A stretch of DNA of 36,899 nt from Limibacillus sp. (GTDB lineage: Bacteria > Pseudomonadota > Alphaproteobacteria > Kiloniellales > CECT-8803): NCBI GenBank assembly GCA_037379885.1, contig JARRJC010000009.1, positions 52,725 to 89,623 on the forward strand, given 5' to 3'. The translations under genes and the position numbers were made by a program. Below, in pieces: positions 1-36,899 of the stretch. Numbering within the stretch: position 1 is the first letter of the stretch; each line of letters begins with the position of its first letter. Below the pieces are notes generated by a model. The model was not told the origin of the DNA. It saw only the letters and a list, made by a program, of their open reading frames with translations, and ran no database searches.

Positions 1-2
1 AT

Positions 3-1745
3 GATCTCTATCCGGGCCGCGATTCCGATCTGCTCAAGAGCGATCTCGCCAAGGCGGAAACCGACGCCAAGGCCTTGCGCGCGGATTACGACGGCCGTCT
101 GGCCGGGCTGACCGGCGCGCAGCTGGCCGAAGCCATCGGCCGCTTTGAAGAGGTTGAGGAGTTGCTCGGGCGTCTGATGAGCTACGCCCAGCTGCTCTAC
201 AACACCGACCTTTCGAATGCGGAGACCGGGCGCTTCTACCAATTCGTTCAGGAGAAGGTGACGAAGGTCTCCAGCCAGCTGATCTTCTTCACGCTGGAGA
301 TCAACGAGATTCCCGAGGCCGACCTCAAAAAGAAATTGGAGGACAAGGATCTGGCGCGCTACGCGCCCTGGCTGCGCGACCGCCGCGCCTTCCGCCCCTA
401 TCAGCTTTCCGAGGATCTCGAGCGGCTGCTGCACGAGAAGGACGTATCGGGCCGGGCCGCCTGGACCCGCCTTTTCGACGAGACCATGGCCGCGCTGCGC
501 TTCCCGCTCGACGGCAAGATGGTCACCGAATCCCAGATCCTGAACAAACTGAGCGACAAGGACGAGGCCACCCGCAAGAAGGCCGCGAAGTCGCTTTCCT
601 CCGTGCTGCGCGAAAACCTGCGCCTCTTCGCGCAGGTCACCAACACGCTGGCCAAGGACAAGTCCATCGAAGACGGATGGCGCGGGCATGAACGCCCGGT
701 CTCTTCGCGCAACCTCGCCAACATGGTGGAGGACGAGGTGGTGGACGCGCTGGCCGGGGCGGTGACGGACGCCTTTCCGCGCCTCTCGCACCGCTACTTC
801 CGCCTGAAGGCCAAGTGGTTCGGTAAGGAAAAGCTCGACTACTGGGACCGCAACGCGCCACTGCCCCAGGACATCGACCGCAAGATCCCCTGGAGCGAGG
901 CGGAGAGCCGGGTGCTGGAGGCCTACCGCAGCTTCTCCCCCGATCTGGCGGAGATCGGCAAGCGTTTCTTCGCCGAGCGCTGGATCGACGCCGGGGTGAA
1001 ACCGGGCAAGTCGTCAGGCGCCTTTTCTCACCCCACGGTCCCCTCGGCCCATCCCTACATCCTGATGAACTATCAGGGGCGCGTGCGCGATGTCATGACC
1101 CTGGCCCACGAGTTGGGCCACGGCGTGCATCAGGTGCTGTCCGCGCGGCAGGGTTACCTGATGGCGGACACGCCCCTGACCCTGGCGGAGACGGCGTCGG
1201 TCTTTGGGGAGATGCTGACCTTCCAGTCCTTGCTGCGCGAAGAGAAGGATCCGGAGCGCCGCAAGGTGATGCTGGCGGGCAAGGTCGAGGACATGCTGAA
1301 CACCGTGGTGCGCCAGATCGCCTTCCACAATTTCGAGACCCGGCTCCACGCAGAGCGGCGCGAGGGCGAACTGCTCCCTGAGCAGATCTGCGACCTCTGG
1401 ATGGAGACCCAGAATGAATCCTTTGGCGAGGCGATCCGCCTGGACGAGGATTACCGGGTCTTCTGGTGCTATATCCCGCACTTCATCCACGTGCCCTTCT
1501 ATGTCTACGCCTATGCCTTCGGCGACTGTCTGGTGAACTCGCTCTATGCGGTTTACGAGGAGGCCGAAGAGGGCTTCGCGGAGAAGTACCTGGAGATGCT
1601 GAAGGCGGGCGGCAGCAAGCGTCACAAGGAACTGCTGGCGCCTTTCGGACTCGATGCGTCGGATCCCGCATTCTGGAACAAGGGCCTCGGGGTCATCGAG
1701 GGCATGATCGACGAGCTGGAGCGCCTGGACGCGGAGAGCGCCTAG
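3..1745 (+). CDS. pepF: M3 family oligoendopeptidase F, 5'-truncated by the window edge
   Basis: Zinc metallopeptidase of family M3B that degrades short peptides in the cytoplasm. The reading frame is open from the first bases of the window and the translation there already resembles the family N-terminal region, so the true start lies upstream. The zinc-binding motif HELGH is encoded at 1107-1121, followed about 25 residues later by a Glu-rich LAETASVFGE segment that supplies the third ligand. About 580 residues are visible, close to the roughly 600 usual for the clade, so little is missing. It ends ESA-stop, followed by a short intergenic region with a 21-bp tandem repeat and then a same-strand transporter gene. 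Family assignment is secure; the peptide substrates are unknown. Confidence 0.93.
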   Translation, partial: DLYPGRDSDLLKSDLAKAETDAKALRADYDGRLAGLTGAQLAEAIGRFEEVEELLGRLMSYAQLLYNTDLSNAETGRFYQFVQEKVTKVSSQLIFFTLEINEIPEADLKKKLEDKDLARYAPWLRDRRAFRPYQLSEDLERLLHEKDVSGRAAWTRLFDETMAALRFPLDGKMVTESQILNKLSDKDEATRKKAAKSLSSVLRENLRLFAQVTNTLAKDKSIEDGWRGHERPVSSRNLANMVEDEVVDALAGAVTDAFPRLSHRYFRLKAKWFGKEKLDYWDRNAPLPQDIDRKIPWSEAESRVLEAYRSFSPDLAEIGKRFFAERWIDAGVKPGKSSGAFSHPTVPSAHPYILMNYQGRVRDVMTLAHELGHGVHQVLSARQGYLMADTPLTLAETASVFGEMLTFQSLLREEKDPERRKVMLAGKVEDMLNTVVRQIAFHNFETRLHAERREGELLPEQICDLWMETQNESFGEAIRLDEDYRVFWCYIPHFIHVPFYVYAYAFGDCLVNSLYAVYEEAEEGFAEKYLEMLKAGGSKRHKELLAPFGLDASDPAFWNKGLGVIEGMIDELERLDAESA

Positions 1746-1750
1746 CGCGC

Positions 1751-1813
1751 TGCGATCTTCGCGGGACGCCCTACGATCTTCGCGGGACGCCCTGCGACCT
1801 TCGCGGAACGCAA
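1751..1813. repeat. Three tandem copies of a 21-bp unit
   Basis: Copies lie at 1751-1771, 1772-1792 and 1793-1813. The first two differ at one base, the third at about four. The unit core reads GATCTTCGCGGGACGCC. It sits just after the pepF stop codon and before the first EamA gene. No inverted symmetry or T-run is present, so it does not look like a terminator. Function unknown. Confidence 0.85.
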
Positions 1814-1874
1814 GGCACCCTTGCGCCCGCCCTGCTGGCAATGACCGGCGCGCGGCTTTAATCTGACCGCCGGC

Positions 1875-2816
1875 ATGGCACGAGAACCTTCCCCCCTATC
1901 GGCGCGCTTCGATGCGCTGACCGGGCCCGTCCAGGGCGCGCTGATGATGACGCTGGGCTGCCTCGGCTTCTCGGCCATGAACATCCTGATCCGCTACGCC
2001 TCGGCGGAGCTGGACCCCTTTCAGATCGCCTTCTTCCGCAACCTCTTCGCTTTGGTGCTGATGCTGCCTTGGCTGGCGGAGCATTGGCCGGAGGCCCTGT
2101 CGACCAAGCGCTTCAAGCTCCACTTCTGGCGCGCGGCGGTCGGGCTCACCGCCATGCTGCTCTGGTTCTATTCCGTTGCGGTGCTGCCGCTGTCGGAGGC
2201 GGTGGCCCTGAACTTCACCGTGCCGCTCTTCGCAACCGCCGGGGCCGCGCTGGTGCTGGGCGAGGTCGTGCGCGCCCGGCGCTGGACCGCGACCGTAATC
2301 GGCTTTCTGGGCGTCCTCATCATCATCCGGCCCGGCTTTTCCGAGGTAACCTGGATCATGGCGCTGCCGGTCGTGGCCGCCGCCTTCATGGCTGCTTCCG
2401 TGCTGCTGGTGAAGACGCTCTCGGCGACCGAGGCGCCGGTCACCATCGTGCTCTACATGAACCTGCTGCTGACGCCGCTGTCGCTGATCCCCGCGCTCTT
2501 CGTCTGGCAGTGGCCGTCGGTCGAAGTCTGGTTGGCGGTGATCGCCACCGGGTTCATCGCGACCGGCGCCCAGATCATGGTGACCCGCGCCTACAAGGTG
2601 GCGGACGCCTCGGTCGTGCTGCCCTTCGACTACACGCGCCTGCCCTTCATCGCGGTCATGGCCTGGCTGGTCTTCGGCCAGACGACGGACCTCTGGACCT
2701 GGATCGGCGCCGGCGTCATCGCCGCCTCCAGCATCTACATCGCGCATCGTGAATCCCGGATCGCGCGCGAGCGCGTGACGCAACGCGCGGCCTCCGCCGC
2801 GCCCCAAGGCCGCTGA
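1875..2816 (+). CDS. DMT superfamily transporter, EamA family (first of a tandem pair)
   Basis: Inner-membrane permease of the drug/metabolite transporter superfamily, with 313 residues and about ten hydrophobic segments arranged as two EamA repeats. The first repeat begins near residue 20 (GALMMTLGCLGFSAMN) and contains the family-typical short helix ending DPFQIAFFRNLFA. The second begins near 160 with VVAAAFMAASVLLVKTL. The C-terminus is charged and cytoplasmic (RESRIARERV). The ATG is the first in frame after the 21-bp repeats, though no strong ribosome binding site precedes it. Its paralogue starts 12 bases after the stop, so the two are probably cotranscribed. Members export amino acids, metabolites or drugs; the sequence does not reveal this one's substrate. 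Confidence 0.9.
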   Translation: MAREPSPLSARFDALTGPVQGALMMTLGCLGFSAMNILIRYASAELDPFQIAFFRNLFALVLMLPWLAEHWPEALSTKRFKLHFWRAAVGLTAMLLWFYSVAVLPLSEAVALNFTVPLFATAGAALVLGEVVRARRWTATVIGFLGVLIIIRPGFSEVTWIMALPVVAAAFMAASVLLVKTLSATEAPVTIVLYMNLLLTPLSLIPALFVWQWPSVEVWLAVIATGFIATGAQIMVTRAYKVADASVVLPFDYTRLPFIAVMAWLVFGQTTDLWTWIGAGVIAASSIYIAHRESRIARERVTQRAASAAPQGR

Positions 2817-2828
2817 GCCGCGGCGCCG

Positions 2829-3776
2829 ATGGATTTCCCGCTCGACCATCGTCCCTTCACCTTGCCGGCCCGCCGGCGCTGGCGGCGCCTTTCGCCCAAC
2901 GCGCAGGGCGCATGCTGGATGATCCTGGCCGGGACGGGCTTTACCTTGAACGGGCTTCTGGTGAAGACGCTCTCGGCGGGCGGGATGGATCCCTTCCAGA
3001 CCTCCCTGGCGCGGGTCTTTTTCGCACTGGTGGCTCTGGCGCCCTTCATCTGGCGGGTTGGGCCGGCGGCCTTCAAGACCAACCACCCGGTGATCCACCT
3101 GCTGCGCGGCTTCGTTGGCGGCGCGGCCATGCTGTTCGGCTTCTATGGCTTGGCGCACCTTCCGCTCGCCACCGTGACGGCGCTGGGTTTCACCCAACCG
3201 CTCTTCACCATCATCCTGGCGGTGCTGATCCTGAGCGAGCCGGTGCGCTGGCGCCGCTGGGCGGCGACGGCGGTCGGTTTTCTGGGCGTCCTGGTGATGC
3301 TGCGGCCCGGTTCCGGGAGCTTCGAGCCGGTCTTGCTGGCGCCGCTCGCCATGGCCTTCTGCATCGCGGTCGCCGTGGTGCTGGTCAAGCGCCTTCCGGC
3401 CAGTGAGAGCCAGACGGCGATGCTGGTCTACTTCTGCGTCGCCTCCTTCCTGCTGGCCCTCGTCCCGGCGATCCTGCACTGGCGCGACCCGACGCCCCTG
3501 GAGTGGCTGCTGCTCGCGGGCGTGGGTGTCCTTGGCATGATTTCCCAGGCCTGCATCCTGCGCGCCTACCGCGCGGGGGAGGCGACCTTCGTGGCCCCCT
3601 TCGACTATTCCAAGCTGCTGCTGGCAACCATCGTGGGCTACCTTTTCTTCGCCGAGGTGCCCGATGTCTGGACCTGGGGCGGGGCGGCCATCATCATCGC
3701 CAGCACCTACTACATCGTCTGGCGGGAGCGGGTCCGGAAGACCGAACGCAGGCGCCCTGGCGTCCGCCCCTTGTAG
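2829..3776 (+). CDS. DMT superfamily transporter, EamA family (second of a tandem pair)
   Basis: A 315-residue paralogue of the preceding gene with the same ten-helix, two-repeat plan. It shares local signatures with its neighbour: a VKTLSA segment, DPFQ followed by an Arg-Phe helix, GFLGVL ahead of an RPG turn, and a PFDY motif in the second half. About 30 N-terminal residues rich in Arg and Pro precede the first helix and should be cytoplasmic. It probably arose by tandem duplication. Both copies are intact, so they may work separately or as a heterodimer, as some paired small transporters do; that is conjecture. Substrate unknown. Confidence 0.9.
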   Translation: MDFPLDHRPFTLPARRRWRRLSPNAQGACWMILAGTGFTLNGLLVKTLSAGGMDPFQTSLARVFFALVALAPFIWRVGPAAFKTNHPVIHLLRGFVGGAAMLFGFYGLAHLPLATVTALGFTQPLFTIILAVLILSEPVRWRRWAATAVGFLGVLVMLRPGSGSFEPVLLAPLAMAFCIAVAVVLVKRLPASESQTAMLVYFCVASFLLALVPAILHWRDPTPLEWLLLAGVGVLGMISQACILRAYRAGEATFVAPFDYSKLLLATIVGYLFFAEVPDVWTWGGAAIIIASTYYIVWRERVRKTERRRPGVRPL

Positions 3777-3811
3777 TGGCGCGCGGTTCAACGGTTGGAT
3801 AGGTCCTGACC

Positions 3812-4603
3812 ATGTTCGAAGCCCTCCAGCAATGGCCGGTTCTTGTGACCGGATCGCTCGGCAGCCTCGCCGCGGGCCTCTGCACGGGACTGGGCGCCCT
3901 GCCGATACTTTTCGGCCTCGGCCACAAGGTGAAGGGCCAGGCGATGCTGCTCGCGGTGGCGGCGGGCATCATGCTGGGGGCCACGGTCTTCTCGCTGATC
4001 CTGCCGGCCATGGAGCGGGTCGAGATCGACCAGGGCGCCGTCACCGCCGCGCTGGTGGTGGGCGCCGGGGTCCTGATCGGCGCGCTGGTGATCTGGCAGA
4101 TCCACAACCTCGTGCCGCACCAGCATTTCGAGAAGGGCAAGGAGGGCGCGCTCGGCTACTCGCTGGGCCGCAACTGGCTCTTCATCATCGCGATCACGCT
4201 GCACAACTTCCCAGAGGGACTTAGCGTCGGCGTCGGTTTCGGAACCGACGATGTCTCCAACGGCCTGTCGATCATGATCGGCATCGGCCTACAGAACATG
4301 CCGGAGGGTCTGGCGGTGGCCGCCGCCCTGGTCTCGGAGGGTTTCACGCGACGCTACGCCTTCCTGGTCGCGCTGCTGACCGGCCTGGTGGAGCCGGTCG
4401 GCGGCATCATCGGCGCAGCGGCGGTTAGTTTTGGAGATGCCGTGCTGCCCTGGGCGCTGGCGAGTTCGGCGGGCGCCATGCTCTACGTGATCTCCGGCGA
4501 GGTGATCCCCGAAACTCACCGGGAGGGGCGGGAAAGCCGGGCCACCCTGGCGCTGGTCGCGGGCTTCGTCGTGATGATGTTCCTGGACGTCACGCTGGGC
4601 TGA
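3812..4603 (+). CDS. ZIP family divalent metal transporter
   Basis: Inner-membrane metal permease of the ZIP family, 263 residues with about eight hydrophobic segments. The two metal-site motifs are clear: HNFPEG at residues 131-136 in helix IV and QNMPEG at 161-166 in helix V. A His-bearing cytoplasmic loop (VPHQHFEKGKEG, from about residue 101) precedes helix IV, as in other ZIP proteins. Such proteins usually import zinc, sometimes iron, manganese or cobalt. The second motif has Gln where the first has His, which is seen in GufA-type members. No Zur or Fur box was recognised upstream. Its stop lies 10 bases from the end of the convergent DUF3429 gene. Confidence 0.92.
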   Translation: MFEALQQWPVLVTGSLGSLAAGLCTGLGALPILFGLGHKVKGQAMLLAVAAGIMLGATVFSLILPAMERVEIDQGAVTAALVVGAGVLIGALVIWQIHNLVPHQHFEKGKEGALGYSLGRNWLFIIAITLHNFPEGLSVGVGFGTDDVSNGLSIMIGIGLQNMPEGLAVAAALVSEGFTRRYAFLVALLTGLVEPVGGIIGAAAVSFGDAVLPWALASSAGAMLYVISGEVIPETHREGRESRATLALVAGFVVMMFLDVTLG

Positions 4604-4613
4604 GCGCTCGCCT

Positions 4614-5078
4614 TTAGATCCCGAAGGCGAAGGCGGCGAGGGCTGCCAGCGAGGCGAGCGCACCCAGCGTCAGCGGCAGGCGAAGGCTCATGTACCATGC
4701 GGGTACGAGACCGGCCTCCGCGCCGCGCTTTTCCACGATATAGGTGATGAGGAAGCCGGCCATCAGCGTCAGCACCGCAACCTGGGGCACCATCAGCAGC
4801 GCCAGCCAGGCGATGAGGCAGGGCAGGACGGAAAGCCAGGCCCGCTGCGGGGTCATTCCCGTCTTCGCGCCTTGCGTTCCGTATCCGGCCAGCGCCAGTC
4901 CCCAGTGGGCCGCGCCCAGGAAGCTGAGGATCACGGCGGCGTAGGCGACGCCCGCCTGGGCCGCCTGGAAGCGTTCCGGGTCGGGCAGCAGATAGGCGCC
5001 GAGCGGAGCGGCGGCGAAGGGGATGAGACCGGCGAAGCCGATCTGGCGGGCGGGCAGGGGGACTTCGTTCAAAGACAT
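4614..5078 (-). CDS. DUF3429 family membrane protein
   Basis: Small integral membrane protein of 154 residues with about five hydrophobic helices. It carries the features I associate with DUF3429: an N-terminal GFAGLIPF helix, the FLGAAHWG segment near residues 53-60, a WLSVLPCLIAWLAL helix and the WYMSLRLPLT motif near 128. The role of the family is not established; it is widespread in proteobacteria, often beside oxygenase or respiratory genes. A convergent ZIP transporter gene ends 10 bases away, and a DUF1232 gene lies 75 bases upstream on the same strand. A 7-bp inverted repeat (4608-4614 with 4624-4630) spans the convergent junction, without a T-run. Confidence 0.85.
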   Translation of the reverse strand: MSLNEVPLPARQIGFAGLIPFAAAPLGAYLLPDPERFQAAQAGVAYAAVILSFLGAAHWGLALAGYGTQGAKTGMTPQRAWLSVLPCLIAWLALLMVPQVAVLTLMAGFLITYIVEKRGAEAGLVPAWYMSLRLPLTLGALASLAALAAFAFGI

Positions 5079-5153
5079 GATGGGCGGCTCGTCTGTTCAG
5101 GTTGGCGTCTGAGGAGGAGATAGCGCCCGGGGAGCCGCGCGGCCAGAGCGGCG

Positions 5154-5531
5154 TTACCCCTCGATCACGTCATCGCCGCTGATACGCCGCAGGGTCTCGC
5201 GGGCCTTGGCGAAGTGTGTCGGGGTCACGTGTCCGCTGATGGTTTTCCAGGCGGCGTAGAAGACCGCGGCATCGTCGCCGAAGCCGAGCCCGGCGATGAT
5301 GTCGGGCACCATGTCGGTGGGCAGGACGAAGTAGGCGAGCGCGCCCATGATGATGGCCTTCACCTGGAAGGGCGTCTTGGGGTCCACGGCGCAGTAATAG
5401 GAGGCCACGGCGTCCTCGATGAAGGGCACCCGGCCGATGAACTTCCGGACCTTGGGCCAGAAGCCCTGCTCGACCCGTTCGGCATCGCGCTCGTAGCGCT
5501 CCAGCTTTTTATCCTCTTCCTGATCGGTCAT
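5154..5531 (-). CDS. YkvA family (DUF1232) protein
   Basis: A 125-residue protein with a charged N-terminal half (acidic and basic residues, 1-35) and a DUF1232 core at about 54-95. The diagnostic segment is YFVLPTDMVPDIIAGLGFGDD, where Pro-x-Asp and the Asp-Pro-Asp-like turn are conserved across the family. The core is hydrophobic enough for one membrane-associated hairpin. Function is unknown for the family. It lies between a DUF3429 gene on the same strand and a divergent Rieske oxygenase gene 126 bases away. Confidence 0.85.
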   Translation of the reverse strand: MTDQEEDKKLERYERDAERVEQGFWPKVRKFIGRVPFIEDAVASYYCAVDPKTPFQVKAIIMGALAYFVLPTDMVPDIIAGLGFGDDAAVFYAAWKTISGHVTPTHFAKARETLRRISGDDVIEG

Positions 5532-5573
5532 GGCCTAAAGCATATGGGACCGAGGGCGTCCGGCTTCTAGGGC

Positions 5574-5602
5574 CTGACAAAGTCACGGGGCTCTGATAGA
5601 CA
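5574..5602 (+). promoter_or_regulatory. Possible sigma-70-type promoter for the Rieske oxygenase gene
   Basis: CTGACA at 5574-5579 (5 of 6 to the -35 consensus), a 17-base spacer, then TAGACA at 5597-5602 (3 of 6 to the -10 consensus). A leader of about 50 bases would precede the ATG at 5658. It lies in the divergent region between the DUF1232 and oxygenase genes. The -10 match is weak. Confidence 0.35.
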
Positions 5603-5657
5603 AACCTTCGAACCGTGGCCGGGTTCCGGCCCGCTCAATCCGGGGGACAGGAAAGGC

Positions 5658-6719
5658 ATGCTGCAGGCAGGCGGCGCAAAGCTCCTCAAGGACTTCTGGT
5701 ACCTTGCGCTGGCCGATTCCGGACGCAAGCTGAAGCCGGGCGCCATGACCGCCGCCAAGGTCATGGGCGAACCGCTGGTCTTCTGCCGCCGGGACGACGG
5801 CGAGGTCTTCGTCCTGCGGGATATCTGCCCGCACCGCGGCATCCCGCTTTCCTACGGACGCTTCGACGGACGCGAGGTGCAGTGCAGCTACCACGGCTGG
5901 CGCTTCGACGGGCAGGGGCAGTGCACGCTGATCCCCTCGCTGGTGGAGGAGCAGAAACTGGACCTGACGCGCGTCTGCACCAAGGCTTTCCAGGCCAAGG
6001 AGATCCAAGGCAACGTCTGGGTCCGCTTTTCCGATAGTCCCGAGGACGAGGGGCCGGGCGTCCCGCCGCCGCCGGAGCTGCCCGACGTCGGTGCGGGCGG
6101 GCCGGGTGTGCTGGTATCCCAGACCTTTCCCTGTTCCATGGATCACGCGGCCTTCGGCTTGATGGACCCGACCCACGCAGCCTTCGTCCATACCTCCTGG
6201 TGGTGGAAGCAGGGCGCCACGACGCTGCGCCGCAAGGAGAAGCACTTCGAGCCCGCGCCCTACGGCTGGCGCATGAAGCGTCACACGCTGCCCAGCGAGA
6301 ACCGGGTCTACAAGCTGCTGGGCGAGGGCGTCACCACCGAGATCAGCTACAGCCTGCCGGGCCTGCGCATCGAGCATGTGCGTGGCTCGAAGCATGCCGT
6401 GGTGAACCTGACGGCGATCACGCCGGTCACCGAGACCGAGACGGTGGTCCACAACATGCTCTATTGGACCATGGACTGGCTGAAGCCCTTCAGCCCGGTC
6501 ATCCGCAAGCTGGCGGACATCTTCCTGACCCAGGACCGGGTCGTGGTGGTGCGCCAGCAGGAGGGTTTGGCCTACGATCCCGCGCTGATCCTGGTGGACG
6601 ACGCCGACAAGCAGGCCAAGTGGTTCAACCGCGTGAAGAAAGAATGGATGCGCGCCCGCGAGGAGGGCCGCGCCTTTGAAAACCCGGTCAAGGAGGAGAC
6701 GCTGCGCTGGCGCAGCTGA
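5658..6719 (+). CDS. Rieske [2Fe-2S] non-heme iron oxygenase, large subunit type
   Basis: Oxygenase component of the aromatic ring-hydroxylating dioxygenase family, 353 residues. The Rieske cluster ligands are Cys57-x-His59 and Cys76-x2-His79 (segments CPHRG and CSYHGW). The mononuclear iron site is visible as Asp170-x2-His173-x4-His178 (DPTHAAFVH); a later Asp in TQDRVVVVRQQEG is the likely carboxylate ligand. A good ribosome binding site (GGACAGGAAAGG) precedes the ATG. No ferredoxin or reductase gene is adjacent, so electrons must come from elsewhere. Short members of this family include vanillate O-demethylase, pheophorbide a oxygenase-like and sterol-acting enzymes; the substrate cannot be read from sequence. 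A short-chain dehydrogenase follows 40 bases later. Confidence 0.92.
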   Translation: MLQAGGAKLLKDFWYLALADSGRKLKPGAMTAAKVMGEPLVFCRRDDGEVFVLRDICPHRGIPLSYGRFDGREVQCSYHGWRFDGQGQCTLIPSLVEEQKLDLTRVCTKAFQAKEIQGNVWVRFSDSPEDEGPGVPPPPELPDVGAGGPGVLVSQTFPCSMDHAAFGLMDPTHAAFVHTSWWWKQGATTLRRKEKHFEPAPYGWRMKRHTLPSENRVYKLLGEGVTTEISYSLPGLRIEHVRGSKHAVVNLTAITPVTETETVVHNMLYWTMDWLKPFSPVIRKLADIFLTQDRVVVVRQQEGLAYDPALILVDDADKQAKWFNRVKKEWMRAREEGRAFENPVKEETLRWRS

Positions 6720-6759
6720 CCCCTTTGGCCTTCGTATTTGATAGCGAGGAGACACGACC

Positions 6760-7518
6760 ATGGACGTAAAGGGACTTGCAGCGATCGTGACGGGCGGCGG
6801 CTCGGGTCTGGGGGCGGAGACGGCGCGCCATCTGGCGGCCGCGGGCGCCAAGGTGACCGTTCTGGACCTCAATCAGGAGGCGGTGGACGCCGTCGCCAAG
6901 GAGATCGGCGGCCTGGGCCTCGTCTGCGACGTCTCTTCGGCCGCCGACGCCGAAGCCGCCGTCGCCAAAGCGCGCGAGGCGCATGGCCCCTGCCGGATCG
7001 TGGTGAACTGCGCTGGCATCGCGCCCGCCAAACGCATCGTGGGCCGTGACGGCCCCATGCCGCTGGAAGCCTTCGAGAAGGTCATCCAGGTCAACCTGAT
7101 CGGCAGCTTCAATCTGCTGCGTCTCGGCGCCGCCGACATGCTGGCCGCGGATCCGATCAACGAGGACGGCGAGCGCGGCGTGATCATTTCCACGGCCTCC
7201 ATCGCCGCCGTCGAGGGCCAGTTGGGCCAGGTCGCCTATTCCGCCTCCAAGGCCGGGATCATGGGCATGATGCTGCCCGCGGCGCGCGAGTTCGCGAAGA
7301 ACGGCGTGCGCGTCCTGACCATCGCGCCGGGCCTGATCGGAACGCCGCTGCTCTTGAACATGCCGCAGGAGGTGCAGGACAACCTCGCCAGCCAGGTGCC
7401 CTTCCCGCACCGCTTCGGCCATTCCAGCGAATTCGCAAAGCTGGTGATGCACATCTGCGAGAACACCATGCTGAACGCCGACACCATCCGCCTGGACGGT
7501 GCGATGCGCATGCAGTGA
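6760..7518 (+). CDS. SDR family oxidoreductase, type II 3-hydroxyacyl-CoA dehydrogenase-like
   Basis: Classical short-chain dehydrogenase of 252 residues. The cofactor loop is TGGGSGLG at 11-18; Asp36 ending the second strand (VTVLDLN) points to NAD rather than NADP. The NCAG motif is at 83-86, and the catalytic triad is Ser147, Tyr160 and Lys164 (YSASK). The C-terminus, with FPHRFG followed by a segment ending RLDGAMRM, is characteristic of the 3-hydroxyacyl-CoA dehydrogenase type II/HSD17B10 group, so oxidation of short 3-hydroxyacyl-CoA esters is the likely reaction. A Shine-Dalgarno sequence (AGGAG) lies about 9 bases before the ATG. It follows the oxygenase gene closely and may be cotranscribed. 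Confidence 0.9.
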   Translation: MDVKGLAAIVTGGGSGLGAETARHLAAAGAKVTVLDLNQEAVDAVAKEIGGLGLVCDVSSAADAEAAVAKAREAHGPCRIVVNCAGIAPAKRIVGRDGPMPLEAFEKVIQVNLIGSFNLLRLGAADMLAADPINEDGERGVIISTASIAAVEGQLGQVAYSASKAGIMGMMLPAAREFAKNGVRVLTIAPGLIGTPLLLNMPQEVQDNLASQVPFPHRFGHSSEFAKLVMHICENTMLNADTIRLDGAMRMQ

Positions 7519-7537
7519 CGGCCAGAGCCGGGCGGCC

Positions 7538-8092
7538 CTAAGCGATCTTCACGACCCTGTCGCCCAGCGAGACCCTGCCGTCCTCGACCACGCGGGCGTA
7601 GATGCCGCGCAGCTTCAGTTTCCGGCCTTCGCCGGAATTCACGAAAAGGCAGGCATCGCGCCCGTAGCGTTCGATGAAGGCCGAACAGCCGTTGTGGGGC
7701 ACGGCCGTGATCTCGATGACGGCGCTGCCGATCCGAAGGCGCTGGCCCGGCGGCAGGTTCCCCGGCGTTAAGTCCATGTCGATGAAGAGGTTGTCGCCGG
7801 CGGGCGCCCAGTTGCTGCGTTCCTGGGCGACCAGGGCGATGCAGCGGGCGTTCATGATGCAGATCTGAACGTCCGGGTCCGGACTTCCATCCTCCAGGGA
7901 CTTCCAGCAGCCCTTGGCCCAGTGGTCGCCCTCCAGTCCGCCCGCGCTGGAAATCGCGACGCTCTCGGGCTCCAGGCGCTCGCCTTTCGCGGGGCGGACG
8001 ACGATGCCCTCCAGAACTCCCTCGTCGGAGGGGGAATTGAGGATCTGCGGCAGGCCGGCCTGCAGTTCGGCGAGGTCTAGGTGTCTTGGCAT
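7538..8092 (-). CDS. MOSC domain protein
   Basis: A 184-residue protein built almost entirely of one MOSC (molybdenum cofactor sulfurase C-terminal) domain. MOSC proteins bind molybdenum cofactor or handle sulfur through a conserved Cys, here Cys136 in PHNGCSAFIERYG. Other typical features are GLEGDHW near residue 52, the NLFIDMDL strand near 101 and LPPGQRLRIGSAVIEIT. It stands alone without a sulfurase domain, like YiiM/YuaD-type MOSC proteins, some of which act on N-hydroxylated compounds or carry molybdenum. It is divergent from the cobalamin-binding regulator across 247 bases. The exact reaction is unknown. Confidence 0.9.
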   Translation of the reverse strand: MPRHLDLAELQAGLPQILNSPSDEGVLEGIVVRPAKGERLEPESVAISSAGGLEGDHWAKGCWKSLEDGSPDPDVQICIMNARCIALVAQERSNWAPAGDNLFIDMDLTPGNLPPGQRLRIGSAVIEITAVPHNGCSAFIERYGRDACLFVNSGEGRKLKLRGIYARVVEDGRVSLGDRVVKIA

Positions 8093-8207
8093 GATGATTC
8101 TCTGAGCCTTTTCAGCCGCTTGGTAGAGTTTAAGTTCCAGTTCTAGCGCGCGGTTATCCGCGACGCCAGTCGTTCTTATCCACGCCTATTTCACGCAGAA
8201 TTACCGA

Positions 8208-8222
8208 GTCTGCTTTACAGAC
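8208..8222. promoter_or_regulatory. Perfect inverted repeat in the MOSC / B12-regulator divergent region
   Basis: GTCTG at 8208-8212 and CAGAC at 8218-8222 flank CTTTA, giving a 15-bp dyad. It overlaps a TTTACA hexamer (8214-8219) that sits 19 bases before TATGAT (8239-8244), a possible promoter with a long spacer for the rightward gene. A repressor or activator site is plausible but unproven. Confidence 0.4.
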
Positions 8223-8339
8223 CCATTATTCTTTCGTGTATGATTTCCTTTCAGTCGCGGTGCAAGCAACGAATTCCCGCAAGTTTCCGGTGCTTTGAAA
8301 CCAGGAGACAGTCGTTGCGGCACGGCAGGGAGGGCGCGC

Positions 8340-9215
8340 ATGTCGCACGATAGGCCGGAACCTAGTTCCAAGGCCGACTACGCTTCTTCCTTTCTCGGCC
8401 CGGAGAGCTTGGGTGGCTTGGGAGAGGATGAGGTACGAAGCCTCGCTGGCGTCATTGAACGCAGCGTAATTCCGGAACTCGTCAAAGCTCAGGAACGCCA
8501 CTACGGACGCCTCGGCGTGAAGGCCGACCCGTCGGAGTACGAAGCTCTCCTGACCGAGGCCTACCCCAAGGCCTTGAAACTCTTCTGCAACTATCAGCTC
8601 GAGGAATCCCGCAAGCTGATCCTCGGCCTCTTGAAGGCCGGTGTGCCGGTTCAGTTCATCTACCTGAACCTGCTGGCGCCGGTCGCTCAGGAAGTGGGCC
8701 GCATGTGGGAAGACGACCGCATGGACTTCTTCGGCGTCACCCAGGCGCTGGGCGCGTTGCAGTTGGTTCTGCACCAGATTGGCGACCACAGCGTCGCCGA
8801 ACCTCAGGGCTACGACCAGACCCGCCGCATCGCGATTGCCCGCGCGCCCGGCGAACAGCATTTCTTCGGTGTCATCGTGGTGCGGGAGTTCTTCCGCCTC
8901 GGCGGCTGGGACGTGCACGGCGGGATCGAGATGGAGGTCGGCAACGAGCTTCTGGAGATGATCGAAAAGCAGTGGTTCCCGCTCATCGGCATCTCCGTCG
9001 GTGCGGAGACTCAGGTCCAGAAGGTCGCCAAGGCGATCCCCGCGATCCGCGAAGCCTCGAAGAACCGCCGCATCGGCGTTCTGATCGGCGGCCCTGCTTT
9101 CCTGTCCAACCCGACCCTGGTCGATGCGGTCGGCGGCGACGCAACGGCCAAGAACGCCGAACAGGCTCTAGAGGCGGCCGAGGAGCTGCTGGCCAAGGCC
9201 TTCGACAAGTCCTAG
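8340..9215 (+). CDS. AerR/PpaA-like cobalamin (B12)-binding regulator
   Basis: A 291-residue protein combining an all-helical cap (about 40-150) with a B12-binding Rossmann domain (about 163-285). The motif GEQHFFG at 171-177 matches the E-x-H-x-x-G form found in AerR/PpaA, in which the His (here His174) ligates cobalt. Upstream, RMWEDDRMDFFGVTQALG (121-138) matches the W-D-F region of the same group. AerR is a light-responsive partner of the photosynthesis repressor CrtJ/PpsR. No DNA-binding domain or methyltransferase partner is present. I chose the ATG at 8340 because GGCAGGGAGGG lies just before it; a TTG upstream at 8295 lacks a ribosome binding site. No photosynthesis gene is in the window, so the light-sensing role is inference. 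Confidence 0.82.
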   Translation: MSHDRPEPSSKADYASSFLGPESLGGLGEDEVRSLAGVIERSVIPELVKAQERHYGRLGVKADPSEYEALLTEAYPKALKLFCNYQLEESRKLILGLLKAGVPVQFIYLNLLAPVAQEVGRMWEDDRMDFFGVTQALGALQLVLHQIGDHSVAEPQGYDQTRRIAIARAPGEQHFFGVIVVREFFRLGGWDVHGGIEMEVGNELLEMIEKQWFPLIGISVGAETQVQKVAKAIPAIREASKNRRIGVLIGGPAFLSNPTLVDAVGGDATAKNAEQALEAAEELLAKAFDKS

Positions 9216-9269
9216 GCGCCGTCATCCCGGATCAAACGAACGCCCCGGCAGGCGTCGCGCCGCGCCGCT

Positions 9270-10934
9270 CTATTCCGCGGCCTGGGCCGCGCGTGCGCAG
9301 AAGCAAGACGCCTTGACCGGCACGTCGGCGCGCGCGGCGGCGAGGTCCAGGCGCTGCTTGATCAGCCTCGCCTCCATGCTAGCTGTGTCTCCCCGCGCTT
9401 CCAGGCACTGGTGCAGGCCGCGCAGGCTCCAGACGTTGTCGGGGTGCACGGTCGCTCGGCTCAGCTTTCCGCCGAGGCCCAGGTCCTCGCGGTAGACGGC
9501 CTCCGCCTCCTCGACCCGGCCTTGTTCGAAGAGCAGCGCGCCCAAGGCGTGGCGGGTCGGCTGGATCCAGCCCCAGGGCTCGTCGTAGGGCAGGGCGTCG
9601 TCCAACTCCACCGAACGGCGCAGGTGAGCGAAGGCGGCGTCGAAGTTGCCTTTCCTGTACTCGATCTCGCCGTCGAGCATCGCCTCGGCGATCTTCAGCA
9701 GGTCCTGGCAAGTGTTGTTGTGGAGCAGCCGGCTCTCCGGCACGCGTTTCTGGGCGGCGAGGAAGAGCGCCTTCTCCTGCTCGGCCTCGGGCACCTCGCC
9801 CAGCGCCGCATGCGCGACCCCCTTGGCGTAGTGGATCATGGCCGTGGTGACGCAGTAGAGCTCCGGGTCCTCGGGCAGCGCCTGCTGCGTGATCTCGCGC
9901 CATTTCCCGAAGCGGATCAGCACATGCTGCTTCATGGGGATATAGCCCTCGATGAAGTCCGCCATGGGCGGAGACGCCAGGCGGATAAGCTCCTCCGGCG
10001 TGGTCTCGATCAGTTCCTCGGCGGCGGCCAGGGCCGGTTCGAGCTGGCCCAGGAACATCGCTCCATAGATGGCGAAATGGTAGTTGTGGGTGCGGTAGGA
10101 CGAATAGAGGTTCATGTAGCCGTCGCGCTCCAGGAACTTGCGGTCGGCGACGATGGCGTCCTGGTTGGAGACGAGGACGTCGTGATAGTGGCCGCAGAGG
10201 ATGTCGATGTGGGTCGGCATGTGGATCAGGTGACCGGCGTCGGGCACCAGGGTCCTGAGCTTGTCGCCCGCCTTCAGCGCCAGTTCCGGGAAGGGCGACA
10301 TCTCCATCAGGTGGACGTAGAGATGCAGGATGCCGGGATGCTCCATGGCGCCTGGCAGTTCGGCCATGGCGCGCTCCAGCACGTGGCGCGCCTCTTCGGT
10401 GCCTGCGCCCTCTGCCACGCCCCCCGTCTTCAAGTCCCACATCTGCCAGGGGGTCCGGTTCATGATCGCTTCTACGAAGACCGTGGCGATCTCCAGGTCA
10501 TCCGGATGCGCCTCGTAGGCCAGACGCATGGCGTCGGTGAAGTCGTCGTTCCAGGAGGATTGATCCTCTATCGGCGTGCGTTCGGGATAGCGCGCGGGAA
10601 GGGCAGCGATCAAGGCCTGCTCGGCGGGCGAGGCGGGGGCGGCCAGTTCGCAGGCTCTGCGCGCCGCGTCGTACGCGGCCGCCAGCGCTTCGGCCTTGCC
10701 CTCCGGGTCGAAGAGTTCCCAGGGCATGTTGTAATTGGGGCCGATGGCATAGGCGACGCCCCAATGAGCGATGGCGCAGTCCGGGTCGTGCTCCAACGCC
10801 TTCTTGAAACAGTTGACCGCCTCTTCGTGGTTATAGGCGAAGGTCCAGTTCAGCCCCCGGTCGAACCAGAGTTGGGCTTCGGGCGAAGAGGTGGTGATGC
10901 CCCGCGAATAGCGGCCGAGATCGTAGTACTCCAT
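9270..10934 (-). CDS. TPR-containing protein with a conserved HMPTHI motif
   Basis: A cytoplasmic protein of 554 residues without signal peptide or membrane segment. TPR-like helices are visible at the N-terminus (EEAVNCFKKALEHDPDCAIAHWG) and near the C-terminus (KGNFDAAFAHLRRSVELDD, then EQGRVEEAEAVYREDL). The centre holds a His-dense signature, GHLIHMPTHIDILCGHYHD, related to the HMPSHI motif of an uncharacterised TPR family. The last residues include a Cys pair (SCFCAR). I chose the inner ATG at 10934 because GGGAG lies nine bases before it; an ATG at 10949 would have its Shine-Dalgarno almost touching. It converges with the B12 regulator. Function unknown; protein binding, possibly metal-assisted, is a guess. 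Confidence 0.8.
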   Translation of the reverse strand: MEYYDLGRYSRGITTSSPEAQLWFDRGLNWTFAYNHEEAVNCFKKALEHDPDCAIAHWGVAYAIGPNYNMPWELFDPEGKAEALAAAYDAARRACELAAPASPAEQALIAALPARYPERTPIEDQSSWNDDFTDAMRLAYEAHPDDLEIATVFVEAIMNRTPWQMWDLKTGGVAEGAGTEEARHVLERAMAELPGAMEHPGILHLYVHLMEMSPFPELALKAGDKLRTLVPDAGHLIHMPTHIDILCGHYHDVLVSNQDAIVADRKFLERDGYMNLYSSYRTHNYHFAIYGAMFLGQLEPALAAAEELIETTPEELIRLASPPMADFIEGYIPMKQHVLIRFGKWREITQQALPEDPELYCVTTAMIHYAKGVAHAALGEVPEAEQEKALFLAAQKRVPESRLLHNNTCQDLLKIAEAMLDGEIEYRKGNFDAAFAHLRRSVELDDALPYDEPWGWIQPTRHALGALLFEQGRVEEAEAVYREDLGLGGKLSRATVHPDNVWSLRGLHQCLEARGDTASMEARLIKQRLDLAAARADVPVKASCFCARAAQAAE

Positions 10935-11015
10935 GGTCCGGTCTCCCATCTTCCAAGACCGGAAAGGTTACTAGAAAGCCGTGACGCTTTGTAAGACTCC
11001 TTTGCGGCGGGCGGT

Positions 11016-12377
11016 CTAGAGAAGGCTGAGCAGGACCGAGAGGGCGGAGCGCGCCTCGTTGGTGAAAACCCCAGGCCGTCGGCAGAGCGCCTCGACTTGA
11101 GCGAGGTTCAACCAGACAAGCTGTTCCGCCTCCTGGGGCAGCGAGTGATCTCGCAGATCGTGCAGCTGGTAGATCCCGATGGCGTTGAAGAAACGCCCGC
11201 CCTCATCCGACTGGATCACCTCCAGTTCGGCTTTGCGCCCTTCTAGAAGCTCACCCAATCCGGGGCGCGGCGTATCGCTTTGAAGGCTGACGCCAAGCTG
11301 CACCAGGGGGCCGAACCCCGGCTCTGAGCGCCAGGAGAAGCCGAGAACGGGCAGGCCCCGACGCTCCCACAGAAGCAGCGCGAAGGTCGGGCGTTCCTCG
11401 CAGAACAGGAAAGGCTGATCCCACTGCTCAACCTCGCGCCCGGGGGCCTCGACTCTGAAGAAGCCATAGCCCAGCGAGTCCGGGCCCTTATCGCTCTGCG
11501 GCGGCCGGTCGCCCCAGGCTTCGCGCCAACCGGGCAGGGCCTCCAGCGGAACCTTCTGGAGCTCCGGAGCACCCTCGTCACGGAGCGCCTGCAACCGGTC
11601 CAGGACTCGGTCGAGTTCTCCATCCGCCAATCGCGACGCGCCCTGCGCATGGGAGCGGGCGAGAGCGTCTCGCAGCGACCGGAGGCCGCTGTCACTCTCC
11701 GCTGCAAAGCCGTCTGTTGCGGCGAAGGGCTGACGCCCCTCGGCCAAGTCCCGCCAGGGCGCCGATACAAGGACGGAGCGGGCATCGGTGTTGACCGAAA
11801 AGTCCTGGGCGAGCGCGGCCCGCAGCTCGCCCGCGGGAAACCACCGCCAGGCTTCATCCTCCGGTTCGACGGGTTCTTGCAAGGTCACGACGGCGTTGCC
11901 GTTGTACTTCTTGATGAACCGCGTGCCCTGCTCCGATTGAAGAATGCCCGCAAAGCCGTCGTTCTGGCCGGTGGAGGGCCGATCGGTCCGGAAAAGATCG
12001 AGGTAGCGGGTCGCCGCACCCTTGTGCAGGCGCAGGTAGTTGCTTCTGGTGGCCTGGACGCTGGGGCCCACCTGTACCCAATGGATCGACCCCGGCTCGG
12101 ATTTTCCCTGCAACAGGTAGCGCGCGCCCCCGGCATCCTCGTGGCGAAGGAAGCCCAGCAGCCCAATCTCGGGCTGCCGGATCATGGGCGCTGTCCAGCG
12201 GTCGAAGGCTGAGCCCTCCCGCGCGACCCTGACGCCTTCGATGCTGAAGAATCCGCCGCTGCGATGCCGGACGACACCATCGTCCCACAGCCATTCCCGT
12301 GACTGGCTGAGAGGGATCCTCTCAACCCGCCCCTTGCGGGCCTCGCGCAGCCGCTCCAGCCACTCCGCCAGGGTCAT
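11016..12377 (-). CDS. NDP-hexose 2,3-dehydratase family protein
   Basis: A 453-residue member of the family of TylX3, SpnO and EryBVI, which removes water from NDP-4-keto-6-deoxyglucose at C2/C3 as the first step to 2-deoxysugars. Family signatures are RSGGFFSIEGVRV (39-51), RQPEIGLLGFL (67-77) and the SEPG segment leading to VQVGPSVQATRSNY (93-114). The family is an internal duplication, and a second repeat is visible in the C-terminal half (GYGFFRVEA, then WRSEPGFGPLVQLGVSLQSD). Length matches the family. Its ATG overlaps the glycosyltransferase stop by four bases, so translation is coupled. No NDP-glucose synthase, 4,6-dehydratase or ketoreductase is in the window, so the pathway must be completed elsewhere, or the activity differs. 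Confidence 0.85.
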   Translation of the reverse strand: MTLAEWLERLREARKGRVERIPLSQSREWLWDDGVVRHRSGGFFSIEGVRVAREGSAFDRWTAPMIRQPEIGLLGFLRHEDAGGARYLLQGKSEPGSIHWVQVGPSVQATRSNYLRLHKGAATRYLDLFRTDRPSTGQNDGFAGILQSEQGTRFIKKYNGNAVVTLQEPVEPEDEAWRWFPAGELRAALAQDFSVNTDARSVLVSAPWRDLAEGRQPFAATDGFAAESDSGLRSLRDALARSHAQGASRLADGELDRVLDRLQALRDEGAPELQKVPLEALPGWREAWGDRPPQSDKGPDSLGYGFFRVEAPGREVEQWDQPFLFCEERPTFALLLWERRGLPVLGFSWRSEPGFGPLVQLGVSLQSDTPRPGLGELLEGRKAELEVIQSDEGGRFFNAIGIYQLHDLRDHSLPQEAEQLVWLNLAQVEALCRRPGVFTNEARSALSVLLSLL

Positions 12378-13420
12378 GCGCGCCCCCAGGGCAGCGATGC
12401 CCGCGCTTCGGCCAACATCGCTTCCAGATCTGGCGGCGCGGGCATGTCTTCACCTGTGCGCTGTTGAAGTATGTTTCTGATGCTGCCGCCTTTCACGGTG
12501 CCGGCCTCGTCCCGGCTGACCTCGAAGAGATCCTCGCCCGTCTCCAAGAAGTGGTCGCGCATCTGGGCCGTGACCCGCTCGCCAAGCTTCGCGTGGACCC
12601 GCTTGGGCAGGGGAGGCGCTTCGTAAGGGTCACGGGGAACCCACCCCAGGCTGAGGCAGCCCTTGAAGCTCTCCTCCAGATGAAGCCGGAACGCTTCGCA
12701 TCCGAGCTTGCGAAGTCTGCGCGATGCGCGCCAGAGGCCGAGCGGAAGCTCCTTGTAGTACTGCCTGCGAGGCAGAAGCCGGGGACGGCAGTTGTCCTTC
12801 ACGACGGTAAAGGTCTGATCGTCGCAGTGCTTCAGCCCTTCGCGGGCCGCCCGATTGAGCCAGTCGATGAGCGGTAAACGGTGGATTTCGCTGGAATGGC
12901 GGAAGGGGCCGACACGCTGAGCCGCCTCCTTGCGCAGAATCCAGGCGCTGATGGGCTCGAACAGGAAGGGGGCGGCGAGAAAGGCCTCCTCGATGCGCCG
13001 GGACTGGGCCGAGCGCTCGATCACGTGATAGTCGAAGAGCGTTTGCGGGTCTTGAGCGATAAAGGCCGTGCCGCCGGTATGGAAGTCGGCCTTCTCGCGC
13101 TCCAGCGCAGCGAGGCCGCGTTCCAGAAAGTCGGGCAACCAGAGATCGTCGTGGTTCAGGAAGCAGACATAGGGTGTCTCCGCGAGAAGCAGCCCGACCG
13201 AGTTCGGCCCGGACTGCTCGCCAAAGCGCCCTGAGAGGTTGACGTAGTGGATGCGCGGGTCGCGAAAACCCCTGACGCAGCGCCCAGTGGAGCGGGAGCA
13301 GGCGTCTCCGACAACCAGCAGGCGCCAGTCGTCCCGGGTCTGTCCCAGGACCCCTTCGATGGCCAGGCGCAGCGCCCAGGGCCGGTTGTAGGTTGATAGA
13401 ACGATGGTGACTTGGCTCAC
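12374..13420 (-). CDS. Family 2 glycosyltransferase
   Basis: A 348-residue GT-A fold glycosyltransferase. The N-terminal nucleotide-sugar domain starts VTIVLSTYNRPWAL at residue 4, with VVGDACS near 37. The metal-binding acidic motif is the Asp pair in FLNHDDLWLPDFL (Asp91 and Asp92). The C-terminal 150 residues are Arg-rich and helical (WRASRRLRKLGCEAFRLHLEE), with no membrane helix, so it is likely cytoplasmic or peripheral. It is the first gene of a two-gene unit, coupled by ATGA to the NDP-hexose 2,3-dehydratase. This suggests both act on the same surface or secondary-metabolite glycan. Donor and acceptor cannot be read. Confidence 0.87.
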   Translation of the reverse strand: MSQVTIVLSTYNRPWALRLAIEGVLGQTRDDWRLLVVGDACSRSTGRCVRGFRDPRIHYVNLSGRFGEQSGPNSVGLLLAETPYVCFLNHDDLWLPDFLERGLAALEREKADFHTGGTAFIAQDPQTLFDYHVIERSAQSRRIEEAFLAAPFLFEPISAWILRKEAAQRVGPFRHSSEIHRLPLIDWLNRAAREGLKHCDDQTFTVVKDNCRPRLLPRRQYYKELPLGLWRASRRLRKLGCEAFRLHLEESFKGCLSLGWVPRDPYEAPPLPKRVHAKLGERVTAQMRDHFLETGEDLFEVSRDEAGTVKGGSIRNILQQRTGEDMPAPPDLEAMLAEARASLPWGRA

Positions 13421-13508
13421 GCCCGCCGCTTTGCCTTCTTGGATCGTGGACTTGTCTGTTCCGTCCCGCTGGAGTAGAACCCGGCTCGCTCCGGTTTGGC
13501 TGGAGGCG

Positions 13509-13802
13509 TCAACGCGCCGCTTCCCGCTCGATCTTCTGGGCTAGCTTGATATCCAACGGGGTAAGACCATCTGCATCGTGAGTCGTCAGAGTGATGGTCA
13601 CTTGATTGTAGACGTTGGACCATTCGGGATGATGGTTCATCTTTTCGGCATGGAGCGCCACGCGGGTCATGAACCCGAAGGCCTCTATGAAGGATTTGAA
13701 CTTGAAGGTCTTGGCGATGGCGTCGCGGTCGGAAACCGTTTCCCAGCCCGCCAGATCGGAGAGCGCGGCCTGACGATCCGCGCTTGAGAGTTTCTCGGCC
13801 AT
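13509..13802 (-). CDS. phhB: 4a-hydroxytetrahydrobiopterin dehydratase (pterin-4a-carbinolamine dehydratase)
   Basis: A 97-residue single-domain enzyme that dehydrates 4a-hydroxytetrahydrobiopterin and so helps recycle the pterin cofactor of aromatic amino acid hydroxylases. The active-site signature E-x3-H-H-P is at residues 53-59 (EKMNHHPEW), followed by [20 protein letters not shown], the standard strand-turn-helix. Length matches the family (about 95-105). No phenylalanine hydroxylase is adjacent; many bacteria keep this gene without one, where a molybdopterin-linked role has been suggested. It is divergent from the zincin gene across 129 bases. Confidence 0.95.
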
Positions 13803-13931
13803 GTCCGGTTGCTCCTTGTTTGCGGGGTTTTCGCTTCTCAGGGGGGCTAGACTGGGACCACCGGCCCGCGAGGGTCAAGCGGCGGACCCAGGCTGGAGGC
13901 CCGGACTGGAAGAAAGAAGGAGAAGGTGGCC

Positions 13932-14342
13932 ATGGCCTACGCTGCAGGAAGGCGCTTCACGACGCCCCCGACGCTGGCGGACATCGAGTCCATGGCGCGG
14001 GAGGCCTATGCCTCGATTCCGGCGTTCCTGCGCCGTCACTGCGATGGGGTCGTGATCCGCGTCGTGGACTTCCCAGACGACGATATTCTGGAGGCCATGG
14101 ACTGCGAGACCCCCTTCGACCTGCTGGGTCTCTATCAGGGTGTAGACCTGATCCGCCGCTCGGTGAGCGATCAGGCGGAGGACCTGGATATCGTCTACCT
14201 CTACCGCCGCCCGATCCTCGACTACTGGTGCGACATGGAGGAAGACCTGATGCATGTCGTGCGCCACGTGCTGATCCACGAGATTGGGCACCACTTCGGC
14301 TATTCCGACGACGATATGGACCGGATCGAAGCCCAGGCTTGA
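13932..14342 (+). CDS. Small zincin-like metallopeptidase family protein
   Basis: A 136-residue protein of the short bacterial zincin family often annotated as metallopeptidase or acetylglutamate kinase-associated protein. The zinc motif HEIGHHFG is at residues 116-123, near the C-terminus as usual; the following Asp-rich tail (YSDDDMDRIEAQA) supplies the likely third ligand. No signal peptide. The start is the ATG at 13932, nine bases after AAGGAG; a GTG six bases earlier is too close to that site. It converges on the uracil-DNA glycosylase gene with 10 bases between the stops, where two overlapping hairpins occur. Substrate unknown. Confidence 0.88.
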   Translation: MAYAAGRRFTTPPTLADIESMAREAYASIPAFLRRHCDGVVIRVVDFPDDDILEAMDCETPFDLLGLYQGVDLIRRSVSDQAEDLDIVYLYRRPILDYWCDMEEDLMHVVRHVLIHEIGHHFGYSDDDMDRIEAQA

Positions 14343-14373
14343 GCCATTTGGCTCAAGAGCGGGCGCTCTTGAG
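14338..14373. promoter_or_regulatory. Two overlapping, mutually exclusive hairpins at a convergent gene junction
   Basis: Hairpin A: CTTGAGCC (14338-14345), loop ATTT, GGCTCAAG (14350-14357), a perfect 8-bp stem containing the zincin stop codon. Hairpin B: CTCAAGAGC (14352-14360), loop GGGC, GCTCTTGAG (14365-14373), a perfect 9-bp stem containing the end of the glycosylase gene. The arms share 14352-14357, so only one can form at a time. Neither is followed by a T-run, so they may protect 3' ends rather than act as intrinsic terminators. Confidence 0.7.
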
Positions 14374-14964
14374 GATCGAGGTGACCCGCGCGCGCAGCAC
14401 GGGCAGCAGGTCCCGCTCGAACCAGGGATTCTTCTTCATCCAGGCCGTGTTGCGCCAGGAGGGGTGCGGCAGCGGTATGACCCGCGTGCCATAAGCCGCG
14501 AAGTTGCGCACCGTCTCGGTCAGCGTCTTGGCCTTCACCTCGGCGAGATAGCGGCCCTGGGCGTACTGCCCGACAAGCAGGGTCAGGCGGACATTCGGCA
14601 GGCTGTCGAGCAGGGGCGGGTGCCAGGTCGGCGCGCATTCCGGTCGCGGCGGGGCGTCGCCGCCGCGCGGCAGGCGGCCGGGATAGCAAAAGCCCATGGG
14701 CAGGATCGCTATCTTGGTCTCGTCGTAGAAGGTCTCTGGCGTCACTCCCATCCAGTCGCGCAGGCGCTCTCCGGAGGCGTCGTTCCAGGGAACGCCGCTC
14801 TCGTGCACCTTCGTTCCGGGCGCCTGTCCGATGATCAAAAGCCGGGACGAGGGGGCGGCGCGCAAGACGGGGCGGGGGCCCAGCGGCAGATGCGCCGCGC
14901 AGATGTCGCAGGCGCGCGCCTCACGCAACAGAGTGTCCAGCGGTTTAGGGGCGTCATCGCCCAT
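14353..14964 (-). CDS. Uracil-DNA glycosylase superfamily protein, four-cysteine (Fe-S) type
   Basis: A 203-residue member of the uracil-DNA glycosylase superfamily, whose enzymes excise uracil from DNA. Motif 1 is GQAPG at 46-50 and motif 2 is HPSW at 167-170. Four Cys (19, 22, 93, 110) occupy the spacing used by family 4 enzymes to hold a 4Fe-4S cluster: CDIC, FCYPG and RPECAPTW. Two positions deviate from the family 4 pattern: His54 appears where the catalytic acidic residue is expected (GQAPGTKVH), and motif 2 ends in Trp instead of Pro. It starts six bases after cysK in an operon that also contains dut. Superfamily is secure; activity on uracil is inferred. Confidence 0.85.
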   Translation of the reverse strand: MGDDAPKPLDTLLREARACDICAAHLPLGPRPVLRAAPSSRLLIIGQAPGTKVHESGVPWNDASGERLRDWMGVTPETFYDETKIAILPMGFCYPGRLPRGGDAPPRPECAPTWHPPLLDSLPNVRLTLLVGQYAQGRYLAEVKAKTLTETVRNFAAYGTRVIPLPHPSWRNTAWMKKNPWFERDLLPVLRARVTSILKSARS

Positions 14965-14970
14965 CGGCTC

Positions 14971-15948
14971 TTACAGACCCTCAAAGAGATCGGTCGAGAG
15001 GTACCTGTCCGCGGCGGAAGGCAGCACGACCACGATGCGCTTACCCTTCATGTCCGGGCCTTCTCCCAGTTCGAGCGCCGCCGCCAGGGCCGCGCCTGAG
15101 GAGATGCCGACCGGCATGCCTTCCAGGGCGGCCGCCTCGCGCGCCATGGCGAAGGCGCGCTCGTTCGAGACCGCGATCACCTGATCGATCACCTTCGGAT
15201 CGAGGTTTTCCGGCAGGAAACCGGCGCCTATTCCCTGGATCTTGTGCGGGCCGGGTTCGCCGCCGGATATCACGGCGCTGTCCTCGGGCTCGACGGCGAC
15301 GATCTTCACCCTTGGCAGGGCTTTCTTCAGCACCTGCCCGACCCCGGTCAGGGTGCCGCCGGTGCCGACGCCGCCCATGAAGACATCGAGCTCGCCGCTG
15401 CAGTCTATCAACACTTCCTGCGCCGTGGTTCTCCTGTGGACTTCCGGGTTCGCGGGGTTGGAGAACTGCTGGGGCATGACGGCGTCCGGCAGCTCGTCCA
15501 GCAGTTCGTTCGCCCGCGCAATGGCGCCGCGCATGCCCTTGGCGCCTTCGGTCAATTCCAGCTCCGCGCCCAGCAGCCGCAGCATCTTGCGGCGTTCCAC
15601 CGACATGGTCTCGGGCATGGTGAGGATCAGCCGGTAGCCCTTGGCCGCGGCCACGAAGGCGAGCGCGATGCCGGTGTTGCCGGAGGTCGGCTCAATCAGG
15701 ACGGTCTTGCCGGGGGTCAGGCGTCCGTCGGCCTCCATCGCCTCGATCATGGCGAGCCCGATCCGGTCCTTGACCGAGGACAGCGGGTTGAAGAACTCGC
15801 ACTTGGCGAGGATCTCCGCCTCCACGCCGTGGGCATCCGCCAACTTGGAAAGACGCACCAAGGGGGTGGCGCCGACGGTCTCCAGAATGGACCCGAAGAT
15901 GCGGCCTCTGGCTTCGGCTTTCGCCCGGCTCTTCTCGCTGCTTGGCAT
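14971..15948 (-). CDS. cysK: Cysteine synthase A (O-acetylserine sulfhydrylase)
   Basis: PLP enzyme that makes cysteine from O-acetylserine and sulfide, 325 residues. The PLP lysine is Lys60 in SSVKDRIG, the substrate loop is TSGNTG at 88-93, and the phosphate loop is GTGGT at 195-199. The QQFSNPANP segment and the closing Ser in VVVLPS are typical of CysK. About 20 charged residues precede the catalytic fold. It lies 18 bases after the Rrf2 regulator gene and 6 bases before the glycosylase gene on the same strand, in an apparent operon. Regulator position suggests cysteine- or sulfide-dependent control. Confidence 0.95.
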   Translation of the reverse strand: MPSSEKSRAKAEARGRIFGSILETVGATPLVRLSKLADAHGVEAEILAKCEFFNPLSSVKDRIGLAMIEAMEADGRLTPGKTVLIEPTSGNTGIALAFVAAAKGYRLILTMPETMSVERRKMLRLLGAELELTEGAKGMRGAIARANELLDELPDAVMPQQFSNPANPEVHRRTTAQEVLIDCSGELDVFMGGVGTGGTLTGVGQVLKKALPRVKIVAVEPEDSAVISGGEPGPHKIQGIGAGFLPENLDPKVIDQVIAVSNERAFAMAREAAALEGMPVGISSGAALAAALELGEGPDMKGKRIVVVLPSAADRYLSTDLFEGL

Positions 15949-15966
15949 GCTGTCCTCGCCGGGCCG

Positions 15967-16422
15967 CTAAATTGAGAAATCGGGAATGTCCGGCGTCTCG
16001 CGTTCGATGTTCTTCTCGCGGGCCCTGCGGCAGAGGTCTTCGACCGTCATGCTCTCAAAGCGCTCCATCATCTCCTGCTGCATCTCCATCCAGATGGGGC
16101 GCACCACCTTGATGCCGATCTCCGAGCCTTCGGGCACCGATGTGGGGTCCGGGGTTCCTTCCAGGTCGCGCACCACGCGGATGATCTCGGCGATGGAGAT
16201 GCGCCTGCGTTCGCGCGCCAGGCGGTAACCGCCGCGCGGCCCGCGCTGGCCGCTCAGGATTTCGTGGTGCACGAGGTGCTGAAGAACCTGCTCCAGATAG
16301 CGGCGCGGGATGCCCTGGCGCTCCGAGATGTCGGTCGAGCGCACAGGCTCCGGCCCGGCGTGGTAGGCGATGTCGACCACGGCTTCTATGGCGAAAAGCA
16401 GTTTCTTTGACAGGCGTAGCAT
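15967..16422 (-). CDS. Rrf2 family transcriptional regulator
   Basis: A 151-residue winged-helix regulator. The N-terminal start LRLSKKLLFAIEAVVDIA, the recognition region RQGIPRRYLEQVLQHL (35-50) and the wing GQRGPRGGYRLAR (58-70) are classical Rrf2. The three-Cys cluster that binds Fe-S in IscR (about residues 90-106) is absent; the only Cys is 131. It therefore resembles CymR-like members, which control cysteine metabolism, at times through contact with CysK. Its position directly before cysK fits that role, but this is inference. Genes dut and coaBC lie just upstream on the same strand. Confidence 0.92.
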   Translation of the reverse strand: MLRLSKKLLFAIEAVVDIAYHAGPEPVRSTDISERQGIPRRYLEQVLQHLVHHEILSGQRGPRGGYRLARERRRISIAEIIRVVRDLEGTPDPTSVPEGSEIGIKVVRPIWMEMQQEMMERFESMTVEDLCRRAREKNIERETPDIPDFSI

Positions 16423-16446
16423 GACCTCTCCTCTGACCTGCCGGGC

Positions 16447-16920
16447 TCATCCGCCCAGGGCGCCGCGCCCGGTGGAGCCGAAGCCGCCGGCGCCGCGCGC
16501 GCTCTCTTCCAGATCGGCGACCTCGTTCCAGGCGAGCTGGCTGACCGGGGCCACGACCATCTGGGCGATGCGCTCGCCGCGCTCGATGGTGAAGGGCTGG
16601 TCGCCCAGATTGATCAGAATGACGCCGATCTCCCCACGGTAGTCCGCATCGACGGTGCCGGGTGTGTTGAGGACCGTGACGCCGTGCTTCAACGCCAGGC
16701 CCGAACGGGGGCGCACCTGCGCCTCGAAGGCCGCCGGAAGGGCGATGGCGAGGCCGGTCGGGATCAGCTTGCGCTCTCCGGGTTGCAGCGTCACCGGGTC
16801 TTCCAGCGCGGCGCGGAGATCGACCCCGGCGCTCTGACCGGTGGCGTATTGCGGCAGGTCCAGTCCCTCGGCATGGGGCAGGCGCTTTACCGCCACGGTC
16901 ACGCCGGCGTCTTTCGTCAT
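16447..16920 (-). CDS. dut: dUTP diphosphatase
   Basis: Trimeric dUTPase of 157 residues that hydrolyses dUTP to dUMP, supplying dTMP synthesis and keeping uracil out of DNA. All five motifs are present: AGVDLRA (31-37), [11 protein letters not shown] (70-80), [13 protein letters not shown] (88-100), [10 protein letters not shown] (114-123) and the glycine-rich [12 protein letters not shown] (142-153) that closes over the substrate. The start codon overlaps the coaBC stop by four bases (ATGA), so translation is coupled, an arrangement common in proteobacteria. Confidence 0.97.
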
Positions 16921-18125
16921 GCGGCTTTTCCTTCATCCAGATGGTCGGCGATACGTTCGGCCAGACGCTGGGCGACGGCTTCCTTGGTCATGCGCGGCCA
17001 GTCCTCCACGCCCTGGGCGCTCACCAGGTGTATCTCATTCTCCGCGCCGCCGAAGGTGCCCGTGGCGCTGGAGACGTCGTTGGCGAGGATCCAGTCGCAG
17101 GCCTTCTTCTCGAGCTTGGCTCTGGCGTTCTCGATCAGCTTCTCGGTCTCGGCGGCGAAGCCCACGACCAGGCGGGGCCTTTGGTTCCCGGGCTCCGAAA
17201 GGCTGGCCAGTATGTCCGGATTGGCGGTGAGAGCCAGGGATGGCAGCTCCCCGCTCTTCTTCATCTTCTGGGCCGCGGCCTCGGCGACCCGCCAGTCGGC
17301 GACGGCGGCCGCGCAGACAGCCGCGTCCACGGGCAGCGCGGCGCGACAGGCCGACAGCATCTCCTCGGCGGACTCGACCTGCGTGACCGTCACACCTTGA
17401 GGATCGGGCAGTGCGACCGGCCCGGTCACCAGATGCGTCTCGGCCCCGAGGCGCGCGAGCGCGGCGGCGATGGCATGGCCCTGCTTGCCCGAAGAGCGGT
17501 TGGCGATGTAGCGGACGGGATCGATGGCCTCATGCGTGGGGCCGCTGGTGACCAGCACCCGGCGGCCCGCGAGCCGCCCGCCGCCAGCCAGGGCGGCCTC
17601 GATCGCCTCGATGATCTCCGCGGGTTCGGCCATGCGGCCTTCGCCGAACTCGCCGCAGGCCATGGGCCCTTCGTTGGGACCCACGAAAAGCGTGCCTCTC
17701 GCGCGCAGCGTGGCGAGATTGGCCTGGGTCGCGGGATGCTCCCACATGCGAACGTTCATGGCCGGCGCGGCCAGAACCGGCTTGTCGGTCGCCAGCAGCG
17801 CCGTGGAGGCCAGGTCGTCGGCAAGGCCGCCGGCCATCTTGGCCAGCAGGTCCGCGGTCGCGGGCGCCACCACCAAGAGGTCCGCATCGCGGCTCAGTTG
17901 AATGTGGCCCATCTCCTGCTCGTCGGTCAGGTCGAAGAGCTCGCCGTAGACCTTGTCTTCTGTCAGCGCCGAGAGGGAGAGCGGCGTGACGAACTGAGCG
18001 CCCGAGCGGGTCAGCACGGCGCGCAGCGACGCACCGCGTTCGCGCAGGCGGCGCACCAGTTCCAGAGACTTATAGGCGGCGATTCCGCCCGCCACGATCA
18101 GCAGGATTCTCTTTCCCTGCAACAT
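16917..18125 (-). CDS. coaBC: Bifunctional phosphopantothenoylcysteine decarboxylase / phosphopantothenate-cysteine ligase
   Basis: Two consecutive steps of coenzyme A synthesis in one polypeptide of 402 residues. The N-terminal CoaC flavoprotein domain has the active-site His74 (MGHIQLSR), the PAMNVRMW motif at 121-128 and Cys157 in [13 protein letters not shown]. The C-terminal CoaB domain begins near 188 with [20 protein letters not shown] and has the KMKKSGE lysine motif and a TANPDIL segment. I start at the ATG at 18125, preceded by GAAGG at eight bases; a TTG at 18143 in frame would add six residues. First gene of the probable operon leading to dut, the Rrf2 gene, cysK and the glycosylase gene. 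Confidence 0.96.
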
Positions 18126-18166
18126 CCCATCTACCTTCGGCAATGAATTACCCCTCCGAACTCGCG

Positions 18167-18195
18167 AAAATACGCGCAGACCTGAGGGGACGCAA
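18167..18195 (-). promoter_or_regulatory. Candidate sigma-70-type promoter for the coaBC operon
   Basis: Read on the minus strand: TTGCGT (18195-18190), a 17-base spacer, then TATTTT (18172-18167). The coaBC start lies about 40 bases further on. The region is the 103-base gap after ubiB, more AT-rich than its surroundings. Each hexamer matches consensus at four or fewer positions. Confidence 0.4.
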
Positions 18196-18228
18196 GTTTT
18201 CTACAGGAAATGTGGGTATTTTATAGAC

Positions 18229-19755
18229 TCAATCCAAGATCGCAGTTGCGGCGAGGGCCAGCGCCGCCAAGGCCAGAATCAGCGGAAGGCGGTTCCAAAG
18301 GCCCTGCCCGCCGCCTGCGTCGCCGCCATGGACCCGCAGTCCGGTCTCCGCGAGCTCGGCGGAAACCTTCTCCAGGTTTTCTGCGATGCGCGGCAGGCGC
18401 GCCAGCGTGTCCTCGAAGGTCTCCAGCGCGTCGCGGATGCGCGCCTGGGGGCCCCGGTTGGCGGCGACCCACTCGGCGATCAGCGGTTCGGCGAGGCTCC
18501 AGATGTTGAGGCTGGGGTCGAGCACGCGGCTGACGCCTTCGGCCATCATCATGTTCTTCTGAAGCAGCGTGAGCTGCGGCTGCACCTCCAGCTCATAGGA
18601 TTCGGTGAGCTGGAAAAGCTGGGCCAGGAGACGCGCGAAGGAGATCTCCTCCAGCGACTTGCCGAAGATCGGCTCGCACACGCTGCGCAGCGCCTGGACG
18701 TAACTGTCGAGCGGGCGGCCCGGCGGCAGGAAGCCGGCCTGCACCTGCACCTGGGCCAGCTTGCGGTAGTCCTTGTCGAGCACGGCCAGCAGCATGTCGG
18801 CCAGCACGATCCGGTCGGCCCGGCTGAGCCGCCCCATGATCCCGAAATCGACCGCGCCGATATTGCCCTCTTCGTCGACGAACATGTTCCCGGGATGCTG
18901 ATCCCCGTGGAAGAAGCCGTCGCGGAACACCTGATTGAAGAAGATCGCCGCCGCCTTGGTCAGGATGTCCTGCAGGTCGTGGCCGGCCGCCAGCAGCGCG
19001 TCCCGGTCGTCCATCGGGATGCCGGAAAGGCGCGAGGTGGTCAGGACGCGCCGCGCCGTTCGCTCCCAATCCACGACGGGCAGGCGGTAGCTCTCGTCGC
19101 CCTCGAAGTTCTCGGCCAGCTCCGAAGCAGCGGCTGCTTCCAGGCGCAGGTCCATTTCCATGGTGACCTGCTCCTCGAACAGGGCCACCAGTTCCAGCGG
19201 CTTCAGACGCTTGACCCTGGGCTGGAGCCGCACGGCCAGCTCAGCCAGCCAATAGAAGAGGTCGAGGTCGCGCTTGAAGGCCTTCTCCACGCCGGGGCGC
19301 AGCACCTTGACCGCGACCTCCTCGCCCTCGCTGGTGACCGCGAAGTGCACCTGGGCGATGGAGGCAGCGGAGATCGCCTCCAGTTCGAAATCGCGGAACA
19401 GCGTTTCCAGCGGCGCGTCCAGTTCATCTTCGACGAGAGCGCGCGCCTCGGCGGGGGAGAAGGGCGGCAGGCTGTCCTGCAACTCGGAGAGGTCGGCCGC
19501 CACCTGCTCGCCGATCAGGTCGGCGCGGGTGGAGAGGAACTGCCCGAGCTTGATGAAGCTGGGCCCCAGGCGCGTGAGCGCGGCGGCCAGCTTCTCGCCG
19601 GGCCGCCCCTCCTTGCGGCGCGGCACAACGATCCGCAGCAGCCGCGCTGTGCCGGGCGCGATCTCCAGGCTCTCCAGGAAGGCAAGCGCGTCGTTTCGCG
19701 CCATGACATGGGCGATGGTCAGTAGCCGGAAAAAGGAGCGCAGGGTGCGCAGCAT
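18229..19755 (-). CDS. ubiB: UbiB, ABC1/ADCK-type atypical kinase for ubiquinone biosynthesis
   Basis: A 508-residue protein kinase-like ATPase needed for ubiquinone synthesis, attached to the inner membrane. The family-specific K-x-G-Q motif is at 69-72 ([11 protein letters not shown]) and the Ala-rich loop replacing the P-loop is SAASIAQVH (129-137). The ATP lysine is Lys150 (VAVKVLRPG), the catalytic-loop equivalent HGDQHPGN is at 283-290 and DFG at 303-305. The C-terminus ends in one hydrophobic helix ([18 protein letters not shown]) where E. coli UbiB has two. It follows ubiE by 36 bases on the same strand, as in many proteobacteria. Confidence 0.95.
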
Positions 19756-19791
19756 GGGGGGACTTCCTATCGGCTCGCCAGGGGGCGCCCT

Positions 19792-20571
19792 TTAAAGACG
19801 CCAGCCGGAATGGAGTGCGGCGATGCCGCCCGTCAGGTTGCGATGACTGCAGCGCGCGAGTCCGGCCCGGGTCATGCGTTCGATGAGCTTTTCCTGCTTG
19901 GGAAAGCGGCGGATGGATTCCACGAGATACTGATAGGACTCGCGGTCGTTGGCGATCCGTTGTCCGAGCCAAGGCAGGACGGAAAAGGAATAGCGGTCGT
20001 AGATCTCGTCGAACAGCGGCAGCACCACATGGCTGAACTCCAGGCAGAGGAAACGTCCACCCGGCTTCAACACCCGCTTCGCCTCGGCCAGCGCCAGGTC
20101 GATGTCCGTCACGTTGCGCAGGCCGAAGGCGATCGTGTAGCTCTCCATGCAGCGGTCGGGGAAGGGCAGGCGCTGGGCGTCGCCGCAGACCCAATGGATG
20201 CCCGACAGAACGCCGTGATCCAGCGCGCGGTCGCGCCCGACCTCCAGCATCTCCGGCGTCAGATCGCAGACCGTGATCGGCCCCGCCTTGTCGGCGCCCA
20301 CCTTGTCCCGGATCCGAAAGGCGATATCCCCGGTGCCGCCCGCGACATCCAGGTGCGCCTGTCCCGGTCTCGGGCGCAGCCAGGAAACCATCTCGCGCTT
20401 CCAGAGGCGGTGGATGCCGCCGGACATCAGGTCGTTCATCAGGTCGTAGCGGCTCGCCACGGAACGGAAGACGCCCTGGACGAGCGGCTGCTTCTCGGCC
20501 GCCGCCACTTCGCGGAATCCAAAGGAAGCCGTGCGGTTGTCGCTGTCGTTGCTGTGGTTCTCACCGGTCAT
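19792..20571 (-). CDS. ubiE: UbiE, demethylmenaquinone/ubiquinone C-methyltransferase
   Basis: SAM-dependent methyltransferase of 259 residues that methylates the ring carbon of quinone precursors. The SAM motif I is [12 protein letters not shown] (73-84). The two UbiE signatures are present: [17 protein letters not shown] (42-58) and the [16 protein letters not shown] segment near residue 195. FGLRNVTD and [12 protein letters not shown] are also typical. About 20 polar residues precede the fold. First gene of the ubiE-ubiB unit and divergent from mutM across 84 bases, an arrangement common in alphaproteobacteria. Confidence 0.96.
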
Positions 20572-20655
20572 GGCGGCGAAGATAGCGCGCGCTCCGCCTT
20601 TGCGCTACTGTTCGCGCCACCCAATTCCGGGACCCAACGCCGCAGACCTTCGCGC

Positions 20656-21504
20656 ATGCCAGAACTGCCAGAAGTAGAGACCGTGAAGCGGGGCCTGGCC
20701 CCGGTGCTGGAAGGCCGCCGCCTGACGCGCGTGCTTCAGCGCCGGCCAGACTTGCGCTTTGCCTTGCCCGAGAACTTCCCCGGACGGCTCGAAGGCCGGC
20801 GCGTCGAGCGCATAGAGCGGCGCGCCAAGTACCTGCTGCTGCACATGGACGACGGACAGGTGCTGCTCTGCCACCTGGGCATGTCGGGCCGCATGCTGCT
20901 GATCGACGATCCCGCCCTGCCGCTGGAAAAGCACGACCACGTGGTCTTCGAGACGGAAGAGGGGCGGCAGGTCCGCTTCAACGACGCCCGGCGCTTCGGG
21001 ATCATGGACCTGATCGCGGACGAGGCGGCGCTTAGCGTCCATCCTCTGTTGCGCGACCTGGGTCCTGAACCGCTGGGCAACGCCTTCAATGGCCCGAGGC
21101 TGGCCGAGGCGTTGCGCGGCAAGGCCTCCCCGATCAAGGCGGCGCTTCTGGATCAGCGCGTGGTGGCCGGGCTTGGCAACATCTACGTTAGCGAGGCGCT
21201 CTTCTTCGCCGGGATCTCGCCCCGCCGCCTCGCCCGCACGGTGCAGGGAGGCAGGGCCGAGCGGCTGGCCACGGCGGTCAAGTCGGTGCTGACCCGCGCC
21301 ATCGCCGCGGGCGGCTCCTCTCTCAGGGACTATGTGCAGGCCGACGGCGAGCTGGGATATTTCCAGCACGAGTGGGCCGTCTACGGAAAAGAGGGCGGCC
21401 TCTGCCCGGCTTGCGACTGCGGCGGGACGGCGGCGGGCGGCGGCATCAAGCGCATGGTGCAGTCCAACCGCTCGACTTTCTATTGTCCCCGCCGCCAGCG
21501 CTAG
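20656..21504 (+). CDS. mutM: Formamidopyrimidine-DNA glycosylase with an atypical zinc finger
   Basis: Bifunctional DNA glycosylase/AP lyase that removes 8-oxoguanine and formamidopyrimidines, 282 residues. The start is fixed by MPELPEVE: after Met removal, the new N-terminal Pro is the catalytic nucleophile and the next Glu is catalytic. Lys58 in AKYLLLHM, the MSGRM loop (76-80) and the helix-two-turn-helix ([14 protein letters not shown], 170-183) are intact. The C-terminal zinc finger has Cys250 and Cys253, an extra Cys255, and Cys277, but the usual fourth ligand is Arg280 (CPRRQR instead of the CPxCQ form). A single TGC to CGC change at 21493 would explain this. Probably still active, but zinc binding should be checked. 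Confidence 0.95.
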
Positions 21505-21520
21505 GGTAGGAAAGGGGCCC

Positions 21521-21913
21521 ATGAACGCGAACCGACTCCTGACCGGCCGATCCCTGCTGGCGCTGCTCGCGCCCTTGGCTCTCTGCGCGCTTTTCCTTGC
21601 AGCCGCGCCCGCCGCCTTGGCAGAGACGCTCTTCTTGAAGGATATCGACGACGTGCCGCTGGCCGAAGGGCTGGTGGAGGACCGCAGCGCGGCCCTGGTC
21701 TTCAACAAGCCCGCCGGGCGCATCGTCGAGGCGGAAGCCGCCGGCACCCTGCCGTTGGAAGAGGTGCGCGGCTTCTACGGCACGACCTTGCCGCAGCTCG
21801 GCTGGCAGGCCGGCGGCCGGGATTCCTATACCAGGGGTGACGAACAGCTCACCCTCAGCTACAGCCGTGAGGGCGACCGACTGGTGGTCCACTTCACCCT
21901 GCAGCCGCAATAG
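21521..21913 (+). CDS. Small secreted protein of unknown function
   Basis: A 130-residue protein that I do not recognise. The N-terminus is a signal peptide: basic start (MNANRLLTGR), long hydrophobic core (SLLALLAPLALCALFLAAAPA) and a probable cleavage after ALA, before ETLFLKD. The mature part (about 95 residues) has a helix followed by strands: LEEVRGFYGTTLPQLGW, then YTRGDEQLTLSYSREGDRLVVHFTLQP. No Cys in the mature protein, so it should be soluble in the periplasm. The ATG follows GGAAAGGGG and lies 16 bases after mutM, so the two are probably cotranscribed; enoyl-CoA hydratase follows after 87 bases. Confidence 0.8.
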   Translation: MNANRLLTGRSLLALLAPLALCALFLAAAPAALAETLFLKDIDDVPLAEGLVEDRSAALVFNKPAGRIVEAEAAGTLPLEEVRGFYGTTLPQLGWQAGGRDSYTRGDEQLTLSYSREGDRLVVHFTLQPQ

Positions 21914-22000
21914 AGAGCGCCCTTCGCCAGCGCGCGGAGACGTTTTCGCCTTTTCATCTTTCTACCCCCACTCGCCACCCGAAAGGAGCGAACGAGACCC

Positions 22001-22777
22001 ATGGCCTACGAGAACATCAAGACCGAGAAGAAGGGCGGCGTCGGACTCGTCACCCTCGACCGTCCGCAGGCGCTGAACGCGCTCTGCGCCGCCCTGATCG
22101 CCGAGCTGGAGGAGGCCTTGAACGCCTTCGAGGCCGACGAGGAAGTCGGCGCCATCGTGATCACCGGCTCGGAGAAGGCCTTCGCCGCCGGCGCCGATAT
22201 CAAGGAGATGAAGGCCAAGGACTACATGGACGTCTATACCCAGGACTTCATCACGAAGGGCTGGGGGCGGCTCGCCACCTGCCGCAAGCCGACCATCGCG
22301 GCGGTGTCCGGCTTCGCGCTGGGCGGCGGCTGTGAGCTGGCGATGATGGCCGACATCATCATCGCGGGCGACAACGCCAAGTTCGGCCAGCCGGAGATCA
22401 CCATCGGCACGATCCCCGGTTCCGGCGGCACGCAGCGCCTGACCCGCTACACCAACAAGTCCCTGGCCATGCTGATGTGCCTGACGGGCGAGTTCATCGA
22501 CGCCGACACCGCGCTGCGCGCGGGCCTGGTCGCCAAGGTGGTGCCCGCCGGCGAGCTTCAGGAGGAGGCGCTGCGCATCGCGACCAAGATCGCCGGCTTC
22601 TCCCAGCCCACGGTGATGATGTGCAAGGAGGCAGTGAATCGCTCCTACGAGACCAATCTCGCCGAGGGCATTCTCTTCGAGCGCCGGGTATTCCACTCGA
22701 CCTTCTCGACCGAGGATCAGAAGGAGGGCATGAGCGCCTTCGCCGAAAAGCGCAAACCCGAGTGGAAGAACCGCTGA
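22001..22777 (+). CDS. Enoyl-CoA hydratase
   Basis: Crotonase-fold enzyme of 258 residues that adds water across the double bond of 2-enoyl-CoA in fatty acid beta-oxidation. Oxyanion-hole segments are FAAGADIKEM (61-70) and GFALGGGCE (104-112). Both catalytic acids of true hydratases are present: Glu112 in GGCELAMM and Glu132 in GQPEITIG, supporting hydratase over isomerase or dehalogenase. A strong Shine-Dalgarno (GAAAGGAG) precedes the ATG. It lies between mutM and rpsT, a common order in this group. It resembles short-chain hydratases of the EchA/FadB1 type. Confidence 0.94.
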   Translation: MAYENIKTEKKGGVGLVTLDRPQALNALCAALIAELEEALNAFEADEEVGAIVITGSEKAFAAGADIKEMKAKDYMDVYTQDFITKGWGRLATCRKPTIAAVSGFALGGGCELAMMADIIIAGDNAKFGQPEITIGTIPGSGGTQRLTRYTNKSLAMLMCLTGEFIDADTALRAGLVAKVVPAGELQEEALRIATKIAGFSQPTVMMCKEAVNRSYETNLAEGILFERRVFHSTFSTEDQKEGMSAFAEKRKPEWKNR

Positions 22778-22807
22778 GGCGGGTTTGAAATTGGGTCCGA
22801 AGGCGGC

Positions 22808-22836
22808 TTGACGGCCCCCAAGTCGGCGGGTATAAC
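22808..22836 (+). promoter_or_regulatory. Sigma-70-type promoter for rpsT
   Basis: TTGACG (22808-22813) and TATAAC (22831-22836), each 5 of 6 to consensus, with an exact 17-base spacer. Transcription should start about 45 bases before the rpsT ATG. It is the best promoter match I saw in the window. Confidence 0.75.
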
Positions 22837-22887
22837 CCCGGCCTTCAGATCACCCGTACAGCTTTATATAAACGAAGGTCGAGACTT

Positions 22888-23151
22888 ATGGCCCATCATC
22901 TGTCCGCCAAGAAGCGGATCCGCCGCAACGAGCGCCGCGCTGTCATCAACGGCGAGCGCCGTGGCCGCATTCGCAGCTACGTCAAAAAGGTGGAGCTCGC
23001 CATCGCCTCGGGCGACAAGGAAGCCGCCACCCAGGCGTTCAAGGACGCCCAGCCGGAACTGCACCGCGGCGTGCGCGCCGGCGTGCTGCACAAGAACACG
23101 GCCGCGCGGAAGATCTCACGGCTCTACGCTCGTGTGAAGGCGCTGGGCTAA
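22888..23151 (+). CDS. rpsT: 30S ribosomal protein S20
   Basis: An 87-residue, very basic three-helix protein that binds 16S rRNA in the small subunit. It begins [21 protein letters not shown], and has the conserved end [19 protein letters not shown]. Length is standard. It has its own strong promoter upstream and an intrinsic terminator 33 bases downstream, so it is probably a single-gene unit. In many alphaproteobacteria rpsT lies just before dnaA, as here. Confidence 0.97.
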
Positions 23152-23183
23152 GTCCCCACAGCCAAACACGAAGCGGTAATTCC

Positions 23184-23215
23184 AACGCCGCGCCTCCTCT
23201 GGGGCGCGGCGTTTT
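23184..23215 (+). terminator. Intrinsic terminator after rpsT
   Basis: AACGCCGCGCC (23184-23194) pairs perfectly with GGCGCGGCGTT (23203-23213) around an 8-base loop, and the descending arm runs into TTTT (23212-23215). A GC-rich 11-bp stem with a short T-run fits a Rho-independent terminator for the rpsT transcript. Confidence 0.85.
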
Positions 23216-23587
23216 GCATGCCCGCAACCCCGCAGTTCGCGGCCCTTTTGGCGGGTCGCGGTTGGAACGAAAGAGCCCCCAGGAGTCAAGCAGCGAATCG
23301 GCCACAGGGCCGAAAGAATTTGCGCTGTTCCCTTTACAGTCTCGTTGCAAAGCCGCGTCCGGAAGGGGTACTCTCTTGCCCATGGGTAGACCCTGAATAA
23401 ACAATAAAAATCAAGAAATTCTAAGTAAATAACAGGGATAGGGAGACTACGTTGATCTTTCGTCGTCTATTTAGAGACTTTCCGGCGCTAACTTCCGAAT
23501 AACGTTAGCTGAACTTTGGCTCTCCACAAGAAGAGAGCCGGACGGGTTGAGAGATCGAAATTGTAGAGAAGGGGTGGAGTTCTAAGT
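23216..23587. other. rpsT-dnaA intergenic region with AT-rich island and leader hairpins
   Basis: No gene is visible in these 372 bases. They hold a 42-base island at 23394-23435 that is about 80% A+T in otherwise GC-rich DNA. An inverted repeat, GCTAAC (23487-23492) with GTTAGC (23504-23509), follows. A hairpin, GGCTCTC (23518-23524) with GAGAGCC (23533-23539), has the loop CACAAGAA. No TTATCCACA-type DnaA box is present; the nearest is CTCTCCACA at 23520-23528 (7 of 9). The region may be a dnaA control region, an unwinding element or both. A clear promoter was not found. Confidence 0.6.
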
Positions 23588-25015
23588 ATGGGCAGAAGCG
23601 AGGCCGAGCGGGATGTCAGCGAAGAGTGGGCGAAGGTACGGGGACGCCTGCGCGAAGAGGTAGGCGAGGCCGCCTTCCGTAGCTGGCTCAAGCCGCTGAC
23701 CTTGGTCGGGCTGCATAATGGCAGCGTGCGCCTGGCGGTGCCGACCCGCTTCATGCGCGACTGGGTCACCTCCAACTACGCCGACCGTCTGCGCGCCCTC
23801 TGGACCTCCGTCGATCCTTCCCTCAAGGGCGTCGAGATCATCCTGCGCACCAATCCGACCCGCGCCCCGGTGGCCGGGGCCGGCCATGGCCAGCCCAAGA
23901 TCGCCAGCAGCGTGGAGCGGGACGCCGAGGACGCGGCGACCCTGGAGTCCGTGAAGGCGCCGCAGGAGCGCGCCCGCGACGGCTACAACGAGATTTCAGC
24001 GCCGCTCGACGCGCGCTTCACCTTCGAGAGCTTCGTGGTCGGCCATCCCAACGAGTTGGCCTACGCCGCCGCGCGCCGCGTCGCGGAGGCCGACGCCGTG
24101 CCCTTCAACCCCTTGTTCCTCTATGGCGGGGTCGGGCTCGGCAAGACCCACCTGATGCACGCCATCGCCTGGCATCTGCGCAAGCGCTCGCCGCAGAAGA
24201 AGGTCATCTACCTCTCTGCCGAGAAGTTCATGTACCAGTTCATCCGGGCCCTGCGCACGAAGGACACCGTCGCCTTCAAGGAGCAGTTCCGTTCGGTCGA
24301 TATCTTGATGATCGACGACGTGCAGTTCATCGGCGGGCGCGAGTCCACGCAGGAGGAGTTCTTTCACACCTTCAACGCGCTGGTCGACCAGAACCGTCAG
24401 GTCATCATCTCCGCCGACAAGAGCCCCTCCAACCTGGAAGGCGTGGAGGAGCGCATGCGCTCGCGCCTCGGCTGGGGGCTGGTGGCCGAGATCGATTCCA
24501 CGACCTATGAGCTGCGCCTCGGCATCCTCCAGTCCAAGGCCGAGCAGTTGGGCGTCACCGTGCCCACCAAGGTCCAGGAGTTCCTGGCCCACAAGATCAC
24601 CTCCAACGTGCGCGAGCTCGAGGGCGCGCTGAACCGCATCGTGGCCCACTCCACCCTGGTCGGGCGTCCGGTCACGCTGGAGACGACGCAGGAGGTGCTG
24701 CACGACCTGCTGCACGCCAATGCGCGCCGGCTCACGATCGAGGAGATCCAGCGCCGCGTCGCCCAGCATTTCGATATCCGCCACGCCGACATGGTTTCCG
24801 CCCGCCGCGCGCGCGCCGTCGCCCGCCCGCGTCAGGTCGCCATGTACCTCGCCAAGCAGCTCACCTCCCGCTCCCTGCCGGAAATCGGCCGGCGTTTCGG
24901 GGGACGCGACCACACCACCGTGATGCACGCCGTGCGCAAGGTGGAGGAGCTGAAAAGCCTCGACATCGGCTTCGCCGAAGAGGTCGATCTGCTGCGCCGC
25001 ATGCTGGAGAACTGA
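23588..25015 (+). CDS. dnaA: Chromosomal replication initiator DnaA
   Basis: AAA+ initiator that binds DnaA boxes at the origin and opens the duplex, 475 residues. Domain I is at about 10-90 (EEVGEAAFRSWLKPL), a variable linker follows, and the AAA+ domain starts near 145. Walker A is GGVGLGKTH (180-188) and Walker B is ILMIDD (239-244). Domain IV carries the DNA-binding signature GGRDHTTVMHAVRKVEEL from residue 438. The ATG is preceded by GGGTGGAG at eight bases. It heads the dnaA-dnaN-recF-gyrB cluster; its long leader with hairpins suggests post-transcriptional control. Confidence 0.98.
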   Translation: MGRSEAERDVSEEWAKVRGRLREEVGEAAFRSWLKPLTLVGLHNGSVRLAVPTRFMRDWVTSNYADRLRALWTSVDPSLKGVEIILRTNPTRAPVAGAGHGQPKIASSVERDAEDAATLESVKAPQERARDGYNEISAPLDARFTFESFVVGHPNELAYAAARRVAEADAVPFNPLFLYGGVGLGKTHLMHAIAWHLRKRSPQKKVIYLSAEKFMYQFIRALRTKDTVAFKEQFRSVDILMIDDVQFIGGRESTQEEFFHTFNALVDQNRQVIISADKSPSNLEGVEERMRSRLGWGLVAEIDSTTYELRLGILQSKAEQLGVTVPTKVQEFLAHKITSNVRELEGALNRIVAHSTLVGRPVTLETTQEVLHDLLHANARRLTIEEIQRRVAQHFDIRHADMVSARRARAVARPRQVAMYLAKQLTSRSLPEIGRRFGGRDHTTVMHAVRKVEELKSLDIGFAEEVDLLRRMLEN

Positions 25016-25098
25016 GCGGCTTTCCTAGCGCCTCTCTAAGCGCCATTCCGCGCCACTTTCCAGCCCCCCGGCGGGTGCAAGAAAACTGCTGAAAATCC

Positions 25099-25127
25099 TT
25101 ACGATTCGGGGCGCGCTGGTCTATAGT
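25099..25127 (+). promoter_or_regulatory. Candidate promoter ahead of dnaN
   Basis: TTACGA (25099-25104), exactly 17 bases, then TATAGT (25122-25127), 5 of 6 to the -10 consensus. The -35 match is 3 of 6. Transcription would start near 25134, some 130 bases before the dnaN ATG and about 10 bases before an intrinsic terminator. Confidence 0.5.
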
Positions 25128-25144
25128 GCAACCCCGTGTCCTTC

Positions 25145-25166
25145 CGGCCCGATTCGGGCCGTTTTT
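25145..25166 (+). terminator. Intrinsic terminator between dnaA and dnaN
   Basis: CGGCCCG (25145-25151), loop ATT, CGGGCCG (25155-25161), then TTTTT (25162-25166): a perfect GC-rich stem with U-tract. It could end the dnaA message, or attenuate transcripts starting at the candidate promoter just upstream. Confidence 0.85.
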
Positions 25167-25265
25167 CCAAGCAAGACGCGGGTTTGATTTGGGGGTCGCT
25201 CCGGGCGGCGCAGAGCGCGCTTGGGGCGGACATTTGAGACGCATAGAAAGCCATTTGGAAACGCC

Positions 25266-26384
25266 ATGAAACTGACCATCGAACGCGCTGCCCTTCTGAA
25301 ATCGCTCGCCCACGTGCAGAGCGTCGTCGAGCGGCGCAACACCATTCCCATCCTGTCCAACGTGCTGATGGAGGTTTCCGGCGGGACGCTCTCCCTGACC
25401 GCGACCGACATGGACCTGACCATCGTCGAGCAGGTCGCCGCCGATGTCTCCGCCGAGGGCGCGACCACGGCCCCGGCGCACACGCTCTACGACATCGTGC
25501 GCAAGCTGCCCGATGGGGCGCAGATCGAGATTTCTCTGTCCGGCGACAACGGCCAGATGACGCTGGCCGCCGGGCGCTCGACCTTCACCCTGACCACGCT
25601 GCCGCGCGAGGACTTCCCGGCGGCCAATCAGGGCGACCTGCCGCAGTCCTTCGCGGTGCCGGCGACCGAGCTGCGCAACCTGATCGACCGCACGCGCTTT
25701 GCCATCTCCACCGAGGAGACGCGCTACTACCTGAACGGCATCTACCTGCACGCCGCCGAGAACAGCGGCGTCGCCGTCCTCCGGGCGGTGGCGACCGACG
25801 GTCACCGTCTGGCGCGCTTCGAGATGCCGCTGCCCGACGGGGCCAAGGGCATGCCGGGCGTGATCGTGCCGCGCAAGACCGTGCAGGAGCTGCGCAAGCT
25901 GCTGGACGAGGCCGACGACACGGTGAACATCGCCATCTCCGAGACGCGGGTGCGCTTTTCCTTCAACTCGACGGTCCTGACCTCGAAGCTGATCGACGGC
26001 ACCTTCCCCGATTACGAGCGGGTCATCCCCTCGGGCAACGACAAGACCATGGAGGTGGACCGCAAGTCGATCCGCGAGGCCGTGGACCGCGTCTCCACCA
26101 TCTCCTCGGAGAAGAGCCGCTCGGTTAAGCTGGCGCTCTCCAATTCCACGCTGGTGCTGTCCGCCACCTCGGCGGAGAACGGCAGCGCGGTGGAGGAGAT
26201 CGAGGTCGGCTTCACCGGCGAGCCGCTGGAGATCGGCTTCAACTCCCGCTACCTGCTCGACATCGCAGAGCAGATCGAAGGCGGAGAGGCCCTGTTCCAG
26301 TTCTCCGACGCCGCCTCTCCCACCATCGTCCGCGATGCGAGCGATGAATCGGCGCTCTACGTGCTGATGCCCATGCGGGTTTGA
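25266..26384 (+). CDS. dnaN: DNA polymerase III sliding clamp (beta subunit)
   Basis: Ring-shaped clamp that tethers DNA polymerase III and repair enzymes to DNA; 372 residues in three similar domains, standard for the family. The start MKLTIERAALLKSLAHVQSV, the VERRNTIPILSNVLM segment, and the end ALYVLMPMRV, which forms part of the client-binding cleft, are all typical. The ATG at 25266 follows TTGGAAA. It lies 250 bases after dnaA, with a terminator and a likely promoter between them, and its TGA lies 11 bases before the proposed recF start. Confidence 0.98.
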   Translation: MKLTIERAALLKSLAHVQSVVERRNTIPILSNVLMEVSGGTLSLTATDMDLTIVEQVAADVSAEGATTAPAHTLYDIVRKLPDGAQIEISLSGDNGQMTLAAGRSTFTLTTLPREDFPAANQGDLPQSFAVPATELRNLIDRTRFAISTEETRYYLNGIYLHAAENSGVAVLRAVATDGHRLARFEMPLPDGAKGMPGVIVPRKTVQELRKLLDEADDTVNIAISETRVRFSFNSTVLTSKLIDGTFPDYERVIPSGNDKTMEVDRKSIREAVDRVSTISSEKSRSVKLALSNSTLVLSATSAENGSAVEEIEVGFTGEPLEIGFNSRYLLDIAEQIEGGEALFQFSDAASPTIVRDASDESALYVLMPMRV

Positions 26385-26395
26385 GGGGCAGCCGC

Positions 26396-30089
<3,694 letters not shown>

Positions 30090-30095
30090 GCGTTC

Positions 30096-31586
30096 TCACC
30101 GCTCCGTCAGCTTCAGTTCGATCCGGCGGTTCCTTGACAGCGCTTCGGGGGTGTCCTCGTCCGTGATGGGCTGGTGTTCGCCGAAGCCGGTGGCGGCGAG
30201 GCGGTTCGGGGGGATGCCTTCGCCGATCAGGAAGGTGACGACCGAGAGGGCGCGGGCCGTGGAAAGCTCCCAGTTGGACTGGAACTCGGGCGTCCTGATG
30301 GGGCGCTTGTCGGTGTGGCCGTCGACGCGCAGGATCCAGTCGATGTCCTCGGGAATCTCGGCGGCGATTTCTTTCAGGGCCCCGGCGAGGTTCGCCAGCT
30401 GGGCCTTGCCCTCGGCGCCGATCTCCGCTTCGGCGGTCTCGAACAGCACCTCGGACTGGAAGACGAAGCGGTCGCCGACGATGCGGATGTCGTCCCGCTC
30501 ACCCAGGATTTCCCTCAGACGCCCGAAGAACTCGGAGCGGTAGCGGGCCAGTTCCTGCACCTTGGTCGCCAGCGCCGCGTTCAGGCGTTCGCCCAGGTTG
30601 ATGATCTGGGCGCGCTGGTCCTCGTTCAGCGCCTCGGAGGCCTCCAGCGCGGCGTTGAGACGGGCGAGCTGGCGGCGCAGGGCCCGAAGCTGCTGGTTCA
30701 GCAGCAGAACCTGGGCCTGCGCCTCTTCGGTCAGCGCCACCTGATCGGCCAGCAGGTCCTTCTGACGCGCCAGTTCACCCTCGGTCTCGGCCTCTGAATC
30801 GAGGGCCGCCTGCACCTTCGCCTCCAGGTTCGCCACCTCGCGCCGAAGCTGGTCGCGCAGGTCGCGCAGGATCGCGAGTTCGGCGACCTGGGCCTCGAGC
30901 TGGCCGCGGTCGATCTGGATGGTCTCCTCGGCGGCGGCGAGGCGGCTGCGCAGTTGTTCGGCCGCCTCTTCGGAGCTTTGAAGGCGGGTCGAGAGCTCGG
31001 CCACCTGCTCGCGCAGGGAATCGCGCAGCTCGCGCAGCATGCCGAGTTCGGCGAGCTGGGCCTCGATGGTCTCCTTGTCCGCCTCGATGGTGGCGTAGGC
31101 GTCTTCGAGCTGGCCCCTGAGCTCGGCGGTGACGGAGAGCTGGCGGTCCAGTTCCTCGGCCAGTTCAGCGTTGCGGTCCTGGGTCTGGTCGAGGCTGCCG
31201 CGCAGGGAGGACAGCTCGTCGCGCGCGCTCAAGATTTGCTGGTTCAGCGCCTCCCGCTCCGACTGGAGCGAGGCGATCTGGTTGCGTAAGGAATCGCGCG
31301 CCTCCAACGAGGCCTGCAACTCGCTGGATAGGCTCGCCATGTTGAGCCTGAGGTCGGCGTTGGCCGAGCGCTCCAGCGCCAGCAGGTCGGACAGCTCGGC
31401 GACCTCCGCCTCCAGCCGCGCCAGGGCCTGATCGCGCCCGGAAAGCGCGTTGGAGAGGTAGAACTGCGCGACGATGAAGACCAAGAGGACGAAGATCACC
31501 ACCAGCAACAGGGTCGCCAGCGCATCCACGAAGCCCGGCCAGATGTTGACCGCCCGCCTGCCGCCGCCGCGTCTGAGGTTATACAT
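30096..31586 (-). CDS. MotB/OmpA-like protein: one TM helix, long coiled coil, OmpA C domain
   Basis: Inner-membrane protein of 496 residues. A short basic N-terminus precedes one transmembrane helix (about 19-44, from [14 protein letters not shown]) with an Asp (Asp21) near its start, where MotB carries its proton-binding Asp. Residues 50-350 are an almost unbroken coiled coil, including two copies of a 33-residue block exactly 56 residues apart. The OmpA-like domain (about 375-496) has [16 protein letters not shown] and ATGFGEHQP, with the Asp and Arg that bind peptidoglycan. Its start is four bases after the MotA-like gene. Presumed partner: a MotA-like ion-driven stator. What it drives is unknown. 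Not flagellar by context. Confidence 0.85.
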
Positions 31587-31590
31587 GGGT

Positions 31591-32757
31591 CTAGCGGTTC
31601 TCTTCCTCGGCCAGCGCGGCGATGGTGCGCGCCAGCAGGCGGATCTCGTTGCGCATCTCGGTGACGATCTCCGACCGGCCCTTGCCGATCTCAGAGGCGA
31701 TGCGCTCCAGCCTGTGGTCCATGGAGCGGATGTGGTCGCGGGTCAGGTCGTCGACCCCGCCGCCAGACTCCGGCGCCTTGTCGGCCAGCTTCTGCAAGAC
31801 GGGGCGCAGGTCGTCCTGGGTTTCCACCAGACGGCGTAGCACCTGCTGCTCGGAGCGCATCTGGTCGGTCAGCAGCGCCATGCGCTCTGCCAGCGCGGCC
31901 AGGTCCTGATCCAGCGAGGAGCGGTTCTCCTCCCCGCGCGCCATGATGCGCTGCAGGTTGTCCAGGGAGTCGGCCGTCTGCTCCAGAAGCGCCTGGATGT
32001 AGGCCGGAACGGAGCCTTCGCCCTCCGCGCCGCCGCCGCCGGAGGAGATGCGGGTGTTGCTGGAAAGCCATTCCTCCAGCTCGTTGACGAAGCGGTTGTG
32101 GGCCTGGGCGGCCTGGAGCTCCAGGAAGCCCAGCACCAGCGACCCGGCGAGGCCGAAGAGCGAGGAGGAAAAGGCCGTGCCCATGCCGGAGAGCGGCGTT
32201 TGCAGCCCGGCCTTCAGCTCATTGAACATGACGCCGGCATCGCCGCCGTCCACGCGCAGGTTCTGGATGGTGTCGCCGACCGCGCCCACCGTCTCCAGAA
32301 GGCCCCAGAAGGTGCCGAGCAGGCCCAGGAAGACCAGCAGGCCGATCAGGTAGCGGGAGATCTCGTGGGTCTCCTCGATGCGGCTGGAGATGCCGTCGAG
32401 GATCGAGCGCAGCGTCATGGTAGAGAGGGTGAGGCGCCCCTTGCGCTCCCCGATCATGGTGGCGAGCGGGCTCAGGAGGCGCGGCGCGCGCTGCTGGGTC
32501 ATCTCGCCGGGCAGCACCAGATTGTAGCCGCTGGAGTCCTGCTTCAGGCTTTCCGCGAAGGCCGTCTCGGGATAGAGCCCGATCACGCTCTTGAAGATGA
32601 AGAGCACGCCGAGGCCCAGCACCAGCAGGATCATGCCGTTCAGCACCACGTTGGCGGCGAAGGCGTCGGCCAGACGCGGATAGAGCAGCACCGCCGCCAC
32701 CGCGACCAGCGCCAGGAACACCAGCATGCGGATCAGAAATCGGGTTGGACGGGTCAT
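31591..32757 (-). CDS. MotA/TolQ/ExbB-like proton channel family protein
   Basis: Membrane protein of 388 residues with four predicted helices at about 9-26, 37-58, 134-158 and 193-214. The third contains GLLGTFWGLLETVGAV and the fourth LSGMGTAFSSSLFGLAGSLVLGF, the pore-lining helices typical of MotA/TolQ/ExbB channels. The loop between helices 2 and 3 is about 75 residues long and cytoplasmic. After helix 4 comes a cytoplasmic tail of about 170 residues with a GGGG linker (240-243) and heptad-rich coils. It is followed by the MotB-like gene with a 4-base gap, so they are almost certainly partners. Function beyond ion-coupled force generation is unknown. Confidence 0.85.
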   Translation of the reverse strand: MTRPTRFLIRMLVFLALVAVAAVLLYPRLADAFAANVVLNGMILLVLGLGVLFIFKSVIGLYPETAFAESLKQDSSGYNLVLPGEMTQQRAPRLLSPLATMIGERKGRLTLSTMTLRSILDGISSRIEETHEISRYLIGLLVFLGLLGTFWGLLETVGAVGDTIQNLRVDGGDAGVMFNELKAGLQTPLSGMGTAFSSSLFGLAGSLVLGFLELQAAQAHNRFVNELEEWLSSNTRISSGGGGAEGEGSVPAYIQALLEQTADSLDNLQRIMARGEENRSSLDQDLAALAERMALLTDQMRSEQQVLRRLVETQDDLRPVLQKLADKAPESGGGVDDLTRDHIRSMDHRLERIASEIGKGRSEIVTEMRNEIRLLARTIAALAEEENR

Positions 32758-32892
32758 TTCAGGCTCTCATCCCCCTTAGGTGGAAGCGGGTCCGGTGTAG
32801 GGGCCCGGCGAGGGCGCCGTTCCGGCCCTTCGGTCTCTTTTTGCGCCGCCATTCTAGGCCAGGAACTGCGGCAAAAAGGTGGCTGTGCCTTG

Positions 32893-32946
32893 GCCCTGCA
32901 CGATGCCTCAGCGCTGCACGATGCCCTAGCGCTGCACGATGATGTC
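32893..32946 (-). repeat. Three tandem 18-bp copies spanning the OmpA-like gene's end and stop codon
   Basis: On the minus strand the unit is ATC GTG CAG CGC, stop, GGC. The copy at 32929-32946 encodes the last Ile-Val-Gln-Arg; the TAG and GGC follow at 32923-32928. The next copy repeats Ile-Val-Gln-Arg with TGA instead of TAG, and the third is diverged and has no stop. Because 18 is a multiple of three, every copy stays in frame, giving a backup stop codon 18 bases downstream. Confidence 0.85.
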
Positions 32947-33996
32947 AACCCGGTCGGCCTCGCCGGAAAGATTGGAGGCGCCGAGCGGGCGGATCTCCAC
33001 CCGCGTCGAGACGATCCCCTGCTGGATCAGGAAGCCGCGCACGGCGAGCGCGCGCGCCAGCGAGAGGCGCCGGGCGCGCTGGTCGCTCGCTTCTTCTCCG
33101 GCCGCGTAGGCCATCAGCGTGATCTGCGCGCCGGGGCGCAGCTTCGCGCGGTCGGATGCCTCGGCCAGGGTCGGCGCCGCGCCGTCCGGCAGTCTGGAAG
33201 AGCCGGGCTCGAAGGCGAGGGTGAAGACGTCGCCCGGCGGCTGCTGCAATTCGGGCGGAATCTGCTCGCCCTCTTCCTCTGGCTCCGCTTCCTCGACCGC
33301 TTCCGCCGGCGCGTCCGGCTGGCCGGTCACATCCTCGACCGGGGCCACGGGCACCGCGGGCGGCGCTGCGGCCTCTCCGGCCTCCTCGGCGGGCGTTTCC
33401 TGCTCCTGAGCGACGTCGCTTTCAGGCTCGGGGGCAGGCTCGGGCGCAGGGGCGGGCGGCGTCTCCGCAGACGGCGGGGGCGCGGGTGCCGCTTGTGGTT
33501 CTGGTGCGGGCGCAGGCGCAGGGGCCGGGGCTGGCTCAGGCGCTGGCGCTGGCGCGACCGGAACCGGTGTCTGGTCGATCTGCTGGCTTTCGGCGGCGGG
33601 TTGGGCGGGCGCTTCCGGTTCGGGCGTCGCGGCGACTTCCGGCTCGGGCGGTGTCTCGGCGGCGGGCGCGGGTGCGGGAGCAGGCGTCGGCGCCGGTGTC
33701 GGCGCCGGGGCGGCGTCGGTCACGCGCTCCGGTGCTTCGGGCAGGCTTTCCTGGGTCTGCGGGCGCAGGACCGGCGGCACGTAGACGCCTTCAGGCAGAT
33801 GATAGACGCCGCTGCCGCTGATGATCGTGGTGCCGGCGGCGGGATCTTCGGGGATTGTTTCCTGAGCCAGACCGCCGCCCAGAGGCAGCGCCACCGCGAG
33901 CAGGCTCACGGCGCTGAGCAGGGCCAGCTTCTCGTGGGATCGCCGGGTCTGGCGCATCTGCCTGTTCAGGAGTTGTTGGGCCTCGTTGACGGCCAT
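32926..33996 (-). CDS. Exported OmpA-like protein with a long Pro/Ala-rich linker
   Basis: A 356-residue protein. A 23-residue polar, basic N-terminus is followed by a hydrophobic stretch (LALLSAVSLLAVALPLGGG, 24-42) and a possible signal peptidase site after GLA at 44. If uncleaved it would be a membrane anchor. Residues 95-255 are low-complexity Pro/Ala/Glu (PAPTPAPAPAP and variants). The last 100 residues are OmpA-like: VFTLAFEPGSSRLPD, then RRLSLARALAVRGFLIQQG. The Asp that contacts peptidoglycan in OmpA is replaced: AYAAGEE stands where GYTD is expected. It lies 168 bases upstream of the MotA-like gene on the same strand, suggesting a joint role. Function unknown. Confidence 0.8.
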   Translation of the reverse strand: MAVNEAQQLLNRQMRQTRRSHEKLALLSAVSLLAVALPLGGGLAQETIPEDPAAGTTIISGSGVYHLPEGVYVPPVLRPQTQESLPEAPERVTDAAPAPTPAPTPAPAPAPAAETPPEPEVAATPEPEAPAQPAAESQQIDQTPVPVAPAPAPEPAPAPAPAPAPEPQAAPAPPPSAETPPAPAPEPAPEPESDVAQEQETPAEEAGEAAAPPAVPVAPVEDVTGQPDAPAEAVEEAEPEEEGEQIPPELQQPPGDVFTLAFEPGSSRLPDGAAPTLAEASDRAKLRPGAQITLMAYAAGEEASDQRARRLSLARALAVRGFLIQQGIVSTRVEIRPLGASNLSGEADRVDIIVQR

Positions 33997-34068
33997 GATG
34001 TTCTTACCTTTTGCCCCCGCGTGATTCGCGGCTCAAAGACTAAGGGCAGACAGGGGCGCGAACAACCG

Positions 34069-34869
34069 CTAAGCGCTCTTTTCCTTGCGGCTAAGCAGCT
34101 TTCGCAAGACGAGATTGATCTCGGCGTTGGTCGCGAGGATGCTGTCGCCCTCCAAGCGGAAGGCGCGCCCGTCGATCGCGGACACGAAGCCGCCGGCTTC
34201 GCGCACCAGCAAGACCCCCGCCGCCACGTCCCAGGGCATCAGGTCCCGCTCCCAGAAGCCGTCGTAGCGCCCGGCGGCCACATAGGCCAGATCGAGCGAA
34301 GCAGCGCCCCAGCGCCGCACGCCCGCGGTCTCGGCCATGACCCGCTCCAGCTCCCCCAGGAAGCGGTCGTGGTCCTTCGCGCCCTTGAAGGGGATGCCGG
34401 TCGCCAGCACGGACTCTTCCAGCCGCCGCCGTCCGGAGACACGCAGGCGCCGGTCGTTCAGGTAGGCGCCCTTGCCGCGCTCGGCGAAGAAGAGCTCTTC
34501 CTTGATGGGGTCGTAGATCACCGCCGCCGTGGGCTCGCCGCGCTCGACCAGCGCCAGAGAGACGGCCCAGTGCGGCAGGCCGTGCAGGAAGTTCGTGGTG
34601 CCGTCGAGCGGGTCGCCGACCCAGACGGCGTGCTCGCCGATCTTCTCACCCGCCTTGGCGGACTCCTCCAGCAGGAACCCGATCTCCGGGCGCGACTGCT
34701 GCAGTTCCTCGCGCAGCTTGCGCTCGGCCTTCAGGTCGGCCTGGGTGACGAAATCCGCCGGGCCCTTCTTGGAGACCTGCAGGTTCTCGACCTCGCCGAA
34801 GTCGCGCTGGACGGAGCGGGCGGCCTTGATGACCGCCTTTACCATGACGTTGATGAGGGGGGAGCGCAT
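34069..34869 (-). CDS. suhB: Inositol monophosphatase family protein
   Basis: Mg2+-dependent phosphatase of 266 residues, SuhB-like. Metal-site motifs: LEES (67-70), DPLDGTTNF (86-94) and the second Asp motif PWDVAAG near 218. The opening MRSPLINVMVKAVIKAARS is typical of alphaproteobacterial members. SuhB hydrolyses inositol-1-phosphate and in E. coli also joins rRNA antitermination complexes; which role applies here is not shown. It starts 8 bases after efp, so the two are cotranscribed, an order common in alphaproteobacteria. The OmpA-like gene follows after 72 bases. Confidence 0.92.
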   Translation of the reverse strand: MRSPLINVMVKAVIKAARSVQRDFGEVENLQVSKKGPADFVTQADLKAERKLREELQQSRPEIGFLLEESAKAGEKIGEHAVWVGDPLDGTTNFLHGLPHWAVSLALVERGEPTAAVIYDPIKEELFFAERGKGAYLNDRRLRVSGRRRLEESVLATGIPFKGAKDHDRFLGELERVMAETAGVRRWGAASLDLAYVAAGRYDGFWERDLMPWDVAAGVLLVREAGGFVSAIDGRAFRLEGDSILATNAEINLVLRKLLSRKEKSA

Positions 34870-34877
34870 GCCGGGCG

Positions 34878-35444
34878 TCAGTCCTTGGCGCGCTCGACGT
34901 AGGAAGCCTCGGCGGTGTTGACCACCACGCGGGTGCCGCTTTCGATGTGCGGCGGCACCATGATGCGCACGCCGTTGGCCAGCATCGCCGGCTTGTAGGA
35001 GGAGGAAGCGGTCTGCCCCTTCACCACGGCGTCGGCCTCGACGATCTCCTCCACCACCGTTTCCGGCAGGGTCACGGAGATGGGGTCGTCCTCGTAGCTC
35101 TCGATGGTCACCATCATGCCCTCCGCGAGAAAGGGCAGGGGCTCGCCCACCAGGTCGGCGTTAACGGTGATCTGCTCGTAGGTCTCCTGATCCATGAAGG
35201 TCAGCATCTCTCCGTCGGCGAAGAGGAACTGATAGTCCTTCTGATCCAGGCGCACGCGCTCGACCGTCTCGGAAGAGCGGAAGCGCTCGTTCAGCTTGGT
35301 CCCGTGGCGGATGTCCTTCAGCTCGACCTGGGCGTACGCGCCGCCCTTTCCGGGCTTCACGTGCTGCAGTTTCACCGCGCGCCAGAGCTGGCCGTTGTGC
35401 TCGATAACGTTGCCGGGACGGATTTCGTTGCCATTGATCTTCAT
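34878..35444 (-). CDS. efp: Elongation factor P
   Basis: Translation factor of 188 residues that relieves ribosomes stalled on polyproline stretches. It has the three-domain beta-barrel sequence: [17 protein letters not shown] at the start, the loop PGKGGAY with Lys33, the position beta-lysylated in E. coli, then [15 protein letters not shown] and the end [14 protein letters not shown]. Cotranscribed with suhB. Two Pro-rich proteins of the window, notably the OmpA-like protein with its Pro/Ala linker, would be natural clients. The Lys-modifying enzymes EpmA and EpmB are not in the window. Confidence 0.97.
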
Positions 35445-35569
35445 GGCCGACCTTCTCGATTGATTTTCACGCTGTCAGGAACGGCGGACGGCACCGGCCG
35501 CCCGCGAAATGCGCGCGGAAGCTAGCAGAAGGGATGGCGTCGGGCAACTGCCGACGAGCGCGCGCCGGG

Positions 35570-36445
35570 TCAGCGTCCGGCGTAGCGTTCTTCCTCGGCG
35601 TAGTAGTCGTCGAAACCGACGATCCGGCGCAGCTCGGCGAAGTCCATCAGCTCTTGGGGATGGCGCCCTTCCTTCATGGCGGCGAGCGCGTCGCGCATGG
35701 CCGTCATGGCGGCGTTCATGATGGTCAGCGGATAGGCCGCGATCTGGTAGCCGATGTCCTCCAGAACCTCGGGCGGCAACAGCGGCGTATGGCCCTGCTC
35801 CACCAGATTGGCCATCTTCGGGCCCGGCAGGCTGGAGCAGAAGGTGCGCATCTCCTCCTCGCTCTTCAGCGCTTCGACGAAGAGGATGTCGGCCCCCGCC
35901 TCCTTGAAGAGCCGCGCGCGCTCCAATCCCTCGTCGAGGCCGTGGTCTTCGCGCGCGTCGGTCCGCGCCAGGATCAGGATGTCGCCCGCGCCCTCGGCCT
36001 TCAGCTCCTCGCGCGCGTCCACGGCGGCGCGGATGCGCTGCAGCGCCTCGTCGCGCCCCACCACCGCCTTGCCCTTGGTGTGGCCGCAGCGCTTGGGGGC
36101 GATCTGGTCCTCGATCATGACCGAGGCGAAGCCGGCCCCGGCATAGCCGCGCACGGTCCGCTTCACGTTCATGGCGTTGCCGTAGCCGGTGTCGCCGTCG
36201 CCGATCACCGGGATCGAGACCCGCTGACAGATGTTGCGGCCCTGATCCAGCATCTCGCCATAGGAGATGAGGCCGGTGTCCGGCATGCCGAGCCGCGCGG
36301 AGGAGACCGCGAAACCGCTCATGAAGGTCAGCGGAAAGCCCGCCTGTTCGATCATCTTGGCGGAGAGCGCATCGAAACAGCAGGGCATCACGGTCAGGCC
36401 CGGCTTGGCCAGGAGGGCGCGCAGCTTGTCGGCGGGGGAGGTCAT
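35570..36445 (-). CDS. Isocitrate lyase / PEP mutase family enzyme (oxaloacetate decarboxylase-like)
   Basis: A 291-residue TIM-barrel enzyme of the isocitrate lyase/phosphoenolpyruvate mutase superfamily. The metal-binding DGDTGYGN (83-90) and the flexible-loop signature KRCGH (118-122) with its Cys identify a C-C lyase rather than a C-P mutase. The rest (VMIEDQ, ILARTDA, FVEALKSEEEM) matches the group containing oxaloacetate decarboxylase, 2-methylisocitrate lyase and 2,3-dimethylmalate lyase. Exact substrate cannot be told. It follows a TRAP transporter permease gene by 22 bases on the same strand, which suggests that it acts on an imported dicarboxylate-like compound. Confidence 0.88.
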   Translation of the reverse strand: MTSPADKLRALLAKPGLTVMPCCFDALSAKMIEQAGFPLTFMSGFAVSSARLGMPDTGLISYGEMLDQGRNICQRVSIPVIGDGDTGYGNAMNVKRTVRGYAGAGFASVMIEDQIAPKRCGHTKGKAVVGRDEALQRIRAAVDAREELKAEGAGDILILARTDAREDHGLDEGLERARLFKEAGADILFVEALKSEEEMRTFCSSLPGPKMANLVEQGHTPLLPPEVLEDIGYQIAAYPLTIMNAAMTAMRDALAAMKEGRHPQELMDFAELRRIVGFDDYYAEEERYAGR

Positions 36446-36467
36446 GAGAGGAAAGCTCCGGGGTTGG

Positions 36468-36899
36468 TCACATCTTGAAGGGTATGTAGAGCACGATATC
36501 GGGGATCAGATAACAGATCACCACGGTCACGAGCATCAGCAGCAGGAAGGGTAGCACGCCGCGCGCCACCTCGCTCATGCTGGCCTTTCCGACCGCTTGT
36601 ATCACATAGAGGTTGAGGCCCACGGGCGGCGTGATCAAGGCGCACTCCACCATGATCACGAAGAAGACGCCGAACCAGATCGGGTCGATGCCGAGCGGCA
36701 AGAGGGCCGGGGCCAGCACCGGTACCATGATCAGCATCATGGAGAGCGCCTCCAGGAACAGCCCCATGAGGACCAGCACCAGCGCCACCACCAGGATGAA
36801 GAGCCCGGCCTCCTGGAAGTTGGCGATGATCATCGCGGAGAGATCCTGGGGAATGCGATAGAGCGTGATCGCCTTGCCGAAGACCTTGGCCCCGGCGAC
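36468..36899 (-). CDS. TRAP transporter large permease (DctM type), C-terminal part; gene runs off the window
   Basis: The frame is open to the right edge; 143 C-terminal residues are visible of a protein normally about 430 long. It has four hydrophobic segments and the DctM hallmark near the end: FGVFFVIMVECALITPPVGLNLYV, followed by a last helix (VLPFLLLMLVTVVICYLIPDIVLYIP). TRAP systems import organic acids using a sodium gradient, with a periplasmic binding protein and a small permease expected upstream, outside the window. The PEP mutase-like enzyme follows and is probably cotranscribed. Confidence 0.92.
   Translation of the reverse strand, partial: VAGAKVFGKAITLYRIPQDLSAMIIANFQEAGLFILVVALVLVLMGLFLEALSMMLIMVPVLAPALLPLGIDPIWFGVFFVIMVECALITPPVGLNLYVIQAVGKASMSEVARGVLPFLLLMLVTVVICYLIPDIVLYIPFKM

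Follow-up and report, generated by a model that had tools for sequence, protein, structure and literature searches.

The closest described systems are the stator pairs MotAB, TolQR, ExbBD and ZorAB. In flagellar MotAB and PomAB the A subunit has four transmembrane (TM) helices, and the B subunit has a TM Asp and an OmpA peptidoglycan domain. A 2025 survey saw no OmpA peptidoglycan domain in non-flagellar B subunits (PMC12505986). The NCBIfam PRK09039 models describe a B subunit family; they name the B subunit only, without a function.

Two genes of this kind, motA and motB, have been described in Komagataeibacter hansenii ATCC 23769. They encode 348 and 321 aa, GFP fusions gave polar signals, and overexpression led to longer, chained cells; the fusions were themselves overexpressed and the phenotypes all come from overexpression (PMC6570709, PMC6315621). 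K. hansenii is without a flagellum; colony spreading on soft agar rose threefold when motA or motB was overexpressed (PMC6570709). Literature searches for loss-of-function data on the pair and for screens naming these genes found none, and a text search of a Sinorhizobium Rgs polar-growth paper (PMC7327166) found MotA and OmpA unmentioned.

The stator pair

The window, which is the whole stretch of 36,899 nucleotides of Limibacillus sp. DNA that was analysed, contains a MotA-like and a MotB-like gene separated by 4 bases in the list of open reading frames.

31591..32757, minus strand: MotA-like gene, 388 aa; four TM helices, ZorA/TolQ fold
31594..32052, minus strand: cytoplasmic helical tail of the MotA-like protein, residues 236-388; helical at 252-387 in the AlphaFold2 model
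30096..31586, minus strand: MotB-like gene (NCBIfam PRK09039 'peptidoglycan -binding protein'), 496 aa; NF006543 match
31452..31541, minus strand: TM helix of the MotB-like protein, residues ~16-45; invariant Asp21, codon 31524-31526
30522..31451, minus strand: periplasmic coiled-coil linker of the MotB-like protein, residues ~46-355
30126..30446, minus strand: OmpA domain of the MotB-like protein; GHTD...R diaminopimelate-binding site intact

The MotB-like protein is matched by NF006543 with 475.2 bits against a cut-off of 305, and the PRK09039 models (NF006542-NF006546) match all 52 MotB-like sequences. W16, P17, V20 and D21 are unchanged in the 52 aligned sequences, with Asp21 placed at the start of the TM helix. 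The OmpA domain is found by profile at E = 1.9e-17; its GHTD...R site is kept throughout the 52 sequences, and the Asp and the Arg of the diaminopimelate site are present in all sequences aligned. The coil between helix and domain is highly variable, with 147 to 742 residues in the relatives.

For the MotA-like protein of the window every NCBIfam and Pfam model stays under its own cut-off. PF01618 reaches 15.8 bits, below its gathering cut-off of 22.9, and matches 44 of 56 MotA-like sequences at E <= 0.01. A profile search of the PDB gave mostly coiled-coil matches, which come from the tail. The AlphaFold2 model (pLDDT 85.8) has helices at 5-24, 37-59, 113-166 and 174-234, and Foldseek places it with ZorA, TolQ, ExbB and PomA at a probability of about 1.0. 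Thr149 and Ser199 align with the hydroxyl residues of TolQ. The tail has about 170 residues in most relatives, and in some lineages is short or missing; its length has a weak, non-significant relation to that of the MotB coil (Spearman 0.19, P = 0.08). By its predicted fold and aligned ion-path residues, the pair belongs to the MotA/TolQ/ExbB/ZorA superfamily. A reading made from the letters alone had proposed a four-helix channel protein with a coil tail, followed after four bases by a MotB-like protein with a TM Asp and an OmpA domain, and the models and profiles bear this out.

Among the described systems, ZorAB of Zorya (8vvn, 8qyd) is the best Foldseek match of the channel subunit and shares the cytoplasmic helical tail and the OmpA-type B subunit. 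It differs from ZorAB in its conserved core-genome position, in its short and variable tail and in having no zorC, zorD or zorE neighbours. PADLOC profiles match the window proteins weakly (ZorA1 2.2e-13, ZorB3 2.4e-24), and ZorA1 matches all 56 MotA-like members (best 1.4e-17). Likeness to TolQ-TolR and ExbBD lies in the channel fold (Z ~12, 3.8 A over 195 residues), in the aligned Thr and Ser of the TolQ ion path and in the position of tolQ, often 10-25 kb from the cluster; in contrast to these systems, the B subunit here combines a long coil with an OmpA domain, and the genome has its own TolQ. Flagellar MotAB and PomAB also match in fold (Z ~9-10), but the pair occurs independently of FlhA and the coil of its B subunit runs to hundreds of residues. 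The next-nearest relatives found outside the class are the DUF802 pairs (PF05650), which have the same A-B order but an A subunit of ~700-850 aa and an OmpA-type B subunit of 215-225 aa, with weak similarity (50-65 bits).

Distribution and gene order

The pair was detected in 158 of 240 sampled Alphaproteobacteria genomes, roughly two thirds, including genomes of 0.7-0.9 Mb, and most genomes with the pair have one copy. These stators form an old family of Alphaproteobacteria, present mostly as a single copy. The module also occurs in Azospirillum brasilense. Since about a third of the genomes are without a detectable pair, the motor is not universally needed. The MotB-like gene is next to the MotA-like gene in 137 of 142 loci. 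The order of the module is efp, IMPase, ompA-like, motA-like, motB-like, and in the window efp and IMPase lie on one side of the OmpA-like gene and the pair, and gyrB on the other.

34878..35444, minus strand: efp, encoding elongation factor P; the run starts with this gene, which is a conserved neighbour
34069..34869, minus strand: inositol monophosphatase (IMPase) family gene (suhB-like), conserved neighbour

The same order is conserved across the class, therefore these open reading frames are not chance occurrences. One Acidisoma-family genome (Acetobacteraceae) has the module with proteins of exactly 348 and 321 aa. Judged by lengths, family and gene order, K. hansenii motA and motB appear to belong to this family.

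The third gene

Upstream of the MotA-like gene, at a distance of 168 bases, sits an OmpA-like gene. It goes unmentioned in the relevant passages of the K. hansenii reports.

32926..33996, minus strand: OmpA-like tether protein gene, 356 aa (tether role putative)
33865..33996, minus strand: predicted signal peptide of the OmpA-like protein, residues 1-44, GLA|QE
33247..33765, minus strand: Pro/Ala-rich linker, residues ~78-250; low-confidence coil in the model
32971..33213, minus strand: degenerate OmpA-like domain; AYAA replaces GHTD, Arg kept

The export signal, the Pro/Ala linker and the OmpA-like domain had all been recognised from the letters, and hold up: the signal peptide ends in GLA|QE, the Pro/Ala-rich stretch covers ~170 residues and the domain is found by profile at E = 4.1e-9. 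Many relatives have an AxA|Q cleavage-like site (AxAQ in 71 of 129), and a lipobox is present in 7 of 94. A box after the signal peptide is conserved in 48 of 70 sequences (shuffles 0.16). At the diaminopimelate site the Arg is present in 33 of 33 sequences and the Asp in 3 of 33, the window protein being without it. Judged by alignment, the OmpA domain of the third protein has lost its peptidoglycan-binding Asp. The conserved box, the lost Asp and the location of the cluster near tolQ are new here.

The sequence-only reading had taken this protein for a possible component of the machine and proposed a comparison of neighbourhoods for all three genes. Linkage is indeed seen: of 100 genomes with a strong match, 98 have the OmpA-like gene adjoining the pair, at a median gap of 68 bases. 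It is not a fixed part, since 17 fetched loci keep the OmpA-like gene in genomes without a detectable MotA-like gene, and the pair is found without it in some Alphaproteobacteria and in other classes. The third gene is thus associated with the pair, but not obligatory.

Alternative explanations

For the third gene it is possible that there is no functional tie at all, and that it is a mere neighbour held by the efp-IMPase run. This concerns the third gene only and is compatible with any reading of the motor. In 15 of the 17 pair-less loci the stretch itself carries annotated EF-P and IMPase genes along with the OmpA-like gene; in four of the 17 a large ABC-transporter-like ORF adjoins it, and such an ORF follows motB in one pair-bearing relative locus. 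These loci, and the pairs of other classes that do without the gene, make the explanation a serious one, although short of an even chance given the adjacency in nearly all genomes having both and an exported product with a cell-wall-type domain. The opposite view, that the protein is the driven rod of a Ton/Tol-like transducer, an analogue of TonB or TolA passing force to the outer membrane, is doubtful. Its Pro/Ala linker and C-terminal domain, encoded beside the stator pair, would suit such a rod, and the conserved box that follows the signal peptide could be a docking site for a partner. TonB and TolA keep a TM anchor, however, whereas this N-terminus has a signal-peptidase-like site, no evident retained anchor and seldom a lipobox; the cleavable signal peptide weakens the reading, and the protein occurs without the pair.

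As for the pair itself, the common fold is what would connect it to the ordinary flagellar stator or the organism's own Tol system, and there is virtually no chance that it is either. FlhA was not found in the Limibacillus sp. genome (99.1% complete), and across the 240 genomes the pair and FlhA are independent (Fisher P = 0.34), with the pair in 63 genomes without FlhA and equally common with it; the flagellar stator is ruled out on these grounds. Separate TolQ and Pal are encoded elsewhere in the genome, the module is outside any tolQRAB-pal operon and no TolA- or TolB-like gene was found in it, which rules out the Tol system, while PRK09039 is an equivalog family apart from the MotB models. 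A non-flagellar, non-Tol stator-type pair, presumed ion-driven, had been proposed from the letters, with identity to either system named as what would overturn it; genome content contradicts that identity. Those 63 genomes, with the soft-agar spreading of K. hansenii, could instead point to a motor for gliding or spreading of non-flagellated cells, like myxobacterial AglRQS. This is improbable: the pair is no rarer where FlhA is present and persists in genomes of 0.7-0.9 Mb, the spreading was seen under overexpression in elongated cells (PMC6570709), and adhesin or gliding genes were not recognised among the conserved neighbours. A Zorya-type anti-phage system, in which the pair would sense envelope damage and trigger an effector, is more improbable still. 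ZorA is the nearest characterised relative by profile and by Foldseek rank, and the helical tail is like that of ZorA in kind. But the genes lying next to it are efp, IMPase and gyrB, and for lack of accessory genes among these neighbours Zorya defence was rejected; the order is class-wide and mostly single-copy, defence islands being patchy by contrast, and some lineages have little or no tail.

Proposed mechanism

The reading preferred here is an ion-driven, probably proton-driven, envelope motor of Alphaproteobacteria that would act at the pole or septum, and it is tentative, with a probability of about 0.45. Observed are the family, the gene order, the conserved residues, the predicted channel fold, the separate Tol genes and the independence from FlhA. 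The envelope and division role draws on the closeness of tolQ in most genomes that could be compared, and on the polar GFP signals and the longer, chained cells of K. hansenii (PMC6570709, PMC6315621). The MotA-like and MotB-like proteins would form an inner-membrane stator of the MotAB/TolQR/ExbBD/ZorAB kind, by homology in a 5:2 ratio of A to B. Ions may pass between Asp21 of MotB and Thr149 and Ser199 of the MotA ring, turning or shifting the axle, and the long coiled coil would transmit the motion to the peptidoglycan-gripping OmpA domain. Next to Tol-Pal, at pole and septum, the motor's target is most likely peptidoglycan or the outer membrane. For the OmpA-like protein an accessory role as a periplasmic tether is probable: a short docking box at the N-terminus would be followed by a flexible Pro/Ala linker and by an OmpA-like head, in which half of the peptidoglycan-binding site seems to be lost.

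A bolder version, that the three genes are a trans-envelope force-transducing system parallel to Tol-Pal, in which a ZorA-like peptidoglycan-anchored motor works on a soluble bivalent tether (box, linker and head without the Asp) that links wall or outer membrane at pole and septum, is rather unlikely. If true, a genuine OmpA peptidoglycan domain would here belong to a non-flagellar stator, unlike those of the survey (PMC12505986). The pair blurs the published split between OmpA-bearing flagellar and OmpA-less non-flagellar B subunits (PMC12505986) and offers a housekeeping relative with which ZorAB can be compared. A class-wide motor of this kind could be a missing part of pole and septum building beside Tol-Pal in Alphaproteobacteria.

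Position relative to tolQ

In the Limibacillus sp. genome tolQ is on a different contig from the cluster. The two share a contig in 57 genomes; in 50 of these tolQ is within 40 kb of the cluster (median 16 kb), and in 43 the two are divergent. Two of the intervals were read out and contain tol genes, thiE and efp. The tolQ neighbourhood also holds unrelated genes. Together with the OmpA-like gene staying there without the pair, this suggests that the nearness to tol-pal may reflect ancestral order.

Organization of the gene run

The window is the end of a contig in a genome of 3.1 Mb and 99.1% completeness. In it, the pair of genes for the MotA-like (388 aa) and MotB-like (496 aa) proteins closes a five-gene run, the module, which converges on a row of genes whose names were read from the sequence.

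Features of the module and its surroundings
34878-35444, minus strand: efp, first gene of the run
34069-34869, minus strand: inositol monophosphatase (IMPase) gene, in the run with efp
32926-33996, minus strand: OmpA-like gene
31591-32757, minus strand: MotA-like gene
30096-31586, minus strand: MotB-like gene, its end 6 bases from the convergent gyrB
23588-30089, convergent with the module: dnaA, dnaN, recF, gyrB

The OmpA-like gene has short imperfect direct repeats (GGCATCGTGCAG) at and just past its stop codon (32886-32935). An open frame of 934 codons (32098-34902, plus strand) runs antisense to the module and probably arises as a side effect of coding sequence rich in G+C.

The stator-type pair

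By its score of 475 bits (cut-off 305), the MotB-like protein is a member of NCBIfam PRK09039, the models of which are matched by all 52 aligned MotB-like sequences. Asp21, in WPGFVDAL, is invariant in the alignment and the GHTD...R site is kept throughout. The MotA-like protein, with Kiloniella and Pelagibius as its closest named relatives (~60% identity), scores only 15.8 bits where Pfam requires 22.9, yet its AlphaFold2 model (pLDDT 85.8) matches ZorA (8vvn, E = 8e-4), TolQ, ExbB and PomA in Foldseek. A second aligner gave Z scores of ~12 against TolQ and ~10 against MotA, where unrelated helical bundles score 8-10. The invariant residues Thr149 and Ser199 line up with Thr residues in the same organism's TolQ, and a ZorA profile is weakly matched by 56 of 56 MotA-like sequences. 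Among relatives, the A-subunit (MotA-like) tail is ~170 residues in most and short in some; the B-subunit (MotB-like) linker is anywhere between 147 and 742 residues long. The next-nearest relatives, at five loci (L212-L216), have A subunits of ~700-850 aa followed by an OmpA-type B subunit of 215-225 aa, with DUF802 (PF05650) confirmed in L212 only.

The sequence-only reading had proposed a machine distinct from the flagellar stator and the Tol system, and both distinctions are supported. FlhA has no match in this genome. Across 240 alphaproteobacterial genomes the MotA-like gene is present in 158, FlhA in 139 and both in 95 (Fisher P = 0.34). FlhA is a stand-in for the flagellum, since the FHIPEP family also takes in type III secretion homologues. 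TolQ is matched in 235 of the 240. In the window genome it is the only PF01618 protein above the cut-off, and Pal is on its contig. A non-flagellar, non-Tol stator-type pair is the favoured reading, at a probability of about 0.85.

The OmpA-like protein and its linkage to the pair

The third protein (356 aa) consists of a signal peptide, a box, a Pro/Ala linker in which those two residues make up a median fraction of 0.42, and an OmpA-like domain modelled at high confidence. An AxAQ site is found at the signal peptide in 71 of 129 sequences, and a lipobox-like motif in 7 of 94. The box, V-x-V-[DN]-x-S-V-L-D-x-L, is present in 48 of 70 sequences against an average of 0.16 in shuffles, a figure that excludes only an effect of composition and says nothing on function, the pattern having been defined post hoc from these related sequences; in the window's protein the box is degenerate. 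The GHTD site is substituted, chiefly by A-Y-A-x, with the Arg kept in 33 of 33 domains and the Asp in 3.

The proposed linkage of this gene to the pair stands in part. Of the 100 genomes in which a strong OmpA-like match accompanies a MotA-like match among those listed, 98 have the genes side by side, a median of 68 bases apart, and the other two have them on separate contigs. The OmpA-like gene is upstream of the MotA-like gene in 94 of the 126 loci with sufficient upstream sequence, 81 of them also with IMPase and EF-P. However, each also occurs alone. A strong OmpA-like match was found in 30 genomes where the MotA-like gene was not among the matches listed; of 18 loci fetched from such genomes, one (L115) has a divergent pair after all, and 17 (L098-L114) keep the OmpA-like gene and lack the pair, their genomes having no detectable MotA-like gene. 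On 15 of these 17 stretches, EF-P and IMPase are encoded alongside the OmpA-like gene in the same orientation; L107 begins within the OmpA-like gene, leaving its upstream side uncovered, and L112 has neither neighbour on the stretch. Such lineages have thus probably lost the pair from between these genes, or never acquired it there. Conversely, the pair is present at five loci (L206-L210) in other classes of the phylum, with neither an OmpA-like gene nor efp detected near it. On balance, cooperation of the third protein with the pair is slightly favoured.

Judged by eye, the large ORF next to the OmpA-like gene in L098, L099, L101 and L114 is ABC transporter-like, as is the ORF 3' of motB in L078. 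An AbiTii-domain gene adjoins the pair in L210.

Possible function

According to two reports (PMC6570709, PMC6315621), the motA and motB products of Komagataeibacter hansenii are 348 and 321 residues long, their GFP fusions give a polar signal, and overexpression of the genes results in longer, chained cells, increased spreading and looser cellulose. The module (L197) of an Acetobacteraceae genome of the Acidisoma family encodes proteins of exactly 348 and 321 residues. This agreement favours membership of the K. hansenii genes in this protein family but falls short of proof. Action of the pair on the wall or outer membrane, at the pole or septum, is tentatively suggested.

Proximity to the tol genes

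The MotA-like gene shares a contig with the best listed tolQ in 57 genomes. In 50 of these they are 40 kb or less apart (43 divergent; median 16 kb), whereas the window genome has the two on separate contigs. Across the class the tol genes and the thiE-efp-IMPase-OmpA-MotA run are thus close neighbours. Two such intervals, their genes named by eye from the sequence, have thiE-efp-IMPase at one side and, at the other, tolQRAB-pal (L219) or ruvCAB-ybgC-tolQRA (L221).
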